Under the pieces are notes generated by a model. It had not been told where the DNA came from and did no database searches. It saw nothing but the letters and a program-made list of their open reading frames with translations. Positions 1-64,000 of a stretch of DNA of 64,000 nucleotides are shown here, piece after piece. The position numbers were made by a program, and so were the translations under genes. The first letter of the stretch is position 1, and each line of letters opens with the position of its first letter. Source of the DNA: Acidobacteriota bacterium (GTDB taxonomy: Bacteria; Acidobacteriota; Terriglobia; Versatilivoradales; Versatilivoraceae). The DNA is taken from assembly GCA_022826755.1 (NCBI GenBank), contig JAJDUG010000008.1:62001-126000 (forward strand). The letters are read 5' to 3'.

Positions 1-509
1 CAGCGGTAACAGTAGGGGTCGAAAAAGCGAACGGACCCTGCCGGCCCGGGCTCCACCGCCATGCGCCGCGGATCCCCGGCCGTGCCCAGGGTGGCGAAGG
101 TCGTCCCGTGGTAGCTGCGGTACTTGGCGAAGATCTTGGGCCGGCCGGTCACCATGCGGGCCATGATGAAGGCCAGCTCGTTGGCCTCGCTGCCGCTGTT
201 GACGAACATGCACTTGTCGAGATCGCCAGGAACCAGGGCCGTCAGTTCATCCGACAGCAAGGACCTCTCGGCGGTCAGCAGTTGGGGGGAGATGCAGCAG
301 GCCTGTTCGGCCTGCCTCTTGATGGCCTCGGTGACCCGGCGGTTTCCGTGGCCGAGGTTGCAGTTGAACAACTGGGAGAGGAAGTCGAGGTAGCGCCGGC
401 CCTGCCGGTCCTGGAAGTAGACCCCCTCGGCCCCGGCGAACTCCAGCACCGGGTCCTCGCATTCCTGGACTGTCCAGGGAATAAAGATGTGCTGGCGGTC
501 GGCTGTCAT
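1..509 (-). CDS. Class III (PLP-dependent) aminotransferase, N-terminal part, cut by the window edge
   Basis: An ATG at 507-509 opens a frame that runs off the left edge after about 169 codons without a stop. The fold type I aminotransferase features are visible: an N-terminal substrate strand with YLDFLSQLFNCNLGHGN (about residues 40-56), the cofactor phosphate-binding loop NSGSEANELAF (104-114), and YRSYHGTTFATLG (130-142). The PLP-binding lysine would lie outside the window. Family members transfer amino groups from omega-amino acids, ornithine or glutamate-1-semialdehyde; the substrate cannot be told here. It is transcribed away from the toxin-antitoxin pair that starts 155 bp to its right. 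Confidence 0.85.
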   Translation of the reverse strand, partial: MTADRQHIFIPWTVQECEDPVLEFAGAEGVYFQDRQGRRYLDFLSQLFNCNLGHGNRRVTEAIKRQAEQACCISPQLLTAERSLLSDELTALVPGDLDKCMFVNSGSEANELAFIMARMVTGRPKIFAKYRSYHGTTFATLGTAGDPRRMAVEPGPAGSVRFFDPYCYR

Positions 510-623
510 CTTGAATCTCGCCAACACTCTACCCAAGATCCGGCCAAGGTGTCAAAAGATTCCTGGCACCCGAAGTGCGAACGAAAACGCCTGTTAATGT
601 AATCTAACTGACCGGTGATAGGA

Positions 624-629
624 TATACT
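624..629 (+). promoter_or_regulatory. Possible -10 box of the mazEF operon
   Basis: TATACT lies 36 bp upstream of the antitoxin ATG, in a short AT-rich stretch with a second TATAC motif at 635-639. No good -35 hexamer stands at 16-18 bp. MazE-type antitoxins usually autorepress at such sites, but no clear operator palindrome is visible. Confidence 0.3.
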
Positions 630-664
630 CAGGCTATACATACAGTCTATTCGGGAGACGTTTC

Positions 665-913
665 ATGTTGACCAGGGTTCAGAAATGGGGGAACAGCCAG
701 GGACTTCGATTCAGCAAGGCTATTTTGAACAAAGCCCGAATCGAGGTGGGCGACACGGTAAATGTCTCAGCCCGCAAGGGGCGCATCGTGGTTGAGCCTG
801 CGACCCGAGTGCGAGGGAGATACGAATTGAAGGCGCTGCTAGCCAGAATGCCGAAAGACTATTTGGCGGAGGAGGCGGAGTGGGGACCGCCCCCTGGAAA
901 GGAAGTCTGGTAG
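665..913 (+). CDS. mazE: MazE/AbrB-type antitoxin
   Basis: An 82-residue protein. Residues 1-45 form a swapped-hairpin AbrB DNA-binding domain with the typical pattern LTRVQKWGNSQGLRFSK then a VGDTVNVSARKGRIVVEP strand. The C-terminal 30 residues, rich in Tyr, Leu and acidic residues, match the place where MazE wraps around and blocks the toxin. GGGAG sits 8 bp upstream of the ATG. Its stop codon is followed with no gap by the toxin start. Known role: DNA-binding antitoxin that neutralises the MazF RNase and represses its own operon. Target and activity are inferred from family. Confidence 0.85.
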   Translation: MLTRVQKWGNSQGLRFSKAILNKARIEVGDTVNVSARKGRIVVEPATRVRGRYELKALLARMPKDYLAEEAEWGPPPGKEVW

Positions 914-1258
914 GTGCCGGGTTACGTGCCGAAAAAAGGGGATTTCGTGATCCTGACCTTTGATCCGCAGGCAGGGCACGAGCAAAAAGGCCGCCGCCCG
1001 GCTCTGGTCGTCAGCAATACGCTGTTCAACCTCCATACCGGGCTGGCCATGGTCTGCCCCATCACCAACACCTTCAGGAACATTCCCTTTCACGTTTCAG
1101 TGCCCGAAGAGTCGTCTCTCTCGGGGTATGTCATGGCCGAACAGATCAAGTCCGTTGACTACGCGAGCCGCAAGGTGAAGTTCGTCGAGAAGGCGCCGGG
1201 GCCGGTGCTCAATGAAGTCCTGAGCCTCTTGGATGCCTGCCTCTATGATCCGGGGTGA
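914..1258 (+). CDS. mazF: MazF/PemK-type endoribonuclease toxin
   Basis: 114 residues, starting with GTG directly after the antitoxin TAG, so translation is probably coupled. It has the MazF signature: YVPKKGDFVILTFDPQAGHEQKGRRPALVVSN at 4-35 (given in two pieces: the G-D-F-V and the G-R-R-P-A-L-V-V-S core), the VCPITN strand (about 48-53), and a C-terminal LLDACLYDPG where most homologues have a similar terminal helix. Known role: an mRNA interferase cutting single-stranded RNA at short sequences. The conserved Arg of GRRPALV is present, so the toxin looks intact. Plasmid-like addiction or stress roles are both possible. Confidence 0.88.
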   Translation: MPGYVPKKGDFVILTFDPQAGHEQKGRRPALVVSNTLFNLHTGLAMVCPITNTFRNIPFHVSVPEESSLSGYVMAEQIKSVDYASRKVKFVEKAPGPVLNEVLSLLDACLYDPG

Positions 1259-1348
1259 CTCCGTTGCCGGCCCCTCTCGGCCGATCTGTGCCGACCCGAT
1301 CCCGAAGTCGGAATTCAGTCCGCCGGTGGGTTCGGACTCCTTCCCTAA

Positions 1349-2725
1349 TCAGACCTCCAGGTTGTACCCCTGCTCCTCGTGGAGAGAGATATCCAGCCCC
1401 TCGGTCTCGTCCTCCTTGGAGGCTCGCAGGCCGATGATCCCATCCACCACCTTCAGGAGGATGAAGGAGACCACGCCGCTGTAGACCAGGGTGACCACCA
1501 CGCCGATGACCTGGACTCCGAACTGGGAGCCGATGGTCATGCCGTCGGCCAGACCCTGCCCGCCCAGACCCTCGGCGACGAAGACTCCGGTCAACAGGGC
1601 TCCCACGATTCCGCCGACGCCGTGGACACCGAAGACGTCCAGGGAGTCATCGTACCCCAGCTTGTACTTGAGGATGGTGGAGGCCCAGAAACAGCAGGCT
1701 CCGGACGCGATCCCGATGACGATGGCCCCGAGAGGCCCCACGCTGCCGCAGGCGGGCGTGATCGCCACCAAGCCGGCCACGGCGGCGGTGACGATTCCCA
1801 GCACGCTGGGCTTGCCGTTCCTGACCCACTCGATGAACATCCAGGTGAGGGCGGCGGATCCGGTGCACACCTGTGTGACCAGCATGGCCATGCCGGCGGC
1901 GCCGTCGGCGGCAAGGGCGCTTCCGGCATTGAAGCCGAACCAGCCCACCCACAGCATGGAGGCCCCCACCACCGTCAAGGTCATGCTGTGCGGCGGCATG
2001 GGAGCCGAGGGATAGCCGCGCCGCTTGCCGATCAGGATGGCCGCAATCAGGGCCGCGATGCCGGCGTTGATATGGACCACGGTGCCGCCGGCGAAATCGA
2101 GGATGCCCAGATCGCCGAAGAAGGAACCGTCACCGGCCCAGGTCATGTGGCAGATGGGGGCATAGACCAGCAGGGACCAGGCCGCCATGAAGACCACCAT
2201 GGCCGAGAACTTCATGCGTTCGGCAAAGGCGCCCACCATCAGGGCAGGCGTGATGATGGCAAAGGTCATCTGAAAGGTGAGAAACACCGTTTCCGGAATG
2301 GTGCCGCTCAGGCTGTCGGCGGTAATGCCGCTGGCAAAGGCCTTGGACAGGCCTCCAACGAAGGAATGGATGTTGGTCACTCCCGCCTGCATGCCGGTGG
2401 TGTCGAACGCCAGGCTGTAGCCGAACAGGACCCAGAGGATGGTGATCAGGCCTGTCAGGGCAAAGCACTGCATCAGCACGGAGAGGACGTTCTTGGCCCG
2501 GACCAGGCCGCCGTAGAACAGGGCGAGTCCGGGTATATTCATGAAAAGCACCAGAGCGGTCGCGGTCAGCAGCCAGGCGGTGTCTCCGGAGTTGAGTTGA
2601 TCGGAGGCGTCGGCAAGCGCCAGGGAAGGCATTCCAAGCACCAGCGCCGGCACCGACGCCAACATAAACCGAAGCCGCCGCAGGGCCGGCCTGCAGCTAA
2701 TCGATGTTTTCTTGACAGGTAGCAT
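1349..2725 (-). CDS. amt: Ammonium transporter (Amt family)
   Basis: 458 residues, 11-12 hydrophobic segments after a cleavable-looking signal region (basic residues then about 20-38 hydrophobic, ending ALADA). Amt hallmarks seen: FMNIPGLALFYGGLVRAKN (about 61-79), VVHINAGIAALIAAILIG and DVFGVHGVGGIVGALLTG, which hold the pore twin histidines. The C-terminal tail EGLDISLHEEQGY is the cytoplasmic segment that contacts GlnK/PII in AmtB. No glnK gene is adjacent, which is unusual because amt and glnK are commonly coupled. A GAGGAG ribosome site lies upstream of the ATG. Role: passive/regulated ammonium uptake at the inner membrane. Confidence 0.95.
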   Translation of the reverse strand: MLPVKKTSISCRPALRRLRFMLASVPALVLGMPSLALADASDQLNSGDTAWLLTATALVLFMNIPGLALFYGGLVRAKNVLSVLMQCFALTGLITILWVLFGYSLAFDTTGMQAGVTNIHSFVGGLSKAFASGITADSLSGTIPETVFLTFQMTFAIITPALMVGAFAERMKFSAMVVFMAAWSLLVYAPICHMTWAGDGSFFGDLGILDFAGGTVVHINAGIAALIAAILIGKRRGYPSAPMPPHSMTLTVVGASMLWVGWFGFNAGSALAADGAAGMAMLVTQVCTGSAALTWMFIEWVRNGKPSVLGIVTAAVAGLVAITPACGSVGPLGAIVIGIASGACCFWASTILKYKLGYDDSLDVFGVHGVGGIVGALLTGVFVAEGLGGQGLADGMTIGSQFGVQVIGVVVTLVYSGVVSFILLKVVDGIIGLRASKEDETEGLDISLHEEQGYNLEV

Positions 2726-3036
2726 GGTAGGTCTGACTCCTCAGTGGATTAGTTTGAAACCAAATTCTCGGCCCATGGGGCGTCGAATTCGAAAACTTTA
2801 GGGATGGATGGGGAGACCGCTGTCAGGCGGTGAGTTCTTGCGAGTGGCCAGCGTTTGTATACTACAGAAACGCTCCGGCTTCAAACGAATTGTGGGCCAA
2901 ATATCCGGATTTGACCGGGTAAAAAGGCCCCACGCCGATTCTGCGGTTTGACTACCTCAAACCACCGGCATTTCCCGCCAGGACCGGCAGGAAACCATGG
3001 ACCTGATCCGCCGGATCCCGCCGGTTCAGGTTCCCC
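2726..3036. other. Intergenic region without a recognised feature
   Basis: The 311 bp between amt and the upstream aldehyde dehydrogenase gene hold no convincing gene, repeat copy or strong hairpin. Promoter elements for amt should be here, but I could not pick a consensus pair. Confidence 0.5.
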
Positions 3037-4467
3037 TCAAGCCATCTGAAAGGCACGGGCCCGAAACAGGAAGTCGACGATATTGCCTTCATGGGGCTGA
3101 TGCCAGTTGAGGCGGATGGTGGGCACCGCACCCAGATTGAGACGGTCGATGTTGCGGGCATCCACCAGGGCCCTCCGAAAGGACTCGTCTCGGGTGATCC
3201 CGCTGGCCACCAGGGTGGGTCCGATGGAGTCGATCATCCTGGCCTGAGGGCAGCGCACCACCGAGACGAAGGGGTACATGTACTCCTTGCCGGCCAGGCC
3301 GGCTTCGGGCGACCGGCAGTGCACCACCGTGGGCCGAAGGTAGTCGCAGCGCTCCATGCGAACCAGGCGATCGCCCTCCCTGAAGCGGCGGGTCACCTCC
3401 TCGACCCCTGCCTGCTGCAGCCCGGCATCGATGTCGTTCGAGATGGCTTCCGCCTGCCCGGGCACGGTAAAGGCGGCCAGCGCGGCCCTGTCATCCTGGG
3501 GTGGCAGCGGCTCGATGGGCCCCAGCCGGCGAGCCAGGGCCTCAGCGATTTCCTCCGTATGGCGGGAGGCCCAGATGCCCGAGCAGTTGATGCAACTCCG
3601 GCCGCTGTTGACCAGGACACTGTCCACCATCAGGTCCAGGACCTCTTCCCAGTCGTCCACCTGGTCGTCGCCGATCAGGATCTTGCTGAACCCGGGACCG
3701 TGGACCTGGACCGCCGGATTGGCCTGGTACCGCTCCACCGTGGGGGTCCCGCCGAAGATCAGGCTTCTGGGGCAATGGCCGACCACGGCGGCTCCCACTT
3801 CCCCGCCTCCCGGGTAGAGCGCGATGGCCTGCTTGGGAATGCCTGCCTGAAAGAAGGCCTGGGCCATGCGCCAGGGCGTCCAGGGCTCCTGGGGGCCGGG
3901 TTTGAGAACCAGGCCGATCTGAAGCGGGATCACCGGAAGCCAGAGGCTGTGGACGCCGGGAGAATTGGAGGGCAGCACCATGCCCAGCACCGGAGTGTTG
4001 GCCTGGTAGCTGCGCATCAGTCCGGCTTCCTCTCCATAGCCGCGACCCAGCATATCCAGATCCAGACCTCGCGTCAGCGAGCGCAGGATATTGCCGATCT
4101 CGTCCAGCACGTACCTGAGCTTGGCCATGTTCATGCGGCACATGTGCTCGGGAAGGCCCGTGGTGGCCGACTGTTGCCGGACGAACTCCTCGGGAGTCTG
4201 AGTCCCCTCTCCCAGCGGCAGCTCGGCCGACGAGAAGAGGCTGCCGGCCTTTTGGATCCTGGCCAGAAGCTCCTCGGACGGGATCTCGCGCAGCACTTGG
4301 CGGGCCCGCTCCGCGCGCCGCATGTCCCTGGCCACCAGGCCGGGATTGGCCTGGCTGACCTCGGCCACGGGCTCTCCGGTGGCGAAGTGGACCACCTTCT
4401 CGACTTCCAGGCTCTTGTAAGGCTCTCCCCAGCGCAGGACCGGAAAGTGAATCACGCCATCCTCCAT
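3037..4467 (-). CDS. LuxC-like / aldehyde dehydrogenase superfamily acyl reductase
   Basis: 476 residues, almost exactly the length of LuxC acyl-CoA reductases (about 477). The cofactor domain reads SNSPGVHSLWLPVIPLQ and later YPGGGEVG; the active-site segment is NSGRSCINCSGIW with candidate nucleophile Cys292 (Cys295 nearby), close to the LuxC cysteine position. The region LVLKPGPQEPWTPWRMAQAF is typical of the ALDH nucleotide-binding fold. It lies 52 bp downstream of an acyl-activating gene in the same direction. Known: LuxC reduces an acyl-enzyme/acyl-CoA to a fatty aldehyde with NADPH. Inference: here it reduces an activated carboxylate delivered by the neighbour. A general ALDH working in the oxidative direction cannot be excluded. 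Confidence 0.7.
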   Translation of the reverse strand: MEDGVIHFPVLRWGEPYKSLEVEKVVHFATGEPVAEVSQANPGLVARDMRRAERARQVLREIPSEELLARIQKAGSLFSSAELPLGEGTQTPEEFVRQQSATTGLPEHMCRMNMAKLRYVLDEIGNILRSLTRGLDLDMLGRGYGEEAGLMRSYQANTPVLGMVLPSNSPGVHSLWLPVIPLQIGLVLKPGPQEPWTPWRMAQAFFQAGIPKQAIALYPGGGEVGAAVVGHCPRSLIFGGTPTVERYQANPAVQVHGPGFSKILIGDDQVDDWEEVLDLMVDSVLVNSGRSCINCSGIWASRHTEEIAEALARRLGPIEPLPPQDDRAALAAFTVPGQAEAISNDIDAGLQQAGVEEVTRRFREGDRLVRMERCDYLRPTVVHCRSPEAGLAGKEYMYPFVSVVRCPQARMIDSIGPTLVASGITRDESFRRALVDARNIDRLNLGAVPTIRLNWHQPHEGNIVDFLFRARAFQMA

Positions 4468-4519
4468 TTCATCCCGCGACCGCCCTGCCCTTTCTCCGAG
4501 GGTCCCGCGGGTTCGTCTC

Positions 4520-5626
4520 TCAATAAACCCCCACCGTGGTGGCGGCGGCGAAGCGGCTGTAGGGCCGCAGCCCGCTCACCCCGTCCCAGGACCAGGCCGC
4601 GCAGGGGGGTTCCCGTTCTCCCTCGTCCCGTTCCAGAAATCGCGGCAGGAAGAACTCCCTGGTGAGCGTGGTCAGCATGACGCGGCCGGTCTCACCGTAG
4701 CCCACCAGCCGCGAGCTGTCGTCGAAGTCCACCAACTGGATCACCGCCCTGGGCTGGGGCGGATAGTAGGTGATCTTGTAGCCGTTTTCGGGACCGCTGG
4801 GCCCGCTGGCAGCCAGTCCCATGAGCGTGTTGCCGTAGGTGGGCGTCAGGTAGACGTTTCCCAGCAGCTCCTCTCTGGCGAAGCGGTGCCACTGGGGAGT
4901 GAACTCGGTACCTCCCGAGAAGATCCCCTCGATTCCCGACTGCTCCAGGCTGGAACCCTCTTCCTCCAGGCGGTTGGCCAGGGCCTCCAGGAGCTTGGGG
5001 GTGGTGAACAGGCACCGGATATCGTGCCCGGCGCCCAAGAGATTGATGGCCTGGTCGATGACGTGGTCCTGGTAGGCCTTGAGATGATCCATCCAGCCCT
5101 TGTTGATCAGCTTGATCACCCAGCGCGGGTCCAGGTCCACGCAGAAACAGATGCCCCCGCGGAAGTGGGCCAGGTGCTCAACGGCCAACCTCAGGCGGCG
5201 GGGACCGCTGGGACCCAGCATCAGCCAGTTTGAGCCTCTGGGAAAATACTCGTCCGGAAGGGTCTCGGAAAAAAGCTCGTAGTCGATGCGAAAGTCTTCG
5301 ATGTTGATGCGGCTCTTGGGAATGCCGGTGGTGCCGCCGGTTTCGAAAACGTAGACCGGACGGTCGGCCAGGGCATTGGGCACCCAGCGGCGCACCGGCC
5401 CCCCCCGCAGCCACTCGTCCTGAAAATGACCGAACCGGGCCAGGTCGGCAAAGCCCCGCACCTCCCGGCGGGGGTCCCAACCGGCCGAGGCGGCCCACTC
5501 CAGCCAGAACGGACAGCCGGTGGCGGGATCGAAGTGCCATTGCACCGTCTCCACCACGTGGGCATCCAGCCGCTTCCGGGCCTCCTCGATTTTTTCCCGG
5601 TCGGATTCACCGGTGGCCGTGCTCAT
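4520..5626 (-). CDS. LuxE/PaaK-like acyl-adenylate-forming enzyme
   Basis: 368 residues, the size of LuxE acyl-protein synthetases (about 370) rather than full phenylacetate-CoA ligases (about 430). The ATP/AMP loop is FETGGTTGIPKSR (94-106); TPTYGNTLMG (about 274-283) resembles the adenylate-binding motif. The C-terminal part after GYGETGRVMLTTL is short. LuxE accepts the acyl group on a cysteine near its C-terminus; here the last cysteine is about 26 residues from the end (PPCAAW), not at the same place, so thioester formation is uncertain. First gene of a two-gene operon with the LuxC-like reductase. No luxA, luxB or luxD is present in the window. Substrate unknown. Confidence 0.65.
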   Translation of the reverse strand: MSTATGESDREKIEEARKRLDAHVVETVQWHFDPATGCPFWLEWAASAGWDPRREVRGFADLARFGHFQDEWLRGGPVRRWVPNALADRPVYVFETGGTTGIPKSRINIEDFRIDYELFSETLPDEYFPRGSNWLMLGPSGPRRLRLAVEHLAHFRGGICFCVDLDPRWVIKLINKGWMDHLKAYQDHVIDQAINLLGAGHDIRCLFTTPKLLEALANRLEEEGSSLEQSGIEGIFSGGTEFTPQWHRFAREELLGNVYLTPTYGNTLMGLAASGPSGPENGYKITYYPPQPRAVIQLVDFDDSSRLVGYGETGRVMLTTLTREFFLPRFLERDEGEREPPCAAWSWDGVSGLRPYSRFAAATTVGVY

Positions 5627-6001
5627 AAGCCTGTTTGGGGGTTGCGAAGCTGCTTCGGACCCCGGCTGCTCAGCCGGCGGTCTTCCCCTGCGGGGACCGT
5701 CCCCGTACCGATGCGGACGGAAGGCGGATTATAGCCCAACTCGGGTGAAAACGGCACCTTTATGGCCTGGTGGCCTGGGAGGATCGGGCCGGGATCGTGA
5801 TATCGTGGATCGATGATTTTGGATTGATGACTGTCAAACCGTCCTGGCAGGATGATCCCGGTCAGCGTTTCAATTTTCTGTGAACCCTTCCGGCACCCAG
5901 TCAGCAAACAGCGAACCGCGGATTGGTGATGAAATCGCCCGCCCGGCTCAGGTTTCCTCGTCAGTGGGTCCGCGCATGCGCCCGTTCCATGGAGGAGCTC
6001 A
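5627..6001. other. Divergent intergenic region
   Basis: The 375 bp separate the leftward LuxE-like operon from the rightward SMP-30 gene. It contains the -10 candidate noted above and a short GATGATTTTGGATTGATGA stretch (about 5811-5829) like the AT-rich R1 repeats. No gene is supported. Confidence 0.5.
5728..5733 (-). promoter_or_regulatory. Possible -10 box for the LuxE/LuxC-like operon
   Basis: A perfect TATAAT on the minus strand about 100 bp upstream of the first gene's ATG. No matching -35 hexamer at normal spacing, so it may need an activator or be fortuitous. Confidence 0.35.
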
Positions 6002-6880
6002 ATGACCTCGTTCCCCTTGCCTCAACCCGATGCTGTCCGGCCGATCCGGGCGCTCACGCTCGAATACTACTCCGAAGGCCCGGTGATCGATCTGGAGGGC
6101 AACCTCTATTTTTCCCACGGAACTTCGATTTCCAGAATGGCCCCCGGCGGCGAGCCCGGGGTCTGGGCCACCTCCGCGGCCCCCAACGGCCACAAGATCC
6201 TGGCCAATGGAGACCACCTGGTCTGTGACGCCACCGAGCACGGCGTGCTGCGGTTCGATCCGGACGGACGGCCGCTGGGCCGGGCCGCCGGGGGGCGCTG
6301 CCAGGACCTGGAGATCGACGGCCCCAACGACATCTGCCTCCATCCCGGCGAGGGGTTCTACTTCACCGACTGCCTGCCCGGGAAGGGCGCCGTCATCTTC
6401 GTGGACCTGGAGGGAAGGCAAAACGTGGTGGCCCGGGACATGGACACCCCCAACGGTATCGTCCTGTCGGCCGACGCTCGAAGCCTGTTTGTCTCCGAAA
6501 GCCTCCCCAACCGCGTGACCCTGATTCCCCTGGCGGGGCCCGGTCGGGCGGCGGGACCTCCCCGGGTCTTCGCCGACCTTCCCCGCCATCCCGACGGCGA
6601 AGCGGACGCCAAGAACCTGCCGGACGGCATGGCCCTGGACCGGGACAAGCGGCTCTGGGTCGCCCACTACGGAATGGCGGCGGTGCAGGTGCTGTCGCCC
6701 GAGGGCCGGCTGTTGGCCAGCTACGACACCGGCATGCGCTGCACCAGCAACATCTGCTTCGCCGGCCCCGACCTGGCCACGGCCTTCGTCACCGGCGGCG
6801 ACGGGGAACCCACCCCCGGCGGCCTGGTCCGCCTGGATGTGGGCGTTCCGGGGTTGCCTGTTCTGCCGGCCGGCGGGTAG
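6002..6880 (+). CDS. SMP-30/gluconolactonase/LRE-family lactonase
   Basis: 292 residues, a six-bladed beta-propeller hydrolase. Metal ligands of the family are recognisable: Glu in YYSEGPVID (about 24), Asn in GPNDICLHP (about 103), Asn in TPNGIVLSAD and Asp in LPDGMALDRDKRLW. GGAGG lies 7 bp before the ATG. Known family members hydrolyse sugar lactones (gluconolactone, aldonolactones) with a divalent metal ion. No sugar dehydrogenase is adjacent, so the substrate is not fixed. No signal peptide: cytoplasmic. It stands alone between two regions lacking genes. Confidence 0.87.
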   Translation: MTSFPLPQPDAVRPIRALTLEYYSEGPVIDLEGNLYFSHGTSISRMAPGGEPGVWATSAAPNGHKILANGDHLVCDATEHGVLRFDPDGRPLGRAAGGRCQDLEIDGPNDICLHPGEGFYFTDCLPGKGAVIFVDLEGRQNVVARDMDTPNGIVLSADARSLFVSESLPNRVTLIPLAGPGRAAGPPRVFADLPRHPDGEADAKNLPDGMALDRDKRLWVAHYGMAAVQVLSPEGRLLASYDTGMRCTSNICFAGPDLATAFVTGGDGEPTPGGLVRLDVGVPGLPVLPAGG

Positions 6881-6932
6881 AGGAATTCAGTCGAAACAAC
6901 ATCGGCAGATGAGTCAAGTGCTGTGAGTTCAG

Positions 6933-7027
6933 GATATTGGATTGATGATTGCTGATTATTGATTTGAGGCGGAATCTGTTGTCCTTGCTCCCCAATCGGC
7001 AATCGGACATCATCAATCAACAATTCA
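6933..7027. repeat. R1 AT-rich imperfect inverted repeat, copy 1
   Basis: Left arm GGATTGATGATTGCTGATT, right arm around 7000-7027 reading CATCATCAATCAACAATTC; a related sequence recurs at 28228-28312 with GGATTGTTGATTTTTGATT and AATCAACAAC arms. Much richer in A/T than the genes around it. The remaining part of the 325 bp between 6881 and 7205 shows no gene. Confidence 0.6.
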
Positions 7028-7205
7028 TTGCGTGTCCGCCCGAGGCAAAGCCTCTCTTGCCGTCCCGCCCGGGGCGGGCCTCTTTCCCCCTCGATCCCCT
7101 CCCCGTGCGGGTTCGGACGAATCGCCATTGACAGAACCGGAGGTGGTGGTAGTCTTTTAAGCCACGAAAGACAACGTTCCAGGCAAGGCAGGCCGAGAGG
7201 GCACG

Positions 7206-7640
7206 ATGCGCAAGGGATTTTCTTTGATCGAGTTGCTGATTGTGGTGGCGATTATCCTGATCATTGCCGCCATAGCCGTCCCCAACCTCCTCAGGGCAAG
7301 ACGTTCGGCCAACGAAGCCTCCGCCACCGCTTCCATGAGGACGATCGGCACCGGCCAGCTCATGTACCGCTCCACCCACGGCGCCTTCACCAACCTGGAC
7401 GGCTTGGCGGCTGACGGGGTGATTCCCGCAGACCTGGGATCGGGGACCAAGAGCGGGTACAAATTCACCTGCGAACCGGGCGAAAACCCCGCCCAGCAGT
7501 TTACCGTGACCGGTGTTCCCGAAATCCCCGACGGGGCCACCGCCACCGGAACCAGGACCTTCTTTACCGACGAAACGCAGGTGATCCGCTTCGCCATCGG
7601 GTCCCAGGCCAACGCGACCAGCACGCCGGTGGGGAATTGA
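7206..7640 (+). CDS. Type IV pilin-like protein (major-pilin type, orphan)
   Basis: 144 residues. The class III signal MRKG|FSLIELLIVVAIIL has the prepilin peptidase site after Gly4, Phe+1 and Glu5, followed by a hydrophobic helix to about residue 27 and the PNLLRARRSANEASATAS continuation common in acidobacterial and deltaproteobacterial pilins and type II pseudopilins. The C-terminal globular part is short and lacks paired cysteines (one Cys only). No pil or gsp gene is nearby, so assembly would use machinery elsewhere. Could be a pseudopilin instead of a filament subunit. Its stop codon is followed within 3 bp by an R3 repeat. Confidence 0.85.
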   Translation: MRKGFSLIELLIVVAIILIIAAIAVPNLLRARRSANEASATASMRTIGTGQLMYRSTHGAFTNLDGLAADGVIPADLGSGTKSGYKFTCEPGENPAQQFTVTGVPEIPDGATATGTRTFFTDETQVIRFAIGSQANATSTPVGN

Positions 7641-7643
7641 CGG

Positions 7644-7790
7644 CTAGTGGAGAGTGAAGAGTGGATAGTGGATAGTGATTTGATCGATGCGTTAAGCACC
7701 TTGGCGTAGCCGTTCATAAAATGCGCCGCGGTATAAGCTGCTTGCCTGCCACCTAAACACCCCACCCTCCACTCTTCACTCTTCACTAAT
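7644..7790. repeat. R3 element, copy a
   Basis: Left arm TAGTGGAGAGTGAAGAGTGG and tandem GGATAGT units, right arm CCTCCACTCTTCACTCTTCA: an inverted-repeat-bounded element of about 147 bp starting 3 bp after the pilin stop codon. Internal sequence is unrelated to protein coding. See the R3 finding. Confidence 0.7.
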
Positions 7791-7861
7791 CCCACCCCGT
7801 ATGCTCCGGCCCGTTGTACGGGGCGGGGGCGCTGCAATTCAGGAACCGATACGGGGTGGTT

Positions 7862-8230
7862 GGGGCAGGTCTGTAAGCCGAATTCTGTTCCCTCGAAGAG
7901 GGCAACGGTCATTCCTCTAGCCCGGGAGTTGCCTCCCGGATCCAGCATTCTACCCGGATGTCAAGCGGCGCGGGTCACGCCTCCATCCCTATTTGAACTT
8001 GCTCCATGTGGGGTTTGCCAGGCATGCCCGTTGCCGGACACCCGGTGCGCTCTTACCGCACCATTTCACCCTTACCCCTTGCGGGGCGGTATCTTTTCTG
8101 TTGCACTTTCCGTACCCATGGAGAAACTCCATGAGCCCCCCGCGTTACGGGGCACACTGCCCTGTGGAGTTCGGACTTTCCTCCCGCCCAAAGCCTGAGC
8201 AATGAGCCGGCGACCGTTCAACCTGCCCGC
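7862..8230 (-). ncRNA. rnpB: RNase P RNA, bacterial class A
   Basis: Read on the minus strand the 5' part contains GGGCAGGTTGAACGG then GCGGGAGGAAAGTCCGAACT followed by CCACAGGGCAG, the universally conserved 5' core; the 3' end has AGAATTCGGCTTACAGACCT. P1 forms between GGGCAGGT at 8221-8228 and ACCTGCCC at 7863-7870. Other class A marks are the GAAACTCCATGG-type hairpin and GGTAAGAGCGCACCG. About 370 nt. It is the catalytic RNA that matures tRNA 5' ends. rnpA is not in the window. Boundaries are plus or minus a few bases. Confidence 0.96.
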
Positions 8231-8234
8231 CGGC

Positions 8235-8240
8235 ATTTTA
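8235..8240 (-). promoter_or_regulatory. -10 box of rnpB
   Basis: TAAAAT on the minus strand sits about 6 bp before the mapped 5' end of the RNA; at 17 bp further upstream GCGACC keeps the GAC core of a -35 box. Fits a standard housekeeping promoter placing the start at about 8228-8230. Confidence 0.5.
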
Positions 8241-8274
8241 GCCCGCATTTCTCGCCGGGTCGCTACCGAAACCA

Positions 8275-8640
8275 CAAAAGACTGAGCCTTTTGCAATATT
8301 CGTCGGGTAGCGTGATTTCCAACCGGGACGGGTTGTGTCCCCCGGGAGCGCGGGCGTCCCGCCCGCATCCTTATGCCTCATTCCTTTGGCAGGCGCTGAG
8401 CTATCGTCGGGTGCTGAAGGTTGCCGGCCTGCCGGCGACAACCTCAACGGCCAAACCGAAGCAGCCCCCCCGGCGCAGTTCCCGTTCAATCCGAGTGACG
8501 GAGAGGGCCAAGGCTGTGCCGGACATGGTGCGGGCGGGACGCCCGCGCTCCCGGGCGGGCATCCTCCTCACTTATAAACCGGGAACCTCCTTAACATCAT
8601 GCCCGGGAATCAGGCAAGCCGGGCCCCCGCCCCCACGACG
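8275..8640. repeat. R4 GC-palindrome element, composite copy
   Basis: Two inverted GC-rich cores, CGCGGGCGTCCCGCCCGC near 8350 and GCGGGCGGGACGCCCGCGC near 8530, flanked by sequence shared with other copies (TTTTGCAATATTCGTCGGGT on one side, GCCCGGGAATCAGGCAAGC on the other). No gene is supported between rnpB and the radical SAM gene; this stretch is wholly repeats. Confidence 0.7.
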
Positions 8641-8992
8641 GGGCGGATCATTCGAGGGTGAAACAAGGGTTATTTTGCAACCAGTTGCAGGTTCCAGGAG
8701 CAGGCAAGCGCCCTGTGACGTGGTTGCACTCTATTTTTTATGAACATGGATGCACAGGATTAACAGCACGAGAGGTTCCTGCACCGGAAGCCGGCTGGGG
8801 CGATGATCCGGTGCGGGTTTGCGGATGCTCAGCATCGCAAGCCAGCCGTTTCCTGAAAAATCCTGTGCATCGATGTTGATTATTCGTTTCGTGGCGATGT
8901 GTGCCGTTGACGCAGGTCCGTCCCGCTTGGTGGCCCTTCGTAGTCCTTCGTGTGTCTTTGTGGATAACTCTTTTTTTTTGTTGTTTCAGGAA
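8636..8992 (-). repeat. R2 dispersed repeat, inverted copy
   Basis: Reading the minus strand it starts CCTGAAACAACAAAAAAAAA, continues with GAGTTATCCACAAAGACACA, holds TAATCCTGTGCATCCATGTT near 8745-8770 and ends GTTTCACCCTCGAATGATCC. Shares order and ends with the copies at 10217 and 41948 but its middle differs. Confidence 0.65.
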
Positions 8993-9017
8993 AGGCACCG
9001 GGTTCAGCGCTCAATTT

Positions 9018-9083
9018 TCACTCCTCCCTCGAGGGAGAGTCGCAGAAGCCGAGCCGAATGGCGAAGGCTGATGCGGTGGGGGG
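9018..9083 (+). repeat. R5 short dispersed element, copy 1
   Basis: CCTCCCTCGAGGGAGAGTCG (short hairpin) followed by CAGAAGCCGAGCCGAATGGC and GAAGGCTGATGCGGTGGGGG. Near-identical copies stand at 21186-21252 and, inverted, 30588-30655. Confidence 0.75.
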
Positions 9084-9100
9084 GCCAACGCGGCGGCCCG

Positions 9101-10138
9101 TCAGTGCAGCCCGCCGGCGGGCCGAGGCCGGAGAGGCGGACCGTCCCCGCTCCAGTCCAGCGGCAGCAGCGATTGTCGCCACAGCCCCGGCTCCAGCTCC
9201 GGACCTGCCGAAGGCGGCTTGCTTCCGAGCTGGTACCGGTCGCACAACTGGCGGATGAGATCGGAAATCCGCTCGCGATAGATCTTCAGTCTGCCCTGTG
9301 GGGGCCCGTAGAGGTCCCGGTATACGGGCACCAGCTCCGGAAATCGCTCCCGCAGAAAGGGCACCCAGACTTTCTCGATGGAAGAGGTGACAAACAGGAC
9401 CCTGGCAGCCAGGTATCCCGCACCCAGGCGCTTGACATTTCTCACCAGCGCCTCCAGCTCGCCGGGACCATCGGTAATTCGAGGAAGCACCGGCATGACC
9501 AGAACCCCTGTGCTCAGGCCGGCTTGCGACAGTTCCTTCAGGGCGAGCAGCCTCCGCCGGGGGGTGGCCGCCCGCGGTTCCAGGGCCCCGGCCAATTGGG
9601 AGGAGAGGGTTGTGAGGGTGATATTGAGGCGCACCTCGTTGCGGGAGGCGATTTCCTTCCACAATTCCAGGTCCCGCAGGACCAGGTCGGACTTGGTGGT
9701 CAGTGAGATCCGGAGCCCGCGCCACTCGGCCAGCTTCTCCAGAATCGCCCGCGTCAGCTTGAAGCGCCTCTCAGCCGGCTGATAGGGATCGGTGGCGGTG
9801 CCGATGGCAATGGGCCGGTCCCGCAGCCGGGCCGACAAGAGGTCCTTCTCCAGGACGGCATCCCCGTTACGCTTGGCATAGATCTCCGACTCGAACTGGC
9901 CGGCCTCCTCCCGGCCCATGTATTCGTGGGTATAGCGAGCGTAACAGTACTTGCAGCCGAACTCGCAGCCGCGGTAGGGATTGATGGTCCAGTAGAACGG
10001 CATTTCCGGGTTCGAGCAGCGGTTGAGCACCGATTTGACCTCGATGGACAAGTAGCGTGCACGCCGCTTGCGCAGCAACGGGGTGCTCTCCGCCGCCAGC
10101 CGGGCGATACCCACCAGTTTGCCGGGCTCCTTGACCAT
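9101..10138 (-). CDS. Radical SAM protein (Rv2578c/PA0069-like, SplB-related)
   Basis: 345 residues. The SAM-cluster motif is CEFGCKYCY at about residues 53-61, preceded by INPYRGC, a signature of the PA0069/Rv2578c branch of radical SAM enzymes that is distantly related to spore photoproduct lyase. GTATDPYQPAERRFKLTR (about 112-129) and LTTKSDLVLRD follow as in that branch. No characterised reaction is established for it; DNA repair has been guessed for relatives but is not shown. The gene is alone and sits between two R2 copies in inverted orientation, with an R5 copy just past its stop. No good ribosome site precedes the ATG, so the start is uncertain by a few codons. Confidence 0.85.
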   Translation of the reverse strand: MVKEPGKLVGIARLAAESTPLLRKRRARYLSIEVKSVLNRCSNPEMPFYWTINPYRGCEFGCKYCYARYTHEYMGREEAGQFESEIYAKRNGDAVLEKDLLSARLRDRPIAIGTATDPYQPAERRFKLTRAILEKLAEWRGLRISLTTKSDLVLRDLELWKEIASRNEVRLNITLTTLSSQLAGALEPRAATPRRRLLALKELSQAGLSTGVLVMPVLPRITDGPGELEALVRNVKRLGAGYLAARVLFVTSSIEKVWVPFLRERFPELVPVYRDLYGPPQGRLKIYRERISDLIRQLCDRYQLGSKPPSAGPELEPGLWRQSLLPLDWSGDGPPLRPRPAGGLH

Positions 10139-10216
10139 ATTTGCATATTCGCTTTTTATTCTCCATTTGTCAAGTCTTATTGGAGCCTGCAGTCAATCGG
10201 CTTGCGCTCGGCTTCT

Positions 10217-10575
10217 CTGAAACAACAGAAAAAAGAGTTATCCACGAAGACATACGAAGGACGACGAAGGGCCACTAAAAAAGATCATGTTCTTGACCCA
10301 CTCGAAGGGAACGCCCCTTGGGTTCGGGTGAGGGAAAACGCAGCCAGTCGGCTTCCCGTGCCACAGCCTCTCGTCCTGTTAATCCCGTGCATCCTGTGTA
10401 TCCATGTTCAATCGGTAGATAACCGGATCAACGGGACAGGGTCCTGGTTGCCGATAGGCCACCAAGAAAAGCCGAAAGAGATCCATTCGTATTCGTGTCT
10501 ATTCGTGGTTCGTCTTTTCGCGCTTTCTCTCAATGAACGATCGGCCGTTTACCCTCGAATGATCCTCCCCGCAGG
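10217..10575 (+). repeat. R2 dispersed repeat, copy 2
   Basis: Starts CTGAAACAACAGAAAAAAGA, then GAGTTATCCACGAAGACATA, GGGAACGCCCCTTGGGTTCG, GTGCATCCTGTGTATCCATG, ACGGGACAGGGTCCTGGTTG and TTCGTGGTTCGTCTT. It matches 41948-42312 along nearly its whole length. The 523 bp between the radical SAM gene and thiD hold no gene. Confidence 0.8.
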
Positions 10576-10661
10576 ACCGAGGCTCGGCTAACCACTTGCT
10601 GCCATTGCCCTGAGCCCGTCCGGTTTACAGCTTGGGCGATCTGGGCTAATCTGTCCCGGCC

Positions 10662-11495
10662 ATGCCCTTCCTCACAGCCCTGACCATTGCCGGCTCCGAC
10701 TCGAGCGGCGGCGCCGGAATCCAGGCGGACCTGAAAACCTTTGCAGCCCTGGGGATCTACGGCACTTCGGCCATCACCGCGGTGACGGCTCAGAATGCGC
10801 TACGGATCGATGCCCTGACCTGTCTTCCGGTGAGCCTGGTGGTCTCGCAAATCCGGTCGGTTCTTTCCGATGTCGGGGTTGAGTCCATCAAGACAGGAAT
10901 GCTGGGCAATCCGGAAATCATCCAGGGCGTGGCCTCGTCTCTGAGCCGCTACCCCGGCATTCCGCTGGTGGTGGACCCGGTCATGGCAGCCACCAGCGGC
11001 TCCGCCCTCCTTGAAGAAGGCTCTCTGGAAGCCCTGCGCCGCCAACTGCTGCCCCTGGCCCGGATCGTCACCCCCAACCTGCCGGAAGCCGGGGCGCTGG
11101 TTGGAAGCCAACTGCGGAACGAATCCGATTGCATCCGCGCAGTCCGGGAAATCCACGCCATGGGTCCGGGGTGGGTCGTCCTGAAAGGCGGCCATCGGCA
11201 GGAAGTGGAGTCCGGTCCGGCGGGCGACCGTCAGGTGGTTGACCTGGTCTTCGACGGCAGCAAGCTGCACCGGGTCAGCGGCCCCTATCTTGAGGGCGGT
11301 CCCAAGCGGGGCACCGGATGTACACTCTCGGCGGCCATCGCCGCCTTCCTGGCCAAGGGAAGCTCGGAACTGGAAGCGGTGCGTGAAGCCCGTGAGTACC
11401 TGAGCCGAACCTGGAGGTACTCCGGCGAGTCAGGCCAGGCCGGCGGCCCACTCCACCATTTCCACGCATTCTGGCCGAAGTCCGGGGATGTGTAA
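10662..11495 (+). CDS. thiD: Hydroxymethylpyrimidine (phosphate) kinase
   Basis: 277 residues, ribokinase fold. Signatures: [20 protein letters not shown] (7-26), [15 protein letters not shown] (about 106-120), LKGGHR and the anion hole/catalytic [17 protein letters not shown] (about 217-233). Catalyses HMP to HMP-P to HMP-PP phosphorylation in thiamine biosynthesis. No other thi gene is in the window and no TPP riboswitch is visible upstream, where only R2 repeat DNA lies. Stop codon is followed by an R3 element. Confidence 0.94.
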
Positions 11496-11499
11496 AGCA

Positions 11500-11659
11500 G
11501 TGGTTCGTGGTGAGTGGAGAGTGGTCAGCGGAGGGTTTCGGTAACAGTCAGGCAGGTGTGAGCTTGGTTGCGCTTTTTTGGGAACAGCGCCGAGTTCCAC
11601 AAAATGCTCAAACGCTTCCATTCGAATCACTATCCACTAACCACTGACCACTAGCCACT
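11500..11659. repeat. R3 element, copy b
   Basis: Left arm GTGGTGAGTGGAGAGTGGTC, right arm ATCCACTAACCACTGACCAC ending CTAGCCACTT. It fills the space between convergent thiD and adk, and the adk stop codon (complement of CTA at 11651-11653) lies inside the right arm. The core shares GGTTGCG.TTTTTT and GAACAGCGCCGAG-like blocks with copy d at 62.2 kb. Confidence 0.75.
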
Positions 11660-12277
11660 TGGACGGCTTCCGCCGTCTCGTCCCAGGCTGGCCAGCAGTT
11701 GATCCAGAATGGAGCCGATGCTGCCGGAGGCATTGACCCTTATCAGAATTCCCTGCCCGTCGTAGTAACTGAGAATGGGTTCGATCTCCAGGAGGTAGTT
11801 CCGAAAACGCCCCTGGACGACCTCGGGGCGGTCGTCGTCCCGGCGCTTGGTCCGGACTCCCACGGGTGGGCGATTGCTGTTCAGGTTGTAGGCCCGTCCC
11901 TCGGCGTCCACGACTCGGCCGGCCACACGGGACAGCACGCCTTCCTCGGTGATCTCGAAGAGAACCACTGCCGACAGGCTCAGGAGGGTGTCCAACGCCT
12001 CGGCCTGAACCAGGGTGCGGGGATAGCCGTCCAGAATATGCCCTTGATCGCCGTTTCGGCTGACGTACGTCTTGAACAGGTCCAGGACGATGGGTTCGGG
12101 GACCAGCTTGCCCGCTTTCAGATTGGCTTCGGTCGTCTTACCCAGCTCCGTTCCCTTGCCCACCTCCAGTCTCAGCATTTCCCCGAGAGAAAAGTGCTTG
12201 AGACCGAAATGGGCGGCCAGGAGCTTGGACTGGGTTCCCTTGCCGCATCCCGGCGGGCCGAGAACAGCGATATTCAT
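11651..12277 (-). CDS. adk: Adenylate kinase
   Basis: 208 residues from the ATG at 12275-12277, chosen because AGAGGT lies 7 bp upstream and the P-loop begins at residue 7 (GPPGCGKGTQ); a longer frame upstream adds 26 residues unlike the family. DGYPRTLVQAEALD is the NMP-binding signature and TKRRDDDRPEVVQGRF holds the catalytic arginines. The lid is present but has no zinc cysteines. Function: AMP + ATP to 2 ADP. It is usually next to secY or map; here it is isolated. The final residues and stop are formed by R3 repeat sequence. Confidence 0.93.
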   Translation of the reverse strand: MNIAVLGPPGCGKGTQSKLLAAHFGLKHFSLGEMLRLEVGKGTELGKTTEANLKAGKLVPEPIVLDLFKTYVSRNGDQGHILDGYPRTLVQAEALDTLLSLSAVVLFEITEEGVLSRVAGRVVDAEGRAYNLNSNRPPVGVRTKRRDDDRPEVVQGRFRNYLLEIEPILSYYDGQGILIRVNASGSIGSILDQLLASLGRDGGSRPSG

Positions 12278-12508
12278 CGTCGGCGACCTCTTGAGTTTCA
12301 GCCAGGAGACTGAGAGTGTCCGGCCAGGTGAGGGCCCTAAGGGCCGCTTGACCAAGCGCCCAGTCTACCCCAAGCGGCCACCATTCCGGAACCCTTTTCC
12401 CCTCTCCGGACCGATCGCCGCTCATAGCGTGAGCGGCACTGCCGAGAGGAACGGATCTTCCGGCGTGACCGCGCGGGCAGGGGGCCGGCCACCATTGCCG
12501 CATTGAGC

Positions 12509-12537
12509 TTGACAGGCGTCCGAGCGACAGCCACAAT
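12509..12537 (+). promoter_or_regulatory. Promoter for the GT4 glycosyltransferase gene
   Basis: Consensus -35 TTGACA at 12509-12514, 17-bp spacer, CACAAT (4 of 6) at 12532-12537. A start near 12544 would give a leader of about 75 nt before the GTG at 12618. The rest of the 340 bp between adk and this gene shows no further feature. Confidence 0.5.
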
Positions 12538-12617
12538 CGCCTCGTTTTCAGTGAGGACAGCCCAACCGCGCCTTGCTCTCCGGGTGGCGACTCCCCGGAA
12601 GCGGGCCCATTGAATTC

Positions 12618-13916
12618 GTGAAGATCCTCTCGATCACCGCAGGCGCGGCCGGCATGTACTGCGGCAGTTGCCTGAGAGACAATTCCTTGGCCGCGGAGTT
12701 GACGCAGTTGGGGCACGATGTCACCCTCCTGCCCGTTTATACCCCGACCCTGACCGATGAACCCAACGTGAGTCGGGAACGGGTGTTCTTCGGTGGACTG
12801 AGCGTCTATCTGCAGCAGCTCTACCCCCTCTTTCGCAGAACTCCCTGGCTCCTCGACAGGGTTTGGGATTCCCGACCCATGTTGAAGTTCTTCACGGGAC
12901 TGGGAGTCAAGACCGATCCCCGTCAACTGGGAGCCTTGACCGTTTCCATGCTTCAGGGGAAGTCCGGCAATCAGAAAAAGGAGTTGCTCAAGCTGATCTC
13001 CTGGCTGCGGCAGCAGCCTCCGCCCGATGTTATCGTTCTGCCCAACTCCCTGCTGATCGGACTGGCCGAGCCGCTTCGGACCGCGCTTCAACGACCGGTG
13101 TGCTGCACCCTGCAGGGAGAAGACCTGTTTCTCAAGGGACTACCGGAGCCCTACCGCCGCCAGGCCCTGGAATCGATACGGCGACAGGTCCGATGGGTGG
13201 ACGGATTCGCCCCGGTGAGCCGCTACTGCGCCGGCATCATGCGGGAGCTGTTGGGGGTCGAAGCGGACCGAATGCACCTGATACCGCTGGGAGTCCGGTC
13301 CGGGGACTATGGAAACCGGCGGTCGCCGCGGTCGGAGACCTTCCGTGTCGGCTATCTTTCCCGAATCGCTCCCGAGAAGGGCTTGCACGAACTGTGCCGG
13401 GCCTACCGGCGCCTGAAGCGGCTGAAGGACGTCGGTCCGACCCGGCTGGAGGTTGCCGGTTACCTGGGGCCGGAACACCGCACCTATCTGCAACAGATCC
13501 GCAAGCAGATACGCCAGTGGGGGCTGGAGGGAGAGTTCTGCTATCATGGCGCCCTGGATCGCCCGGCCAAACTACGATTCCTGGAGAACCTGGACGTGCT
13601 CTCGGTGCCGGCCACCCACGACGAGCACAAGGGGATACCCATCCTGGAAGCCATGGCCAGCGGCATTCCGGTGGTGCAACCCCGCCGCGGCGCCTTCACC
13701 GAGATGATCGAGAAGACTTCGGGGGGACTGCTCACCGACCCGGACCGGGAACACAGCCTGGCCGAAGGGCTCCACGCCGTCTACCGGGATCCGGATCTGG
13801 CCGATCGCCTGGCCCGAAACGGCCGGCAGGGAGTGCAGGATCACTACAGCCTGTCCCGCATGGCCGCAGCGGCGGTGGAGGCCTACCGCGCCATCGTGCA
13901 GCGAGCGTCCTCGTAG
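12618..13916 (+). CDS. GT4-family glycosyltransferase
   Basis: 432 residues from a GTG start, preferred over an upstream TTG at 12573 because relatives begin KILSITAGAAGMYCG. Two Rossmann domains: N-terminal GAAGMYCGSCLRDNSLAAEL binds the acceptor, C-terminal GYLSRIAPEKGLHEL and PILEAMASGIPVVQPRRG-FTEM hold the nucleotide-sugar motif with Glu-x7-Glu. Retaining GT4 enzymes build glycans, trehalose-like sugars or lipopolysaccharide; the donor and acceptor are not identifiable. No sugar-biosynthesis genes adjoin. Followed after 88 bp by the exporter ATPase, possibly cotranscribed. Confidence 0.85.
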   Translation: MKILSITAGAAGMYCGSCLRDNSLAAELTQLGHDVTLLPVYTPTLTDEPNVSRERVFFGGLSVYLQQLYPLFRRTPWLLDRVWDSRPMLKFFTGLGVKTDPRQLGALTVSMLQGKSGNQKKELLKLISWLRQQPPPDVIVLPNSLLIGLAEPLRTALQRPVCCTLQGEDLFLKGLPEPYRRQALESIRRQVRWVDGFAPVSRYCAGIMRELLGVEADRMHLIPLGVRSGDYGNRRSPRSETFRVGYLSRIAPEKGLHELCRAYRRLKRLKDVGPTRLEVAGYLGPEHRTYLQQIRKQIRQWGLEGEFCYHGALDRPAKLRFLENLDVLSVPATHDEHKGIPILEAMASGIPVVQPRRGAFTEMIEKTSGGLLTDPDREHSLAEGLHAVYRDPDLADRLARNGRQGVQDHYSLSRMAAAAVEAYRAIVQRASS

Positions 13917-14004
13917 GCATCGGGGACAACCCATGAATCCCCTGCTTCCCAGCCTCTTCTCAGGCCGGCGGCCTGCGGCCGTCCAAACCCTGCCCACCTG
14001 ACCC

Positions 14005-14679
14005 ATGCTCGAGATCAGCAGCCTCTCCAAGGAATATCCCACACCGCGGGGCCCGCTCCGTCTGCTGGAGAACGTCTCGCTCTCCCTGGCCCGGGGCCAA
14101 GCCGCCGCCATCATGGGACCCTCCGGCAGCGGCAAGAGCACCCTTCTCTACATCCTGGGGACGCTGGAGCCGCCGACGGCCGGCGAGGTGGTGCTGGAGG
14201 GATGCCGTCCCTTCCAACTGGCGGAGCGGGACCTGGCCAGGTTCAGAAACCGCCACATCGGGTTCATTTTCCAGGACCACTGCCTGCTGCCGCAGTGTTC
14301 GGTGCTGGAAAACGTGCTGGCCCCGACCCTGATCGAGAAAGCCGCCGAAGACTACCGGCAGCGGGCGCTGGAACTGCTGGACCAGGTGGGCCTCGAGGAT
14401 CGGATGGACCACCGCCCCGCCGAGCTCTCGGGCGGCGAGAAGCAGCGGGTGGCCATGGCTCGCGCCATGATTCGAAACCCCTCGCTGCTGCTGTGCGACG
14501 AGCCGACCGGCAATCTGGACAGCCGCTCGGCAGCCTCGGTGGCCGACCTGCTGGTGGAGCAGCACCGCCAGCACGGCTCCATTCTGCTGGTGGTGACCCA
14601 CAGCCCGACCCTGGCCGCTCGCTTCCCGGTGCAATACCGGTTGACGGATCGGAAGCTGGAGAGAGGGGTCAGTGGATAG
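14005..14679 (+). CDS. ABC exporter ATPase, LolD/MacB type
   Basis: 224 residues with Walker A GPSGSGKST (37-45), Q-loop FIFQDHCLLPQ, signature LSGGEKQRVAMARAM, Walker B LLLCDEPTGNLDS and switch THS. This is the LolD/FtsE/MacB subfamily, which energises FtsX-like permeases for lipoprotein release, peptide export or mechanotransmission. The partner permease follows on the same strand, but 238 bp away because an R3 element intervenes. The last residues (GVSG and stop) are R3 sequence, so the C-terminus may have been trimmed or rewritten by the insertion. Confidence 0.9.
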   Translation: MLEISSLSKEYPTPRGPLRLLENVSLSLARGQAAAIMGPSGSGKSTLLYILGTLEPPTAGEVVLEGCRPFQLAERDLARFRNRHIGFIFQDHCLLPQCSVLENVLAPTLIEKAAEDYRQRALELLDQVGLEDRMDHRPAELSGGEKQRVAMARAMIRNPSLLLCDEPTGNLDSRSAASVADLLVEQHRQHGSILLVVTHSPTLAARFPVQYRLTDRKLERGVSG

Positions 14680-14914
14680 TGATCAGTGGTCAGTGGTCAG
14701 TGGTCAGTGATTGGTGGTTAGCCGAGCCCTGCCCTGCCGCGCGGATCAATCGAGGACAAACGGTCGATCATTTGCCAACGGCCAAGCGCGAATGGACACG
14801 AATGAACACAAACATACAAGGAAACAGAAGGAATTCCTTCAAGGACGAGCAGCTCCAAGGTGCTTCACCTGCCAATCCGAATAACTGATCACTGACCACT
14901 GATCACTGACCACT
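14666..14914. repeat. R3 element, copy c, between exporter ATPase and permease
   Basis: Left arm GGTCAGTGGATAGTGATCAG then three GTGGTCA units; right arm TGATCACTGACCACTGATCA and a further CTGACCACT. The core includes AATGGACACGAATGAACACA, a piece of R2. Length about 250 bp. It ends 3 bp before the permease ATG. Confidence 0.75.
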
Positions 14915-14917
14915 AAA

Positions 14918-17900
14918 ATGTCTTCCATCCCCCTGACGCGACGCAGCCTGGCCCATTACTGGCGCACCCACTTGGCGGTGGTGGTCGGCGTGGCCGTGGC
15001 CGTGGCGGTCCTGACCGGATCGCTGCTGGTGGGAGATTCCGTGCGCGGCAGCCTCAAGAGGTTGGCCCTGCAGAGGCTGGGCGCCGCCCACTGGGTCATT
15101 GCCTCCAGCGTGTTCTTCAGGGAGGCCCTGGCCCAGGAGATGGCCGCCCATCCGGAATTCTCCCGGCAATTCGGCTCCGTGTGCCCCATTCTGGTTCAGG
15201 AGGGCCGGCTCACCCAGCCCGAGACCGGGCGCCGCGCCGCCGGGGTCTCGGTCTATGGGGTGGATGACCGATTCTGGAGATTTCAGGGAGTCGAGCCTGC
15301 TCCGGCATTCGGCTCCGGCCCGCGGTCCGGCCGCCGGGTCCTGCTCAGCCCCGAGGCCGCCAGAGACCTGGGGGCCGAGGAAGGCAGCACGGTTCTGCTG
15401 CGTCTGGAGCAACCCTCCAATGTGCCCCGCGATTCCCTGCACGGCCGCCGGGACCGGGTGGGGCGAACCCTGCGCCTTTCGGTCGGCGGCATCCTCCAAC
15501 CCTCCCGGATGGGCGAGTTTTCTCTGAGTCCCCGGCAGGGGCAGGTCCGGGCCGTCTTCGTCCCTCTGCGCCGCCTGCAGCGCGACCTGGGAGTCCCCGG
15601 CCGCATCAACACCCTGCTGGTCAGTCGAGCCGGCCCCGGCCGGCAGCCGGCCTCCGACCCGGCCCGGCCGGACCGACTGGCGGGGATCCTCCAGGAGGTC
15701 TATTCGCTGGAGGATACCGATCTGAAGCTGCGGGTTCTGGAGGAGCAGCGGTGCCTGTCGGTCGAGACCGAGGGCACTCTCATCGGCGAGGGACTGGCCG
15801 CTCGAGTTCAAAGCGCCGCCGATGCTACAGGGCTTCGCACCCGCTTCCTGTTCACCTACCTGGCCAACACCATCCGAACGGGCGACCGCGAGATTCCCTA
15901 TTCGCTGGTGACCGCCCTCGACTTCCCATCCTTCGGCCTGCCGTCGGCCAGTGCCGGCGGGGAGTTCCCTCCGGTGGTGCTGAACCGCTGGGCCGCCCGG
16001 GACCTGGAGGCCCGCCCCGGAGATCTCCTCGAGGCGGAATACTACCTCTGGGCAGAGCAGGGGCGGCTCTTGACCCGGTCCGCCAGGTTTCGCCTGAGCG
16101 GCGTGGTTCCCATGGAGGGCCCCCTGGCCGACAGGGACCTGGCGCCCGCCTATCCCGGCATTACCGAATCCAGGACCCTGGTGGATTGGGATCCTCCCTT
16201 TCCCATGGAGCTGGGACGCATTCGTCCCCGGGACGAAGACTACTGGGAGGAATACCGCACCACTCCCAAGGCCTTCATCCCCCTGAAGGTCGGCCAGGAG
16301 TTGTGGCGGTCCCGCCATGGCCAATTGTCCTCGATCCGAGTCTATCCTCCCGGCGATGCCCCGGCCGCCGGACCGGAGGCGCTCCAGGGCCTGCGCTCCC
16401 GCCTGGAATCGGAGCTCAAGCGCGCCGCCGATCCCGCCCAGTTCGGTTTCTCGTTGCGGGCGGTCGGCGCCCAGGCCGAGCAGTCCTCCCGCGGGGTCAC
16501 CGACTTCGGGCAGTATTTCGTCTACTTCAGCTTCTTCCTGGTGGTCTCGGCTCTGCTGCTCACCAGCCTGTTCTTCAAGCTTGGCCTGGAGCAGCGCGTC
16601 CAGGAGATCGGATTGCTTCGAGCCCTGGGGTTCGACCCTGCCGGAATCCGCCGGCTGTTTCTCAGGGAGGGGGCCCTGCTGGCGGGGCTGGGCACGCTGT
16701 TGGGCCTGGCGGGGGCCCTGGGCTACACCGCCCTCATCATGCTGGGACTGCGCACCTGGTGGGTGGATGCCGTGGGAACCACCCAGTTGACACTTCACGT
16801 TTCGGGCGCTTCCCTGCTGGCCGGCAGCCTGGGCGGGATCCTGACCGCCCTGATCTGCATCGCCTGGAGCCTGAGGAGGATGGCCTCCATAAGCCCGCGC
16901 AGTCTGCTGACAGGCTCCTGGCTCTACCAGGAAGCCGGGACGGCCAGCGCCTCCCCGGCTTCCGGCAAGAAGAGCGGGCGGAGCGGAGGCATGACGCCAC
17001 GGTGGAGAACCCGGGGCCGTCGCAGCCCGGGCCGGAGCCGAACCGTCCTCGTGTTGGCGGCCGCGGCCCTGGGGTTCCTGCTGGCCAGCCTGGCCGGCGC
17101 GCTCAGCCAGGAGCTGGGGTTCTTTGCCTCGGGTACCCTCTGCCTGCTGGCGCTGCTCGCCTGGCAGTCGGGATGGCTGAAACGGACGCGGCGTCCCATC
17201 CTGCAGCCCCAGAGTGGTTGGGCGGTGTCCCGGCTGGGATTCCGCAACGCCACCGTCCGCCCGGGCCGGAGCCTGCTGTGCATCGCCCTGATCGCTTCGG
17301 CCACCTTCATCATCGTAACCGTCGAAGCCTTTCGCCGCACCGACCGCTCCAGCCCTCGAGACCGCCAGTCGGGAACCGGCGGATTCTCCCTGGTGGCGGA
17401 ATCTCTGCTGCCCATCCAGGACGACCCCAACTCCCCTTCGGGCCGGGAGTCGCTGAACCTGTCTTCGGACGACACTCCCGCCCTGGCCGACCTCGCCTTC
17501 AGCGCCTTCCGGCTGCGGCCGGGCGACGATGCCAGTTGTCTCAATCTCTATCAACCGGCCAGCCCCAGAATCCTGGGTGCTCCCGATTCCTTTCTCTCCC
17601 AAGCCCGGTTCCGGTTTCAGGCCACGCTATCGGGTTCCAATGAACCCGGCAACGCCTGGCAGCTCCTGCAGCAGGAACTGCCGGGCGGCGTCATTCCCGT
17701 GATCGCCGACGCCAACTCGATGCAGTACGTCCTCCACAGGCAACTGGGGGAAGAACTGGTGCTGAACCCCCAGGGAGAGGCGCCCCTGCGCCTTCGCCTG
17801 GTGGGAGCCCTGCGGGACAGCCTGTTCCAATCGGAGCTGATCATGTCGGAGAAGCACTTCCTGAGGGCCTTTCCACGAATCGAGGGCTTCCGTTTCTTTC

Positions 17901-18406
17901 TGATGGATACACCCCCCGGAACCGGTGAGGACGTTACGGCGACGCTGGAGGACCGGCTCTCCGACTACGGATTCGACGTGGTCCCCACGGCCGTAAGGCT
18001 GGCCGCCTTTCATCGCGTGAACAACACCTATCTCTCCACCTTCCAGGCCCTGGGCGGCATGGGGCTGCTGCTGGGAACCTTCGGCCTGGGCGTGGTTCTG
18101 CTGAGAAACGTGCTGGAACGCCGCCGGGAATTCGCGCTGATGACGGCCGTGGGCTACCACTCCGGCAACCTGGCCCGAATGGTGATCTCGGAGAATTTTC
18201 TTCTGCTCGGTTGGGGGCTGCTGTTCGGGGTCTTCTCGGCGGCAGTGGCCATCGTCCCGGCCTGGCGATCCACCGGAGGACACCTCAGCCTGACGGCCCT
18301 GGCGTGGCTGCTGCTGGCAGTCCTGGCCGCCGGCCTCATCTCCTCACTGGCCGCCGTCCGGGCGGTGACACGCTCACCCATGGCGCCGGCCCTGCGTGCG
18401 GACTGA
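14918..18406 (+). CDS. FtsX/LolE-type ABC permease with large periplasmic domains
   Basis: 1162 residues. An N-terminal membrane segment (about 20-38, VVVGVAVAVAVLTGSLLVG) is followed by a long periplasmic domain of the MacB_PCD kind (to about 520), then three helices (about 530-650), a linker with two hydrophobic segments near 710-755, another helix near 785-805, a second periplasmic domain and three C-terminal helices (about 1035-1150). So it carries two FtsX units, like YbbP-type double permeases. Partner of the ATPase upstream; together a likely exporter of lipids, lipoproteins or peptides. No Shine-Dalgarno is visible: R3 repeat abuts the ATG. Confidence 0.88.
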   Translation: MSSIPLTRRSLAHYWRTHLAVVVGVAVAVAVLTGSLLVGDSVRGSLKRLALQRLGAAHWVIASSVFFREALAQEMAAHPEFSRQFGSVCPILVQEGRLTQPETGRRAAGVSVYGVDDRFWRFQGVEPAPAFGSGPRSGRRVLLSPEAARDLGAEEGSTVLLRLEQPSNVPRDSLHGRRDRVGRTLRLSVGGILQPSRMGEFSLSPRQGQVRAVFVPLRRLQRDLGVPGRINTLLVSRAGPGRQPASDPARPDRLAGILQEVYSLEDTDLKLRVLEEQRCLSVETEGTLIGEGLAARVQSAADATGLRTRFLFTYLANTIRTGDREIPYSLVTALDFPSFGLPSASAGGEFPPVVLNRWAARDLEARPGDLLEAEYYLWAEQGRLLTRSARFRLSGVVPMEGPLADRDLAPAYPGITESRTLVDWDPPFPMELGRIRPRDEDYWEEYRTTPKAFIPLKVGQELWRSRHGQLSSIRVYPPGDAPAAGPEALQGLRSRLESELKRAADPAQFGFSLRAVGAQAEQSSRGVTDFGQYFVYFSFFLVVSALLLTSLFFKLGLEQRVQEIGLLRALGFDPAGIRRLFLREGALLAGLGTLLGLAGALGYTALIMLGLRTWWVDAVGTTQLTLHVSGASLLAGSLGGILTALICIAWSLRRMASISPRSLLTGSWLYQEAGTASASPASGKKSGRSGGMTPRWRTRGRRSPGRSRTVLVLAAAALGFLLASLAGALSQELGFFASGTLCLLALLAWQSGWLKRTRRPILQPQSGWAVSRLGFRNATVRPGRSLLCIALIASATFIIVTVEAFRRTDRSSPRDRQSGTGGFSLVAESLLPIQDDPNSPSGRESLNLSSDDTPALADLAFSAFRLRPGDDASCLNLYQPASPRILGAPDSFLSQARFRFQATLSGSNEPGNAWQLLQQELPGGVIPVIADANSMQYVLHRQLGEELVLNPQGEAPLRLRLVGALRDSLFQSELIMSEKHFLRAFPRIEGFRFFLMDTPPGTGEDVTATLEDRLSDYGFDVVPTAVRLAAFHRVNNTYLSTFQALGGMGLLLGTFGLGVVLLRNVLERRREFALMTAVGYHSGNLARMVISENFLLLGWGLLFGVFSAAVAIVPAWRSTGGHLSLTALAWLLLAVLAAGLISSLAAVRAVTRSPMAPALRAD

Positions 18407-18503
18407 TCCCGCGTCCGGGCGCGGTACGGCGACGCGCTGCCGTCGCAGCCCTGTGATACCATGCAGTCGAGAAACGGGCTGGCAGGCAGGCGACGCTCGA
18501 CGA

Positions 18504-18535
18504 CGAATTTTGCAAGAGCCTCAACGGAAAGGAAC
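18504..18535 (+). repeat. R4 border fragment supplying a ribosome site
   Basis: GAATTTTGCAAGAGCCTCAA followed by CGGAAAGGAAC is the same border seen beside R4 cores at 21105 and 60573. Its GGAAAGGA serves as Shine-Dalgarno 7 bp before the SDR gene at 18541. Confidence 0.5.
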
Positions 18536-18540
18536 AAAGC

Positions 18541-19314
18541 ATGAGCAATCAGTCGTTGTTCGACCTTTCGGGACGGGTGGCCTTGGTGACCGGGGGCAGC
18601 AAGGGGCTGGGGAAGGCCATGGCGCGGGGTTTCGCCCGAGCCGGCGCCGACGTGGTCATCAGCAGCCGCAACCAGGATGAGCTGGACAGAGCCCTGGTCG
18701 AGATCCTGGAGGGAACCGACAGCAAGGGCCTGGCGCTGGTGGCGGACCTGGCCCGGCGGGAAGATGCCGAGGGCCTGGCCCGGCGCACCCTTGAGAAAAT
18801 GGGCCGGGTGGATGTCCTGGTCAACAATGCCGGGTCCAACATTCCCGCGGTCATCGACCAGGTCCGGGACGAGGACTGGGACCGGATCGTGGAACTGAAC
18901 CTCAGCTCCTGCATGGTGCTGACCCGCGCCCTGGTCCCGCAGATGAAGGAGCGCCGCTGGGGACGGGTCATCCACATCTCCTCCATCATGGGGCTGGGAG
19001 GCAAGTCCAGCCGCAACGTCTACAATGCCACCAAGCACGGACTGATCGGGCTTTCCAAGGCCAATGCACTGGACCTGGGGCCCTTCAACGTTACCGTCAA
19101 CTGCATCGCACCGGGCCCTTTCTGGACGGATTTGCCGGCATCGCTGCTGAACGAGGACCAGAAGGCCGTGTTTGCCCGCCGGACGGCCCTGGGACGCTGG
19201 GGCGAGTCCGACGAGCTCATCGGTCCGGCCCTGTTGCTGGCCACCGAGGCCGGCAGCTACATCACCGGAGAAACCCTGGTGGTCGACGGCGGCGTGATGA
19301 TCAATACGCTGTGA
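18541..19314 (+). CDS. SDR-family oxidoreductase (gluconate 5-dehydrogenase-like)
   Basis: 257 residues, classical short-chain dehydrogenase. Cofactor motif TGGSKGLGKAM (16-26), NNAGSN (about 96-101), catalytic Ser in HISSIMG and Tyr-Lys in YNATKHG (about 160-166), and the C-terminal YITGETLVVDGG. Length and pattern fit 3-oxoacyl-ACP reductase/gluconate 5-dehydrogenase relatives acting on sugars or polyols with NAD(P)H. A Tat-exported aminotransferase-fold gene follows 119 bp downstream on the same strand; no functional link is obvious. Confidence 0.86.
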   Translation: MSNQSLFDLSGRVALVTGGSKGLGKAMARGFARAGADVVISSRNQDELDRALVEILEGTDSKGLALVADLARREDAEGLARRTLEKMGRVDVLVNNAGSNIPAVIDQVRDEDWDRIVELNLSSCMVLTRALVPQMKERRWGRVIHISSIMGLGGKSSRNVYNATKHGLIGLSKANALDLGPFNVTVNCIAPGPFWTDLPASLLNEDQKAVFARRTALGRWGESDELIGPALLLATEAGSYITGETLVVDGGVMINTL

Positions 19315-19433
19315 CCGGCCCGCATGCCGGGCGGCCCCTTGAAGCCGGCAGACCGGGTGACCGACCGTTGGCGGCAGGGTCCTTGCGCCGTCCTGCACCC
19401 GGAATGCCTGCTCCAACCCGGGGTGAACCCATC

Positions 19434-20705
19434 ATGACCGATTTGTCGCGACGCTCGGCCCTGCGCAGACTGGCCCAGGGGACCGCTCTCCTTTCGGCCG
19501 GCCTTCCTTCCCTGGCCGCCCTGTCTTCCAGGCTGGGCGCCGCTCCCAACCGTGAGTCCTTTTGGGAGATGGTGCGGCGACAGTTCCCCTTTCGCGAAGC
19601 CAGGGTCCCCATGAACGCCGCCAACCTTTGCCCGGCGCCGCGGGCGGTGGCGGAGGCGGTGGTGGATCTGACCCAGGACATTGACGTCGACTGCTCCTTC
19701 AACAATCGCCGGAAGTTCAAGACCATGCTGGAACTCTCCCGCAAGCAGGTCGCCGATCAACTGGGGGTGGACAGCGACGAGGTGGCCCTGGTTCGCAACA
19801 CCAGCGAGGCCAACAACATCATCAACAACGGCCTGCCGCTCGAGGCGGGGGACGAGGTCCTGCTATGGGACCAGAACCACCCCACCAACAATGTGGCATG
19901 GCAGGTGCGGGCCGCCCGTTTCCGTTCAAGCGTCAAACACGTCGAGACCCCCTCCGAGCCGACCCGGATCGATCAACTGGTGGCTCCTTTCGAGGAGGCT
20001 CTGGGACCCCGAACCAAAGTTCTGGCCTTGACTCACGTGTCCAACGTCAGCGGGGTGCGGCTTCCCATTCGTGAACTCTGCGAATTGGCTCACCGACGCA
20101 ACATCCATGTCCATGTCGACGGGGCTCAGACCTGGGGAGCCTTCAACCTCAATCTGCGGGAGCTTCAGTGCGACTCCTTTGCGGCCAGCAGCCACAAGTG
20201 GTTCTGCGGGCCCAAGGAAGTCGGGCTGCTCTACGTGAAGCGCAACCGCATTGCCGGGATCTGGCCCAACCTGGTCTCTCCCGGCTGGGGCAGCGACGTG
20301 GAGCCGGACGTGACGGGAGCCCGAAAGTTCGAGTCCTTCGGCCAGCGGGACGACGCTCGCCTGGCCGCGATCGCCACCACGGTGGACTTTCACCGTCTCG
20401 TCGGCTTCGATCGAGTCGAGGCCCGGATCTTCGAGCTTGCAGGGGCTCTGAAGGCCGGCCTGAAGGCCGAGGGATTCCGGCTGGTCACGCCGGAGGACCC
20501 GAGATTGAGCGGCGGCGTCTGCATCATGCAGGTGCCGTCACAAAAAGGTCAGGAGGTATTCAACCAACTCTACACCCGGTACGGCATCGCCGGAGCCGCC
20601 ACGGGGGGCTTGCGGCTGTGCCCCCACATCTACAACACCATGGCCCACATCGACCGGGCCATTGCCGCCGTTGGTGACATGCGCTCGATGATCGTTGAGG
20701 CGTGA
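19434..20705 (+). CDS. Class V aminotransferase-fold enzyme with a Tat signal
   Basis: 423 residues from ATG 19434; the reading frame is open upstream but the twin-arginine peptide MTDLSRRSALRRLAQGTALL starts here. Isopenicillin-N-epimerase/cysteine-desulfurase-like fold: NTSEANNII (cofactor loop), DGAQTWGAFNLNL and AASSHKWFCGPKEVG, where Lys of SHKW would bind PLP. Known relatives include epimerases, kynureninases and desulfurases. A Tat signal on a PLP enzyme implies folding with cofactor before export to the periplasm. Substrate unknown. Possibly cotranscribed with the SDR upstream. Confidence 0.85.
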   Translation: MTDLSRRSALRRLAQGTALLSAGLPSLAALSSRLGAAPNRESFWEMVRRQFPFREARVPMNAANLCPAPRAVAEAVVDLTQDIDVDCSFNNRRKFKTMLELSRKQVADQLGVDSDEVALVRNTSEANNIINNGLPLEAGDEVLLWDQNHPTNNVAWQVRAARFRSSVKHVETPSEPTRIDQLVAPFEEALGPRTKVLALTHVSNVSGVRLPIRELCELAHRRNIHVHVDGAQTWGAFNLNLRELQCDSFAASSHKWFCGPKEVGLLYVKRNRIAGIWPNLVSPGWGSDVEPDVTGARKFESFGQRDDARLAAIATTVDFHRLVGFDRVEARIFELAGALKAGLKAEGFRLVTPEDPRLSGGVCIMQVPSQKGQEVFNQLYTRYGIAGAATGGLRLCPHIYNTMAHIDRAIAAVGDMRSMIVEA

Positions 20706-20804
20706 TTCTCGCCAATGTCAGATCTCGATCCACCAAGGGCTCAAAAAGAGCTATCCACGAAGGGGCACAAAGGACCTCGAAGGAACACGAAGAAAGACCA
20801 AAAG

Positions 20805-21125
20805 AACCTCTTGCAAATTTCGTCAGGTAGCGGGATTTCTTACCGGGAAGAGTTGTGCCCCCCGGGAACGCGGGCGTCCCGCCCGCACCAAGTCCGGCAC
20901 GGCCTCGGCCATCTCCGCCACCTGGTTCGACCCGTAACTGCGCCGTGGGCCTCTTCGGGCCTTGCCATTGCAGTTCACGCCAACGGGCACGCAGCCTATC
21001 TGCAAACTCCCGCCCGCGCTCCGCGACCTCCAGCCAGGAACAAGGTTGCGGGCGGGACGCCCGCGCTCCCGGGGGGGACCCCTTTGGGCGGCCCGTGCAG
21101 GTTCGAATTTTGCAAGAGGCTCAAC
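20805..21125 (+). repeat. R4 GC-palindrome element with inverted ends
   Basis: Starts at TTGCAAATTTCGTCAGGTAG, has GCGGGCGTCCCGCCCGCAC near 20870 and, inverted, GCGGGCGGGACGCCCGCGC near 21050, and ends at GAATTTTGCAAGAGGCTCAA. Each end is therefore the reverse complement of the other, so this copy looks complete (about 320 bp). Confidence 0.7.
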
Positions 21126-21185
21126 GGTTTGTCTTCGAGCGTCCGCTCCCCAATTTCGCAAAACGTCGTTCAAGAAACGCAAGTA

Positions 21186-21252
21186 TCACTCCCCCCTTGA
21201 GGGGGAGTCGCAGAAGCCGAGCCGAATGGCGAAGGCTTCTGCGGTGGGGGGG
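21186..21252 (+). repeat. R5 short dispersed element, copy 2
   Basis: CACTCCCCCCTTGAGGGGGA hairpin then GTCGCAGAAGCCGAGCCGAA and GGCGAAGGCTTCTGCGGTGG. A shortened echo, GGCGAAGGCCGATCCGGTGG, lies at 21320-21343. Confidence 0.75.
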
Positions 21253-21409
21253 CGCACAAGCAGCGCCCAATGGCGCGGTCTTGTGCGCCGTCGCGGGTTC
21301 GCACCGGACAAGCTACAGGCGAAGGCCGATCCGGTGGGGGGCCGACGCCGGCGATGGTCGGGTGTGACATCCTTCCCCTTCGTGGCAAACTGTTGTTGCC
21401 CCTTCGTTG

Positions 21410-21997
21410 TTATCTTCGCTTCCGCGCCACCATCAGGTAGAGCTTGGGTTCGTCCCGGTAGGCGATCACTTCCAGCCCCAGGGGCTGCAGCAGCGATTGG
21501 AACTGGGTGCGCTGAGGGAGCGATTCGATGGCAAGGGGACTGGTCCGGCGAAGCTCCTCCACGAATGCCCTGCCCTCGGGATGGCTCACCACCATGCGGC
21601 CGCCCGGCCGGAGCATGCGGCTGAGATTCCGGCAGGCCCGAGGTTTGTCGGCGATGTTGCCGAACATGGCGTTCAGAAAGGCGACATCCACCGAGGCGTC
21701 CTCCAACGGCAGATCGGCCACGTCCGAGTGGATGGTTTGAACCTGGGGATGTTTCTGCCGCAACCGCTGCAACATCTTCTCGGCAATGTCGCAGGCGACG
21801 ATGCGGGAGGGCTTGAAGGACCGGATGAGGGGAATCAGCACCCCTACCCCGGTTCCGATATCCAGCACGACCTCGCCGGAGCGTATTGCGGCCGCGGCGA
21901 CCACTTCGGTCAGGCGCTCGATCACGGGCCGTGGCTGGGGGACGTCGAAGTCGCCCACCCGTTCATTGAAGTAGTCACGCTGAGAGGGAGCGGCCAT
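21410..21997 (-). CDS. SAM-dependent class I methyltransferase
   Basis: 195 residues. Motif I VVLDIGTGVGVLIPLI (about 43-58), acidic residue after beta-2 in IVACDIAEKML, motif II DVAFLNAMFGN and post-motif RMLRPGGRMVVSHPEG place it in the Methyltransf_11/UbiE-like group. The substrate is not deducible. It begins MAAPSQRDYFNERVGDFD, which lacks any export signal: cytoplasmic. Stands alone between repeat DNA and the DUF151 gene. An inverted R2 fragment (22050-22128) lies just upstream. Confidence 0.85.
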   Translation of the reverse strand: MAAPSQRDYFNERVGDFDVPQPRPVIERLTEVVAAAAIRSGEVVLDIGTGVGVLIPLIRSFKPSRIVACDIAEKMLQRLRQKHPQVQTIHSDVADLPLEDASVDVAFLNAMFGNIADKPRACRNLSRMLRPGGRMVVSHPEGRAFVEELRRTSPLAIESLPQRTQFQSLLQPLGLEVIAYRDEPKLYLMVARKRR

Positions 21998-22150
21998 GAC
22001 AGGAGTGCATGTCTCACCGAGGGAGTGTTTTCTGCAGGAAACGCACGTGGTTATTTGTCTTTCTTAGCGGCCCTTCGCCGTCCTTCGTGTCCCTTCGTAG
22101 ATAACTCTTTTTTGTCGTTGTTTCAGGTAAGACAAGCCGGAATCCGCCCC

Positions 22151-22996
22151 TCACTCTGCCGGCGCCAGCTCCACCACCTGCTCCCGGCCCTCCCGACTCA
22201 CCCGCAGCCGGACGGGCTGCCCTCCCATACCGGCCAGCATGGATTGGAAAATCCCGACGCCGGTGACGGGGTTGGAATCGACGGCCAGGATGACATCCCC
22301 CCGCTTCAGACCGGCATTCTCATTTCCGCTGACGTCGGACACCAGAACCCCGTCCGTGCTCGACAGGCCAAGGGATGCGGCCAATCCCCGGCTGATCTCC
22401 TGCACGGTGATTCCCCGAACGCTCTTGACCAAGGGCTCGCTCCGGTCTTCGGGCTCGCTGCGATCTTTCAGATCCAGCGCCGTGTCCCCTTCCATCAGCG
22501 ACCGGGCCACCAGGATGGGTTTGCCGAAGCGAAGGGCCAGGGCAATGGCGTCACTGGGGCGGCTGTCCACTTCGAAATCCTTGCCGGCCGAGGTCAGGAA
22601 AATGCGGGCGTAGTAGGTTGTCTCCTTGAGTTCGCTGACCAGCACTTTCTCGAAGACCACCCCGGCTCCCAGCAGGATCGACTTCAACAGGTCATGGGTC
22701 AGGGGACGGGGAGCAGCCGCACCCTCCAGCTCCATGGCGATGGCCCGGGCTTCGAAGGGGCCTATCCAAATGGGAATCGCCCGCGTATCTCCCTTGTCCC
22801 GCAGGATGACCACCGGCATGTCGGTGGTGCGGTCGAAGCCCACTCTCATGACCTCCACGACCACGGGTTCCTGGCCCGCCTCCTCGGCCTGGCAGCCCAT
22901 GGTGCTCTGACTCAACAGCACCAGCAGGAGAAAGACGCGCCACACCCCCCGTTTTCCCTGCCACCCTCTCTCCCTGCCGTTGACAAACCCGCTCAT
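22151..22996 (-). CDS. Bifunctional-nuclease-domain (DUF151) lipoprotein fused to a PDZ domain
   Basis: 281 residues from the ATG at 22994-22996 (GAGG 7 bp upstream; a TTG two codons earlier is less likely). Signal peptide with lipobox-like LSQSTMGC (about 30-37), then DUF151/BFN domain (about 45-165: RVGFDRTTDMPVVILRD, IPIWIGPFEARAIA, SRPSDAIALALR), then a PDZ domain (about 200-280: GVLVSDVSGNENAGLKRGDV). BFN proteins are usually small cytoplasmic single-domain proteins; some show nuclease activity. A secreted BFN-PDZ combination points to an envelope role, perhaps binding peptides or regulating proteolysis, which is inference. Confidence 0.8.
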   Translation of the reverse strand: MSGFVNGRERGWQGKRGVWRVFLLLVLLSQSTMGCQAEEAGQEPVVVEVMRVGFDRTTDMPVVILRDKGDTRAIPIWIGPFEARAIAMELEGAAAPRPLTHDLLKSILLGAGVVFEKVLVSELKETTYYARIFLTSAGKDFEVDSRPSDAIALALRFGKPILVARSLMEGDTALDLKDRSEPEDRSEPLVKSVRGITVQEISRGLAASLGLSSTDGVLVSDVSGNENAGLKRGDVILAVDSNPVTGVGIFQSMLAGMGGQPVRLRVSREGREQVVELAPAE

Positions 22997-23066
22997 ATTC
23001 AACCTCAGTCTGGTTGGCGATTCGGACCGTAGCGACGCACCGGGGGCCCGGCGGCGCCGGTCTCGG

Positions 23067-23852
23067 CTAGATGGCAGTCCATCCTCCGTCCACCAGCAAT
23101 GTATGCCCCGTGATCAGATCCGCGGCCGGGCTGGACAGAAAGACCACGGCGCCGGCAACGTCCTCCGGCTTCCCCAGGCGGCCGAGCGGAATGCGGCTCA
23201 GGACCTCCCGGCTGAAGCTCACGTCCTGAAACAGCTTCTCGGTCAACGGCGTCCGCACGAAAGTGGGTCCGACGGCGTTGACGTTGATGTTCCGTCCGGC
23301 CCATTCGATCGCCAGCACACGGGTAAGATTGACCACTCCGGCTTTGCTGGAGCAGTAGGCCGCACGGTCGAAATAGCCGATGACCCCGTTCTGGGAGGCA
23401 ATGTTGACGATCTTGCCGGACTTTCTCCGAATCATCCCACGAGCCACCGCCTGGGAGCAAAAGAAAACCCCCTTGAGGTTGACGTCCAACACCCGGTCCC
23501 AGTCCTGCTCCGTCACCTCCAGGGCGGGCTTGGAGATATTGATGCCGGCGTTGTTGACCAGAATATCGATCCTTCCGAACCGCTCGGTGGCTTTCTCGAC
23601 CATGCGGTCGATGCTCTTGAGCGAGGTCACGTTCAGGGAGACCGCCAGGCACTCCCGACCCAGGTCGCGGATCCCCCTTCGGGTCTGGCGCGCATTCCCC
23701 ATCCTGCCCGGCAGATCGGTCACCACCAGGTCGGCTCCGGCTTGAGCCAGGGCCAAGGCGATGCTGCGTCCCAGCCCCGATCCCGCACCGGTCACCAGGG
23801 CCACCCGGCCGTCGACCCGCATCGAGGGCAGAGGTGCGTCACCAGAAGCCAT
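23067..23852 (-). CDS. SDR-family oxidoreductase
   Basis: 261 residues from the ATG at 23850-23852 (the open frame extends far upstream into the neighbouring gene but without homology). Motifs: TGAGSGLGRSIALALAQAG (21-39), NNAGINISK (about 101-109), Ser in IASQNG, YCSSKAGVVNLTR (about 166-178) and ITGHTLLVDGG near the C-terminus. It ends 14 bp from, and is on the same strand as, the upstream aldolase gene, so an aldolase-dehydrogenase operon for a hydroxyacid or sugar-acid is likely. Confidence 0.86.
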   Translation of the reverse strand: MASGDAPLPSMRVDGRVALVTGAGSGLGRSIALALAQAGADLVVTDLPGRMGNARQTRRGIRDLGRECLAVSLNVTSLKSIDRMVEKATERFGRIDILVNNAGINISKPALEVTEQDWDRVLDVNLKGVFFCSQAVARGMIRRKSGKIVNIASQNGVIGYFDRAAYCSSKAGVVNLTRVLAIEWAGRNINVNAVGPTFVRTPLTEKLFQDVSFSREVLSRIPLGRLGKPEDVAGAVVFLSSPAADLITGHTLLVDGGWTAI

Positions 23853-23866
23853 CGGTCTACCTCCGG

Positions 23867-24652
23867 CTATTTGGCCTGAGCTTCGGCATGGACCTCCCGA
23901 ATCCGGCCAACCAGTTCGCGGGCGCGGTGCCGGACCATGTTCGAGATCTCGGAGCAGATCAGAAAGGAAAACCCTCGATCGATCCAGAAGCCGGCCTGCT
24001 CCAGGGTCCCCACCACCATGCCGCAGTTTTTGCCCATGTCGCGGGCCTGGCGCCATACCCGCTGGATGGCCGCCACCACCTCGGGATGGTCCATGTGGCT
24101 CCAGCGGCCCATGTTCAGGGAAAGATCGTAGGGACCCAGCATGGCCGCATCGATCCAGTCGTGGGGGATCAGCGAGGCCATGTCCTCGATTCCGGCCGGG
24201 CTTTCGAACTGGGTGGTGATGAACAGGCTGGACTCCACCTCGTCCCAACCCTGGCGGTCCAGACCGCGATTGGCGAATATGGAGGGCCCGCCGGGACCTC
24301 TGCGTCCCTTGGGGGGAATGAAGGCGCCCTCGCGAATGGCCCGGACCTGGTCCCGGCTTTCCGTCCAGGGGACCATCAGGCCGGCCGCCCCCATGTCCAT
24401 GTACTTGCGGATCAGGTGATAGAGGGCGGCTTCCGGGCGAATCAATAGCGGGAAATCGAGCAGTCGCGCGGTGCGGCACATCTCCTCGGCGGTGCGCAGG
24501 TCGGCGGAGCTGTGCTCCATGTCCAGGACGGCGAAGTCCAGGCCCTCGGACTTGAAGATCTCCAGGTATCCCGGCCAGTAATCGAAGGTCAACAGAATTC
24601 CCAGGGTCAGCTCTCTATTGTGGACTTTGGATTTCAAGCGGGTGGCCAGCAA
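23867..24652 (-). CDS. HpcH/HpaI-type class II aldolase
   Basis: 261 residues if translation starts at TTG 24650-24652, 4 bp after AAGGAGGA, the only good ribosome site; the ORF has an ATG 33 codons earlier with no family match. Pyruvate-class aldolase features: DFAVLDMEHSSADLRTAEEM with catalytic His, RPEA, ITTQFESPAGIEDM (metal-binding Glu) and MLGPYDLSLNMG (metal-binding Asp). Such enzymes cleave 2-keto-3-deoxy or 4-hydroxy-2-keto acids to pyruvate and an aldehyde. A second, more divergent member is at 41120. Followed by an SDR gene in the same operon. Confidence 0.83.
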   Translation of the reverse strand: MLATRLKSKVHNRELTLGILLTFDYWPGYLEIFKSEGLDFAVLDMEHSSADLRTAEEMCRTARLLDFPLLIRPEAALYHLIRKYMDMGAAGLMVPWTESRDQVRAIREGAFIPPKGRRGPGGPSIFANRGLDRQGWDEVESSLFITTQFESPAGIEDMASLIPHDWIDAAMLGPYDLSLNMGRWSHMDHPEVVAAIQRVWRQARDMGKNCGMVVGTLEQAGFWIDRGFSFLICSEISNMVRHRARELVGRIREVHAEAQAK

Positions 24653-24901
24653 GGGTCCTCCTTGGTTTTCGGGACTTTGAGGCAGGCTGAGGCGAGGCGG
24701 CGCCAGCCCGGGGCGATTCCAGGGGCCGCCGCAACGGAGCCGGCCGGGCATTCCCCTGCGGGAGCCGGGCGGATTCCAAAACAGAGGGCGGGCTGAAAAG
24801 GCCGTATTCTACCCAGTTTGCCCGGTGACATTCCAGTGAAATAGAATGTTGGGAACGACTGAGAGATCCTGTACACTGAGGAGCCTTTCGGGGAGGTAAT
24901 C

Positions 24902-25684
24902 ATGGCCGTGCTGGAACAGTTTTCCCTCAAGGGGCGGATCGCCCTGGTGACCGCCGGAGCCGGGCCCCAGTTCGGCAGCAGCCTGTCGGAAGGCCTGGCC
25001 GAAGCCGGAGCCACGGTGATCGTGGCCTCCCGCTCCCTGCAACGAAACCTGGATTTCGCCCAAGGGTTGAAGGAGCGGGGCTACAACGCCCACGGCATGC
25101 AGGTCGACATCTGCGAGACCGACTCCATTCACCGCCTGCACGACCGCATCCTGGAGCAGTTCGGCCGCCTCGACATCCTGGTCAACAGCGCCCTGGCCCG
25201 GGTGGGCGGCGGCTTCGAAACCCAGACCTCGGAGGACTGGCTGGAAAGCGCCAAGGGAGACATGGTGGGTCTGTTCACCATCTGCAGGGCCTTCGTTCCC
25301 GACATGGTCCGGCAGAAGCGGGGATCGATCGTCAACATCTCCAGCATCTACGGCGTGGTGGCCAACGACCCCACCCTCTACGAGGGCACCGACATGCTGC
25401 AGGCGCCGACCTACAACTTCGTCAAGGCGGGCATGATCAACTTCACCCGCCACATCGCCAACTACTACGGGAAGCAGGGAGTGCGGGCCAACTGCATCTC
25501 CCCCGGAGGCTACTTCAACCACCAGCCCAAGCCCTTTCTGGACAACTACACCAAGCGGGTCCCCATCGGGCGCCTGCTCGACAACGAGGACATCAAGGGG
25601 GCGGTGGTCTTCCTGGCCTCCGACGCTTCGGCCTACGTCACCGGAATCAACCTCATGCTGGACGGAGGCTGGACCACTCTGTAA
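24902..25684 (+). CDS. SDR-family oxidoreductase with an altered cofactor motif
   Basis: 260 residues with GGGGAGG 6 bp before the ATG. The glycine motif reads TAGAGPQFGSSL instead of TGxxxGxG, and the usual NNAG is NSALARVGG; the catalytic region is SSIYG with YNFVKAGMINFTRH and the end YVTGINLMLDGGW is standard. It probably still binds NAD(P) but with changed geometry. An aminotransferase gene follows 29 bp downstream on the same strand, so the product carbonyl may be an amination substrate, or the enzyme may act on an amino alcohol; both are inference. Confidence 0.82.
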   Translation: MAVLEQFSLKGRIALVTAGAGPQFGSSLSEGLAEAGATVIVASRSLQRNLDFAQGLKERGYNAHGMQVDICETDSIHRLHDRILEQFGRLDILVNSALARVGGGFETQTSEDWLESAKGDMVGLFTICRAFVPDMVRQKRGSIVNISSIYGVVANDPTLYEGTDMLQAPTYNFVKAGMINFTRHIANYYGKQGVRANCISPGGYFNHQPKPFLDNYTKRVPIGRLLDNEDIKGAVVFLASDASAYVTGINLMLDGGWTTL

Positions 25685-25713
25685 CCGCTCCGTCAATCCC
25701 CACGGAAGCCCCC

Positions 25714-27030
25714 ATGACCCTGGAAAAATCCGCCCGCTGGTATGAAGAGAACAAGCAGTTTCTGGCCGGAGGCGTCAGCAGCGACGTGCGCAAGGCCGAG
25801 CTCCCCCATCCCCTCTACTTCGAGTCGGGCTCGGGAAGCCGGATTCGGGACGTGGACGGCAACGAGTACATCGACTACGTGCTGGGACAGGGGCCGCTGC
25901 TGCTGGGCCACAGTCCCGGCCCGGTGCTGGAGGCCGTCCACCGGCAGTTGGACCGGGGGCTGGTCTTCGCCGGTCAACACCAGGCCGAGGCCGAACTGGC
26001 CCGGCTGCTGACCCAGGCGATCCCCTGCGCCGAGAGGGTCCGCTTCAACAGCACCGGCTCCGAGGCCGTGATCACGGCCCTTCGGGCGGCCCGGGCCTAC
26101 CGGGGGCGCAACCTGGTGGTCAAGTTCGAGGGGCAATGGCACGGCTGGTACGACAGCCTCTTCGTCTCCACGGCTCCGGGCCCCACCCAGCAGGGTGACC
26201 GCAGCAGCCCCAACCCGGTCTTGCCCAGCAAGGGCCAGGTGGCCAACGCCGCCGACAACCTGGTCGTCATGCCCTGGAACGACCTGGAACTGCTGGAGGA
26301 CCTGTTTGCCCGGCGCGGCAGCGAGATCGCAGCCATCCTGACCGAGCCGGTGATGTGCAACTCGGGAAGCCTCATGCCGCGCCCCGGCTTCCTGGAGGGG
26401 CTGCGCAGCCTCTGCGACCGCTACGAGTCGGTCCTGATCTTCGACGAAGTGATTACCGGCTTCCGCCTGGCCCTGGGAGGGGCCCAGGAGATCTTCGGCG
26501 TCACTCCCGACCTGGCCACCTACGCCAAGGGCATTGCCAGCGGCTTCACCCTGAGCGCGGTGGTGGGCAAGGCCGAGGTCATGGACCTGATTTCCAGCGG
26601 CCAAGTGGTGCACGCCGGGACCTACAACAGCAACCCGGTGGTCATCGCGGCCGGCCTGGCCACCCTTCAAACCCTCACCGGGGACCGTGAAGCCGTCTAC
26701 TCCCACCTCAACCGCCTGGGCGGCCGCTTGCGTGACGGGCTGGAGGAGCGGCTGCGGCGGGCTGAAGTCCCTGCCCTGGTGGGCGGCCTGGGACCGGTGG
26801 TGCAGGTCAGCCTGACCGACCGCCAAGCCCTCCATGACTACCGCGAATGGGCGTCCCGGGACGACCGCACCTACCAGCAACTGGTCACCGACCTGGTCTA
26901 CCAGGGAGTCCGCACTACCGGCCGGGGCACCTGGTACGTCTCCACCGCCCACACCGACGCCGACGTGGACCGGACGCTGGATGCTTTTGCGCTGGTTCTG
27001 GAGGATTTCAGAATCTCCCTTCGAGCCTGA
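25714..27030 (+). CDS. Class III aminotransferase, glutamate-1-semialdehyde aminomutase-like
   Basis: 438 residues. PLP motifs: NSTGSEAVITALRAAR (about 109-124), FEGQWHGWYDS, DEVITGFR (Asp to pyridine N), and TYAKGIASGFTLSAVVG, whose Lys forms the Schiff base (about 271); NSNPVV follows. Similar to HemL but likely a paralogue used for amino-acid or amine metabolism, since no haem genes are near. Its end overlaps by 23 bp the 3' end of the convergent flavin oxidase gene. Probably cotranscribed with the SDR upstream. Confidence 0.87.
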   Translation: MTLEKSARWYEENKQFLAGGVSSDVRKAELPHPLYFESGSGSRIRDVDGNEYIDYVLGQGPLLLGHSPGPVLEAVHRQLDRGLVFAGQHQAEAELARLLTQAIPCAERVRFNSTGSEAVITALRAARAYRGRNLVVKFEGQWHGWYDSLFVSTAPGPTQQGDRSSPNPVLPSKGQVANAADNLVVMPWNDLELLEDLFARRGSEIAAILTEPVMCNSGSLMPRPGFLEGLRSLCDRYESVLIFDEVITGFRLALGGAQEIFGVTPDLATYAKGIASGFTLSAVVGKAEVMDLISSGQVVHAGTYNSNPVVIAAGLATLQTLTGDREAVYSHLNRLGGRLRDGLEERLRRAEVPALVGGLGPVVQVSLTDRQALHDYREWASRDDRTYQQLVTDLVYQGVRTTGRGTWYVSTAHTDADVDRTLDAFALVLEDFRISLRA

Positions 27031-28150
27031 GGAAATCGACAGGCCGTTCGGTTTTTCCCTCCAGGGCCAGGTCGGCCAGCACTTCCCCCATCACGGGCGC
27101 GAACTTGAACCCGTGGCCGGATAAGCCGGCCCCGAACAGCACCTGATCGTGCTGAGGATGGCGGTCGAGGATGAAGTGGCCGTCGGGCGTCAGGGTGTAG
27201 AGGCAGGTCTTGGCGGCCAGCATCTGGTCCAGCGGGGGGCGGTCGGGGTCCAGCAGGCCCGGGACAAACCGGGCGATATCCCTCGCCAGGGGAACCAGGT
27301 CGGCTTTCGAGGGCGGGGGAACCGGGACAGGGAATCCCGGCAGGGGATCTCCCTTCTCGTGATAGGCGATCTTGACGCCGGCGCCCCCGATTTCGGGAAA
27401 ACCGTAGAAGGCCCCCGGGGCGAAGACGAAGACCGGAGCCGCGCCGGGCTGAAACCACTCCGGCCGGTGGGGCCTGAACCAGGTCAGCACCTGGCGTCTC
27501 ACCAGCAGCGGCAGCTTCAAGGCCCTCAGGATGGCGCCGCTCCAGGCCCCTGCCGTGACCACCAGCCGCTTGGCCCGCACGCGTCCCTCGCGGGTGCTTA
27601 CCAGGACTTCACGCCCCTCTACCGACCATCCCAGGACCTCCCGGTCGAGCTTCAGATCGGCGCCCAGGCGCCGGGCTGCCTGCAGAGAGCAGTCCAGGGC
27701 GGCTGCCACGTCGATCAGCCCGGCTCGGGTGTCCAGCAGTCCCGTGAAGTTTCCCGGGGGAGTAAAGGCGGGGAAACGCCTCCGGACCTCGTCCGCCGAG
27801 AGAACCTCAACCGGCAGTCCGTGAACGGCGGCGCTCTGCCGGACTCCCCCAATGAGAGAACTGTCGGCCTCGCCCAGGCTCAGCACCCCCGTCCAGGTCA
27901 ACAGGTCGGGGCTTCCCTCCGCGGCCAGGCGCTCCCAATGCTCCAGGGCCCGCTTCATCAGGGGCACGTAATCGGGATGCTCGGTATAGATGGTGCGAAA
28001 GGCCCGAGTCTCGCCTCCGTGGCTCCCTTTCTCATGGGGTGGGGAGAACCGGTCGAAGCCGATCACCGAGGCTCCCCGGCCGGCCAGCTCCATGGCCGTG
28101 AAGCTTCCCATGGCCCCCAGGCCGATTATGGCCACGTCGTAGCCTGGCAT
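27008..28150 (-). CDS. FAD-dependent N-methyl amino acid oxidase (sarcosine oxidase/SolA-like)
   Basis: 380 residues, the normal length of monomeric sarcosine oxidases. ADP-binding motif DVAIIGLGAMGSFTAMELA (5-23), GGETRAFR, and KTCLYTLTPDGHFILD, where the Cys corresponds to the residue that covalently holds FAD in monomeric sarcosine oxidase. LFGAGLSGHGFKFAP closes the active site. Reaction: oxidative demethylation of N-methylglycine or another N-methyl/secondary amino acid with formation of H2O2. Near an ornithine-cyclodeaminase-like gene and two aminotransferases, consistent with amine salvage. Confidence 0.87.
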   Translation of the reverse strand: MPGYDVAIIGLGAMGSFTAMELAGRGASVIGFDRFSPPHEKGSHGGETRAFRTIYTEHPDYVPLMKRALEHWERLAAEGSPDLLTWTGVLSLGEADSSLIGGVRQSAAVHGLPVEVLSADEVRRRFPAFTPPGNFTGLLDTRAGLIDVAAALDCSLQAARRLGADLKLDREVLGWSVEGREVLVSTREGRVRAKRLVVTAGAWSGAILRALKLPLLVRRQVLTWFRPHRPEWFQPGAAPVFVFAPGAFYGFPEIGGAGVKIAYHEKGDPLPGFPVPVPPPSKADLVPLARDIARFVPGLLDPDRPPLDQMLAAKTCLYTLTPDGHFILDRHPQHDQVLFGAGLSGHGFKFAPVMGEVLADLALEGKTERPVDFLRLEGRF

Positions 28151-28227
28151 GCGTGTTGCCTTGTCGCTTTACGGATCTCTCTACGTCAGATGGCTTGAAT
28201 CGAAACAGCGTTGACGGATGAGGCGGG

Positions 28228-28312
28228 AATTGCGGATTTTGGATTGTTGATTTTTGATTTGAGGGTAAACCAGTCGTCCCTACCCCCAAATCCACAATCA
28301 GAAATCAACAAC
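28228..28312. repeat. R1 AT-rich imperfect inverted repeat, copy 2
   Basis: GGATTTTGGATTGTTGATTT arm opposite CCACAATCAGAAATCAACAA. Same design as 6933-7027. Occupies the gap between the oxidase start and the cyclodeaminase stop. Confidence 0.6.
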
Positions 28313-28371
28313 TCCCTTCGTGGATTTCTCATTTCCATCTTGCCGGCATTTCGCTTCGAGGCACGTCAGCT

Positions 28372-29352
28372 CTAACTGAAGGCCACCCTGCGGCCCAGCC
28401 CCCTGGCCAGCGCCTGTTCATAGATGCTGGCGGCCACGGTGGTGTCCTGGACCCCCAGGCCGATGCCGTCAAAGAGGGTGATCTCGTCCCGGCCGCGGCG
28501 GCCTTTCACCTGGCCCAGGATGACCTGCCCCAGGCTGCCGGCGTAGCAGTCCTTCCCCAGGATGCCCCGCTCCACCGCCTGGCTGGCCTCGCCCCGCTGC
28601 AGGCAGTGCTCCACCTTGTCGGCAAAGAGCCGGCAGCGCGGCAGCAGCTCCGGCCGGCACTCGATCTTGGCGTGCAGGTCGGCCCCCATGCAGGAGAGGT
28701 GCGTCCCCTCCCGAACCCATTCGCTCCGCACGATGGGCTGGGTGCTGTTGGTGGCGGTGCAGATCACGTCGGCCTCCCGGCAGGCCTCCTCGGCATCGGT
28801 CACCCGGATGGGCGCCGGCGCCTCCTCTGCCAGGTCCGCGGCCAGCCGCTCGGCCTGCTCCCGCCGGATGTCGAAGAGCAGGATGTTCCGGAAGGGCCGC
28901 ACCCGGCTGAGGGCCCGCACGCACTGGCGCCCCAGTTGTCCCGACCCGATGACCGCCAGCACCCCCGCCTCCCGGCGAGCCAGGTGGTTGGCCGCCACGG
29001 CCGCGGCTGCCGCCGTGCGGTACATGGTGGCCAGCACCGATTCCACGATCAGCAGCAGCTCGCCGGTATCGGGATCGTAGAGGTTCATGGTGCTGAAGAT
29101 GGTGGGGAGCCCGCGCTCCACGTTGCCCTTGCGCTCCTGCCCCATCTTCATGGAGAACTTGTGGGTGGCCCTGGTGTAGCCGGTCAGGCAGGCGGCGATG
29201 CCTCCGGGCAGGTCGACGATGCACTTGGGGGGCAACAGGTCCTCTCCCTTCTCGAACTCGGCCAGGCACTTCTCGATGGCAGGCACGATCTCCTGCAGGT
29301 CGATCTGGGCCGCAACTTCCCCGCGAGTCAGAACGATTGTTTCTCTAGCCAT
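28372..29352 (-). CDS. Ornithine cyclodeaminase/mu-crystallin family protein
   Basis: 326 residues from the ATG at 29350-29352. NAD-binding core VIGSGQLGRQCVRALSRV (about 133-150) with FDIRREQAERLA after it; substrate loop includes KMGQERKGNVERGLPT (about 71-86) and DKVEHCLQRGE. Relatives are ornithine cyclodeaminase, ketimine reductase and enzymes making amino acids for natural products. Its first 25 bp overlap the end of the upstream aminotransferase gene, indicating tight translational coupling; product of one may be substrate of the other (a cyclic imine formed from an amino-ketoacid is one option). Confidence 0.86.
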   Translation of the reverse strand: MARETIVLTRGEVAAQIDLQEIVPAIEKCLAEFEKGEDLLPPKCIVDLPGGIAACLTGYTRATHKFSMKMGQERKGNVERGLPTIFSTMNLYDPDTGELLLIVESVLATMYRTAAAAAVAANHLARREAGVLAVIGSGQLGRQCVRALSRVRPFRNILLFDIRREQAERLAADLAEEAPAPIRVTDAEEACREADVICTATNSTQPIVRSEWVREGTHLSCMGADLHAKIECRPELLPRCRLFADKVEHCLQRGEASQAVERGILGKDCYAGSLGQVILGQVKGRRGRDEITLFDGIGLGVQDTTVAASIYEQALARGLGRRVAFS

Positions 29353-30497
29353 GGAATCATCCTTTCGAAGGCAGCCTCGATCCGGTCCAGCGAGGTGGCG
29401 TAGCTCAACCGCAGGCCGTTGCGGCAGGATTCCCCGAAGGTGTCCCCCGGAATGGCGCAGACCCCGATCTCCTGCAGCATTCTGAGGGTGAACCGGGACC
29501 CGTCCTCCCCGGCGGGCAGCGAAGGCATGATGTAGAAGGCCCCCTGCGGCCGGTAGCCCTGCAGGTGGCGGCAGTCCTCCAGCAGCTCCACGATGCGGTC
29601 CCGGCGCTTCCGGTACTGCCCGACCATGCGGTCGACGCAGCTCTGGTCGCCCTCCAGGGCCGCCACCGAGGCCCACTGTCCCGGCGTGTTCCCCACCGTG
29701 GTGGTATAGGTGTGGTAGCGCCGCAAGGTCTGGAGGTTCCTGCGGCTGGAGATCAGCCAGCCCACCCGCATCCCCGGCATGCTGTAGGTCTTGGAAACAC
29801 TGCTGGCCACGATCAGGTGGTCCAGATCCACGTCGCAGTTCAGGACGCTGGAAGACTCCATCTCGTCCAGGACCAGCCGGTCGTAGACCTCGTCGCTGAT
29901 GACGGTGATCCCCCGACTGGCGGCGGCCTGACAGATGGCCTCCAGGGTCGAGGGGGGATAGACGGTGCCGGTGGGATTTCCGGGAGAGTTGAGGATGACG
30001 GCGCAGGTCCGGGAGCCCATGGCGTCGATCACCTCCTGGGGATCCACCTGATAGCCCTGCGCGGCAGTGGTGACGATGCGCCGCACGCTGCCGCCGGCCA
30101 GCCCCACCAGCGGCTGGAAGAGCACGAAGCTGGGCTCGATGACGATCACCTCCCGCCCCGGCGCCGACAGGCCGGTCACTGCCAGGAAGATGGCCTCCCC
30201 GGCTCCGGTGGTTTCCAGCAGGTTCTCCTCCACCAGCTTCCGGCCGCTGACCTGCCCGTAGATCCGGGCCAGGGCCGAAAGCAGCTCCGGCAGGCCGGCA
30301 TCCAGGGTGTAGTGGGTCTTGTCCTGGCGCAAGGCCTCCACGTGGGCCTCCACGATGTGCGGGGGCGTGGGAAAATCCGGCTGCCCGATGGAGAGGTGGA
30401 TGACGTCCTCCATGGTGGCCGCCAGGTTGAACATCCGGCGAATCCCCGAAACCGGCAGCGCCGACAGCGCGGGATTCCACTGAAGGGATGGAGTCAT
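29328..30497 (-). CDS. Class I/II pyridoxal-phosphate aminotransferase
   Basis: 389 residues, AspC/AlaT-like fold type I. TTGAGEAIFLAV (cofactor loop, about 94-105), NSPGNPTGTVY (about 166-176), DEVYDRLV with the Asp to the PLP nitrogen, SSVSKTYSMPGMRVGW containing the Schiff-base Lys (about 236), and C-terminal FGESCRNGLRLSYA with the carboxylate-binding Arg. Uses 2-oxoglutarate probably. First gene of an operon with the cyclodeaminase-like gene. Confidence 0.9.
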   Translation of the reverse strand: MTPSLQWNPALSALPVSGIRRMFNLAATMEDVIHLSIGQPDFPTPPHIVEAHVEALRQDKTHYTLDAGLPELLSALARIYGQVSGRKLVEENLLETTGAGEAIFLAVTGLSAPGREVIVIEPSFVLFQPLVGLAGGSVRRIVTTAAQGYQVDPQEVIDAMGSRTCAVILNSPGNPTGTVYPPSTLEAICQAAASRGITVISDEVYDRLVLDEMESSSVLNCDVDLDHLIVASSVSKTYSMPGMRVGWLISSRRNLQTLRRYHTYTTTVGNTPGQWASVAALEGDQSCVDRMVGQYRKRRDRIVELLEDCRHLQGYRPQGAFYIMPSLPAGEDGSRFTLRMLQEIGVCAIPGDTFGESCRNGLRLSYATSLDRIEAAFERMIPWLEKQSF

Positions 30498-30587
30498 GGA
30501 TGGAATGAAGAGTCCTGGTTATGGGTGGGCTGACGGCCCGCGCGTATCAGCCCTTGGCTCTGCTTCCCGTCTGAAAGGCCGCGTTTG

Positions 30588-30655
30588 CCCCCCTCCGCAT
30601 CAGCCTTCGCCATGCGGCTCGGCTCCTGCGACTCCCTCTCAAGGGGCGAAGTGGT
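30588..30655 (-). repeat. R5 short dispersed element, copy 3 (inverted)
   Basis: Minus strand: CCCCTTGAGAGGGAGTCGCA, GGAGCCGAGCCGCATGGCGA, AGGCTGATGCGGAGGGGGG. The 344 bp between the aminotransferase start and the permease stop otherwise hold nothing recognisable. Confidence 0.7.
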
Positions 30656-30841
30656 ACTTGAGCCGCTTGAGGGAGGTTGGAGTAGCGGCCCGCCCCAGAA
30701 TGCCCCAAGCCGTCCCTCCAAGTCGAGCCTTTTTGGATTGGGGCGGGCGTTGGGTTGAGCCCGGCACCTTTTGGCGCAGTTGGAGAGGGATGTTATTGCG
30801 AGTCGTTTGCAGGAACAGAGCCGGGGCGGGATCCTTGCCTG

Positions 30842-32602
30842 TCACGGTCCCGGTATTCGGTCCATGACCAAGTCTTCCATACGGATGTTCTTGGAAAATA
30901 CCCCCAGGTGGGTGATCTCGATGGGCACCAGTTCGGCTGCCTGCAGCCAGTTGTCATACTGTGTCGAACTTCCTTGGGGGAGTTTGAAACGCAGTCGCAG
31001 ACGCTCGAATTCCAAGCTTGAGGGAATCAACGTTGGGGGAAAACCCAAGAGTCCCAACCAGGTCGGGGCGTTGGAAAATGAATGGCCGACACCACGGCCC
31101 AACAACACCTCCCGAGTTGACGGATTTCTCAAGACATAGGCTACGGTCGTCCAGCCGTCCCCGGCCACACGATGCAGCTTTTGGCCCAGCTCGACAGACA
31201 GGATCTCGTCACCCCACGTTTCGACCCAAAAAATCTCAATTCTGTCCGATCCTCGATCGTGCATGGCCCCCCTCTCCAACTGCAGTGCGGCCGGTGCGTT
31301 CGTCCGGACCAGAAAAAAATCCACTCGGGCCGAATAGATGAGTTTGACAGCCCGATAGTGCTCAAAGACTCCTTCACTTACGCCAATAAGATCCATGGAA
31401 GGAGGGACGAAACCACTTCCCGTTTCACCCAGAAATCGTGATTCTCCCAGGGCTTGTCTGAAGAGTTCGGGTTCCTCGCTACCTGGGATCGAGAAACCCA
31501 AAAATGGCGCAACGTGACTCATCATGAGAGCAAGCCATCGGGGACTCTGATGCTCCTCGGCAGACAGAGTCTCTCCGGACGGCAGGACCAGCCTTGCCGA
31601 CAGTCGCCCCGGAAGCGCATAAAGATCCGAGGGGAGATTATCCAGCCCAATCCTTCCCTTCAGATATATCTGCTTTCCCCCTCCCGATTCGAGCCCTGCA
31701 TCCTCCGGCGCCAAGCCCAAGACTCGATTGAGGGCCGATACTCGATCAAAGGCCAGACTGCCCTCCTCGACCCGGACCGAGACCTTGGCCGAATCGAGGA
31801 TGTCCTCGGCGACTCGGCGTTGCGCCGGCAAAAATCCTCCCGGAAAGAACTCCAGCAAGAGAAACGCCAGCAACAACCCTACCAAGGCAACAGTCCTGCT
31901 GACAGCCGTTCGCCGAGTCAGAAACTGATACCAGACAACCGCGCCCACAATGCCCAGCGGCAAGAGCAAGGACGCCATCCAGCCCGTACCGGCGCCGGGG
32001 ATTCCCGAGAGGAAAGCGGGGTGGAGTTCTCCCATTGTAACGAGCACAGGTCGGAGCCACCCCAATGCGAAACTCGCCAGAACCAGCGCAACCATTGCAA
32101 GGACTCCCAGGAAGACCATTCGGTGCAAGCTGGATGTCAGCGACGCCAGCATCATGAGCGCCAGGGTCGCCAGGAGAGCCGGCAAGATGATCTGTGGAAC
32201 GGAGCGGAGAGTGTCGAAAGGGAGGACCCCATGGACGAGGAGTATCCCACTCTCGACCAGGAGGACCGGTAAGATGACCGTCAGAACCAGGAAGAGGGAC
32301 TTGCTCAGCAGCAGGCGGCCTCGGGCAACAGGACGGCTCAACCAGAAGGCGGTGCTGCCCACGGTGGAGTCCGATTGAACCAATCGCGCCACGATCACTG
32401 CCAGCACGCAGATCTTCAAGATAAAGACCAGCACCATGAGCAGAATCAGGACGATTCCCACGAATATTGCTTCCACGCCAGGAGCGAGGATTGCCCCCAG
32501 TCCAATCAAGACCGCATGGAAAATAAGCAGGACGTAGAAAAGGGTCAGGTACGGCCAAAGGCAACGATAGTCCTTGCCCATGATGTGGAGCGTCAGGTTC
32601 AT
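30842..32602 (-). CDS. ABC-2-type membrane protein (paralogue of the next gene)
   Basis: 586 residues. Seven or so hydrophobic segments cluster in the first 260 residues (for example LFYVLLIFHAVLIGLGAIL at 22-40, LILLMVLVFILKICVLAVIV), with QSDSTVGSTAFWLSRPVARGRLLL between helices 2 and 3, a sequence repeated in the neighbour. The remaining 320 residues look like one extracytoplasmic beta-rich domain with no strong hydrophobic stretch. Transport partner of the ATPase upstream; substrate unknown. YtrC/YtrD-type permeases controlled by YtrA-like GntR proteins respond to cell-wall antibiotics, so an envelope-stress role is a reasonable guess. Confidence 0.75.
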   Translation of the reverse strand: MNLTLHIMGKDYRCLWPYLTLFYVLLIFHAVLIGLGAILAPGVEAIFVGIVLILLMVLVFILKICVLAVIVARLVQSDSTVGSTAFWLSRPVARGRLLLSKSLFLVLTVILPVLLVESGILLVHGVLPFDTLRSVPQIILPALLATLALMMLASLTSSLHRMVFLGVLAMVALVLASFALGWLRPVLVTMGELHPAFLSGIPGAGTGWMASLLLPLGIVGAVVWYQFLTRRTAVSRTVALVGLLLAFLLLEFFPGGFLPAQRRVAEDILDSAKVSVRVEEGSLAFDRVSALNRVLGLAPEDAGLESGGGKQIYLKGRIGLDNLPSDLYALPGRLSARLVLPSGETLSAEEHQSPRWLALMMSHVAPFLGFSIPGSEEPELFRQALGESRFLGETGSGFVPPSMDLIGVSEGVFEHYRAVKLIYSARVDFFLVRTNAPAALQLERGAMHDRGSDRIEIFWVETWGDEILSVELGQKLHRVAGDGWTTVAYVLRNPSTREVLLGRGVGHSFSNAPTWLGLLGFPPTLIPSSLEFERLRLRFKLPQGSSTQYDNWLQAAELVPIEITHLGVFSKNIRMEDLVMDRIPGP

Positions 32603-32746
32603 AGCTGCTTCTCGCTCCGGCTGCTTCAGCCGATGGATGAGTTTCTGAACCGGCGTCTGGGAAATGGGAGGCCGCTAACGGAAAATGTTCTCGAACACCT
32701 ACCAGTCTCCATCAACCCGGAGCATATTCCGGTCGACCATACTCCC

Positions 32747-34432
32747 CTATGGTGCTGAAGAGCGACGGGGGATTTGTTCCATGACCAGATCCTCCATGCG
32801 GACCCGCTTGGAAAAACAACCCAGGTTGCTGGTTTCCACCCGAATCAGCTCAGCTTTTTCGAGCCAGGCAGCATCGATCTCAAATCCAAAGGGAAGCGGA
32901 TCAAAATCGAGCTTCCACCGTCGGACTTCAAGCATGGGGAGGATGCCCGACAACAGGGGCGGACTGGACAAAGCGGAGCTGGAAGTCGAGCCCAGCAGCG
33001 CTTGACGCCGTGGTCGGTTGATCAAGAGATACCAGATTTCCGTCTTGTTCGGCTCTCTCAGTCCATGTCTCGACTCACCGAGGTGGATGGTTAGCATGCC
33101 GCGGCCCGTTCCGTCGACAGAAAGGACTTCAATACGGTGCGAGCCTCGGTCAAAGGGAGTTCGCTTCTCCAATCTCATGGCCGCCGCTTCGTGCCGCTGG
33201 ACCAGGAATTGTACCCGGGCCGAATAGACCGTCGCCACGCCCCGAAATTGCTCATAGAGAGATTCACTGATGGCAAACAGCTCCGGAGGAGGTCGCAGCC
33301 GCTCCATGTCCAGAATATCGATGCCTCCCAGCATCTCGCCGAGAAACGCGGCATTCCCTTGGCCCATGCCCCCTTCAGGCTGAAACCAAGAAGAGCCGAT
33401 GCACTCCAGGGGACCGTAACTGAAATGGCTGACAGGACCTTTTCCAAACGGCAAGTGCAGATCCGAGGAGACCTGTACCGGATGCGCCAAGACATCAGGA
33501 GGAAGATTGCCCAGCGCAATGCGTCCCCTGAGAAGCAAGTCATTTGCTTCCACTGGGCCAGGGCCTGCTTTCCCTGCATCAAACACCAGGCTTGTTTCCT
33601 CGATTCGCGCGGTTACTTTAGCGGGATCGAGGATTTCCCGGTCGATTCGAGATTCCCATACCCACGATTCCCACGTCCAGGCTGTGGTGAACAACAGCGC
33701 AATGGAGACTCCTGCGAGGAGGAGTATCCTGCTGAGAATCGTTCGCCGGGTCAGATACTGATTTGCAATAACCATAGCGGCAGTAGCCACAAAGACCAGA
33801 GGTGCTCCCCAAGTGGGTAAGTTCATCTTGGAGATCCATAGGGCCGAGGGATTGGTCATCAACGACAAAGGCAGCAATAGCGCCAACATCAAACCCAGCA
33901 GGGGAAGAATAACGAAAGCCATGATCCCCAACAGAATCAGTCTGGCAAAATTGACCGTCACAACCGCCAGCATCATGAGGGCAGCCAGCGCCAGCAGCGT
34001 CAGGAAGAGGATCTGCGGAACCGAGCGGAGCGCGTCATGGGGAGTAACGCCGCACACAAAGAGGACGCCAACTTCGACCAACAACGTGGGCAGGATGACG
34101 GCCAGTACCAGGAAGAGGGCCTTGCCGCCCAGCAGGCGGAATGCCGACACCGGTCGGCTCAGCCAGAAAGCGGTGCTGCCGATGGTGGAGTCCTTCTGAA
34201 CCAATTGTGCAACAATTACGGCCAACAGGCAGATCTTCAGGATTGCAACCAGCCAGACGAACACAGGCAAAAAGACTTCCAGAACCATCGACCAAGGAAT
34301 AGGGAAAAGATCGGGAGATTGGGGGTAAGACCCGATCAGTCCCGCCTGCAGGATCACCAGGCCCAGCCACAGGCCCAGATAGTGGCGCAGGTAGCGAAGG
34401 TCCCAAGCCGCCAAGTGCAGTGTCAGGTTCAT
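32747..34432 (-). CDS. ABC-2-type membrane protein
   Basis: 561 residues, same design as the 586-residue paralogue: MNLTLHLAAWDLRYLRHYLG start, helices through about residue 250, shared QKDSTIGSTAFWLSRPVSAFR loop, then a long extracytoplasmic region. TAGGAGGG 6 bp before the ATG. The two paralogues start with the same MNLTLH, suggesting duplication; they may form a heterodimer with an ATPase dimer. It starts 19 bp after the ATPase stop. A/T content is visibly above that of the enzymes to the left. Confidence 0.77.
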   Translation of the reverse strand: MNLTLHLAAWDLRYLRHYLGLWLGLVILQAGLIGSYPQSPDLFPIPWSMVLEVFLPVFVWLVAILKICLLAVIVAQLVQKDSTIGSTAFWLSRPVSAFRLLGGKALFLVLAVILPTLLVEVGVLFVCGVTPHDALRSVPQILFLTLLALAALMMLAVVTVNFARLILLGIMAFVILPLLGLMLALLLPLSLMTNPSALWISKMNLPTWGAPLVFVATAAMVIANQYLTRRTILSRILLLAGVSIALLFTTAWTWESWVWESRIDREILDPAKVTARIEETSLVFDAGKAGPGPVEANDLLLRGRIALGNLPPDVLAHPVQVSSDLHLPFGKGPVSHFSYGPLECIGSSWFQPEGGMGQGNAAFLGEMLGGIDILDMERLRPPPELFAISESLYEQFRGVATVYSARVQFLVQRHEAAAMRLEKRTPFDRGSHRIEVLSVDGTGRGMLTIHLGESRHGLREPNKTEIWYLLINRPRRQALLGSTSSSALSSPPLLSGILPMLEVRRWKLDFDPLPFGFEIDAAWLEKAELIRVETSNLGCFSKRVRMEDLVMEQIPRRSSAP

Positions 34433-34451
34433 TTCGCCCTCCTACGTCGTG

Positions 34452-35357
34452 CTACTCGTAGAGCCGGAAGGTGCGGGCCAGCGCCAGGAAGATGGCCTTC
34501 AGGGACATGGGCCGCACCGTCAGGTCCTTGAGCCCCGGCAGCGCACTCCGAATGGCCAGGTCACCGCCTTCCTGCCGGTAGCGGCTGTCCACAAACCGAA
34601 CCACGTGCCCCGCTTGATCCACGAGCAGCCAGGATTCCGGGAGCGTCTCCGGCAGCTCCCGCCCGGGCTCCAGGGTGGCCTCGCACTGACGGAAGCGGGC
34701 CTGCAGCGAGGCGGTGGGCTCGGCCAGCCGCTTCTCGCCCTTGTCGATCACGCCCACCCAGTCGGCCAGCCGCTCCACTTCGTCGATGTCGTGGGAGGCC
34801 ACCAGAATGGTCCATTGGCTGCGGCCGCTCAATTCCAGCAGGCCGCGAATGAACTCGTCCCGGACCAGCGCGTCCAGGCCGGTGAAGGGCTCGTCCAGGA
34901 TGACCAGCTCGGGCCGGTAGGAGAGCGAGGAAAGCAGCGAGGCCTTGACCTTCATGCCCCTGGAAAAGGTCTTGATCTTCCGGTTCAGGGGCAGTTCGAA
35001 CTGGCGGATCAACTGCCGGCACAAGTCCGGGTCCCAGGTGGGATACATGGGGCGGCAGAAGTCGATCAACTGCTGCACGGTCATCCACTCCAGCATCTGC
35101 TGGTTCTCGGAGACATAGCCGATCCGGGCCAGCTCCGCCGGACCCAGCCGGAGCGAATCGGTTCCGAGCATCCGGGCGCTGCCGCTGGTGGGGCGGATCA
35201 TGTTCATCAGCATCTTGATCACGGTGGTCTTGCCGGCTCCGTTGGGTCCCAGGAAGGCGAAGACGCTGCCCTCCGGGACCTGCAGCGACAGGTTTTGCAC
35301 GGCCATCGTCTTGCCGAATCGTCGTGTCAGTTCGTGGGTCTCGATGATGGCGTTCAT
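34452..35357 (-). CDS. ABC transporter ATPase
   Basis: 301 residues, CcmA-type. Walker A GPNGAGKTTV (about 36-45), Q-loop YVSENQQML, signature FSRGMKVKASLLSSLSY (an LSGGQ variant with FSRGM), Walker B LVILDEPFTGLD and switch VASHDIDEVE, then a C-terminal extension of about 90 residues. It overlaps the regulator stop by 4 bp (ATGA), giving translational coupling. Powers the two downstream permeases. The FSRGM variant occurs in YtrB/BcrA-like groups. Confidence 0.88.
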   Translation of the reverse strand: MNAIIETHELTRRFGKTMAVQNLSLQVPEGSVFAFLGPNGAGKTTVIKMLMNMIRPTSGSARMLGTDSLRLGPAELARIGYVSENQQMLEWMTVQQLIDFCRPMYPTWDPDLCRQLIRQFELPLNRKIKTFSRGMKVKASLLSSLSYRPELVILDEPFTGLDALVRDEFIRGLLELSGRSQWTILVASHDIDEVERLADWVGVIDKGEKRLAEPTASLQARFRQCEATLEPGRELPETLPESWLLVDQAGHVVRFVDSRYRQEGGDLAIRSALPGLKDLTVRPMSLKAIFLALARTFRLYE

Positions 35358-35779
35358 TTCGAGCCTTCCTTGCCGGGGTTCTCCCGGGCGTTGACCGAAA
35401 CTTCCGAAAGGCCGTTCCAGTGGTCCTGAACGGCCTGCTGGACCTGCTCCAGCGTCAGCGACAGCCTCCTGGCCTCCACCACCAGCGCTTCCGCTTCATG
35501 GTCCAGCAGCGCCGAGCGCTCCAGGGGAGAGGCTTCCGGCAGCCGGGCCACCATGGTGCCCACTCCCGGCTTGACTTCCAGCAGTCCCTGGTCCACCAGC
35601 CGGGTCACCACCTTCTGAGCCGTGTTGGGATTGATCCGCAGCTCCTGGCTCAGCTTGCGGACCGAAGGGAAGCGGTCCCCCGGCAGCAATTGGCCCGAGA
35701 TGATGGCCTTCTGAACGGCGTAGACCAGTTGCTGGTAGAGCGACAGTCCCGTTCGGAACTCTACGGTGAATGGCAGCAT
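35354..35779 (-). CDS. GntR-family (YtrA-like) repressor
   Basis: 141 residues from the ATG at 35777-35779; the long open frame upstream runs through R4 repeat DNA and is rejected. Winged HTH YQQLVYAVQKAIISGQLLPG...FPSVRKLSQELRINPNTAQKVVTRLVDQGLLE (about 15-70, quoted in parts), typical GntR; C-terminal about 60 residues form the short helical YtrA-type dimerisation region rather than a large effector domain. First gene of the ABC operon and probably its autorepressor, since a perfect inverted repeat covers its promoter. Confidence 0.88.
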   Translation of the reverse strand: MLPFTVEFRTGLSLYQQLVYAVQKAIISGQLLPGDRFPSVRKLSQELRINPNTAQKVVTRLVDQGLLEVKPGVGTMVARLPEASPLERSALLDHEAEALVVEARRLSLTLEQVQQAVQDHWNGLSEVSVNARENPGKEGSK

Positions 35780-35781
35780 AC

Positions 35782-35804
35782 GTGTACTATGAGTACTAGT
35801 ACAC
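35782..35804 (-). promoter_or_regulatory. GntR operator: perfect 8-bp inverted repeat
   Basis: GTGTACTA, 7-bp spacer, TAGTACAC, ending 2 bp upstream of the regulator ATG. YtrA-type repressors bind such dyads at their own promoter. Confidence 0.72.
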
Positions 35805-35814
35805 TTGATGTCAA
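35787..35814 (-). promoter_or_regulatory. Promoter of the GntR-ABC operon
   Basis: Minus strand: TTGACA (35809-35814), 17-bp spacer, CATAGT (35786-35791 region, 4 of 6 matches to TATAAT). The operator dyad spans the spacer and -10. A start at the usual distance would fall on or next to the ATG, so the mRNA may be leaderless or nearly so. Confidence 0.5.
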
Positions 35815-35821
35815 GGAAATT

Positions 35822-36000
35822 CTTGGCTGAACCCGGCGTCTTGCCCGATTCCCGGGCATGATGTAAACGATGTTCCCGGTTTGTTGTGTGGGGAAGCCCC
35901 CCCGGGAGCGCGGGCGTCCCGCCCGCACCATGTCCGGCGCAGCCATGGCCCTCTCCGCCACTCGGATTGACCCCAAACTGCGCCCTGGGTCTCCTCTCCC
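35822..36000 (+). repeat. R4 GC-palindrome element, partial copy
   Basis: GATTCCCGGGCATGATGTAA then CCCCCCGGGAGCGCGGGCGT and CCCGCCCGCACCATGTCCGG; the order is the reverse complement of 8490-8620. The 434-bp gap between the regulator and the ankyrin gene holds no gene besides this. Confidence 0.65.
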
Positions 36001-36213
36001 TTGCGCTCACCCAACTTCGGTTTTTCCCCGAGGAAGTTCCTGGAGACCGGCTATAATTGACACAGATAACGTCCTTATCCAGACGATCAGGCACGGTTCG
36101 GGCAGCGCCAAGCCCCCAGGCTTTCGAGTTCCGCAAGTGTAGCGCAACCCGCCGGCAACCGCCGTTCCCCTGCGCAGCCACAACCGGGAGCCATCGTTGC
36201 TACAGGAAGCGTT

Positions 36214-39200
36214 ATGAACCTAACGGCACCGGCTATTCGGCAACTCGCTTTGCTCCTCATGGTGGCGGTGGGCGATTTTGCAGCAGCGGCATCGCCGGCC
36301 GGAGACGACGACGGCGCAGGCTGCGATGATTGGAACACGAGGAACTTCTTTACAACTGCGTCGGTCGACAGGGTGGCCGCCTGCCTGGAAGCGGGAGCCA
36401 ACCCCAATGCGAAGATCAAGAGCGGTGAAACTCCGCTGCACTTTGCAGCCATGTACTCAGCGGATCCTGCGATCATTGCGAAGCTGGTCGAGGCAGGGGC
36501 TGACCTCGAGGCCCGGGGACAGTTTGGCGACACTCCCCTGCATGAAGCGGCCAGTATCAACGACCATCCCGCCATCATCGCCGCCCTGGTCGAGGCGGGA
36601 GCCAACCTGCGGGCCAGGGACCAGATGGGCCAGAGCCCGCTGCATTCCGCCGCCGCCCGGTTCCAAACCAATCCCGCCATGGTCGCCGCCCTGCTCAGGG
36701 CGGGCGCCGATCCCAACGCCCGAGATGAGGATCGCCGGACGGCCCTGCACACTGCGGGCCGGAGCAGCCGCAGCAGTTCAGCCATCGCCGAAATGATGCG
36801 CCCAGAGGTCATCGCTGAAGCCATGAAGGCAGCCCAGGCAGCAGCCAAGCTCAATTTTGAGCTCATGCCTGAACTGCCCGATGACGATACCCTTGCCGAA
36901 ATGGCCAGTCCCGAGGCTATGGCCGAGAGCATGAAGGCACTGGAGGAGTCGGATGCAGCCAAACCCCGGGTGATTGTCGAACTGGTCAGCGCGGGCGCCG
37001 ACCCCAATGCTCGGGATGAAGACGGCTGGACTCCCCTCCACACCGCAGGCTTGTACGGGGCCATGCCCGGGGTCATCGCCGAGTTGGTCAGGATGGGTGC
37101 CGATCCCAATGCCAGCGACCAGGACAATCAGACTCCCCTGCACGCGGCACTCATTTCCCCCGCCGGCAAACTCGACACCATCGCCGTTCTGCTCAAGGCA
37201 GGCGCCGATCCCAAAGCTCGGGACGAGTGGGGCAGGACTCCTCTCCACCAAGCGGTCCAAGCCAGCCGACCCTCCCGAAGATTTGCTGAGATGCCCCCTC
37301 CCGATGACCCTGACGAGACTCTCGCTTCGGTGGCCATCCCCAAGATGTTCGAGACAACTACCGATACCCTTCGCCAGATTATCACCGCTCTCTTGAAGGC
37401 CGGCGCCGACCCGAACGAAGGGGACGATGACGGTCGGAATCCCTTGCACCTGGCCGCCAGACATACCGCCGATTCCGACATGGCGGCCCTACTTGTCAAG
37501 GCCGATGCCAACCCCAATGCACCCGACGAAAACGGCCAGACTCCCCTGCATCTCGCGGCCCGTTTCACGACCAATCCGGAAATTATCGCGGTGCTGATCC
37601 AGGCCGGGGGCGATCTCAGAGCCAAAGACACGAACGGCAGCACCCCACGCGACTTTGCCGAGGGGAATCCCAAGCTCAAGGACACAGAGGTCTACCGCCG
37701 GATGATTGCCATCGTAGCGGGGTCCACCGCTCTATCGGCCAGTGCGGTCGAGGGCGGCGACGGGGTCTGTGCCCGCTGGAACGGGTTCGAGTTCTTCGAA
37801 CGAGTCTCGTTGGAAGTCGTGAAGTCCTGCCTGAGAGCCGGCGCGGATCCCATGCACCGGGACCGAAACGGTTGGACTCCCCTGCACCATGTCGCCTGGA
37901 AAAGCCGCAATTCCAATACCGTCGCCGCCCTGGTCGAGGCGGGAGCCGACCCCAACGCAGTGGGAGGTCATGGTCGGACACCGTTGTTTTTCGCGGCCGA
38001 GGACAACCCCAGTCCCGCTGTCGTGGACGCATTGGTGCAGGCCGGCGCCAACCCCCAAGCGCGGGACAGAAACGGCGACATTCCCCTGCACGCGGCAGCC
38101 ATGCGCAACCTGAATCCCGGTATCATCGCCGCGCTCCTCAAGGCCGGTTCCGACGCCAATGCGCAAGACAATCAGGGCCGGACGCCTCTGCACACCGCCG
38201 CCTCCTACAACACCAATCCCGCCGTCATCGCCGCACTGAGGAAGGGAGGCGCCGACCCCAACGCTCGGGACGAAAAAGGCAGGAAACCCCTGAACCTTGC
38301 GGCCCAAAATAACGTCAATCCCGCCATCATCGAGGCGTTGGTGAAGGCGGGCGCCGACCCCGATGCCGGGGACAACGACGGTCACTCTCCTCTCTTCGGC
38401 GCCGCCGCCTCCAATCTCAACCCCAGCGTTGTTGCCCGGCTGGCTGCGGCGGGTGCCGACCCGCGAGTTCAGGACAAGGAAGGCCGGACTCCCTTGCACG
38501 TAGCAATCAAGTCCAACGCCAATCCTGAAATCATTGCCGCGCTGGTGGAGGCGGCGGCCGACACCGGCACCCGAGACGAGCAGGGCTCGAATCTCCTGCA
38601 CGTCGCGGCCGGGTACAGCACCGATCCGGCAGTCATCGAAGTGTTGGCACGATCGGGCGTCGATCCCGCGGCTCGGGACAAAAGCAAGTGGACGCCCCTG
38701 CATGCAGCAGCCCGATACAATCCCAATCCCGACGTCTTCGCTGCCCTGGTCGCGGCCGGCGCAGACCCCGGAGTCCAGGACGAGAAACTCCGCACCCCCT
38801 TGCACATCGCGGCCCAACACAACCCCAATCCCGCCGCCATTTCTGCCCTGGCCAAGGCAGGATCCGATCCCAATGCCAGGGATGGCGACGGCCAGACTCC
38901 CCTGCATACCGCCGCCCGGCACACCGTCAATCCTGGGGTCATGGCGGCTCTGATCGAGGCGGGGGCGGATCGCGACGCAGTGGTTCAGCGCGGTCGGACG
39001 ATTCTGCATACGGCGGCCGCGTTCAACACCAACGCCCACGTCCTCACCGCCCTGATCACGATGGGGGCCGACCTTGAAACCAAGGACAGGGACGGATGGA
39101 CGCCACTCTACGCCGCAGCCGCGGAAAACTCCAATCCCGCCATCATCGCCGCCCTGGTCAATGCCGGCGCTGACCCCCTTCAGAGAGATCGAAACGGCTG

Positions 39201-39996
39201 GACGCCCCTGCACCAGGCGGCTCGAAACAACCCCAATCCCTCCATCGTCGATGCCTTGGTCACGGCGGGGGCCGACACGGAAGCCCGTGATGAGCGTGGC
39301 CAGACTCCCCTGCACGCACAAACCTGGTACGGCGCCAACCCCGCCATCATCGCCGCGCTGGCCAGAGCCGGCGCCGACCTCAACGCCCGGGACGAACAGG
39401 GCGAAACACCCTTGCACTGGGCGGTGACCGGCAGGGCCAATCCCAGCATCATCGGCCTGCTGGTCAAGCATGGCGCCCATATCAACGCACCGGACGAAGG
39501 CGGCGATACTCCTTTGCACAAGGCAGTCTGGTACAACGACAATACCAGCCTCATCTCCGAACTGCTCAAGCAGGGGGCTGATCCCTCGTCTCGTGACAAT
39601 CACGGGAATACCCCCCTGCATGGGGCCGCGGGCCACAAGGCCAATGTGGGCATCATCGCAATTCTTCTCGAGGGCGGGGCCGACCCCAGGGCGCGAGATG
39701 AATTTGGACAAACACCCCTCCACCAGGCAGCCGAGTCCAGAAGCGATCCCGCAATCATCGCCGCCTTGCTGGATGCAGGCGCCGACCCCAACAGGCCGGA
39801 CGAACTTCGCGCCCAGACCCCCTTGCACCTGGCGGCCAGGTCCAACCCCAACCCGGCTGTTGTCGAGGCACTGCTCGACGGGGGAGCGGATGCAACGTTG
39901 AAGGACGAAAAAGGCAGGACGCCCGGCGACCTTGTCGAAAGAAACCCCGCTCTCATGGGAACCGCGGCCTTCCGGCGGTTGAAGGAGGCGCGGTAA
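36214..39996 (+). CDS. Secreted giant ankyrin-repeat protein, two fused modules
   Basis: 1260 residues with AGGAAG before the ATG. Signal peptide (about 1-27, LALLLMVAVGDFAAAASPAG), then a capping segment C.DWNTRNFF..ASV..V..CLEAGANP, then about 33-residue ankyrin repeats of the form GxTPLHxAAxxNxNPxIIxALVxAGADPxARD. A closing segment near 470-500 (STPRDFAEGNPKLKD) is followed by a hydrophobic residue run and a second cap CARWNGFEFFERVSLEVVKSCL near 518, then more repeats and the same sort of closing segment at the end (RTPGDLVERNPAL). Two non-ankyrin inserts, rich in Met and acidic residues, lie near 190-250 and 365-395. Probably a periplasmic or surface protein-binding scaffold; the partner is unknown. 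Confidence 0.85.
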   Translation: MNLTAPAIRQLALLLMVAVGDFAAAASPAGDDDGAGCDDWNTRNFFTTASVDRVAACLEAGANPNAKIKSGETPLHFAAMYSADPAIIAKLVEAGADLEARGQFGDTPLHEAASINDHPAIIAALVEAGANLRARDQMGQSPLHSAAARFQTNPAMVAALLRAGADPNARDEDRRTALHTAGRSSRSSSAIAEMMRPEVIAEAMKAAQAAAKLNFELMPELPDDDTLAEMASPEAMAESMKALEESDAAKPRVIVELVSAGADPNARDEDGWTPLHTAGLYGAMPGVIAELVRMGADPNASDQDNQTPLHAALISPAGKLDTIAVLLKAGADPKARDEWGRTPLHQAVQASRPSRRFAEMPPPDDPDETLASVAIPKMFETTTDTLRQIITALLKAGADPNEGDDDGRNPLHLAARHTADSDMAALLVKADANPNAPDENGQTPLHLAARFTTNPEIIAVLIQAGGDLRAKDTNGSTPRDFAEGNPKLKDTEVYRRMIAIVAGSTALSASAVEGGDGVCARWNGFEFFERVSLEVVKSCLRAGADPMHRDRNGWTPLHHVAWKSRNSNTVAALVEAGADPNAVGGHGRTPLFFAAEDNPSPAVVDALVQAGANPQARDRNGDIPLHAAAMRNLNPGIIAALLKAGSDANAQDNQGRTPLHTAASYNTNPAVIAALRKGGADPNARDEKGRKPLNLAAQNNVNPAIIEALVKAGADPDAGDNDGHSPLFGAAASNLNPSVVARLAAAGADPRVQDKEGRTPLHVAIKSNANPEIIAALVEAAADTGTRDEQGSNLLHVAAGYSTDPAVIEVLARSGVDPAARDKSKWTPLHAAARYNPNPDVFAALVAAGADPGVQDEKLRTPLHIAAQHNPNPAAISALAKAGSDPNARDGDGQTPLHTAARHTVNPGVMAALIEAGADRDAVVQRGRTILHTAAAFNTNAHVLTALITMGADLETKDRDGWTPLYAAAAENSNPAIIAALVNAGADPLQRDRNGWTPLHQAARNNPNPSIVDALVTAGADTEARDERGQTPLHAQTWYGANPAIIAALARAGADLNARDEQGETPLHWAVTGRANPSIIGLLVKHGAHINAPDEGGDTPLHKAVWYNDNTSLISELLKQGADPSSRDNHGNTPLHGAAGHKANVGIIAILLEGGADPRARDEFGQTPLHQAAESRSDPAIIAALLDAGADPNRPDELRAQTPLHLAARSNPNPAVVEALLDGGADATLKDEKGRTPGDLVERNPALMGTAAFRRLKEAR

Positions 39997-40178
39997 ACGT
40001 TGGCGCGTGTTACCATGGCAGGGAGGGACAAAAAAGCACATGGAGCATCCCCTCTGACGAGGAAGCGCTTCCGAAATGAGCTGCCGTGGCGGGCGGAAAG
40101 TGTGGCAATCAGGGGCGCACCGAGCTGGAATGACGCACCGGCATTTGCTCGGCTATTCGGCCGAAAGGAGGTCACATC

Positions 40179-41078
40179 ATGAGATGGCAACCGATGATCG
40201 TTTTGACGCTGATGGTGTTTATGGGGGGATCTGCAGCCACGCTCGGCGGTGGCGTTCCGGCAGACAATGGCGCTGACTGCGCCGATTGGAACACGGCAGA
40301 TTTCTTCAAGAAGGCTTCGGTCGAGGAGGTCAGCGCCTGCCTGGAAGCGGGGGCGGATCCCAAATCCCGGGACGAAAAGGGCCGCATTCCGCTACTTCTG
40401 GCGGCGACACACACCCAACATCCCGGCGTCATCGCCGCCTTGATCCAAGCGGGCGCCGACTTCAGGGCAGTGGGTAGAGGTGGCAGGAATCCACTGCATG
40501 CGGCGGCCGCCTCCAACGAAAATCCCGGCGTGATCACCGCCCTGCTGGATGCCGGCGCCAACCCGCGGGCCCGGACCCCTGGCCGACACGGCGAGACACC
40601 GGTTGAGATGGCGGCTCAATCCAACACCAATCCCGGTGTCCTCAACGCCCTTCTTCGGGCGGGTGGCGACCCGAATTCCAAAAAGGAGTTCGGCGAGACT
40701 CCACTCCACCTGGCGGCCCAGTGGAATCCCAATCCGGCAATCGTCACCGCTCTGGTGAAGGCCGGCGCCAACGTCAACGCGCGTGCCGCGACGATGCTTG
40801 GGGGGAAGACTCCCTTGTACTCGGCAATCGAAATGAACGCCCATCCCGAAATCATCAGGGCCTTGGTGGAGGCCGGGGCGGACCCCAATGCACGAACGAG
40901 CGCCTTTCGGGTCGGCAAGACTCCGCTGACCCGGGCAATCAAGTCCAACGCCCATCCCGAAATCATTGACATCCTGATCAAGGCGGGCGGGGACCCGAAG
41001 AAACGGGATTGGTCACCCGTGTTAAACCCGGGCACATTGCCGCTGATTGCGGCTATTGTCGTGTATATCGTAATCTGA
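40179..41078 (+). CDS. Secreted ankyrin-repeat protein with C-terminal membrane anchor
   Basis: 299 residues; AAAGGAGG 9 bp before the ATG. Signal peptide (1-28), cap CADWNTADFFKKASVEEVSACLEAGADP nearly the same as in the neighbouring giant protein, then about six to seven ankyrin repeats, two of which carry 4-6 residue insertions (ARAATMLGGKTPL, ARTSAFRVGKTPL). The last residues LPLIAAIVVYIVI are a short hydrophobic tail, absent from the giant protein. Clearly a paralogue, 182 bp downstream. Likely membrane-bound on the periplasmic side. Confidence 0.83.
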   Translation: MRWQPMIVLTLMVFMGGSAATLGGGVPADNGADCADWNTADFFKKASVEEVSACLEAGADPKSRDEKGRIPLLLAATHTQHPGVIAALIQAGADFRAVGRGGRNPLHAAAASNENPGVITALLDAGANPRARTPGRHGETPVEMAAQSNTNPGVLNALLRAGGDPNSKKEFGETPLHLAAQWNPNPAIVTALVKAGANVNARAATMLGGKTPLYSAIEMNAHPEIIRALVEAGADPNARTSAFRVGKTPLTRAIKSNAHPEIIDILIKAGGDPKKRDWSPVLNPGTLPLIAAIVVYIVI

Positions 41079-41119
41079 TCGCAAAGCGACCCTGGCGCCG
41101 TTCAGCCCGTCCAGCCCCT

Positions 41120-41923
41120 TCAGGGCAAGAACCGGTCCAGCCCGTCCGAGCAGCGCTTCATGCGCTTGAAGGCCTCGATCATGTCGGTGATGTCATGGCC
41201 GGGGCAGACCATGCGGAAACCCTGGGCGGCCCGCTCTTCGGCTTCGCTCGGGCTGTTGGTGACGTAGCCCGCGGCCACGCCGGTCTCCCCGGAAGCCTTC
41301 AAAACTTCCTGCACCAGTTCCTCGGCAGCCGCCGAGGGACGGAATTCCCGGGTGGGCTGCTGGCCCAGGGCTTCAGCCCCCACTGCCCGCTCCAGGTCGT
41401 AGGGGCCGATCAGCACGCAGTCCACGTCGGGCACGGCCATCATCTCCCTCACGTTGCGGACCCCGGTGGGCGTCTCCACCATCACCACCGTCAGGATCTG
41501 GTCGTTGGCATTCTCGGTGTAGTCGAAATAGCTGTGGCCGGCGTGGTAGGCCGTCCGCAGCCCGGTGGCCGAGCGGTTGCCCCTGGGCGGGAACTTGGCC
41601 GCACGCACGATGCTCTCGCACTGCTCGGCCGTCTCCACCATGGGAATGATGACTCCCAGGGCTCCCAGGTCCAGCACCTTCCCGATCCAGGCCGGGTCGG
41701 GTCCCAGCGGCCGCACCAGCGGAACGGTGTCCCGGTGGACGAAGGGCGCCATGGAAGCGTTGATGCTCGACTCCGACCATGCCCCGTGCTGCCAGTCGAT
41801 CCAGACGAAGTCGAACCCGTGCTGGACGGCCTCCTCGGCGATCTCGGGCGAGGGATAGTAGAGGGAAGGACCGGAAATGATCCCCCCTTCAAGCAGCTTC
41901 TTGCGAGCCAGGTTGACTTTCAT
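41120..41923 (-). CDS. HpcH/HpaI-type aldolase
   Basis: 267 residues from the ATG at 41921-41923; 21 upstream codons run into R2 sequence and are not counted. DFVWIDWQHGAWSES holds the catalytic His; VVMVETPTGVRN the metal Glu; VLIGPYDLERAVG the metal Asp; LGALGVIIPMVETAEQ the beta-strand before. Same reaction class as the protein at 23867 (retro-aldol to pyruvate plus aldehyde, divalent metal) but low similarity. It stands alone, convergent with the ankyrin gene. Confidence 0.85.
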   Translation of the reverse strand: MKVNLARKKLLEGGIISGPSLYYPSPEIAEEAVQHGFDFVWIDWQHGAWSESSINASMAPFVHRDTVPLVRPLGPDPAWIGKVLDLGALGVIIPMVETAEQCESIVRAAKFPPRGNRSATGLRTAYHAGHSYFDYTENANDQILTVVMVETPTGVRNVREMMAVPDVDCVLIGPYDLERAVGAEALGQQPTREFRPSAAAEELVQEVLKASGETGVAAGYVTNSPSEAEERAAQGFRMVCPGHDITDMIEAFKRMKRCSDGLDRFLP

Positions 41924-41947
41924 CGACTTTGCCTTTCTTGAAATTGC

Positions 41948-42312
41948 CTGAAACAACAGAAAAAAAAGAGTTATCCACGAAGACACACGAAGGACTACGA
42001 AGACACACGAAGAAAGACTAATGTTCTTTACCCACTCAAGGGGAACGCCCCTTGGGTTCGGGTGAGGGAAAACGCAGCCAGTCCGCTTCCCGTGCCACAG
42101 CCTCTCGTCCCGTTAATCCTGTGCATCCTGTGTATCCATGTTCAATAGTTGGATAACCGGATCAACGGGACAGGGTCCTGGTTGCCGATAGGCCACGAAG
42201 AGAAGCGGAAACAGATCCATTCGGATTCGTGCCCATTCGTGTCCATTGGTGGTTCGTCTTTATCAACGCCCCCCTGTTTCACCCTCGTTTGATCCGCCCC
42301 GTCGTGGGGGGA
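41948..42312 (+). repeat. R2 dispersed repeat, copy 3
   Basis: CTGAAACAACAGAAAAAAAA, ACACACGAAGGACTACGAAG, GGGAACGCCCCTTGGGTTCG, TCCTGTGCATCCTGTGTATC, ACGGGACAGGGTCCTGGTTG, ending TTCACCCTCGTTTGATCCGC. Differs from copy 2 at scattered positions only. The 505-bp gap to the next gene contains no gene; 42313-42428 shows nothing recognisable. Confidence 0.8.
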
Positions 42313-42428
42313 CGGGGCCCCTGCTTACCTGATATTTCAGCTCCCTTGCGTCGAAGGCTTTTCCTCCTGCCCGACCCTTGGCGGATCCCTCTTGAGCTTT
42401 CTCAAACACCTGAGCGGCCCTTCGTGGA

Positions 42429-43373
42429 TCAGCAGCTCACACCCTTCCCCTCCTCGCCGAACACGGCCAGGCGATCCTCGTCTTCGGTTTCCCGGCTTTC
42501 CGGGGAGATGTAGTGGAACTGCACGGCCCAGCGCTGCCGGTCGGTGCGGTTGGCGGGAGTGCCGTGAGGCAGGAGCGCATCGAACAACAGGCAGCCGCCG
42601 GCCTTCATGGGAATCGCCACCCGGGGAAGCCGCGCAATCTCGCTGTCGCAGATTTGCCAGTCGCGCCTCATGAAGTGAACCCGCGGGCCCTCGCGATGCC
42701 CCCCTTCGATCACCTGCATGCAGCCGTTCTCGGGCGTGGCCTCATCCAGCGCGATCCAGATGCCCACGATCGGAGTGGCCTGGGTAAGGTTGAAGTAGGC
42801 GCGGTCCTGGTGCCAGGGCTTCTCCCTACCGCCGGGAGGCTTGATCAGCGCCATGTCCTGGTAGAGTCCCGGCCGTCCTCCCAGAAGCCGGCTCAGCACC
42901 CGCCCGAGAGACGGATCCTCCGCCAGCGCTTTCAGGGCCGGGTTCTCCTCCCGGGTGAAGCCCATGAACTTGCGGACAAACCGCATCCGGGTTGCCGGAT
43001 CGAGCGACGGCAGGTGTTTGTCGGTGTGACCCAGCGCCAGGTCTGCGAACCGCCGGCCCTTGGGCTCGGAAACGGCCTTCCCCTCCAACTCCGGCAACTG
43101 CCGCCTGACCGCACCCTCGAAATAGACCGACTCGCAATCCGGCCGCGGGCTGGTCCCCAATCGATAGAGCTCCTGCCTGGCCGCCTCCACCCGGGTCATC
43201 GAAAACGCCTCGTGAACCACCAGGTATCCCCGCTGGCGAAAACGGGCCAATTCCTTCTCATCGACGGCTTCAAAACCGGCAATCCCCTCAGCCACTCTCT
43301 GGTAGCGGTACAGTTCGGGATCGTACGCGGGGATTTGGGGCTCGAAGACCACTCTCAGTTCCGGTCTGTTCAT
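42429..43373 (-). CDS. Phytanoyl-CoA dioxygenase (PhyH) family protein
   Basis: 314 residues from ATG 43371-43373. Double-stranded beta-helix Fe(II)/2-oxoglutarate oxygenase: ligand motif HQD in KPWHQDRAYF (about 198-207), distal His in DALLPHGTPANRTD (about 270), followed by Arg for 2-oxoglutarate. VGIWIALDEATPENGCMQVIEG is characteristic. PhyH relatives hydroxylate very different small molecules (lipids, ectoine, natural products). It ends 38 bp after, and is transcribed with, the enolase-superfamily gene upstream. Confidence 0.87.
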   Translation of the reverse strand: MNRPELRVVFEPQIPAYDPELYRYQRVAEGIAGFEAVDEKELARFRQRGYLVVHEAFSMTRVEAARQELYRLGTSPRPDCESVYFEGAVRRQLPELEGKAVSEPKGRRFADLALGHTDKHLPSLDPATRMRFVRKFMGFTREENPALKALAEDPSLGRVLSRLLGGRPGLYQDMALIKPPGGREKPWHQDRAYFNLTQATPIVGIWIALDEATPENGCMQVIEGGHREGPRVHFMRRDWQICDSEIARLPRVAIPMKAGGCLLFDALLPHGTPANRTDRQRWAVQFHYISPESRETEDEDRLAVFGEEGKGVSC

Positions 43374-43411
43374 GAAACCGTCCCTTTGCTCGCCAACGCC
43401 TGGCCTGACTC

Positions 43412-44518
43412 TCAGGCCAACCGATGGGATTCCACCGTCAGCTTCTCCAACTGGCCCGGGTCGGGAACGCAGCCGATCCCGGGGCCCGGCAGGGCCCGGA
43501 TGCGCCCGGGGGCGGAAAGCTCGATCTCCGGAACGGAAAGGTCTTTCCGGTAGAAACGGCTGGAGGGAAAGATATCGGCCGGATAGCCGATGTTGGGGAG
43601 GGTGGCCAGGGCGATGCAGTGACAGGCCCCCACCGCCGACTCCAGCATCCCGCCCACCCAGCAGGGAATCCCGCCCTGCTCGGCTTCCCAAAGGATCTGG
43701 ACCGCCGGGGTCAATCCACCCACGCGCGCGGGCTTCATGTTGATCCAGCCGCAGGCGCCGAGGTCGATGGCCTGGCGGGTCCGTTCCAGCGAGACGATGC
43801 TTTCGTCCAGGCAGACCGGGGTCTTGAGGCGACGCTGCAGCTCGGCATGGTCCAGCAGGTCGTCGTGGCGCAGCGGCTGCTCGATCATGGCCAAGCCCAG
43901 CGAGTCCAGGGCCTGAAAGACGGGCAGGTCCTGCAGGCGGTAGCCGCTGTTGCAGTCCACGTGCATCACCAGCTCCGGGAAGGCCCGGCGCACGCTGCGA
44001 ACCATGTCGACGTCCCAGCCGGGCCTGAACTTGAGCTTCACCCTGGGGAAGCCGGCCTCGACCGCGCCCCCGATGGTGTCGAGCAGTTCGGGAATGGTGT
44101 CCATCACCCCGAAGTCGGCCCCCACCTCGATGGTGTCGCCCCGGCCGCCCAGCAGTTTCCAGAGCGGCATTTCCCGCCGCCGGGCTTCCAGGTCCCACCA
44201 GGCCAGGTCCAGGCCGGCCTTGGCGAAGGGGTTGCCCTTGAAGGGAGCCAGTTGCTGCTGCAGGGACTCTCCCGAGTCGATCTCCCGTCCCAGCAGCCGA
44301 GGAGCCAACCAGTCTCGAATCAGGGCGAAGACCCCTCCGGCCCACTCCGGGGAATAGAGGGGAGATTCCCAGGGCGTCGACTCCCCCCAGCCCTCCAGCC
44401 CCTCGGACGACATCCTGACCAGCACGCTCTCGATCACGTGGCCGTCGCCGTAGGCCGTACGGAAGGGGTAGATCACCGGCATGGCCACCCGGTAGAGCTC
44501 GATCGACTCGATTTTCAT
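43412..44518 (-). CDS. Enolase-superfamily enzyme (MenC2/N-acylamino-acid racemase-like)
   Basis: 368 residues from ATG 44516-44518. Capping domain (MKIESIELYRVAMPVIYPFR) then a TIM barrel: base pair Lys in FPRVKLKFRPGWD (about 160-172), metal ligands Asp in HVDCNSGY, Glu in MIEQPL, Asp in CLDESIV, and second Lys in WINMKPARVGG. The KxK/DxN/EQP/DES/K pattern fits the OSBS/NSAR branch: o-succinylbenzoate synthase for menaquinone and N-acylamino-acid racemase. No men gene is near, so racemase or a sugar-acid use is open. Operon with a PhyH gene. Confidence 0.82.
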   Translation of the reverse strand: MKIESIELYRVAMPVIYPFRTAYGDGHVIESVLVRMSSEGLEGWGESTPWESPLYSPEWAGGVFALIRDWLAPRLLGREIDSGESLQQQLAPFKGNPFAKAGLDLAWWDLEARRREMPLWKLLGGRGDTIEVGADFGVMDTIPELLDTIGGAVEAGFPRVKLKFRPGWDVDMVRSVRRAFPELVMHVDCNSGYRLQDLPVFQALDSLGLAMIEQPLRHDDLLDHAELQRRLKTPVCLDESIVSLERTRQAIDLGACGWINMKPARVGGLTPAVQILWEAEQGGIPCWVGGMLESAVGACHCIALATLPNIGYPADIFPSSRFYRKDLSVPEIELSAPGRIRALPGPGIGCVPDPGQLEKLTVESHRLA

Positions 44519-44596
44519 GGTGCTCCAGGGAAAAAGTCGCCGGAACGAGGTCTTCGGCGGGGCCGGAAACCCTCCTGGAGAAAAGGGGCAAATCCC

Positions 44597-44624
44597 TTGA
44601 CTCGGGGTCAAAATACAGTATTCT
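44597..44624 (+). promoter_or_regulatory. Promoter for the FG-GAP/VCBS protein
   Basis: TTGACT (44597-44602), 16-bp spacer, TATTCT (44619-44624). The -35 sits in a TTGAC-N4-GTCAA dyad and AATACAGTATT overlaps the -10, so a regulator may bind there. A start near 44631 gives a leader of about 138 nt. Confidence 0.5.
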
Positions 44625-44768
44625 GTGCGCGATTTACAACCTGCATCTGACCCGTTTTCGATCCGCCTGAGGGGATTCCGGGCGGCTGCCCGGCAGAAAC
44701 GTCGCGGCTGCCGACATGGGCGGACGACCTCCTTCGGAGAACCCGTTTCCACTCGAGGAGCAGGAACC

Positions 44769-47567
44769 ATGAGATTTGTCATCCGCGCCGCCGCGGCCGC
44801 CGCCATTCTGGCCCTGGCTCTCTTATCGACCTCCCTGCCGGCCGGAGAACCCATCCTCTGGGTGGAGGATTCCTTCGAGGACTTCGCCGACGGCCGCTTG
44901 GACGCGGCCGGCCACAACCTCTACGTCAGCCGGGACGGCGCCATTCGCACCATCCACCGCTTCGATCTCAACCGGGACGGGCATCTGGATCTCATCTTCA
45001 ACAGCACCCACGACAACTTCACCTACATCCCCGCCACGCTGGGCCTGTTGGAGCCCTCACGCCAGGTCCGCCGGACCGAGCTGGCGGTGGAGGGGAGCCT
45101 CCGGGTGGTGCTGGAGGACCTGGACCGCGACGGGCACCTGGACGCCCTCTTCTGCCCCAACCGCAGCGGCCTGCAGAACCCTAGGCGACTGCTCACCATC
45201 CTGTGGGGGGCGAAAGACGGCTGGTCCAGCCGGCGAAGCCATGGCCAACTGCCGGTCCACGGCGCCCTGGCCCTGGCCGCCGCCGACCTGGATCGGGACG
45301 GCTGGCCCGACATCGTCACCCTCAACCAGGCCGCCTGGCTTCCCGGCCAGCCCGAGGGAAACATCCTCCGAGTCTTCTGGGGAAGCCCGGAGGGATTTCT
45401 GCTGACCGACACCAGCGAGCTCGGCATCCCCCAGGCCCTGGACCTGGCTGCCGGCGACTTCGACGGCGACGGCTTCAAGGAAGCGGCCCTGCTGAGCGGG
45501 CGCGGCGTGGTGGAGGTGGTTCGAGGCGGGGCGGCCCCCGGGTCGGCTCGGGACCTGACCCGCCGGGAGGTGAGGCTCCCGGGCAATGAGGGCCTGTGCC
45601 TCACGGCCGCCGATGCCGACGGCGACTCCCGCATCGACCTGCTGGCGGGCACCGATGGGGGCAAGCTCTATTTCGTCGGCGGAAAAGCCGGAGGGGGCTG
45701 GGCAGAGCCCGCCACTTGGGCCGCTCCCAACGCCTCCCACATCGCCGTGGGTTACCTCAACGGAGACAGGCATCCCGACTTGGTGCTGACCGACTTCACC
45801 CTGGCCCGGGCCGGAGGGGGCGAAGCCGCCGGAGCCGCCACGAGCGTGGCGGAGCCCGTCCAGATTCTCTGGGGAGCGGCGGACGGGTTCGACGCCGGCC
45901 GCTCCACCGGCCTGGCCATCCCCTACGCCCGGTCCAGCGCGGTGGGGGACCTGGACGGAGACGGCCACCAGGACCTGTCGGTGGCGGTTCACCAAAGCCC
46001 CGAACAGTTCGAGACCGACTCACTGGTCTTCTTCGGGACCGGCAGCCGGGTGCTGGACCAGCATCCCCTGGCCCTGCGCACGTTCGGCGCCACCGACACC
46101 GCCATCGTTCCACCCGGCGGGTCCCTGCCGGGCCGGGTCCTCTTCTGCAACAGCCTGGGCGGCACCGTGTCCGAGCAGGTGCCCCTGCGCGTCTACTGGG
46201 GCAGTTCCCAAGGCTTCTCCGCTTCCAACCGCTGGGAGATCCCCTTCCGGAGCGGCTATGAAGCCAGCGCCGCAGACCTCGACCGGGACGGCTACCCGGA
46301 CCTGATCGTGCTGAATTCCCAACACGCCGGCGACGCCGCCGCAAGCGATCCCACCGCCGGAGCCAATATCTTCTGGGGCGGCGCCGGGGGCTTCGACCTG
46401 GAAGGCCGGCGAACGGTGCTGCGGGAGCGCAACCTGGGCTCCAGCAATGTGGCCGACCTCAACCGCGACGGCTACCTGGACCTGGTGCTGGGCGCCTTCG
46501 AAGCCAAGAAGGGAAAGAACTACCTGGTGATCCGCTATGGATCCAAGGAGGGGTTTCTGCCGTCCGGCCGGCTGGCGCTGCCCTTCGACTATCGCACCGT
46601 CGGCAGCCTGGTCGCCGATCTGAATGGGGACGACTGGCTGGACACCGCCTTCGTCTCCTCGCAGCAGAACCGACTCCACATCCTCTGGGGCGGCCCGGAA
46701 AGGTTCTCCACGGAGCGCCGCAGCCAGCTCCGCATCCCCTTCCCCATCAGCCTGGAAACCGCCGACTTCAACGGGGACGGACAACTGGACCTGGCGGTGA
46801 GCAGCTACCAGGACCCGGTGTCCCACCACCACGACATGGGACTTTCGATTTTCTGGGGCGACGGCGGAGAATTCCGATCCTCCAACGCCCAGTGGCTTCC
46901 CGGCTTCACCCCCATCGGCATTGCCGTGGCCGACTTCGACGGCGACGGCTACCTGGACCTGTTCTCGCCCCACTACCTGGCGGAACTGACCCGCGAGTCG
47001 GTGCCTTCCTACCTCTACTGGGGAGGCCCCCAGGGGTTCGGAACCCGCAACCGCACCATCCTCATCACCGACTCGGCCCACGACGCCATGGCCGGCGACT
47101 TCGATCAGGACGGACTACTGGATCTGGCCGTCTCCTGCCACACCCGGGACGGGAACCACCACACCGACTCCAGGGTCTTCTACAACGACGGAAACCGCTT
47201 CCGCAATCCCAGGGTGGAATACCTGCCCACCATCGGCACGCACTGGATGTGGATCCAGGACGTGGGACACATCCATCACCGCCGGTGGAAGCAGGTCTAC
47301 CGCTCCTCGGTCTTCGCCTGGGACCGGGAGGTCTCGAGGGGCCGGCTGACTTTCCGGGCGGAACAGCCCAAGGGAACCGGATTGAGCTTCCAGGTCCGCT
47401 CCTCGTCCGACCCGGACGGCCTGGCCGACCGGGCCTGGCGCCCGCTGGAGGAGGGAGCCTTCGATCTGAGCCCCGCTGACCGGCGCCTGCAGTACCGGGC
47501 CGTGCTGGAATCGGGCAATGGAGATCTCTACCCTGTCCTGGACCGGGTGGAGATCCAACTGAAGTAA
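44769..47567 (+). CDS. Secreted FG-GAP/VCBS beta-propeller protein
   Basis: 932 residues from ATG 44769 (RBS GAGGAGCAGG upstream; earlier frame lacks a signal). Signal peptide MRFVIRAAAAAAILALALLS. About thirteen calcium-loop repeats of the type DLNRDGHLD, DFDGDGFKE, DADGDSRID, DLDRDGYPD, DFNGDGQLD, DFDQDGLLD, spaced 50-65 residues, as in integrin-alpha-like propellers; each is followed by an ILWG/FWG.xxGF strand. Two propellers could form. Last about 100 residues (from about 830) are a beta-sandwich-like domain. Known families of this kind bind polysaccharides or proteins extracellularly. Function here unknown. Confidence 0.85.
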   Translation: MRFVIRAAAAAAILALALLSTSLPAGEPILWVEDSFEDFADGRLDAAGHNLYVSRDGAIRTIHRFDLNRDGHLDLIFNSTHDNFTYIPATLGLLEPSRQVRRTELAVEGSLRVVLEDLDRDGHLDALFCPNRSGLQNPRRLLTILWGAKDGWSSRRSHGQLPVHGALALAAADLDRDGWPDIVTLNQAAWLPGQPEGNILRVFWGSPEGFLLTDTSELGIPQALDLAAGDFDGDGFKEAALLSGRGVVEVVRGGAAPGSARDLTRREVRLPGNEGLCLTAADADGDSRIDLLAGTDGGKLYFVGGKAGGGWAEPATWAAPNASHIAVGYLNGDRHPDLVLTDFTLARAGGGEAAGAATSVAEPVQILWGAADGFDAGRSTGLAIPYARSSAVGDLDGDGHQDLSVAVHQSPEQFETDSLVFFGTGSRVLDQHPLALRTFGATDTAIVPPGGSLPGRVLFCNSLGGTVSEQVPLRVYWGSSQGFSASNRWEIPFRSGYEASAADLDRDGYPDLIVLNSQHAGDAAASDPTAGANIFWGGAGGFDLEGRRTVLRERNLGSSNVADLNRDGYLDLVLGAFEAKKGKNYLVIRYGSKEGFLPSGRLALPFDYRTVGSLVADLNGDDWLDTAFVSSQQNRLHILWGGPERFSTERRSQLRIPFPISLETADFNGDGQLDLAVSSYQDPVSHHHDMGLSIFWGDGGEFRSSNAQWLPGFTPIGIAVADFDGDGYLDLFSPHYLAELTRESVPSYLYWGGPQGFGTRNRTILITDSAHDAMAGDFDQDGLLDLAVSCHTRDGNHHTDSRVFYNDGNRFRNPRVEYLPTIGTHWMWIQDVGHIHHRRWKQVYRSSVFAWDREVSRGRLTFRAEQPKGTGLSFQVRSSSDPDGLADRAWRPLEEGAFDLSPADRRLQYRAVLESGNGDLYPVLDRVEIQLK

Positions 47568-47597
47568 CCGCGACTGCGCGGCTGAAAGGGTGTCACC

Positions 47598-48665
47598 ATG
47601 AACGAAATCAGGCGGTTGGGCGGGGCGATCCCGTTACTGCTCGGGTTGGCGGTCCTCTGCTCCGCTCCGGGGTGCGCCCCCGCCTCGGACCCGTCAGCCC
47701 CCGGGGCCAAGCTCCACTGGAGGAAATCCACGCCCCTTCCCGAGCCGAGGGCCGGCCATGCCGCCGGCCTGCTCGACGGGAAGTTCGTCATCGCGGGCGG
47801 CACCTGGTGGGAGGGGGAAAAGGGCAACTGGACCCAAAAGATATTCTCGGCCAGCACCCACGCCTTCGATCCCGAAACCGAGAACTGGGAGCGGCTGCCG
47901 GACGCGCCCTTCCCCTTCGGCTACTCGGCCTATGCCGTAGTGGAGAACCGCTTGTACGTTCTGGGCGGCTTCGACGGCCGAAAGGAGATCCAAAAGATCC
48001 TGAGGCTGTCCCGCAAGGGAGACGGATACCTCTGGGAGGTCTTCGGCGAGCTGCCGCGGACCCGCCTGTTCGGATGGGCCGGCAGCTCGGGGTCTTCGCT
48101 CTACCTGCTGGGCGGAGTGGAGCGCTTCGAACCCACCGACGAGGCCGGCACCTGCTGCACCTCCAAGACGGCCACCAACAGCTTGAGCGTGCTGGATACG
48201 GCCGCGCCCGAAGCGGGCTGGCGGGAGCTTTCACCCTATCCGGGTGGAAAACGGTGGTTGTTCGCGGCCGAGGGTGACGGAGAGACCTTCTGGTTGTTCG
48301 GCGGGATCGACATACCGGAGGCCGGGGCGCCGCCCATCCGGTTCAACCAGGCCCTGCGCTACGACCTCGAGCAGGACCTCTGGGAGGACCTCCCTCCCCT
48401 GCCCGACGAAACCCTGGAGGCCAGACCACTGGTTCCGCTCCATATTCCAGGGAGAATCCTCTTCATGAGCTTTGCCAAAACGGTGTGGCAACTGGATCTG
48501 CAAACCCTGGAGTACAGCCAACGGACACCCTTGCCCGAAGAGGCCTTTGTGGATAAGTTTGCCCTGGTCGACGGACGCATCATCGGGGCCGGTGGAGAGA
48601 ACAGGATCGAGTCTCCCCGGCGGCGGTCGGAATGGACCTTCATCGGAGAGTTCCGGCCGGAATAG
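47598..48665 (+). CDS. Kelch-repeat lipoprotein
   Basis: 355 residues, GAAAGGG before ATG. Lipoprotein signal with lipobox region LCSAPGC (about 20-26). Kelch repeats PRAGHAAGLLDGKFVIAGG, FPFGYSAYAVVENRLYVLGG, SGSSLYLLGG, WLFAAEGDGETFWLFGG and a last strand pair give a six-bladed propeller. The NanM sialic-acid epimerase group is built this way but no decisive residue pattern could be checked. Starts 30 bp after the FG-GAP protein on the same strand, so the two propeller proteins are probably cotranscribed. Confidence 0.82.
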   Translation: MNEIRRLGGAIPLLLGLAVLCSAPGCAPASDPSAPGAKLHWRKSTPLPEPRAGHAAGLLDGKFVIAGGTWWEGEKGNWTQKIFSASTHAFDPETENWERLPDAPFPFGYSAYAVVENRLYVLGGFDGRKEIQKILRLSRKGDGYLWEVFGELPRTRLFGWAGSSGSSLYLLGGVERFEPTDEAGTCCTSKTATNSLSVLDTAAPEAGWRELSPYPGGKRWLFAAEGDGETFWLFGGIDIPEAGAPPIRFNQALRYDLEQDLWEDLPPLPDETLEARPLVPLHIPGRILFMSFAKTVWQLDLQTLEYSQRTPLPEEAFVDKFALVDGRIIGAGGENRIESPRRRSEWTFIGEFRPE

Positions 48666-48683
48666 CCGCCGGGGGAAAAGGAT

Positions 48684-48740
48684 ACCCACCAAGGGGCACG
48701 AAGACCCACGAAAAGACACGAAGTAAAACCAAAGGGAAAG
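48684..48740 (+). repeat. R2 fragment
   Basis: ACCAAGGGGCACGAAGACCC and ACGAAAAGACACGAAG match the CACGAAG-rich left part of R2. It separates the Kelch gene from the peptidase gene. Confidence 0.5.
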
Positions 48741-48775
48741 AGACCCGGGTTCACCCTGCGGAATCGGAAAGAAAA

Positions 48776-49957
48776 ATGAGCGACCGCACCCTGTCCCCCG
48801 CAAACGCCGCGAAGCTGTTGGCGGCCGTCAACCCCGAGCGCCTGTTGCAGACGGCCACGGCCCTGGTGGAGGTGCCCAGCCCCACCCGAAACGCCGGAGC
48901 GGCGGCCGACCGGCTGGCGGCCCTTCTCCGGGAGGATGGCTTCCAGGTGGAGCGCCCGGAGGCCGACTGGCCCGAGTCCCCGGCGGTGGTCACCCGTCTC
49001 GACAGCGGCAGGCCCGGACGAACCCTGCAGTTCGACGGCCACCTGGACACGGTCCACCTCCCCTTCGTGGCGCCCCGCTTCGAGCAGGGAGTGCTGCACG
49101 GTTCCGGGGCCTCGGACATGAAAGGGGGGATTGCCGCCTTCGTGGAAGCATTGCGGGTGTTGCAGGAGACCGGCGGCCTGTCGGGAGGAGGCATCCTGCT
49201 GACCGCCCACGACCACCACGAGGGCCCCTGGGGGGATGGCCGCCAGTTGCGGGCCCTGATCGATGCCGGCTACACCGGAGACGGGGTGCTGCTTCCGGAG
49301 TACCTGGGAGACCGGCTGGCCCTGGCCGGTCGGGGGGCGGGCATCTTCGAAGTCACCATCAGCCGGGAGGAGCCGCCCGTCCACGAGGTGCTGCGTCCGG
49401 AGGGGTTGCCCGATGTGCTGGGCGCCGGGGTGGAACTGGCCTCACGCTTCGCCCGCTGGCAGCCGGAGCTGGAGCAGCAGCGTGATCCCTACTCAGGCCA
49501 CGACTCGGTCTTCATTGGAAAGTTCCACGCAGGCGAGATCTACAACCAGTCCCCCCGGGAATGCCGCCTCAACGGCACCCGCCGTTGGGTGACTCCGGGC
49601 TCGGGCAAGCAGGCGGAGGCCGACTTTCACCGGCGATTGCAGGACCTGGCCCGTGAAACCCGAACCCGAATCTCGGCCGACTTCCACTTCATGGCCGAAG
49701 CCTTTCGCATCGATCCCGCCGACCCCCTGGTCCTGGCGCTTCAGTCGGCGCACGGGGCCGCCGCCGGAAAACCCCTTCCCCTTGGCGGCAAGCCCTTCGT
49801 GGACGACGGCAACGTCTTCTGCAACCGGGCCGGCATCCCCGCCCTGACCCACGGCCCCCTGGCCCGGGGCGCCCACACCGTCAGCGAGACGGTCACGCTC
49901 GACGAACTGGTCCGCGTGGCCCGGGTCTATGCCCTGACTGCCGCCGCGTACTGTTAG
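48776..49957 (+). CDS. M20-family metallopeptidase/deacylase
   Basis: 393 residues from ATG 48776. Zinc site: His in FDGHLDTVHL (about 85-94), bridging Asp in GSGASDMKGGIAAF (about 112-125) and a final His in GPLARGAHTVSETVTLDEL. The usual Glu-Glu pair is replaced by DHHEGPWGD: one Glu only, so catalysis may differ. A dimerisation-lid domain lies between about 180 and 290. M20 members include carboxypeptidases, acetylornithine deacetylase and succinyl-diaminopimelate desuccinylase. No signal peptide: cytoplasmic. Substrate not determinable. Confidence 0.83.
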   Translation: MSDRTLSPANAAKLLAAVNPERLLQTATALVEVPSPTRNAGAAADRLAALLREDGFQVERPEADWPESPAVVTRLDSGRPGRTLQFDGHLDTVHLPFVAPRFEQGVLHGSGASDMKGGIAAFVEALRVLQETGGLSGGGILLTAHDHHEGPWGDGRQLRALIDAGYTGDGVLLPEYLGDRLALAGRGAGIFEVTISREEPPVHEVLRPEGLPDVLGAGVELASRFARWQPELEQQRDPYSGHDSVFIGKFHAGEIYNQSPRECRLNGTRRWVTPGSGKQAEADFHRRLQDLARETRTRISADFHFMAEAFRIDPADPLVLALQSAHGAAAGKPLPLGGKPFVDDGNVFCNRAGIPALTHGPLARGAHTVSETVTLDELVRVARVYALTAAAYC

Positions 49958-50014
49958 GGGGTCAGCCATAGCGCCTTGCCGCGCTCATCATTCGCTTAAA
50001 ATCGGTCGATCATC

Positions 50015-50242
50015 AATAAAGACGAACCACGAATGGACACGAATAAACAAGAATGTTGCTGCGGTTGGCCAAGACTTCCGCGGAAGTATCCCTCAGCCGG
50101 AACAAGGTGCGGGCGAGACGCCCGCGCTCCCGGGGGATCACTCCCCTGTTGATGCCTTACAAGCTAGCCGTTTCCCCTCGTATGATCCGCAAGGCAGGGC
50201 GGGGGCGTCGCTGACCACTGACCACTATTCACTGACCACTAA
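50015..50242. repeat. R2/R4/R3 fragments in one gap
   Basis: Contains ACCACGAATGGACACGAATA (R2), GGTGCGGGCGAGACGCCCGC (R4, about 50110) and, at 50211-50242, GACCACTGACCACTATTCAC (R3 arm) directly next to the stop of the Asp-box gene at 50245. No gene is supported in this 287-bp gap. Confidence 0.6.
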
Positions 50243-50244
50243 TC

Positions 50245-51357
50245 TCAGGCGTTGACCTTCAATCGATGGCCGCGGACTCTGCCCTGCCCGTCCTCGATGG
50301 TCCAGTAGGCGGCCAGGATGGTGCCGTCCTGCAGGGGCAGCAGCGATGCCTGCCCGAACCGCAGTGACTGGAACATCTCGTGGATCACCTGGCCGGAATC
50401 GGTCGCCAGGGACTGGCCGGCGTTCCAGATGAACGTCTCCTCCAGCGTCTTCCAGCGGTCTCCCGCCAAGTCGACGATCCGGACGCAGACGCCCAGATCC
50501 CCCTCCCGGTGGCAATGGATGGTCAGCAGCAGGTCGTCGCCCAGCCACATCAGGTTGGAAGCCTGGGCCTGGTGGCCGGTGTTGATCGGGTCCAGCCAGG
50601 TGTGGCCGTTGTCCCGGGAAATGGCCACGTAGTTGGGCAGGTGCTTGGCGGCCGGAAAGTCGTAGGCCCAGGTGATGGCCACCACCCGTCCGGGCTGCAT
50701 CTCGCAGATCCGCGACTCCCAGGCGGTCACTTCCCTGCCCGGCAGATCGAAGAAGCGGCCTCGATCGTCCCAGGTTTCCCCGTTATCCCGGCTCCTGAAC
50801 AGGACGCCGTACTGGCCGGAGGGGTTGGAGCCGTCGGGCATCTTGAACACTCCGGCCACGGCCAGCAGGTCGCCCTCCGCGGTCTGAATGCAGGGACCGG
50901 AGATCTCCAGCAGTTCCGGGTGGCTGCGGGGAATGACCCGAGGGACTGTCCAGGTCCTCCCGTCGTCCTCGGAAAAGGAAACGATGTCATCTCCCGGCAG
51001 GATGCCTCCGGTCTCTTCGATGCTGATGCCCTGCTCCAGGTCGTGGCGGTAGAAGCAGTAGCCGACCGCGATCAGGCGGCCGTCCCGCAGCCGGGTGGCC
51101 TTCAGGCAATCGCTGGTCACCACCGGGTCCTGCGACTTGTCGTAGAGCGGCCCCTGCAGGGTCCAGCTTCTGCCGCCATCCCGGGAACGGGAAACATGGG
51201 TGGTGGAATTGGGAGACTCGAAGGCTTCTCCAAGGACGAACAGATTCAGCAGCTCCCCGCCGGGCAATTCCACCAAGCCGGGAAAAATCCCGTGGCGACT
51301 GTGGACTTGAGGCCTGGGATTGTCGTAGATGGTGATGTCTTCTATGACCTCGATCAT
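50245..51357 (-). CDS. Asp-box (sialidase-like) beta-propeller protein
   Basis: 370 residues without a signal peptide. Asp-box repeats SRDGGRSWTL, SEDDGRTWTV, SRDNGETWDD and SRDNGHTWLD mark a six-bladed propeller. An N-terminal arginine is placed in YDNPRPQVHSRHGIFP; the Tyr/Glu nucleophile pair typical of true sialidases was not identified. GAGAGGAC precedes the ATG. Relatives in GH33-like and DUF4185-like groups act on sialic acids, glucuronic acids or are lyases. Divergent from a PhyH gene, whose other side carries a second, related Asp-box gene. Confidence 0.82.
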   Translation of the reverse strand: MIEVIEDITIYDNPRPQVHSRHGIFPGLVELPGGELLNLFVLGEAFESPNSTTHVSRSRDGGRSWTLQGPLYDKSQDPVVTSDCLKATRLRDGRLIAVGYCFYRHDLEQGISIEETGGILPGDDIVSFSEDDGRTWTVPRVIPRSHPELLEISGPCIQTAEGDLLAVAGVFKMPDGSNPSGQYGVLFRSRDNGETWDDRGRFFDLPGREVTAWESRICEMQPGRVVAITWAYDFPAAKHLPNYVAISRDNGHTWLDPINTGHQAQASNLMWLGDDLLLTIHCHREGDLGVCVRIVDLAGDRWKTLEETFIWNAGQSLATDSGQVIHEMFQSLRFGQASLLPLQDGTILAAYWTIEDGQGRVRGHRLKVNA

Positions 51358-51399
51358 GGATGAGTCCTCTCGAAAGGGGTGGGAGGGAATCGCTCGCTA

Positions 51400-51666
51400 G
51401 TGTTCTGTCTCAGAAACAGGGTTGCCAACTTTCGGAGCGCAACGGCGCCGGATTCCAGGAGCGACGACGAGCCAATGCGCGTTCATTGCGAGGAGGAGCG
51501 ACGACGAAGACGGTGCCGTTCCGCCCGAACCCGGAGGGCCGATGGAGGTTCCCGGGAGAGGAGCAGAACCGTACTTGTCGGCTGAATCGCAAAGGACATC
51601 TCGAACCCAGTGTTTGCCGGTGGAACCTCCATCGGAGATGGTAATCCTGTCTCTGAGACAGGACAC
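51400..51666. mobile_element. 267-bp non-autonomous element with 27-bp terminal inverted repeats
   Basis: Left end GTGTTCTGTCTCAGAAACAG (continuing GGTTGCC) pairs with the reverse complement of the right end, GTGTCCTGTCTCAGAGACAG (continuing GATTACC). The interior has two AGGAGCGACGACGA units but no coding frame of note. No target duplication or transposase is apparent. It occupies most of the divergent gap 51358-51863; from 51667 to 51863 nothing else is recognised. Confidence 0.6.
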
Positions 51667-51863
51667 CAGGGGCAAACCGGCGAAATCGCAAGGCCGCAAT
51701 CCAGCCCGCGGCGCGGTTTGCCAACGGGAAAGCCATGGTGTATGGTTTGGCGTCGAGTGTCAATCGAAGTTTAAGGACTTCCGGCCTCTTCGAGGACCCC
51801 GCCGGGGGGTGAGCGCGCGCAACCGGGAGCCCCCATTTCATCGCACCGAGGAGACAGCCGCTC

Positions 51864-52616
51864 ATGAATCCGTATTCACGGTATCACCAGGAATTTTTCA
51901 GAAACGGTTTCGTCAGGCTCAAGGGCTATCTGACACCGGAAGAAGTGCAAGACCTGGAAGAGAACTTGCAGCGCTACATGCGGGAGATCGCGCCCGGCCT
52001 GCCCCCCACGGATGTCTTTTACGAGGTCCAGGGGCGCGCGGAAACCCTCAAGCAGATGCAGCAGATGGAGACCCACGACCCCTTCTTCCAGTCCATTACC
52101 AGTCTGCCCAAGTTCGCCGGGCTGGCCGAGGCCCTGCTGGACACGCCGGTGGTTCTTCGAGGGGTGGAACTGTTCAACAAGCCGGCGGGTATCGGCAAAC
52201 CCACCCCTCCCCACCAGGACGGGTATTATTTCTGCCTGGTTCCCAGCGCAGCCGTGACGCTGTGGTTCCCGCTGGATCCGGTGAGCGAGGAGAACGGCTG
52301 CATCCGCTACGTGCGGGGCTCGCACCGCAAGGGCATCCGCCCTCACCGGGTGTCGAACATCCTGGGGTTTTCCCAGGGCCTGAGCGACTGGGGGCCCGAG
52401 GATGAAGCCAACGAAGTCAAGGCGCTGGCTTCGCCCGGCGACCTGCTGGCCCACCACTGCGACATCATCCACCGTGCCGATGCCAACCCCAGCCGGATCT
52501 CCCGCAGGGCTCTGGCCATCGTCTACGACGCCGCCGCCTCCACTATCGACGAGGCAGCCCAAGCCCGCTACAAGCAGTCCTCCACGGCTCAGCGGGTCGA
52601 GATACAGTCGCGGTAG
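51864..52616 (+). CDS. Phytanoyl-CoA dioxygenase (PhyH) family protein
   Basis: 250 residues. Fe(II) ligands HQD in PTPPHQDGYYFCLVP (about 112-127) and His in LLAHHCDIIHRADAN (about 191-206), the Arg of SRRALAIVYD for 2-oxoglutarate, and VTLWFPLDPVSEENGCIRYVRG as in the 42.4-kb paralogue. Start chosen at an ATG with GAGGAGA upstream. Oxidises an unknown small molecule. Its stop is 2 bp from the stop of the convergent Asp-box gene, with no terminator between. Confidence 0.87.
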   Translation: MNPYSRYHQEFFRNGFVRLKGYLTPEEVQDLEENLQRYMREIAPGLPPTDVFYEVQGRAETLKQMQQMETHDPFFQSITSLPKFAGLAEALLDTPVVLRGVELFNKPAGIGKPTPPHQDGYYFCLVPSAAVTLWFPLDPVSEENGCIRYVRGSHRKGIRPHRVSNILGFSQGLSDWGPEDEANEVKALASPGDLLAHHCDIIHRADANPSRISRRALAIVYDAAASTIDEAAQARYKQSSTAQRVEIQSR

Positions 52617-52618
52617 GA

Positions 52619-53746
52619 CTACTCGATCCTCAGACGGGCAAAGCGGATCTGGGTGACCGACACCTCGGTGCACCAGAAGGTCGCCAGGATATCGCCATCG
52701 TCCAACACGGTCGCCATGGGGGCCCCGAAGGCAATGCTGTCGTGGGACCGCGGGTAGGACTCGGGCGCATCGGTCCCGATCTTGTCGCGGCCACTGGCGT
52801 CCCAGACCTGGATCCGGTTTTCGAGGTCCCAGGTGAGGCCCCCGTCCCGGGAGCAGGCCGCGAAAAACCCGGGAGGGTCGGTTTCCCGCACCGTATAGAC
52901 CACCGCCATGCGGCCGCCGCCCAGATCCACGGCCCAGTTGGTCTGTCCGGGAATGTTGGTGGGGACCGGCTCCGACCACTCCCGTCCGTCCGGAGTGCCG
53001 GTGGACGCGTGCAGCGTCAGGTTCTCCCCCGACTCGAGATCGGCCGTCCAGAACAGGGCGAACAGGCTGTCGTCCCGCTGCCGGATGACTCTGCCGTGCC
53101 AGTGGCCCTTGCCGGTCCCTGACCCCACCCCGAAAACCACCGGATCCCCCCAGCTTCGGCCCTGGTCGGAAGAAAACAGCCCCACCGTCCTGGGCTTGTA
53201 GGGGCCTGGATCGTGGTAGGCGTGCCACTGGTCGAAGGCCTGGAACCAGTCGCCGTTCGACAAGACCACCGCGGAGCAACTGGGGGTGATCACCATGCCT
53301 TCGGGGACCTGCAGGACCTGCGGCCCCGACCAATCGGCCCCCTTGTCGCCGGACCGGTAGAAGAGAGTATCGGCCGGAAAAATGCCGCCGGTCTGCTCGT
53401 TGAAGAGCGGGTGGTTCGGGTCGGACCGGTCCCAGCGCTGGGCCGTCATCAGCAGGGAGCCGTCGGGCAGACAAGTGCACATGGGGGCGTGGTAGGAGTA
53501 GGCCCGGTCATCCCCGGAGGCGTCATGGATCGATCCCTCACTCTGCCAGCTCCGCCCTCCGTCGCTGGAGCGGGCCTGCACCATCACCGAGTCCACGCTG
53601 TAAAGGGCTTGTCCCCGCTGGAAGGTGCACAGCAGCTCCCGCGGCGTCAACTGCACCAGGTAGCTGTGGCAGGCGAAATGGAACTCGTAGCCCGGGTTGG
53701 TATTGCGGTAAACGACCCCTTCGTCGACGAGATGGATGTTGGTCAT
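52619..53746 (-). CDS. Asp-box (sialidase-like) beta-propeller protein, second copy
   Basis: 375 residues, no signal peptide, starting MTNIHLVDEGVVYRNTNPG. Asp boxes SSDGGRSWQS, SGDKGADWSG, SSDQGRSWGD and SRDGGLTWDL. Similar in size and arrangement to the protein at 50245, including an HGRVIRQRDDSLFALFW strand and an LSNGDWFQAF strand, so probably a paralogue. GH33/BNR members act on sialylated or uronic sugars; catalytic residues not assigned. GGGAGCC lies upstream of the ATG. Confidence 0.82.
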   Translation of the reverse strand: MTNIHLVDEGVVYRNTNPGYEFHFACHSYLVQLTPRELLCTFQRGQALYSVDSVMVQARSSDGGRSWQSEGSIHDASGDDRAYSYHAPMCTCLPDGSLLMTAQRWDRSDPNHPLFNEQTGGIFPADTLFYRSGDKGADWSGPQVLQVPEGMVITPSCSAVVLSNGDWFQAFDQWHAYHDPGPYKPRTVGLFSSDQGRSWGDPVVFGVGSGTGKGHWHGRVIRQRDDSLFALFWTADLESGENLTLHASTGTPDGREWSEPVPTNIPGQTNWAVDLGGGRMAVVYTVRETDPPGFFAACSRDGGLTWDLENRIQVWDASGRDKIGTDAPESYPRSHDSIAFGAPMATVLDDGDILATFWCTEVSVTQIRFARLRIE

Positions 53747-53815
53747 TGTTCTGGCTCCCGTGGATGCGTCTTACACTGCACAGACGGACTGATGAGATTG
53801 GAATTTCCTGGGTGG

Positions 53816-56188
53816 CTACAGGTCGCTCGGCCTCGCCAGGCGGTAGCCGACCCCGCGTAGGGTGATGATATAGGTGGAGCTGTCCGCGTCATCGCCAAGC
53901 TTGCGGCGGAGCCTCTTCACGTAGGTTCGAACCAGTCGGGGATCGCCTCTCTCCCGCCTCCGCCACACCTGACGCAGTAGTGAATCATAGGTGATGACCC
54001 GTCCCGGGTCGACCGAAAGGACTCTGAGCAAATCGAACTCGGTGGCCGTCAGCTCCAGAGGTATCCCGGCCAGCGTCACCCTCCGTTCCTGGTAGTCGAT
54101 CGCGAGGTCACCCAGCCTGAAGGGTTCGGGCGGCTCGGCAACTCTGCGCAAAATCGCCTGGACTCTTGCTGTCAGCTCCGTGTGCGAAAAGGGCTTGACA
54201 ATGTAATCGGCAGCCCCCTTCTGCAGAGCCTTGGCCACAGTCTCGTCCCTCCCGTAAGCGGAGATGAAGATGACCGGCAGGTCGGCCATCTCCGGAACCT
54301 GTTCCATCAACTCGATGCCGTCCCTCCCTGGCAGCATCAGGTCCAGCAGCACCAGTTGGGGCTTCTTCGTTTCGATGAGATGAGGCACCTGTTGAGGGTC
54401 GCCGGTCACAACCGCCTCGTAACCCACACCCGACAGAGCGTCCCGAACCATGCGGAGCATCAGCCGGTCGTCGTCCACCACCAGGATGGGTATCCCCTCC
54501 CGGCTTTCCTTCGGCGAGCGCGCGGGGCTCCGCCCGAAACCGGCAGGTGCCCGGCTGGATCTCTCCTCGGCTACCGGAATCGTGAAGGTAAACCTTGCAC
54601 CCAGGCCCACCCCGCCGCTTTCGGCCCGGATGCGCCCCCCGTGGGCCTCCACCAGCCCTTTGCAAATGGCCAGGCCCAAGCCCGACCCCCTGATGCCGCC
54701 CTGACTGTCGCCGACGCGCGCGTATTTTCGGAACAGGTGAGGCAACTGCTCGGGCGGTATGCCCCGGCCTTCATCGGAGACCGAAATGGCCACGTAGACT
54801 CCATCCTGCGCGGCTGACACCCGGATGGGAAACGTCTCGGGAGAGTGCCGCGCCGCGTTGGAGAAGAGGTTGTTGAGAACCTGGACGATACGACGCCGGT
54901 CGGCCAGCACCCGGGGCAGATCTGACGGGAGGTCGATCAGGAGAGCGTGTCGGCCGCCCCCGCTCAGGAAGGTATTCCTGGCTTGGTCCACCAAGTCGGC
55001 CATCTCTGCCGGCTCGGGGGTAACCGACAGAGTACCCGCCTCGATGCGCCCCGCATCCAGCAGGTCGCTGACCAGGCGCCTCATGTGATCGGCCTGTTCT
55101 TCGATGACACGGAAAAACTGCAATATCTCGGCCAGGTCCGGGGCCGGAGAGGCATCAAGCACGGTGGCGGCAGAGCCCTTTATTGCGGCTAGCGGCGTCC
55201 GCAATTCGTGGCTCACCAGGCTCAGAAACTTGGTCCGTGCCCGCTCCAGTTCCTCCAGCGGCGCCATGTCCTGCAGGGTGACCACCACCGACTCGATGAC
55301 GCCGTCCTCGGAACGGATGGGCGTGGCATTGAGCAGCGTGGTAACGCTCCGACCGTCCGGAACCTCGAGCACGATCTCTTCGGCGCGTACCGGCGTGGCG
55401 CCGCTCAGCAACTGCGCCAGGGGAAACTCTTCCAGGGAGATTTCCTGTCCGTCGGCGCGCCGGAACTTCACCACCTCCAGCAACTGCTCAGCCGACTGTC
55501 CTGGCGCCAGCAAACCCTCGACAATCCGCCTCGCTTCCCGATTGACCAAGGCTGGCTGGCCGGTCCTCGCATCAAACACCATCACACCCACCGGCGACGT
55601 GTCGACCAGGGCCTCCAGGTCGCCCCGGGCCCGATGCTCGTCACGGTAAGTGCGCGCGTTGGCGATGGCCGTGGCCGCCTGGGCGGCGAACAACACCAGC
55701 ATCTCCTCATCCTCGTTGGTGAACTGTTGTCCGCCGGCCTTCCCGGCCAGAAAGAAGATGCCGACATACACGCCGCGGTGACGCATCGGCGTTCCCTGCA
55801 TGGTCTTCGGCAGTATCGGGTGCGGGGAAATGCCAAGCGACCGGACGTGACCGGGAATGTCCGTCACCCTCACCGCGCTCTCCATATCCCGGAAATGTTC
55901 GAACAGCCGCGGCCCGTCCTCCCACTCCACAATCTGGCGGTGCTCGTCCGCGGTAAAGCCGGAAGAGACGAAGTCCTCGGCCTGCCCCGAGCCGTCGATG
56001 GTCGCGATCAGACCATAGCGCGCCCCGGTCAGCGAGCGGGCGCTCTCCACAACCTCGGACAAGACCGTGTCGAGGTCGAGGCTTGCGCTAATGCGCAGGC
56101 TGGCAGCGCTCAGCTTGGAGATGCGATCCCGCAGCACCTCGATCTCCTGCATCAGCTCCTCGCTACTCTTCAATTCCCCACCCCCCAT
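53816..56188 (-). CDS. Hybrid sensor histidine kinase fused to an OmpR/PhoB-type response regulator
   Basis: 790 residues, all cytoplasmic: an N-terminal coiled-coil start (about 8-30), GAF (about 30-185), PAS (about 195-310), HisKA with SHELRTPL (His327), HATPase_c (NNLFSNAARHS, DEGRGIPPEQ, GSGLGLAICKG, about 430-545), a linker, a receiver with VVDDDRL and LLDLMLPGRDG (Asp616) and Lys in VKPFS (about 575-690), and a winged-helix DNA-binding domain (about 705-787, ELTATEFDLLRVLS, VRTYVKRLRRKLG, LRGVGYRLA). So input, kinase and DNA-binding output are in one chain. No membrane segment; the GAF domain probably senses a ligand, redox state or light. Target genes unknown. Confidence 0.92.
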   Translation of the reverse strand: MGGGELKSSEELMQEIEVLRDRISKLSAASLRISASLDLDTVLSEVVESARSLTGARYGLIATIDGSGQAEDFVSSGFTADEHRQIVEWEDGPRLFEHFRDMESAVRVTDIPGHVRSLGISPHPILPKTMQGTPMRHRGVYVGIFFLAGKAGGQQFTNEDEEMLVLFAAQAATAIANARTYRDEHRARGDLEALVDTSPVGVMVFDARTGQPALVNREARRIVEGLLAPGQSAEQLLEVVKFRRADGQEISLEEFPLAQLLSGATPVRAEEIVLEVPDGRSVTTLLNATPIRSEDGVIESVVVTLQDMAPLEELERARTKFLSLVSHELRTPLAAIKGSAATVLDASPAPDLAEILQFFRVIEEQADHMRRLVSDLLDAGRIEAGTLSVTPEPAEMADLVDQARNTFLSGGGRHALLIDLPSDLPRVLADRRRIVQVLNNLFSNAARHSPETFPIRVSAAQDGVYVAISVSDEGRGIPPEQLPHLFRKYARVGDSQGGIRGSGLGLAICKGLVEAHGGRIRAESGGVGLGARFTFTIPVAEERSSRAPAGFGRSPARSPKESREGIPILVVDDDRLMLRMVRDALSGVGYEAVVTGDPQQVPHLIETKKPQLVLLDLMLPGRDGIELMEQVPEMADLPVIFISAYGRDETVAKALQKGAADYIVKPFSHTELTARVQAILRRVAEPPEPFRLGDLAIDYQERRVTLAGIPLELTATEFDLLRVLSVDPGRVITYDSLLRQVWRRRERGDPRLVRTYVKRLRRKLGDDADSSTYIITLRGVGYRLARPSDL

Positions 56189-56587
56189 GAACTACCCCGA
56201 CCCAAGCCGCCGAGCCCAATCTCAAGCGAATAGCCAGGATTGAGACCGAGCGAACTCAGTGGATGCAAACCCCAGCACCCTGACCAATATGTTCACGATA
56301 ATAACACTAAAATACCTAATATATTCACACTATTGACATGATGTTTTTTCGTATGATGGCAGGCGATTGCGAATTCCAGGTACACCACCGTATCCGACCG
56401 CAAGACTCAAGACGATCTTGCTGAGCGGCATATGGCAGTCCGATGCGATGGACGAGTCTTCGCTGGAGTCTCGGCTATCTTGATCCGAAGACGATCACAA
56501 CCCGGCGTTCGCTCAATTTTCAGCAAACGCCCAGTCTCCTGCGAAGGTTCAGGAATCATTGATGGGAACCGGGGAAGGACAAGAAAC

Positions 56588-57391
56588 ATGCGGGGAGTAA
56601 TTGGAGCAGTGTACCTCGGAGTCTGGCTGGGATGGGTCATGGGCGTAGCGGCCCAGCTCCCGCCCGAGATCCAGGCGGACCGGTATCTGCTGCGGGCGGA
56701 CCGGCTGATGGAGGCCAAAGACCCCAAGGGGGCTCTCGAGCTGATCGGCAAGATCGTCGCCCTGCAAAAAGAGCACGGCTTGACCCTGCCCAACGAGTTT
56801 CATTTCCAACATGCGAGGGTGGCCATGTCGGCCGGCTCGGTCCAGCAGTCCTTGGATGCCGTGAACACCTACCTGCTGGCGGCCGGGAGAGAAGGCAAGT
56901 TCTATCGAGAGGCGCTGGCGTTGCTGGAAGAGGTGGAACAGTTTCAATCTTGGTTCGACGCTGAACTGACGTGCGCCGGAAAGTCTAGAGGGGCCGAATG
57001 CTGGATGGAGCTAACGGGCCAGCCGGGCTGCTACGTCTGGGATGACTACCTGATCACCGACCAGACCGTGACCTGGACCGGGCCATGCTCCGGGGGACGG
57101 GCTCAAGCAGAGGGAACGCTCCATTGGGTCTACAAAGGTGGCAAGGAGACTCTGGAAACAACAGGAAGTCTTACTGACAGCAAGCGGAGTGGCGACTGGG
57201 TTGATCGTTGGCCAAGTGGGCAGGTAGATGAAGGCCCCTATGTTGAGGGGAAGCGGCACGGCCAGTGGCTTGAGTACGCCTTCGGTCTTCAAATCGGCGG
57301 GTACGGATACAACGAAGGCCCCATGTTAAGGGAAAGAAGCACGGCAGATGGCTCTATCGCCAAAGAACTGGAAACAATCGAGTACCCGTGA
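56588..57391 (+). CDS. Secreted TPR-like/MORN-repeat protein, frameshifted near the end
   Basis: 267 residues as read, from ATG 56588 (GGAAGGA upstream). Signal peptide MRGVIGAVYLGVWLGWVMGVAA. Residues about 25-125 are helical, TPR-like (YLLRADRLMEAKDPKGALEL). The C-terminal part holds MORN-type repeats: GGKETLETTGSLTDSKRSG, SGQVDEGPYVEGKRHGQW. The frame then leaves the repeat pattern and stops; a one-base shift in the C run at 57319-57322 restores VKGKKHGRWLYRQ and further residues to a stop at 57463-57465. The upstream 399 bp (56189-56587) are AT-rich and hold no other gene. Confidence 0.75.
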   Translation: MRGVIGAVYLGVWLGWVMGVAAQLPPEIQADRYLLRADRLMEAKDPKGALELIGKIVALQKEHGLTLPNEFHFQHARVAMSAGSVQQSLDAVNTYLLAAGREGKFYREALALLEEVEQFQSWFDAELTCAGKSRGAECWMELTGQPGCYVWDDYLITDQTVTWTGPCSGGRAQAEGTLHWVYKGGKETLETTGSLTDSKRSGDWVDRWPSGQVDEGPYVEGKRHGQWLEYAFGLQIGGYGYNEGPMLRERSTADGSIAKELETIEYP

Positions 57392-57476
57392 CGGCTGTCA
57401 TTTGCGAGAACGGCGAATCCATCCGCACAGAAGGCGAATGGAAGGAGCGGTACCAATTCCGATGAGAAGGGAGAAC

Positions 57477-57688
57477 AGGGATGTTGCTGAATAACCCTAA
57501 AAGCCGGGCGGGGCGTTCTGAAATGCCCGAGGTCTGGTCGGAAGGGTTCGATGCCCCATGGTATGACAGTGCGTGGTGTGAACCAGAACCGTTCAGCCGG
57601 ACCTGACGTAGCTCCGACTGATCATCTTCTGCCAGCCAAGACCCAGGGGACGGAACCAAGTTATTCCAATAATTCAACAACGTCCCCT
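57477..57688 (+). mobile_element. Island element, copy 1 (terminal inverted repeats)
   Basis: Starts GGGATGTTGCTGAATAACCC, contains TCGATGCCCCATGGTATGAC and GACCTGACGTAGCTCCGACT, and ends TTATTCCAATAATTCAACAA followed by CGTCCCC. The ends are near-inverted copies (GTTGTTGAATTA-type). About 212 bp; no coding content. Confidence 0.65.
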
Positions 57689-57765
57689 TATATTCCCCCC
57701 TTTCTTTCCCCCAGGCTTGGAAAAGTGTTGATCAAAGAGACTAAATCAAAAGGAGGAAACCTAAC

Positions 57766-58377
57766 ATGACAACGCTCAGTTTTTTTGCCACGGCCGTAAC
57801 CATCATGGCTGCTATTGTCGGCTTCTTGGTGGTGCTCCGCCAAACCGGCAACTGGCCAAGGTGGCAGTCGATTCCCTTGTCAATTGTTGTGTCAACTATG
57901 TGTATCCTCGCCGTTCTAACTATGGTTCGTATTTTGTTTGATCAGACGGGGACCGATGATTCAACTGTCACGACTACAGTGGAACAAAGCACAAACCAAC
58001 CCAGCGAAGAGCAAATGGAACCTCCAGAAGAAACAGAACCTCAAATGGCAAAAGAGACGAAAGAGCGAACATTTTCATTTAGCAGAAGAAACCGCCATTG
58101 TAGCGGTTCCCATAGTGTGCGGTGGCCCGTCAGCGCTACTCCGGGTTGGGAAATTGACATCCACTCCATCAAGGATAATGTTACGGTGAAAAGTTCTCGA
58201 TCGAATTACGACGGAGTAGTTGACAAGACAAAAGACGGTTTCTTTATCGTCGGCCGAGTCATCAACAGTGGGAATTGCGTAAAAGCATTTGGACAAACTA
58301 TCGCCAAAGACGGCAGAGGCAGCCTCCATGTTGAAGGAACCTACATAGAGACACGGATGGTTCCAGATTCAAGCTGA
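57766..58377 (+). CDS. Uncharacterised membrane protein
   Basis: 203 residues with strong AGGAGGA 9 bp before the ATG. Two membrane helices (about 6-26 and 37-58), then a Thr/Glu/Pro-rich linker (about 62-105) and a C-terminal beta-rich domain (about 105-195) with two cysteines in RNRHCSG and SGNCVKA and a NVTVKSSRSNYDGVV strand pair. No family recognised. Its base composition is visibly more A/T-rich than the metabolic genes, and it is flanked by island elements, suggesting acquired DNA. The domain could be periplasmic. Confidence 0.6.
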   Translation: MTTLSFFATAVTIMAAIVGFLVVLRQTGNWPRWQSIPLSIVVSTMCILAVLTMVRILFDQTGTDDSTVTTTVEQSTNQPSEEQMEPPEETEPQMAKETKERTFSFSRRNRHCSGSHSVRWPVSATPGWEIDIHSIKDNVTVKSSRSNYDGVVDKTKDGFFIVGRVINSGNCVKAFGQTIAKDGRGSLHVEGTYIETRMVPDSS

Positions 58378-58485
58378 GTTGAGACGAGAAACAGCAGCGG
58401 CACCCGGCGATCATTTTTCTCCTGCAGTGGTCGACGTCATCGAGAGGGCAAGCGTACGTCGTCAGCGAGAATGGGGGGCAAAATA

Positions 58486-58692
58486 GGGGGCGTTGTTGAA
58501 TTACTGGAAATACCTGGTGCAGCGAGTCTGGAATGCTTTGGAAAGGGCTGGAAGGGCTTGATGCCGCATAGTTTGACAGAGTGAGCTGCGAACCAGGATC
58601 GTTCGGCCAGCCCTGATGTAGCTCCGACTGCTCACTTTCTGCTAGCCACAAAGTGCGGAACACAGTTATTCCAGTAGTTCAACAACGCCCCC
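58486..58692 (+). mobile_element. Island element, copy 2 (best inverted termini)
   Basis: Begins GGGGGCGTTGTTGAATTACT and ends AGTAGTTCAACAACGCCCCC, giving inverted termini of about 20 bp with few mismatches. Internal GACCTGA.GTAGCTCCGACT-type block shared with copy 1. 207 bp. The rest of the 390-bp gap 58378-58767 holds no gene. Confidence 0.72.
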
Positions 58693-58767
58693 GTACTCTC
58701 CGTTGATAGGCAAGTGTTCCAACGTAACCGTTGCGGACTCTCAGACACCTGAGAAAGGAGGAGCCTG

Positions 58768-59445
58768 ATGGCCAGCGAGGAGAGCACACGGTCCAGTGAG
58801 ACAAACGCCGTCGCCTTCGGTCCCGACATCGTCTTCAAACCACAAAAGACCGAGCCCTGCGAATTCTGGGCGGAGATCAGCGCAACAGATGACTCCGGCG
58901 TATCTGTCGACAATCTCAAGAAGAATGACGAACTGCGGATCATCGAAATCTCTGGGGCCTGTTCGTTCGCCAAAGGGAAATCCGGCCTGATCCTGAGCAT
59001 CATCGCTGCCGCTACTAACGTGGCTTTGGGAGGCGCGAGTGCTGCGGTTTGGAAAACCGCAGTCAACTCAATGCGAAAGGACCTCGATAAGCACATGGCT
59101 GCGAATACTGGCAATGCCAACAAGGACGGGGGCAAGAAACGAGATGGGTATGGACGAGAAGTCGGCGGCAGCGGGGATTACGAGACAGAGGAGGGTGGGA
59201 TCATCGTTTGCTTGCCGCGTGCACGCGGCGTGGTCTACTCAAGCGATAGGGTGCGCCGAAAAAAAACCGGGGGTGGGGGTAACGAGCAGGGAGGTTGGTT
59301 CTTTCCAACCCGGAGCGATGTCAGGGAGCCATGGGTAATACGTCACAACGGTGTTCTCCGCATCGCTGCGTTCGACAGCAATTACAGCGACAACGCTGGC
59401 AGCTATGAGATCAAGTTTTCTATCACGAGGCCGAAAATGGGGTGA
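58768..59445 (+). CDS. Uncharacterised protein with possible C-terminal beta-sandwich
   Basis: 225 residues; AAAGGAGGAG 7 bp before the ATG. An acidic N-terminal third, a Gly/Ala-rich hydrophobic stretch (about 73-95, LILSIIAAATNVALGGAS), a Gly/Lys-rich middle and a C-terminal strand set ending HNGVLRIAAFDSNYSDNAGS then YEIKFSITRP. That last motif weakly resembles the ends of PA-IL-type sugar-binding domains, but identification is not secure. No signal peptide. Lies between island elements in the accessory region. Confidence 0.55.
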   Translation: MASEESTRSSETNAVAFGPDIVFKPQKTEPCEFWAEISATDDSGVSVDNLKKNDELRIIEISGACSFAKGKSGLILSIIAAATNVALGGASAAVWKTAVNSMRKDLDKHMAANTGNANKDGGKKRDGYGREVGGSGDYETEEGGIIVCLPRARGVVYSSDRVRRKKTGGGGNEQGGWFFPTRSDVREPWVIRHNGVLRIAAFDSNYSDNAGSYEIKFSITRPKMG

Positions 59446-59469
59446 GCACCCTCGTGCTTGCCACCGTTG

Positions 59470-59593
59470 GGCAAAAACGGGGAACGTTGTTGAATAGCAG
59501 GAGATATCGGGCAGGGTGATGTTGAAATCCCTTGGATAGGGTCGGAAGGGCTCAATACACCGTAGTTCGACACGACACGGCCTGATGCGAACA
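59470..59593 (+). mobile_element. Island element, 5' half only
   Basis: GGGGAACGTTGTTGAATAGC to ACGGCCTGATGCGAAC; it keeps the AAGGGCTCAATACACCGTAG block matching copy 2 (AAGGGCTTGATGCCGCATAG), and breaks off just before copy 3, as if that copy had inserted. Confidence 0.5.
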
Positions 59594-59601
59594 AGGAGGA
59601 A

Positions 59602-59782
59602 AATAGGGGGCGTTGTTGAATTACTGGATAAACGGGGCGGGAGGGTTCGGAAATGCCTCGGATAAGGAAGAAAAGGGTCGAAGCCGGGTCGTGTGACAGG
59701 CTGCGCTGTGAATCAGGGCGGTTCGGACGGACCTGACGGAGAGTACGGAACAAGGTTATTCCAGAAAGTCAAGAACGTCGCT
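59602..59782 (+). mobile_element. Island element, copy 3
   Basis: Begins AATAGGGGGCGTTGTTGAAT, contains GTCGTGTGACAGGCTGCGCT and CGGTTCGGACGGACCTGACG, ends TTATTCCAGAAAGTCAAGAA CGTCGC (degenerate). Lies immediately 3' of the coiled-coil gene on the opposite strand. Confidence 0.6.
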
Positions 59783-59812
59783 TTATCTTGTCCCGGCTAA
59801 AACCGGTTTGGG

Positions 59813-60142
59813 CTACGACGTGAGGATCTTGTAAAGCAGGCCGAGCATGGGAATGAACAGCAGGCTGATGAGCGTCCAGATGATCTTGGTCAGGTTGTTC
59901 ATCTCCGCTCGGAGCGCGGTGAACTGAGCTTGCAGTGCGGTGAATTGAGCTTGCAGCCCATTGATCTGTGCTTGCATCTCAGACCGGAGCTCAGTGATCT
60001 GGGTTCCGATGGCGGTGATGACATTCTGGCCACTCAAGTTGCGCATCTCCTCGATGGCGGGATGGATCAGCTTGGGGTCCGCACCGCTGTCGATCAGGAC
60101 CCGATGAATTGCGCTGGTTTGAGGCTTGGACGAGGTCGGCAT
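59813..60142 (-). CDS. Membrane-anchored coiled-coil protein, short paralogue
   Basis: 109 residues; GGGAGAAAG before the ATG at 60140-60142. N-terminal MPTSSKPQTSAIHRVLIDSG...DPKLIHPAIEEMRNLSG (in parts) is a small helical head; residues about 46-85 are a coiled coil of one 11-residue unit ITELRSEMQAQ, two 7-residue units INGLQAQ and FTALQAQ and FTALRAEMNNL; the last 20 residues IIWTLISLLFIPMLGLLYKI are a transmembrane tail. Bdr-, DUF1640- and apolipoprotein-like proteins share such designs; no homology is claimed. TATACT -10-like box lies at about 60276-60281 on this strand. Confidence 0.72.
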   Translation of the reverse strand: MPTSSKPQTSAIHRVLIDSGADPKLIHPAIEEMRNLSGQNVITAIGTQITELRSEMQAQINGLQAQFTALQAQFTALRAEMNNLTKIIWTLISLLFIPMLGLLYKILTS

Positions 60143-60359
60143 CAGCTTTCTCCCTTTCCGGATGGGGTGATTCCGCTCACCCAACCCGTGGAAACGATTC
60201 AATTCAAAGAGGGAGAAAGGCACGGCCACGCCGGGACGGTCAGGACCGATCAGCACCGGCGAAACCAGACCTTGCACAGTATACCCCGACAGCCTCGCTC
60301 TTGCTGCCACGAATTCTTGCCCTGATTCCCTGCCTCCGTCTCCCGGCCACCGCAAACAA

Positions 60360-60460
60360 TCGGGGACATTGTCCAATGGCCGCCAATACCTGGTGGGGTG
60401 ATTCTGGACACGCTTTGGATCCGGCGAGGCAGACTCGTTCCCTACGATGTGACAGGCCGG
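60360..60460 (+). mobile_element. Degenerate island-element 5' end
   Basis: GGGGACATTGTCCAATGGCC, AATACCTGGTGGGGTGATTC, GACACGCTTTGGATCCGG resembles the first half of copy 2 (AATACCTGGTGCAGCGAGTC, AATGCTTTGGAAAGGG). Confidence 0.4.
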
Positions 60461-60479
60461 CTGCCTTCAGCACTCGACG

Positions 60480-60592
60480 AAAAGTCAGCCCCAGCCAAAG
60501 GAATAAGGCATAAATATGCGGGCGCGACGCCCGCGCTCCCGGGGGGCTTTGGGCGACCCGTGCCGATCCGAATTTTGCAAAGGGTTCACGGA
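60480..60592 (-). repeat. R4 GC-palindrome element, partial copy
   Basis: AGCCAAAGGAATAAGGCATA, TGCGGGCGCGACGCCCGCGC, ending GAATTTTGCAAAGGGTTCAC. Same order as other R4 copies. The gap 60143-60736 thus contains element remnants, this repeat and the left part of the duplication, but no gene. Confidence 0.65.
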
Positions 60593-60593
60593 A

Positions 60594-60712
60594 GAAAAGG
60601 GTCGAAAATGCGTCGTGTGACAGGCTGCTCTGTGAATTAGGGCAGTTCAGACGGACCTGACGTAGCCTAGGGAACGATGTTATTCCGGTGAGTCAAGAAC
60701 GTCGCTTTATCT
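60594..60712 (+). mobile_element. Island element, 3' part only
   Basis: AAAAGGGTCGAAAATGCGTC, GTGTGACAGGCTGCTCTGTG, CAGACGGACCTGACGTAGCC, TTATTCCGGTGAGTCAAGAA CGTCGC. Corresponds to the 3' part of copy 3, in the same position relative to the coiled-coil gene. Confidence 0.55.
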
Positions 60713-60736
60713 TATCCCGGCCAAAATCGGTTTGAA

Positions 60737-61198
60737 TTACGACGTGAGGATCTTGTAAAGCAGCCCGAGCATGGGAATGAACAGCAGGCTGACGAGCATC
60801 CAGATGATCTTGGTCAGGTGGTTCATCTCCGCTCGGAGCGCGGTGAATTGAGCTTGCAGCCCATTCATCTGTGCTTGCATATCAGCCCGGAGCTCGGTGA
60901 TCTGAACCTGCAGGCCGTTGATCTGAGCTTGCATCTCGGCCCGGAGTTCATTGATCTGAGTTTGCATCTCGGCCCGGAGTTCATTGATCTGAGTTTGCAC
61001 TTCGGACCGGAGCTCAGTGATCCGAGTTTGCACGTCGGACCGGAGCTCAGTGATCTGGGCTCCGATGGCGGTGACGACGTTCTGGCCGCTCAAGTTACGT
61101 ATCTCCTCGATGGCGGGATGGATCAGCTTGGGGTCCGCACCGCTGTCGATCAGGACCCGATGGATTGCGCTGGTCTGAGGCTTGGACGAGGTCGGCAT
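60737..61198 (-). CDS. Membrane-anchored coiled-coil protein, long paralogue
   Basis: 153 residues from ATG 61196-61198, preceded by GGGAGAAAG. Head and tail almost identical to the 109-residue paralogue (IIWMLVSLLFIPMLGLLYKI). The coiled coil is longer: units ITELRSDVQTR, ITELRSEVQTQ, INELRAEMQTQ, INELRAEMQAQ, INGLQVQ, ITELRADMQAQ, MNGLQAQ, FTALRAEMNHL, that is 11-residue units with two 7-residue ones. Function unknown; an inner-membrane tether with a rod-like cytoplasmic domain is inferred. -10-like TATACT upstream at about 61335-61340. Confidence 0.72.
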   Translation of the reverse strand: MPTSSKPQTSAIHRVLIDSGADPKLIHPAIEEIRNLSGQNVVTAIGAQITELRSDVQTRITELRSEVQTQINELRAEMQTQINELRAEMQAQINGLQVQITELRADMQAQMNGLQAQFTALRAEMNHLTKIIWMLVSLLFIPMLGLLYKILTS

Positions 61199-61581
61199 CG
61201 ACTTTCTCCCTTTACGGATGGGGTGATTTCGCTCACCCGACCCGTAGACACGATTTAATTCGAAGAGGGAGAAAGGCGCGGCCACGCCGGGACGGTCAGG
61301 ACCGATAAACACCAGTCATGGCCAGCAGAAACCAGTATACCACATTACCTTGCTATGCCGCCACAAATCCCTACCCGGCTTCCCTGATTCAGTCTCCTGG
61401 CACACTGGAACAAACGGGCAACCACAAGGGTTGACCCGACGTTGGGGGGACAGCGCGAGACAGCCCAGGAAAGATTTCCCTCCAGCGCCCATCCCATCGA
61501 GAACCCGCGCGGTTCCTCCTGGTCGCTTCAGGTATACTGTGGCGAAATTCATTCATTGAACCGATTCACCGAGGAGACCCC
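61199..61581. other. Intergenic region, right part of duplication plus unassigned DNA
   Basis: 61199 to about 61405 matches 60143-60345 of the first paralogue's upstream region, including the CAGTATACC block. From about 61405 to 61581 no gene or repeat is recognised; it should carry the promoter of the DUF1080 gene. Confidence 0.45.
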
Positions 61582-62187
61582 ATGTTCTCGCGCATCCCCA
61601 TCCTGGCGGTTCTTGCCGCCCTTTCGTTCGGCCTGGCTTGTCAATCGTCCACGACGGAGCAGTCGGGCGCCGTCGACGTGCTCGACTTCGAGAAGGACTT
61701 TTTCGTTGCCTTTGGAGACCCGGCCTCCTGGAAGGCCGATGGCGGCGTCATCCAGTGCAACGGCACGCCAAACGGGTATCTCTCCACCCGGAAGTCCTAC
61801 TCAAACTACGTTCTGACGCTGGAGTTCCGCTACCCCGAGCAGGCCGGCAACAGCGGAGTGTTCAACTACATCTCCGGAGAGCACAAGGTCTGGCCGGCCT
61901 GCGTGGAGGTCCAGGGACTCTACTCGCGGTTGGCGCAGATCTTTCCCCTGGGGGGCGCCGAGGGGCCCAGAAGCGACGGCGACGAGGAGGCGCGGGCCAA
62001 GGCTCGCAAGCCCCATACGGAATGGAACCGGCTGGAGATCACTTCGCGGGACGGCGTGATCGGCGCCAAGCTCAACGGCGTCTTTATCGGCGAGAGCGGG
62101 CCCTATCCGGTGCGCCAGGGGCCGATTGCCTTGCAGTCGGAAGGGGCGCCGGTGCATTTCCGGAACGTGGAGATTCGGGAGATGTAG
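61582..62187 (+). CDS. DUF1080 (3-keto-disaccharide hydrolase-like) lipoprotein
   Basis: 201 residues, GAGGAG 7 bp upstream. Lipoprotein signal MFSRIPILAVLAALSFGLAC with cleavage before Cys20. The concanavalin-like DUF1080 core follows: FGDPASWKADGGVIQCNG, TLEFRYPEQAGNSGVFNYIS, EVQGLYSRLAQIF, EWNRLEITSRDGVIGAKLNG, GPIALQSEGAPVHFRNVEI. Families named 3-keto-disaccharide hydrolase take part in sugar breakdown after oxidation at C3. No partner oxidoreductase is near. Its stop TAG is the first part of an R3 arm. Confidence 0.86.
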   Translation: MFSRIPILAVLAALSFGLACQSSTTEQSGAVDVLDFEKDFFVAFGDPASWKADGGVIQCNGTPNGYLSTRKSYSNYVLTLEFRYPEQAGNSGVFNYISGEHKVWPACVEVQGLYSRLAQIFPLGGAEGPRSDGDEEARAKARKPHTEWNRLEITSRDGVIGAKLNGVFIGESGPYPVRQGPIALQSEGAPVHFRNVEIREM

Positions 62188-62333
62188 TGGAGAGTGGTCA
62201 GCAGAGGATTATGGGAACCGGTACGTGCCTGACGACTTGGTTACGTTTTTGAACGACCGCGCCGAGACCGACAAGATGCTAAACGTTCGGGTCTAGTCAC
62301 TATCCACTAATCACTGGCCACTATTCACTGTCA
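62188..62333. repeat. R3 element, copy d
   Basis: Left arm TGGAGAGTGGTCAGCAGAGG starts at the DUF1080 stop codon; right arm CACTATCCACTAATCACTGG then CCACTATTCACTGTCA ends at the DUF1501 stop. The core (GGTTACGTTTTTGAACGACC, GCGCCGAGACCGACAAGATG) is related to copy b at 11.5 kb. It lies between convergent genes. Confidence 0.75.
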
Positions 62334-62335
62334 TT

Positions 62336-63802
<1,467 letters not shown>

Positions 63803-63898
63803 CTCGAATCCCTCCAATAGTAAAACGGGGGCTGTGGATCGGAGGCTCCTGGCGCTACGGCCGCTCCTCGAGCCCTTTGGGGTCCCGCCGGGACACCC

Positions 63899-64000
63899 CT
63901 ACTTGTTCAGCACCTCGTCCAGGTTCATCAACTGGCTGGACAGCATGGTCCAGGCGGCCGACTCGGCCGACGGCAGCGCCTCGTCCGGCGCCGACTCCCC
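63899..64000 (-). CDS. C-terminal end of a DUF1553-like protein, cut by the window edge
   Basis: The last 33 codons read leftward from the window edge to a TAG at 63899-63901, ending AWTMLSSQLMNLDEVLNK, a C-terminus common in DUF1553 (PSD1) proteins, which end with a short helix including LLNLNEF-type residues. Located just upstream of the DUF1501 gene in the same direction, as is usual for this pair. Confidence 0.6.
   Translation of the reverse strand, partial: GESAPDEALPSAESAAWTMLSSQLMNLDEVLNK

Follow-up and report, generated by a model that had tools for sequence, protein, structure and literature searches.

Two neighboring genes on the minus strand of the window (the whole 64,000-nucleotide stretch of DNA analyzed here, which belongs to contig C79 in an Acidobacteriota genome of 4.6 Mb) probably encode tail-anchored coiled-coil tethers, in which the register of the coil is selected while its length drifts by turnover of tandem units. 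In the proposed architecture, a small helical head leads into a rod whose units are 11 or 7 residues long, and a membrane helix forms the C-terminus. The head, the anchor, and the leader preceding each gene are conserved, and the number of units turns over at fixed loci, always by entire 33-bp or 21-bp units, so that both frame and register are kept. Such steps would result from slippage or from unequal recombination among tandem units, those that break the register would be purged, and the length of the rod itself would be weakly constrained or locally adapted. The protein would oligomerize through the rod, with its tail inserted in the inner membrane, and would keep the head on the cytoplasmic side at a distance of roughly 4-13 nm; we infer that it serves at the membrane as a scaffold, spacer, or tether.

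The long-form gene (60737..61198, minus strand, 153 aa) and the short-form gene (59813..60142, minus strand, 109 aa) are open frames with conserved starts and Shine-Dalgarno sequences. All of their parts lie on the same strand. Each gene begins with a 47-codon head (61058..61198 in the long form and 60002..60142 in the short form; 44 of 47 residues identical), predicted in the long form to fold as a short helix, a turn, and then a long helix. The rod follows (60818..61057, 80 codons, and 59894..60001, 36 codons), and a C-terminal membrane anchor of 26 codons completes the protein (60740..60817, LTKIIWMLVSLLFIPMLGLLYKILTS, and 59816..59893; 24 of 26 residues identical). The anchor is kept in all copies and in distant relatives. 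An earlier note on this DNA held that the pair has a common head, anchor, ribosome site, upstream leader, and downstream element, and translation, parsing, and alignment confirmed it: the leaders share 91% identity across 112 nt, and the downstream repeat elements (59666..59810 for the short form and 60590..60734 for the long form, minus strand) are 86% identical over 145 nt. The element is present in another genome, G006, too. The rods that the note had described, 11-7-7-11 in the short form and 11-11-11-11-7-11-7-11 in the long form, were reproduced exactly on parsing, and its 33-bp and 21-bp DNA units were recovered by Tandem Repeats Finder (a 33-bp array with 4.2 copies and 91% match, and a 21-bp array with 2 copies and 95%). 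The statement that the rods differ only by units is correct as to the units but not as to "only," because substitutions inside units occur as well. Downstream of the short gene, positions 59560-59640 of the window contain short dispersed repeats, and a stretch of approximately 27 bp recurs often in G000, G001, and G006.

Further copies, length variation, and a preserved frame, the absence of which from relatives the earlier note would have counted against unit-wise growth, were all found within the genus. Nineteen intact copies are distributed over seven species and three syntenic loci, A, B, and C; locus A adjoins the window gene 61582-62187, and locus B adjoins a mutY-like gene. In the window genome, contig C61 carries a third copy, and the six other species have two to four copies apiece. 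In a maximum-likelihood tree built from leader, head, and anchor, copies group by locus and not by genome, and the two window copies are sisters (support 95/89). Thus, the window pair is best read as the product of a lineage-specific tandem duplication, after which the two copies would have had different unit histories. Some loci have lost their gene: G001 has a clean empty site at locus B, the locus C gene is absent in the window species, a remnant of 23 codons is found at locus A in G002, and an interior fragment remains at locus C in G004. Every examined genome of the genus retains at least two copies. These remnants and absences show that individual copies are dispensable. The stretch immediately 3' of the G006 locus C gene (L061 6316-6442) recurs in inverted orientation in the window genome, at its locus C without the gene (L081 8076-8202).

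At each locus, the number of units changes from species to species; one genome per species was examined, and the length differences are therefore between species and not between strains. Locus A has eight units (long form) and four (short form) in the window species, five in G001, three in G003, five in G004, eight in G005, and three in G006. The counts at locus B are six (G000), four (G002), six (G003), four (G004), five (G005), and eight (G006), and those at locus C are three (G001), seven (G002), four (G003), three and four in a tandem pair (G005), and four (G006). The clearest orthologue pair is found at locus B in G003 and G005, where leader, head, and anchor are near-identical and the rods, 62 and 51 aa, are one 33-bp unit apart. 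These data bear directly on the possibility that the rod is a molecular ruler, with the number of units setting a selected distance between head and membrane that is tuned for each paralogue or species. Such a role would agree with the discrete length steps, with the different lengths that tandem paralogues keep, and with the conserved head. However, coiled-coil spacers usually conserve length (PMC5082667), and the length conservation expected of a ruler is not seen at any of the three loci: orthologues in close relatives span 29-80 aa at locus A, 44-84 aa at locus B, and 33-77 aa at locus C. We therefore consider a ruler unlikely.

What the rods do conserve is their phrasing. All 19 rods from the seven species, 29-84 aa in length, resolve completely into units of 11 and 7 residues. 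The locus B copy of G006 is phrased otherwise under a looser parsing rule; the stricter rule was adopted for all 19. The first and last units are hendecads in every rod, and heptads are confined to loci A and B. Hendecads have Leu at position 5 in 77 of 80 cases and Gln at position 1 in 75 of 80. The 33-bp units are more alike when adjacent (mean DNA identity 84%, with some pairs at 100%) than when non-adjacent (78%), as tandem duplication predicts. The growth and shrinkage by whole units that the earlier note had envisaged is thus borne out, with same-locus orthologues having from three to eight units. Over the 19 copies, the head is under purifying selection, with a dN/dS of 0.16; the value for the anchor is 0.43. 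A further suggestion of the note, that unit choice would tune the rod as well as its length, found no support, because orthologues keep neither length nor unit mix and the net periodicity of every rod stays at 3.60-3.67 residues per turn. This is approximately the periodicity of an undistorted helix, 3.63 residues per turn (PMC4786415); thus, the rods would be near-straight, with a total supercoil difference per rod of only some -60 to +76 degrees, and any tuning of handedness would be minor and is unlikely.

Turnover of this kind could also be a contingency or phase-variation device that switches protein properties between strains, as in repeat-containing surface proteins. The family is multicopy, its tandem repeats have near-identical neighbors, and the unit number of Mycoplasma pneumoniae RepMP1 genes does vary at the strain level (PMC3472980). 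On the other hand, the frame is kept in all changes, which excludes on/off switching; the units are imperfect, with most neighbors less than 95% identical, suggesting slow turnover; and the lack of a signal peptide makes surface exposure unlikely. Phase variation is therefore a quite improbable explanation of the repeats.

AlphaFold2 monomer models show short head helices followed by a single continuous helix through rod and anchor (helices 11-18, 23-35, and 38-108 in the short form); confidence in the head is low, with block means of 46-68 over the first 30 residues. A Foldseek search of the PDB with the short-form model gave no significant match, and a PDB profile search with the heads gave no relevant one. 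With a C-terminal membrane helix and no signal peptide, the rod is most likely cytoplasmic, with a predicted reach of ~4-13 nm. A continuous helix could also lie singly on the membrane as an amphipathic helix of the apolipoprotein or synuclein type, given that such helices and coiled coils have an 11-residue periodicity in common and that the best Pfam score is to an apolipoprotein repeat, although below its cut-off. What we see instead is a narrow 3-4-4 stripe (I, L, and M at positions 2, 5, and 9) that switches to true heptads (3-4), as the cores of coiled coils do, whereas wide apolar faces flanked by lysine appear to be absent. We give a membrane-lying helix little chance and interpret the rod as a coiled coil.

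Conservation extends upstream of the genes. Approximately 110 nt 5' of each start are conserved, with a mean divergence of 13% in the last 80 nt, compared with 22% at the third positions of head codons. The conserved leaders (61199..61312 for the long form and 60143..60256 for the short form, minus strand) are non-coding, because one-base insertions or deletions in several copies break the frame; for the same reason, a long upstream extension of both open reading frames was ruled out as coding. Each leader carries the sequence TTCTCCC ~70 nt upstream, complementary to the ribosome site GGGAGAA, and may form a stem that sequesters the Shine-Dalgarno sequence. On the minus strand, the anti-Shine-Dalgarno (CTTTCTCCC) is at 61267..61275 in the long form and at 60211..60219 in the short form, and the Shine-Dalgarno (GGGAGAAAG) is at 61202..61210 and 60146..60154, respectively. 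Both cores are invariant in all 19 copies, and the G002 remnant is the sole place with an altered anti-Shine-Dalgarno (TTCGCCC). The two cores are paired in the predicted folds of nearly all copies folded. A covariation test of the stem over the 19 copies gave no support, the core pairs being invariant; whole-structure measures were not above those of shuffled sequences, and no Rfam family matched the region at an E value of 1 or less. The leader probably limits translation, since its anti-Shine-Dalgarno is perfectly complementary to the ribosome site and able to pair with it. Alignment of the 19 upstream regions also revealed a conserved TATACT, likely the -10 box (61334..61339 in the long form and 60278..60283 in the short form, minus strand); a consensus scan for a standard sigma-70 promoter upstream of the long form found none. 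Copies fall into two promoter-region types, GTCAGGGTATACTGTTCAAGG and GATGTGGTATACTGTCTTCTGCTGG, and the window genes carry one type each, a hint of an earlier state with two copies or of gene conversion at locus A.

That the gene, its leader, and a downstream repeat form a small mobile cassette, with paralogues representing insertions and not inherited duplicates, is highly improbable: promoter, leader, and gene do recur together, with the downstream element at locus A, and the locus B site in G001 is clean, but the same three loci are occupied across species, the tree groups copies by locus, neither a target-site duplication nor a terminal inverted repeat was seen, and the short CAAGGCCTTCAA repeats that in G000 flank the stretch missing from the empty G001 site fit a deletion. 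A search for a mobile origin among viral contigs, phages, and plasmids found none, a single distant DUF1640-annotated plasmid protein aside, and a search of a defense library gave generic coiled-coil scores only. PHROG family phrog_9415 (function unknown, 168 positions) matches residues 41-139 of window protein P0001, that is, rod and anchor (E 2.6e-12), suggesting that there are phage proteins of similar layout.

The protein family is not limited to the genus. With a head profile, a single relative was detected in G156, which belongs to another family of the same class (34% identity along almost the full protein length), and this led to multicopy sets in G607, G608, and G610; at phylum distance, another family has single members in three genomes. 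The protein family spans other Acidobacteriota families and another class and is often multicopy. Distant relatives keep the head (...DPDLA..A.EE.R..AGQNVI...GA) and the anchor (VIWPL...FGLLY), and their rods are built of other sequences (EAKIDAQGAHL, DAQSERI, and others). The strongest self-match lags of these rods are 18, 33, 33, 33, 32, 11, 29, 7, 11, 22, 36, and 7, each of them a sum of 7s and 11s (18 of 42 tested lags are such sums). In two G608/G610 pairs of similar copies, the lengths differ by 14 and 7 residues.

A second CCDC90-like gene with a different head (VTEVYQALVDAGASEEKARAAAEAI; L070, L072, L074, and L075) is syntenic in G001, G003, G005, and G006. Its rods are 113 aa (G001; gene near L100 4258-4789), 124 aa (G003; gene near L098 3870-4434), 69 aa (G005; gene near L101 3705-4104), and 58 aa (G006; gene near L099 3928-4294), all 3 modulo 11; in G005, where Met and not Leu follows the IVG motif, the rod was likewise counted to that motif. 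This family, then, also varies by 11-residue steps, and turnover of whole hendecads is not peculiar to the first. A further hendecad family (L073, L076, and L010) has an N-terminal membrane helix (LIQWLPLFGFGSVLTILIAIIGVGVGLWRN) and RTDIQGVQGEV units in varying number.

Taken further, these observations could describe a multicopy family of rods, tethered to the membrane and found throughout Acidobacteriota, for which length is an evolvable setting: selection would fix register, head, and anchor, tandem-unit turnover would keep generating lengths, the Shine-Dalgarno-sequestering leader would set dosage, and a cell would carry graded tethers of different reach. We regard this larger picture as doubtful. 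The family offers a natural experiment on how coiled coils evolve: within one gene at one locus, the length can change but the register cannot, which separates selection on phase from selection on length. The rods also provide a ready-made length series, from 29 to 84 residues, for ideas about spacers and rulers, and a conserved candidate translational leader is defined.

The known family closest in plan is CCDC90-like/DUF1640 (PF07798), which includes MCUR1, CCDC90B, and prokaryotic relatives and likewise has a helical head, a coiled-coil stalk, and a C-terminal membrane helix. In the window family, stalk and membrane helix are evident from the 3-4-4 and 3-4 hydrophobic spacing and the conserved apolar C-terminus. 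Pfam searches gave sub-threshold coiled-coil matches only, CCDC90-like among them; many Pfam, PHROG, and NCBIfam matches were set aside as generic coiled-coil similarity. The PF07798 gathering score is 33.5 bits, and lower scores were obtained for window proteins P0001 (24.7) and P0002 (13.9) and for a distant relative (17.0). Comparison of a broad head profile with CCDC90-like heads by hhalign gave a gapless match over 28 columns (E 2.4e-5, probability 75%, score 26.1), a score reached by none of 300 column shuffles (maximum 13.4). DUF1640 stalks are marked at their start by a beta-layer motif, [aliphatic]-A-T-K-[polar]-[DE] (PMC4786415). This motif is absent from the stalk start in all 19 copies, where GQNV..AI..Q stands (GQNV..AIGAQ after the head). 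A head match without the beta-layer motif, together with sub-threshold Pfam scores, identifies the family, as judged from sequence, as a divergent, unnamed relative on the CCDC90-like plan and not a PF07798 member. Its remote CCDC90-like head broadens the prokaryotic relatives of MCUR1 and CCDC90B. The second CCDC90-like family shares the head-rod-anchor plan and has syntenic rods that vary in whole hendecads, but its hendecads are purely of the ELKQDIAELRS type, without heptads, and its head is nearer to canonical DUF1640.

Periodicities of 11/3 and 7/2 can share one rod in hendecad/heptad coiled coils in general (PMC4786415). The window family has the same mix, but here the units are also DNA repeats that turn over between orthologues. 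The closest precedent for such turnover is RepMP1/DUF16: in the RepMP1 genes of M. pneumoniae, DUF16 coiled coils vary between strains by 21-nt in-frame units, which the authors ascribed to slipped-strand mispairing and unequal crossover (PMC3472980). DUF16 (PF01519) is not among the Pfam matches listed for P0001 or P0002, and one distant relative scores 27.2 bits, below the cut-off of 40. Both are multicopy coiled-coil families with in-frame length variation by tandem units. However, the proximal region of the RepMP1 genes (the RepMP1 core) is unrelated, the window family has a different head and anchor, variation there is between strains and here between species at the level of orthologues, and only 21-nt heptads are reported there, whereas the rods described here mix 33-bp hendecads with 21-bp heptads.
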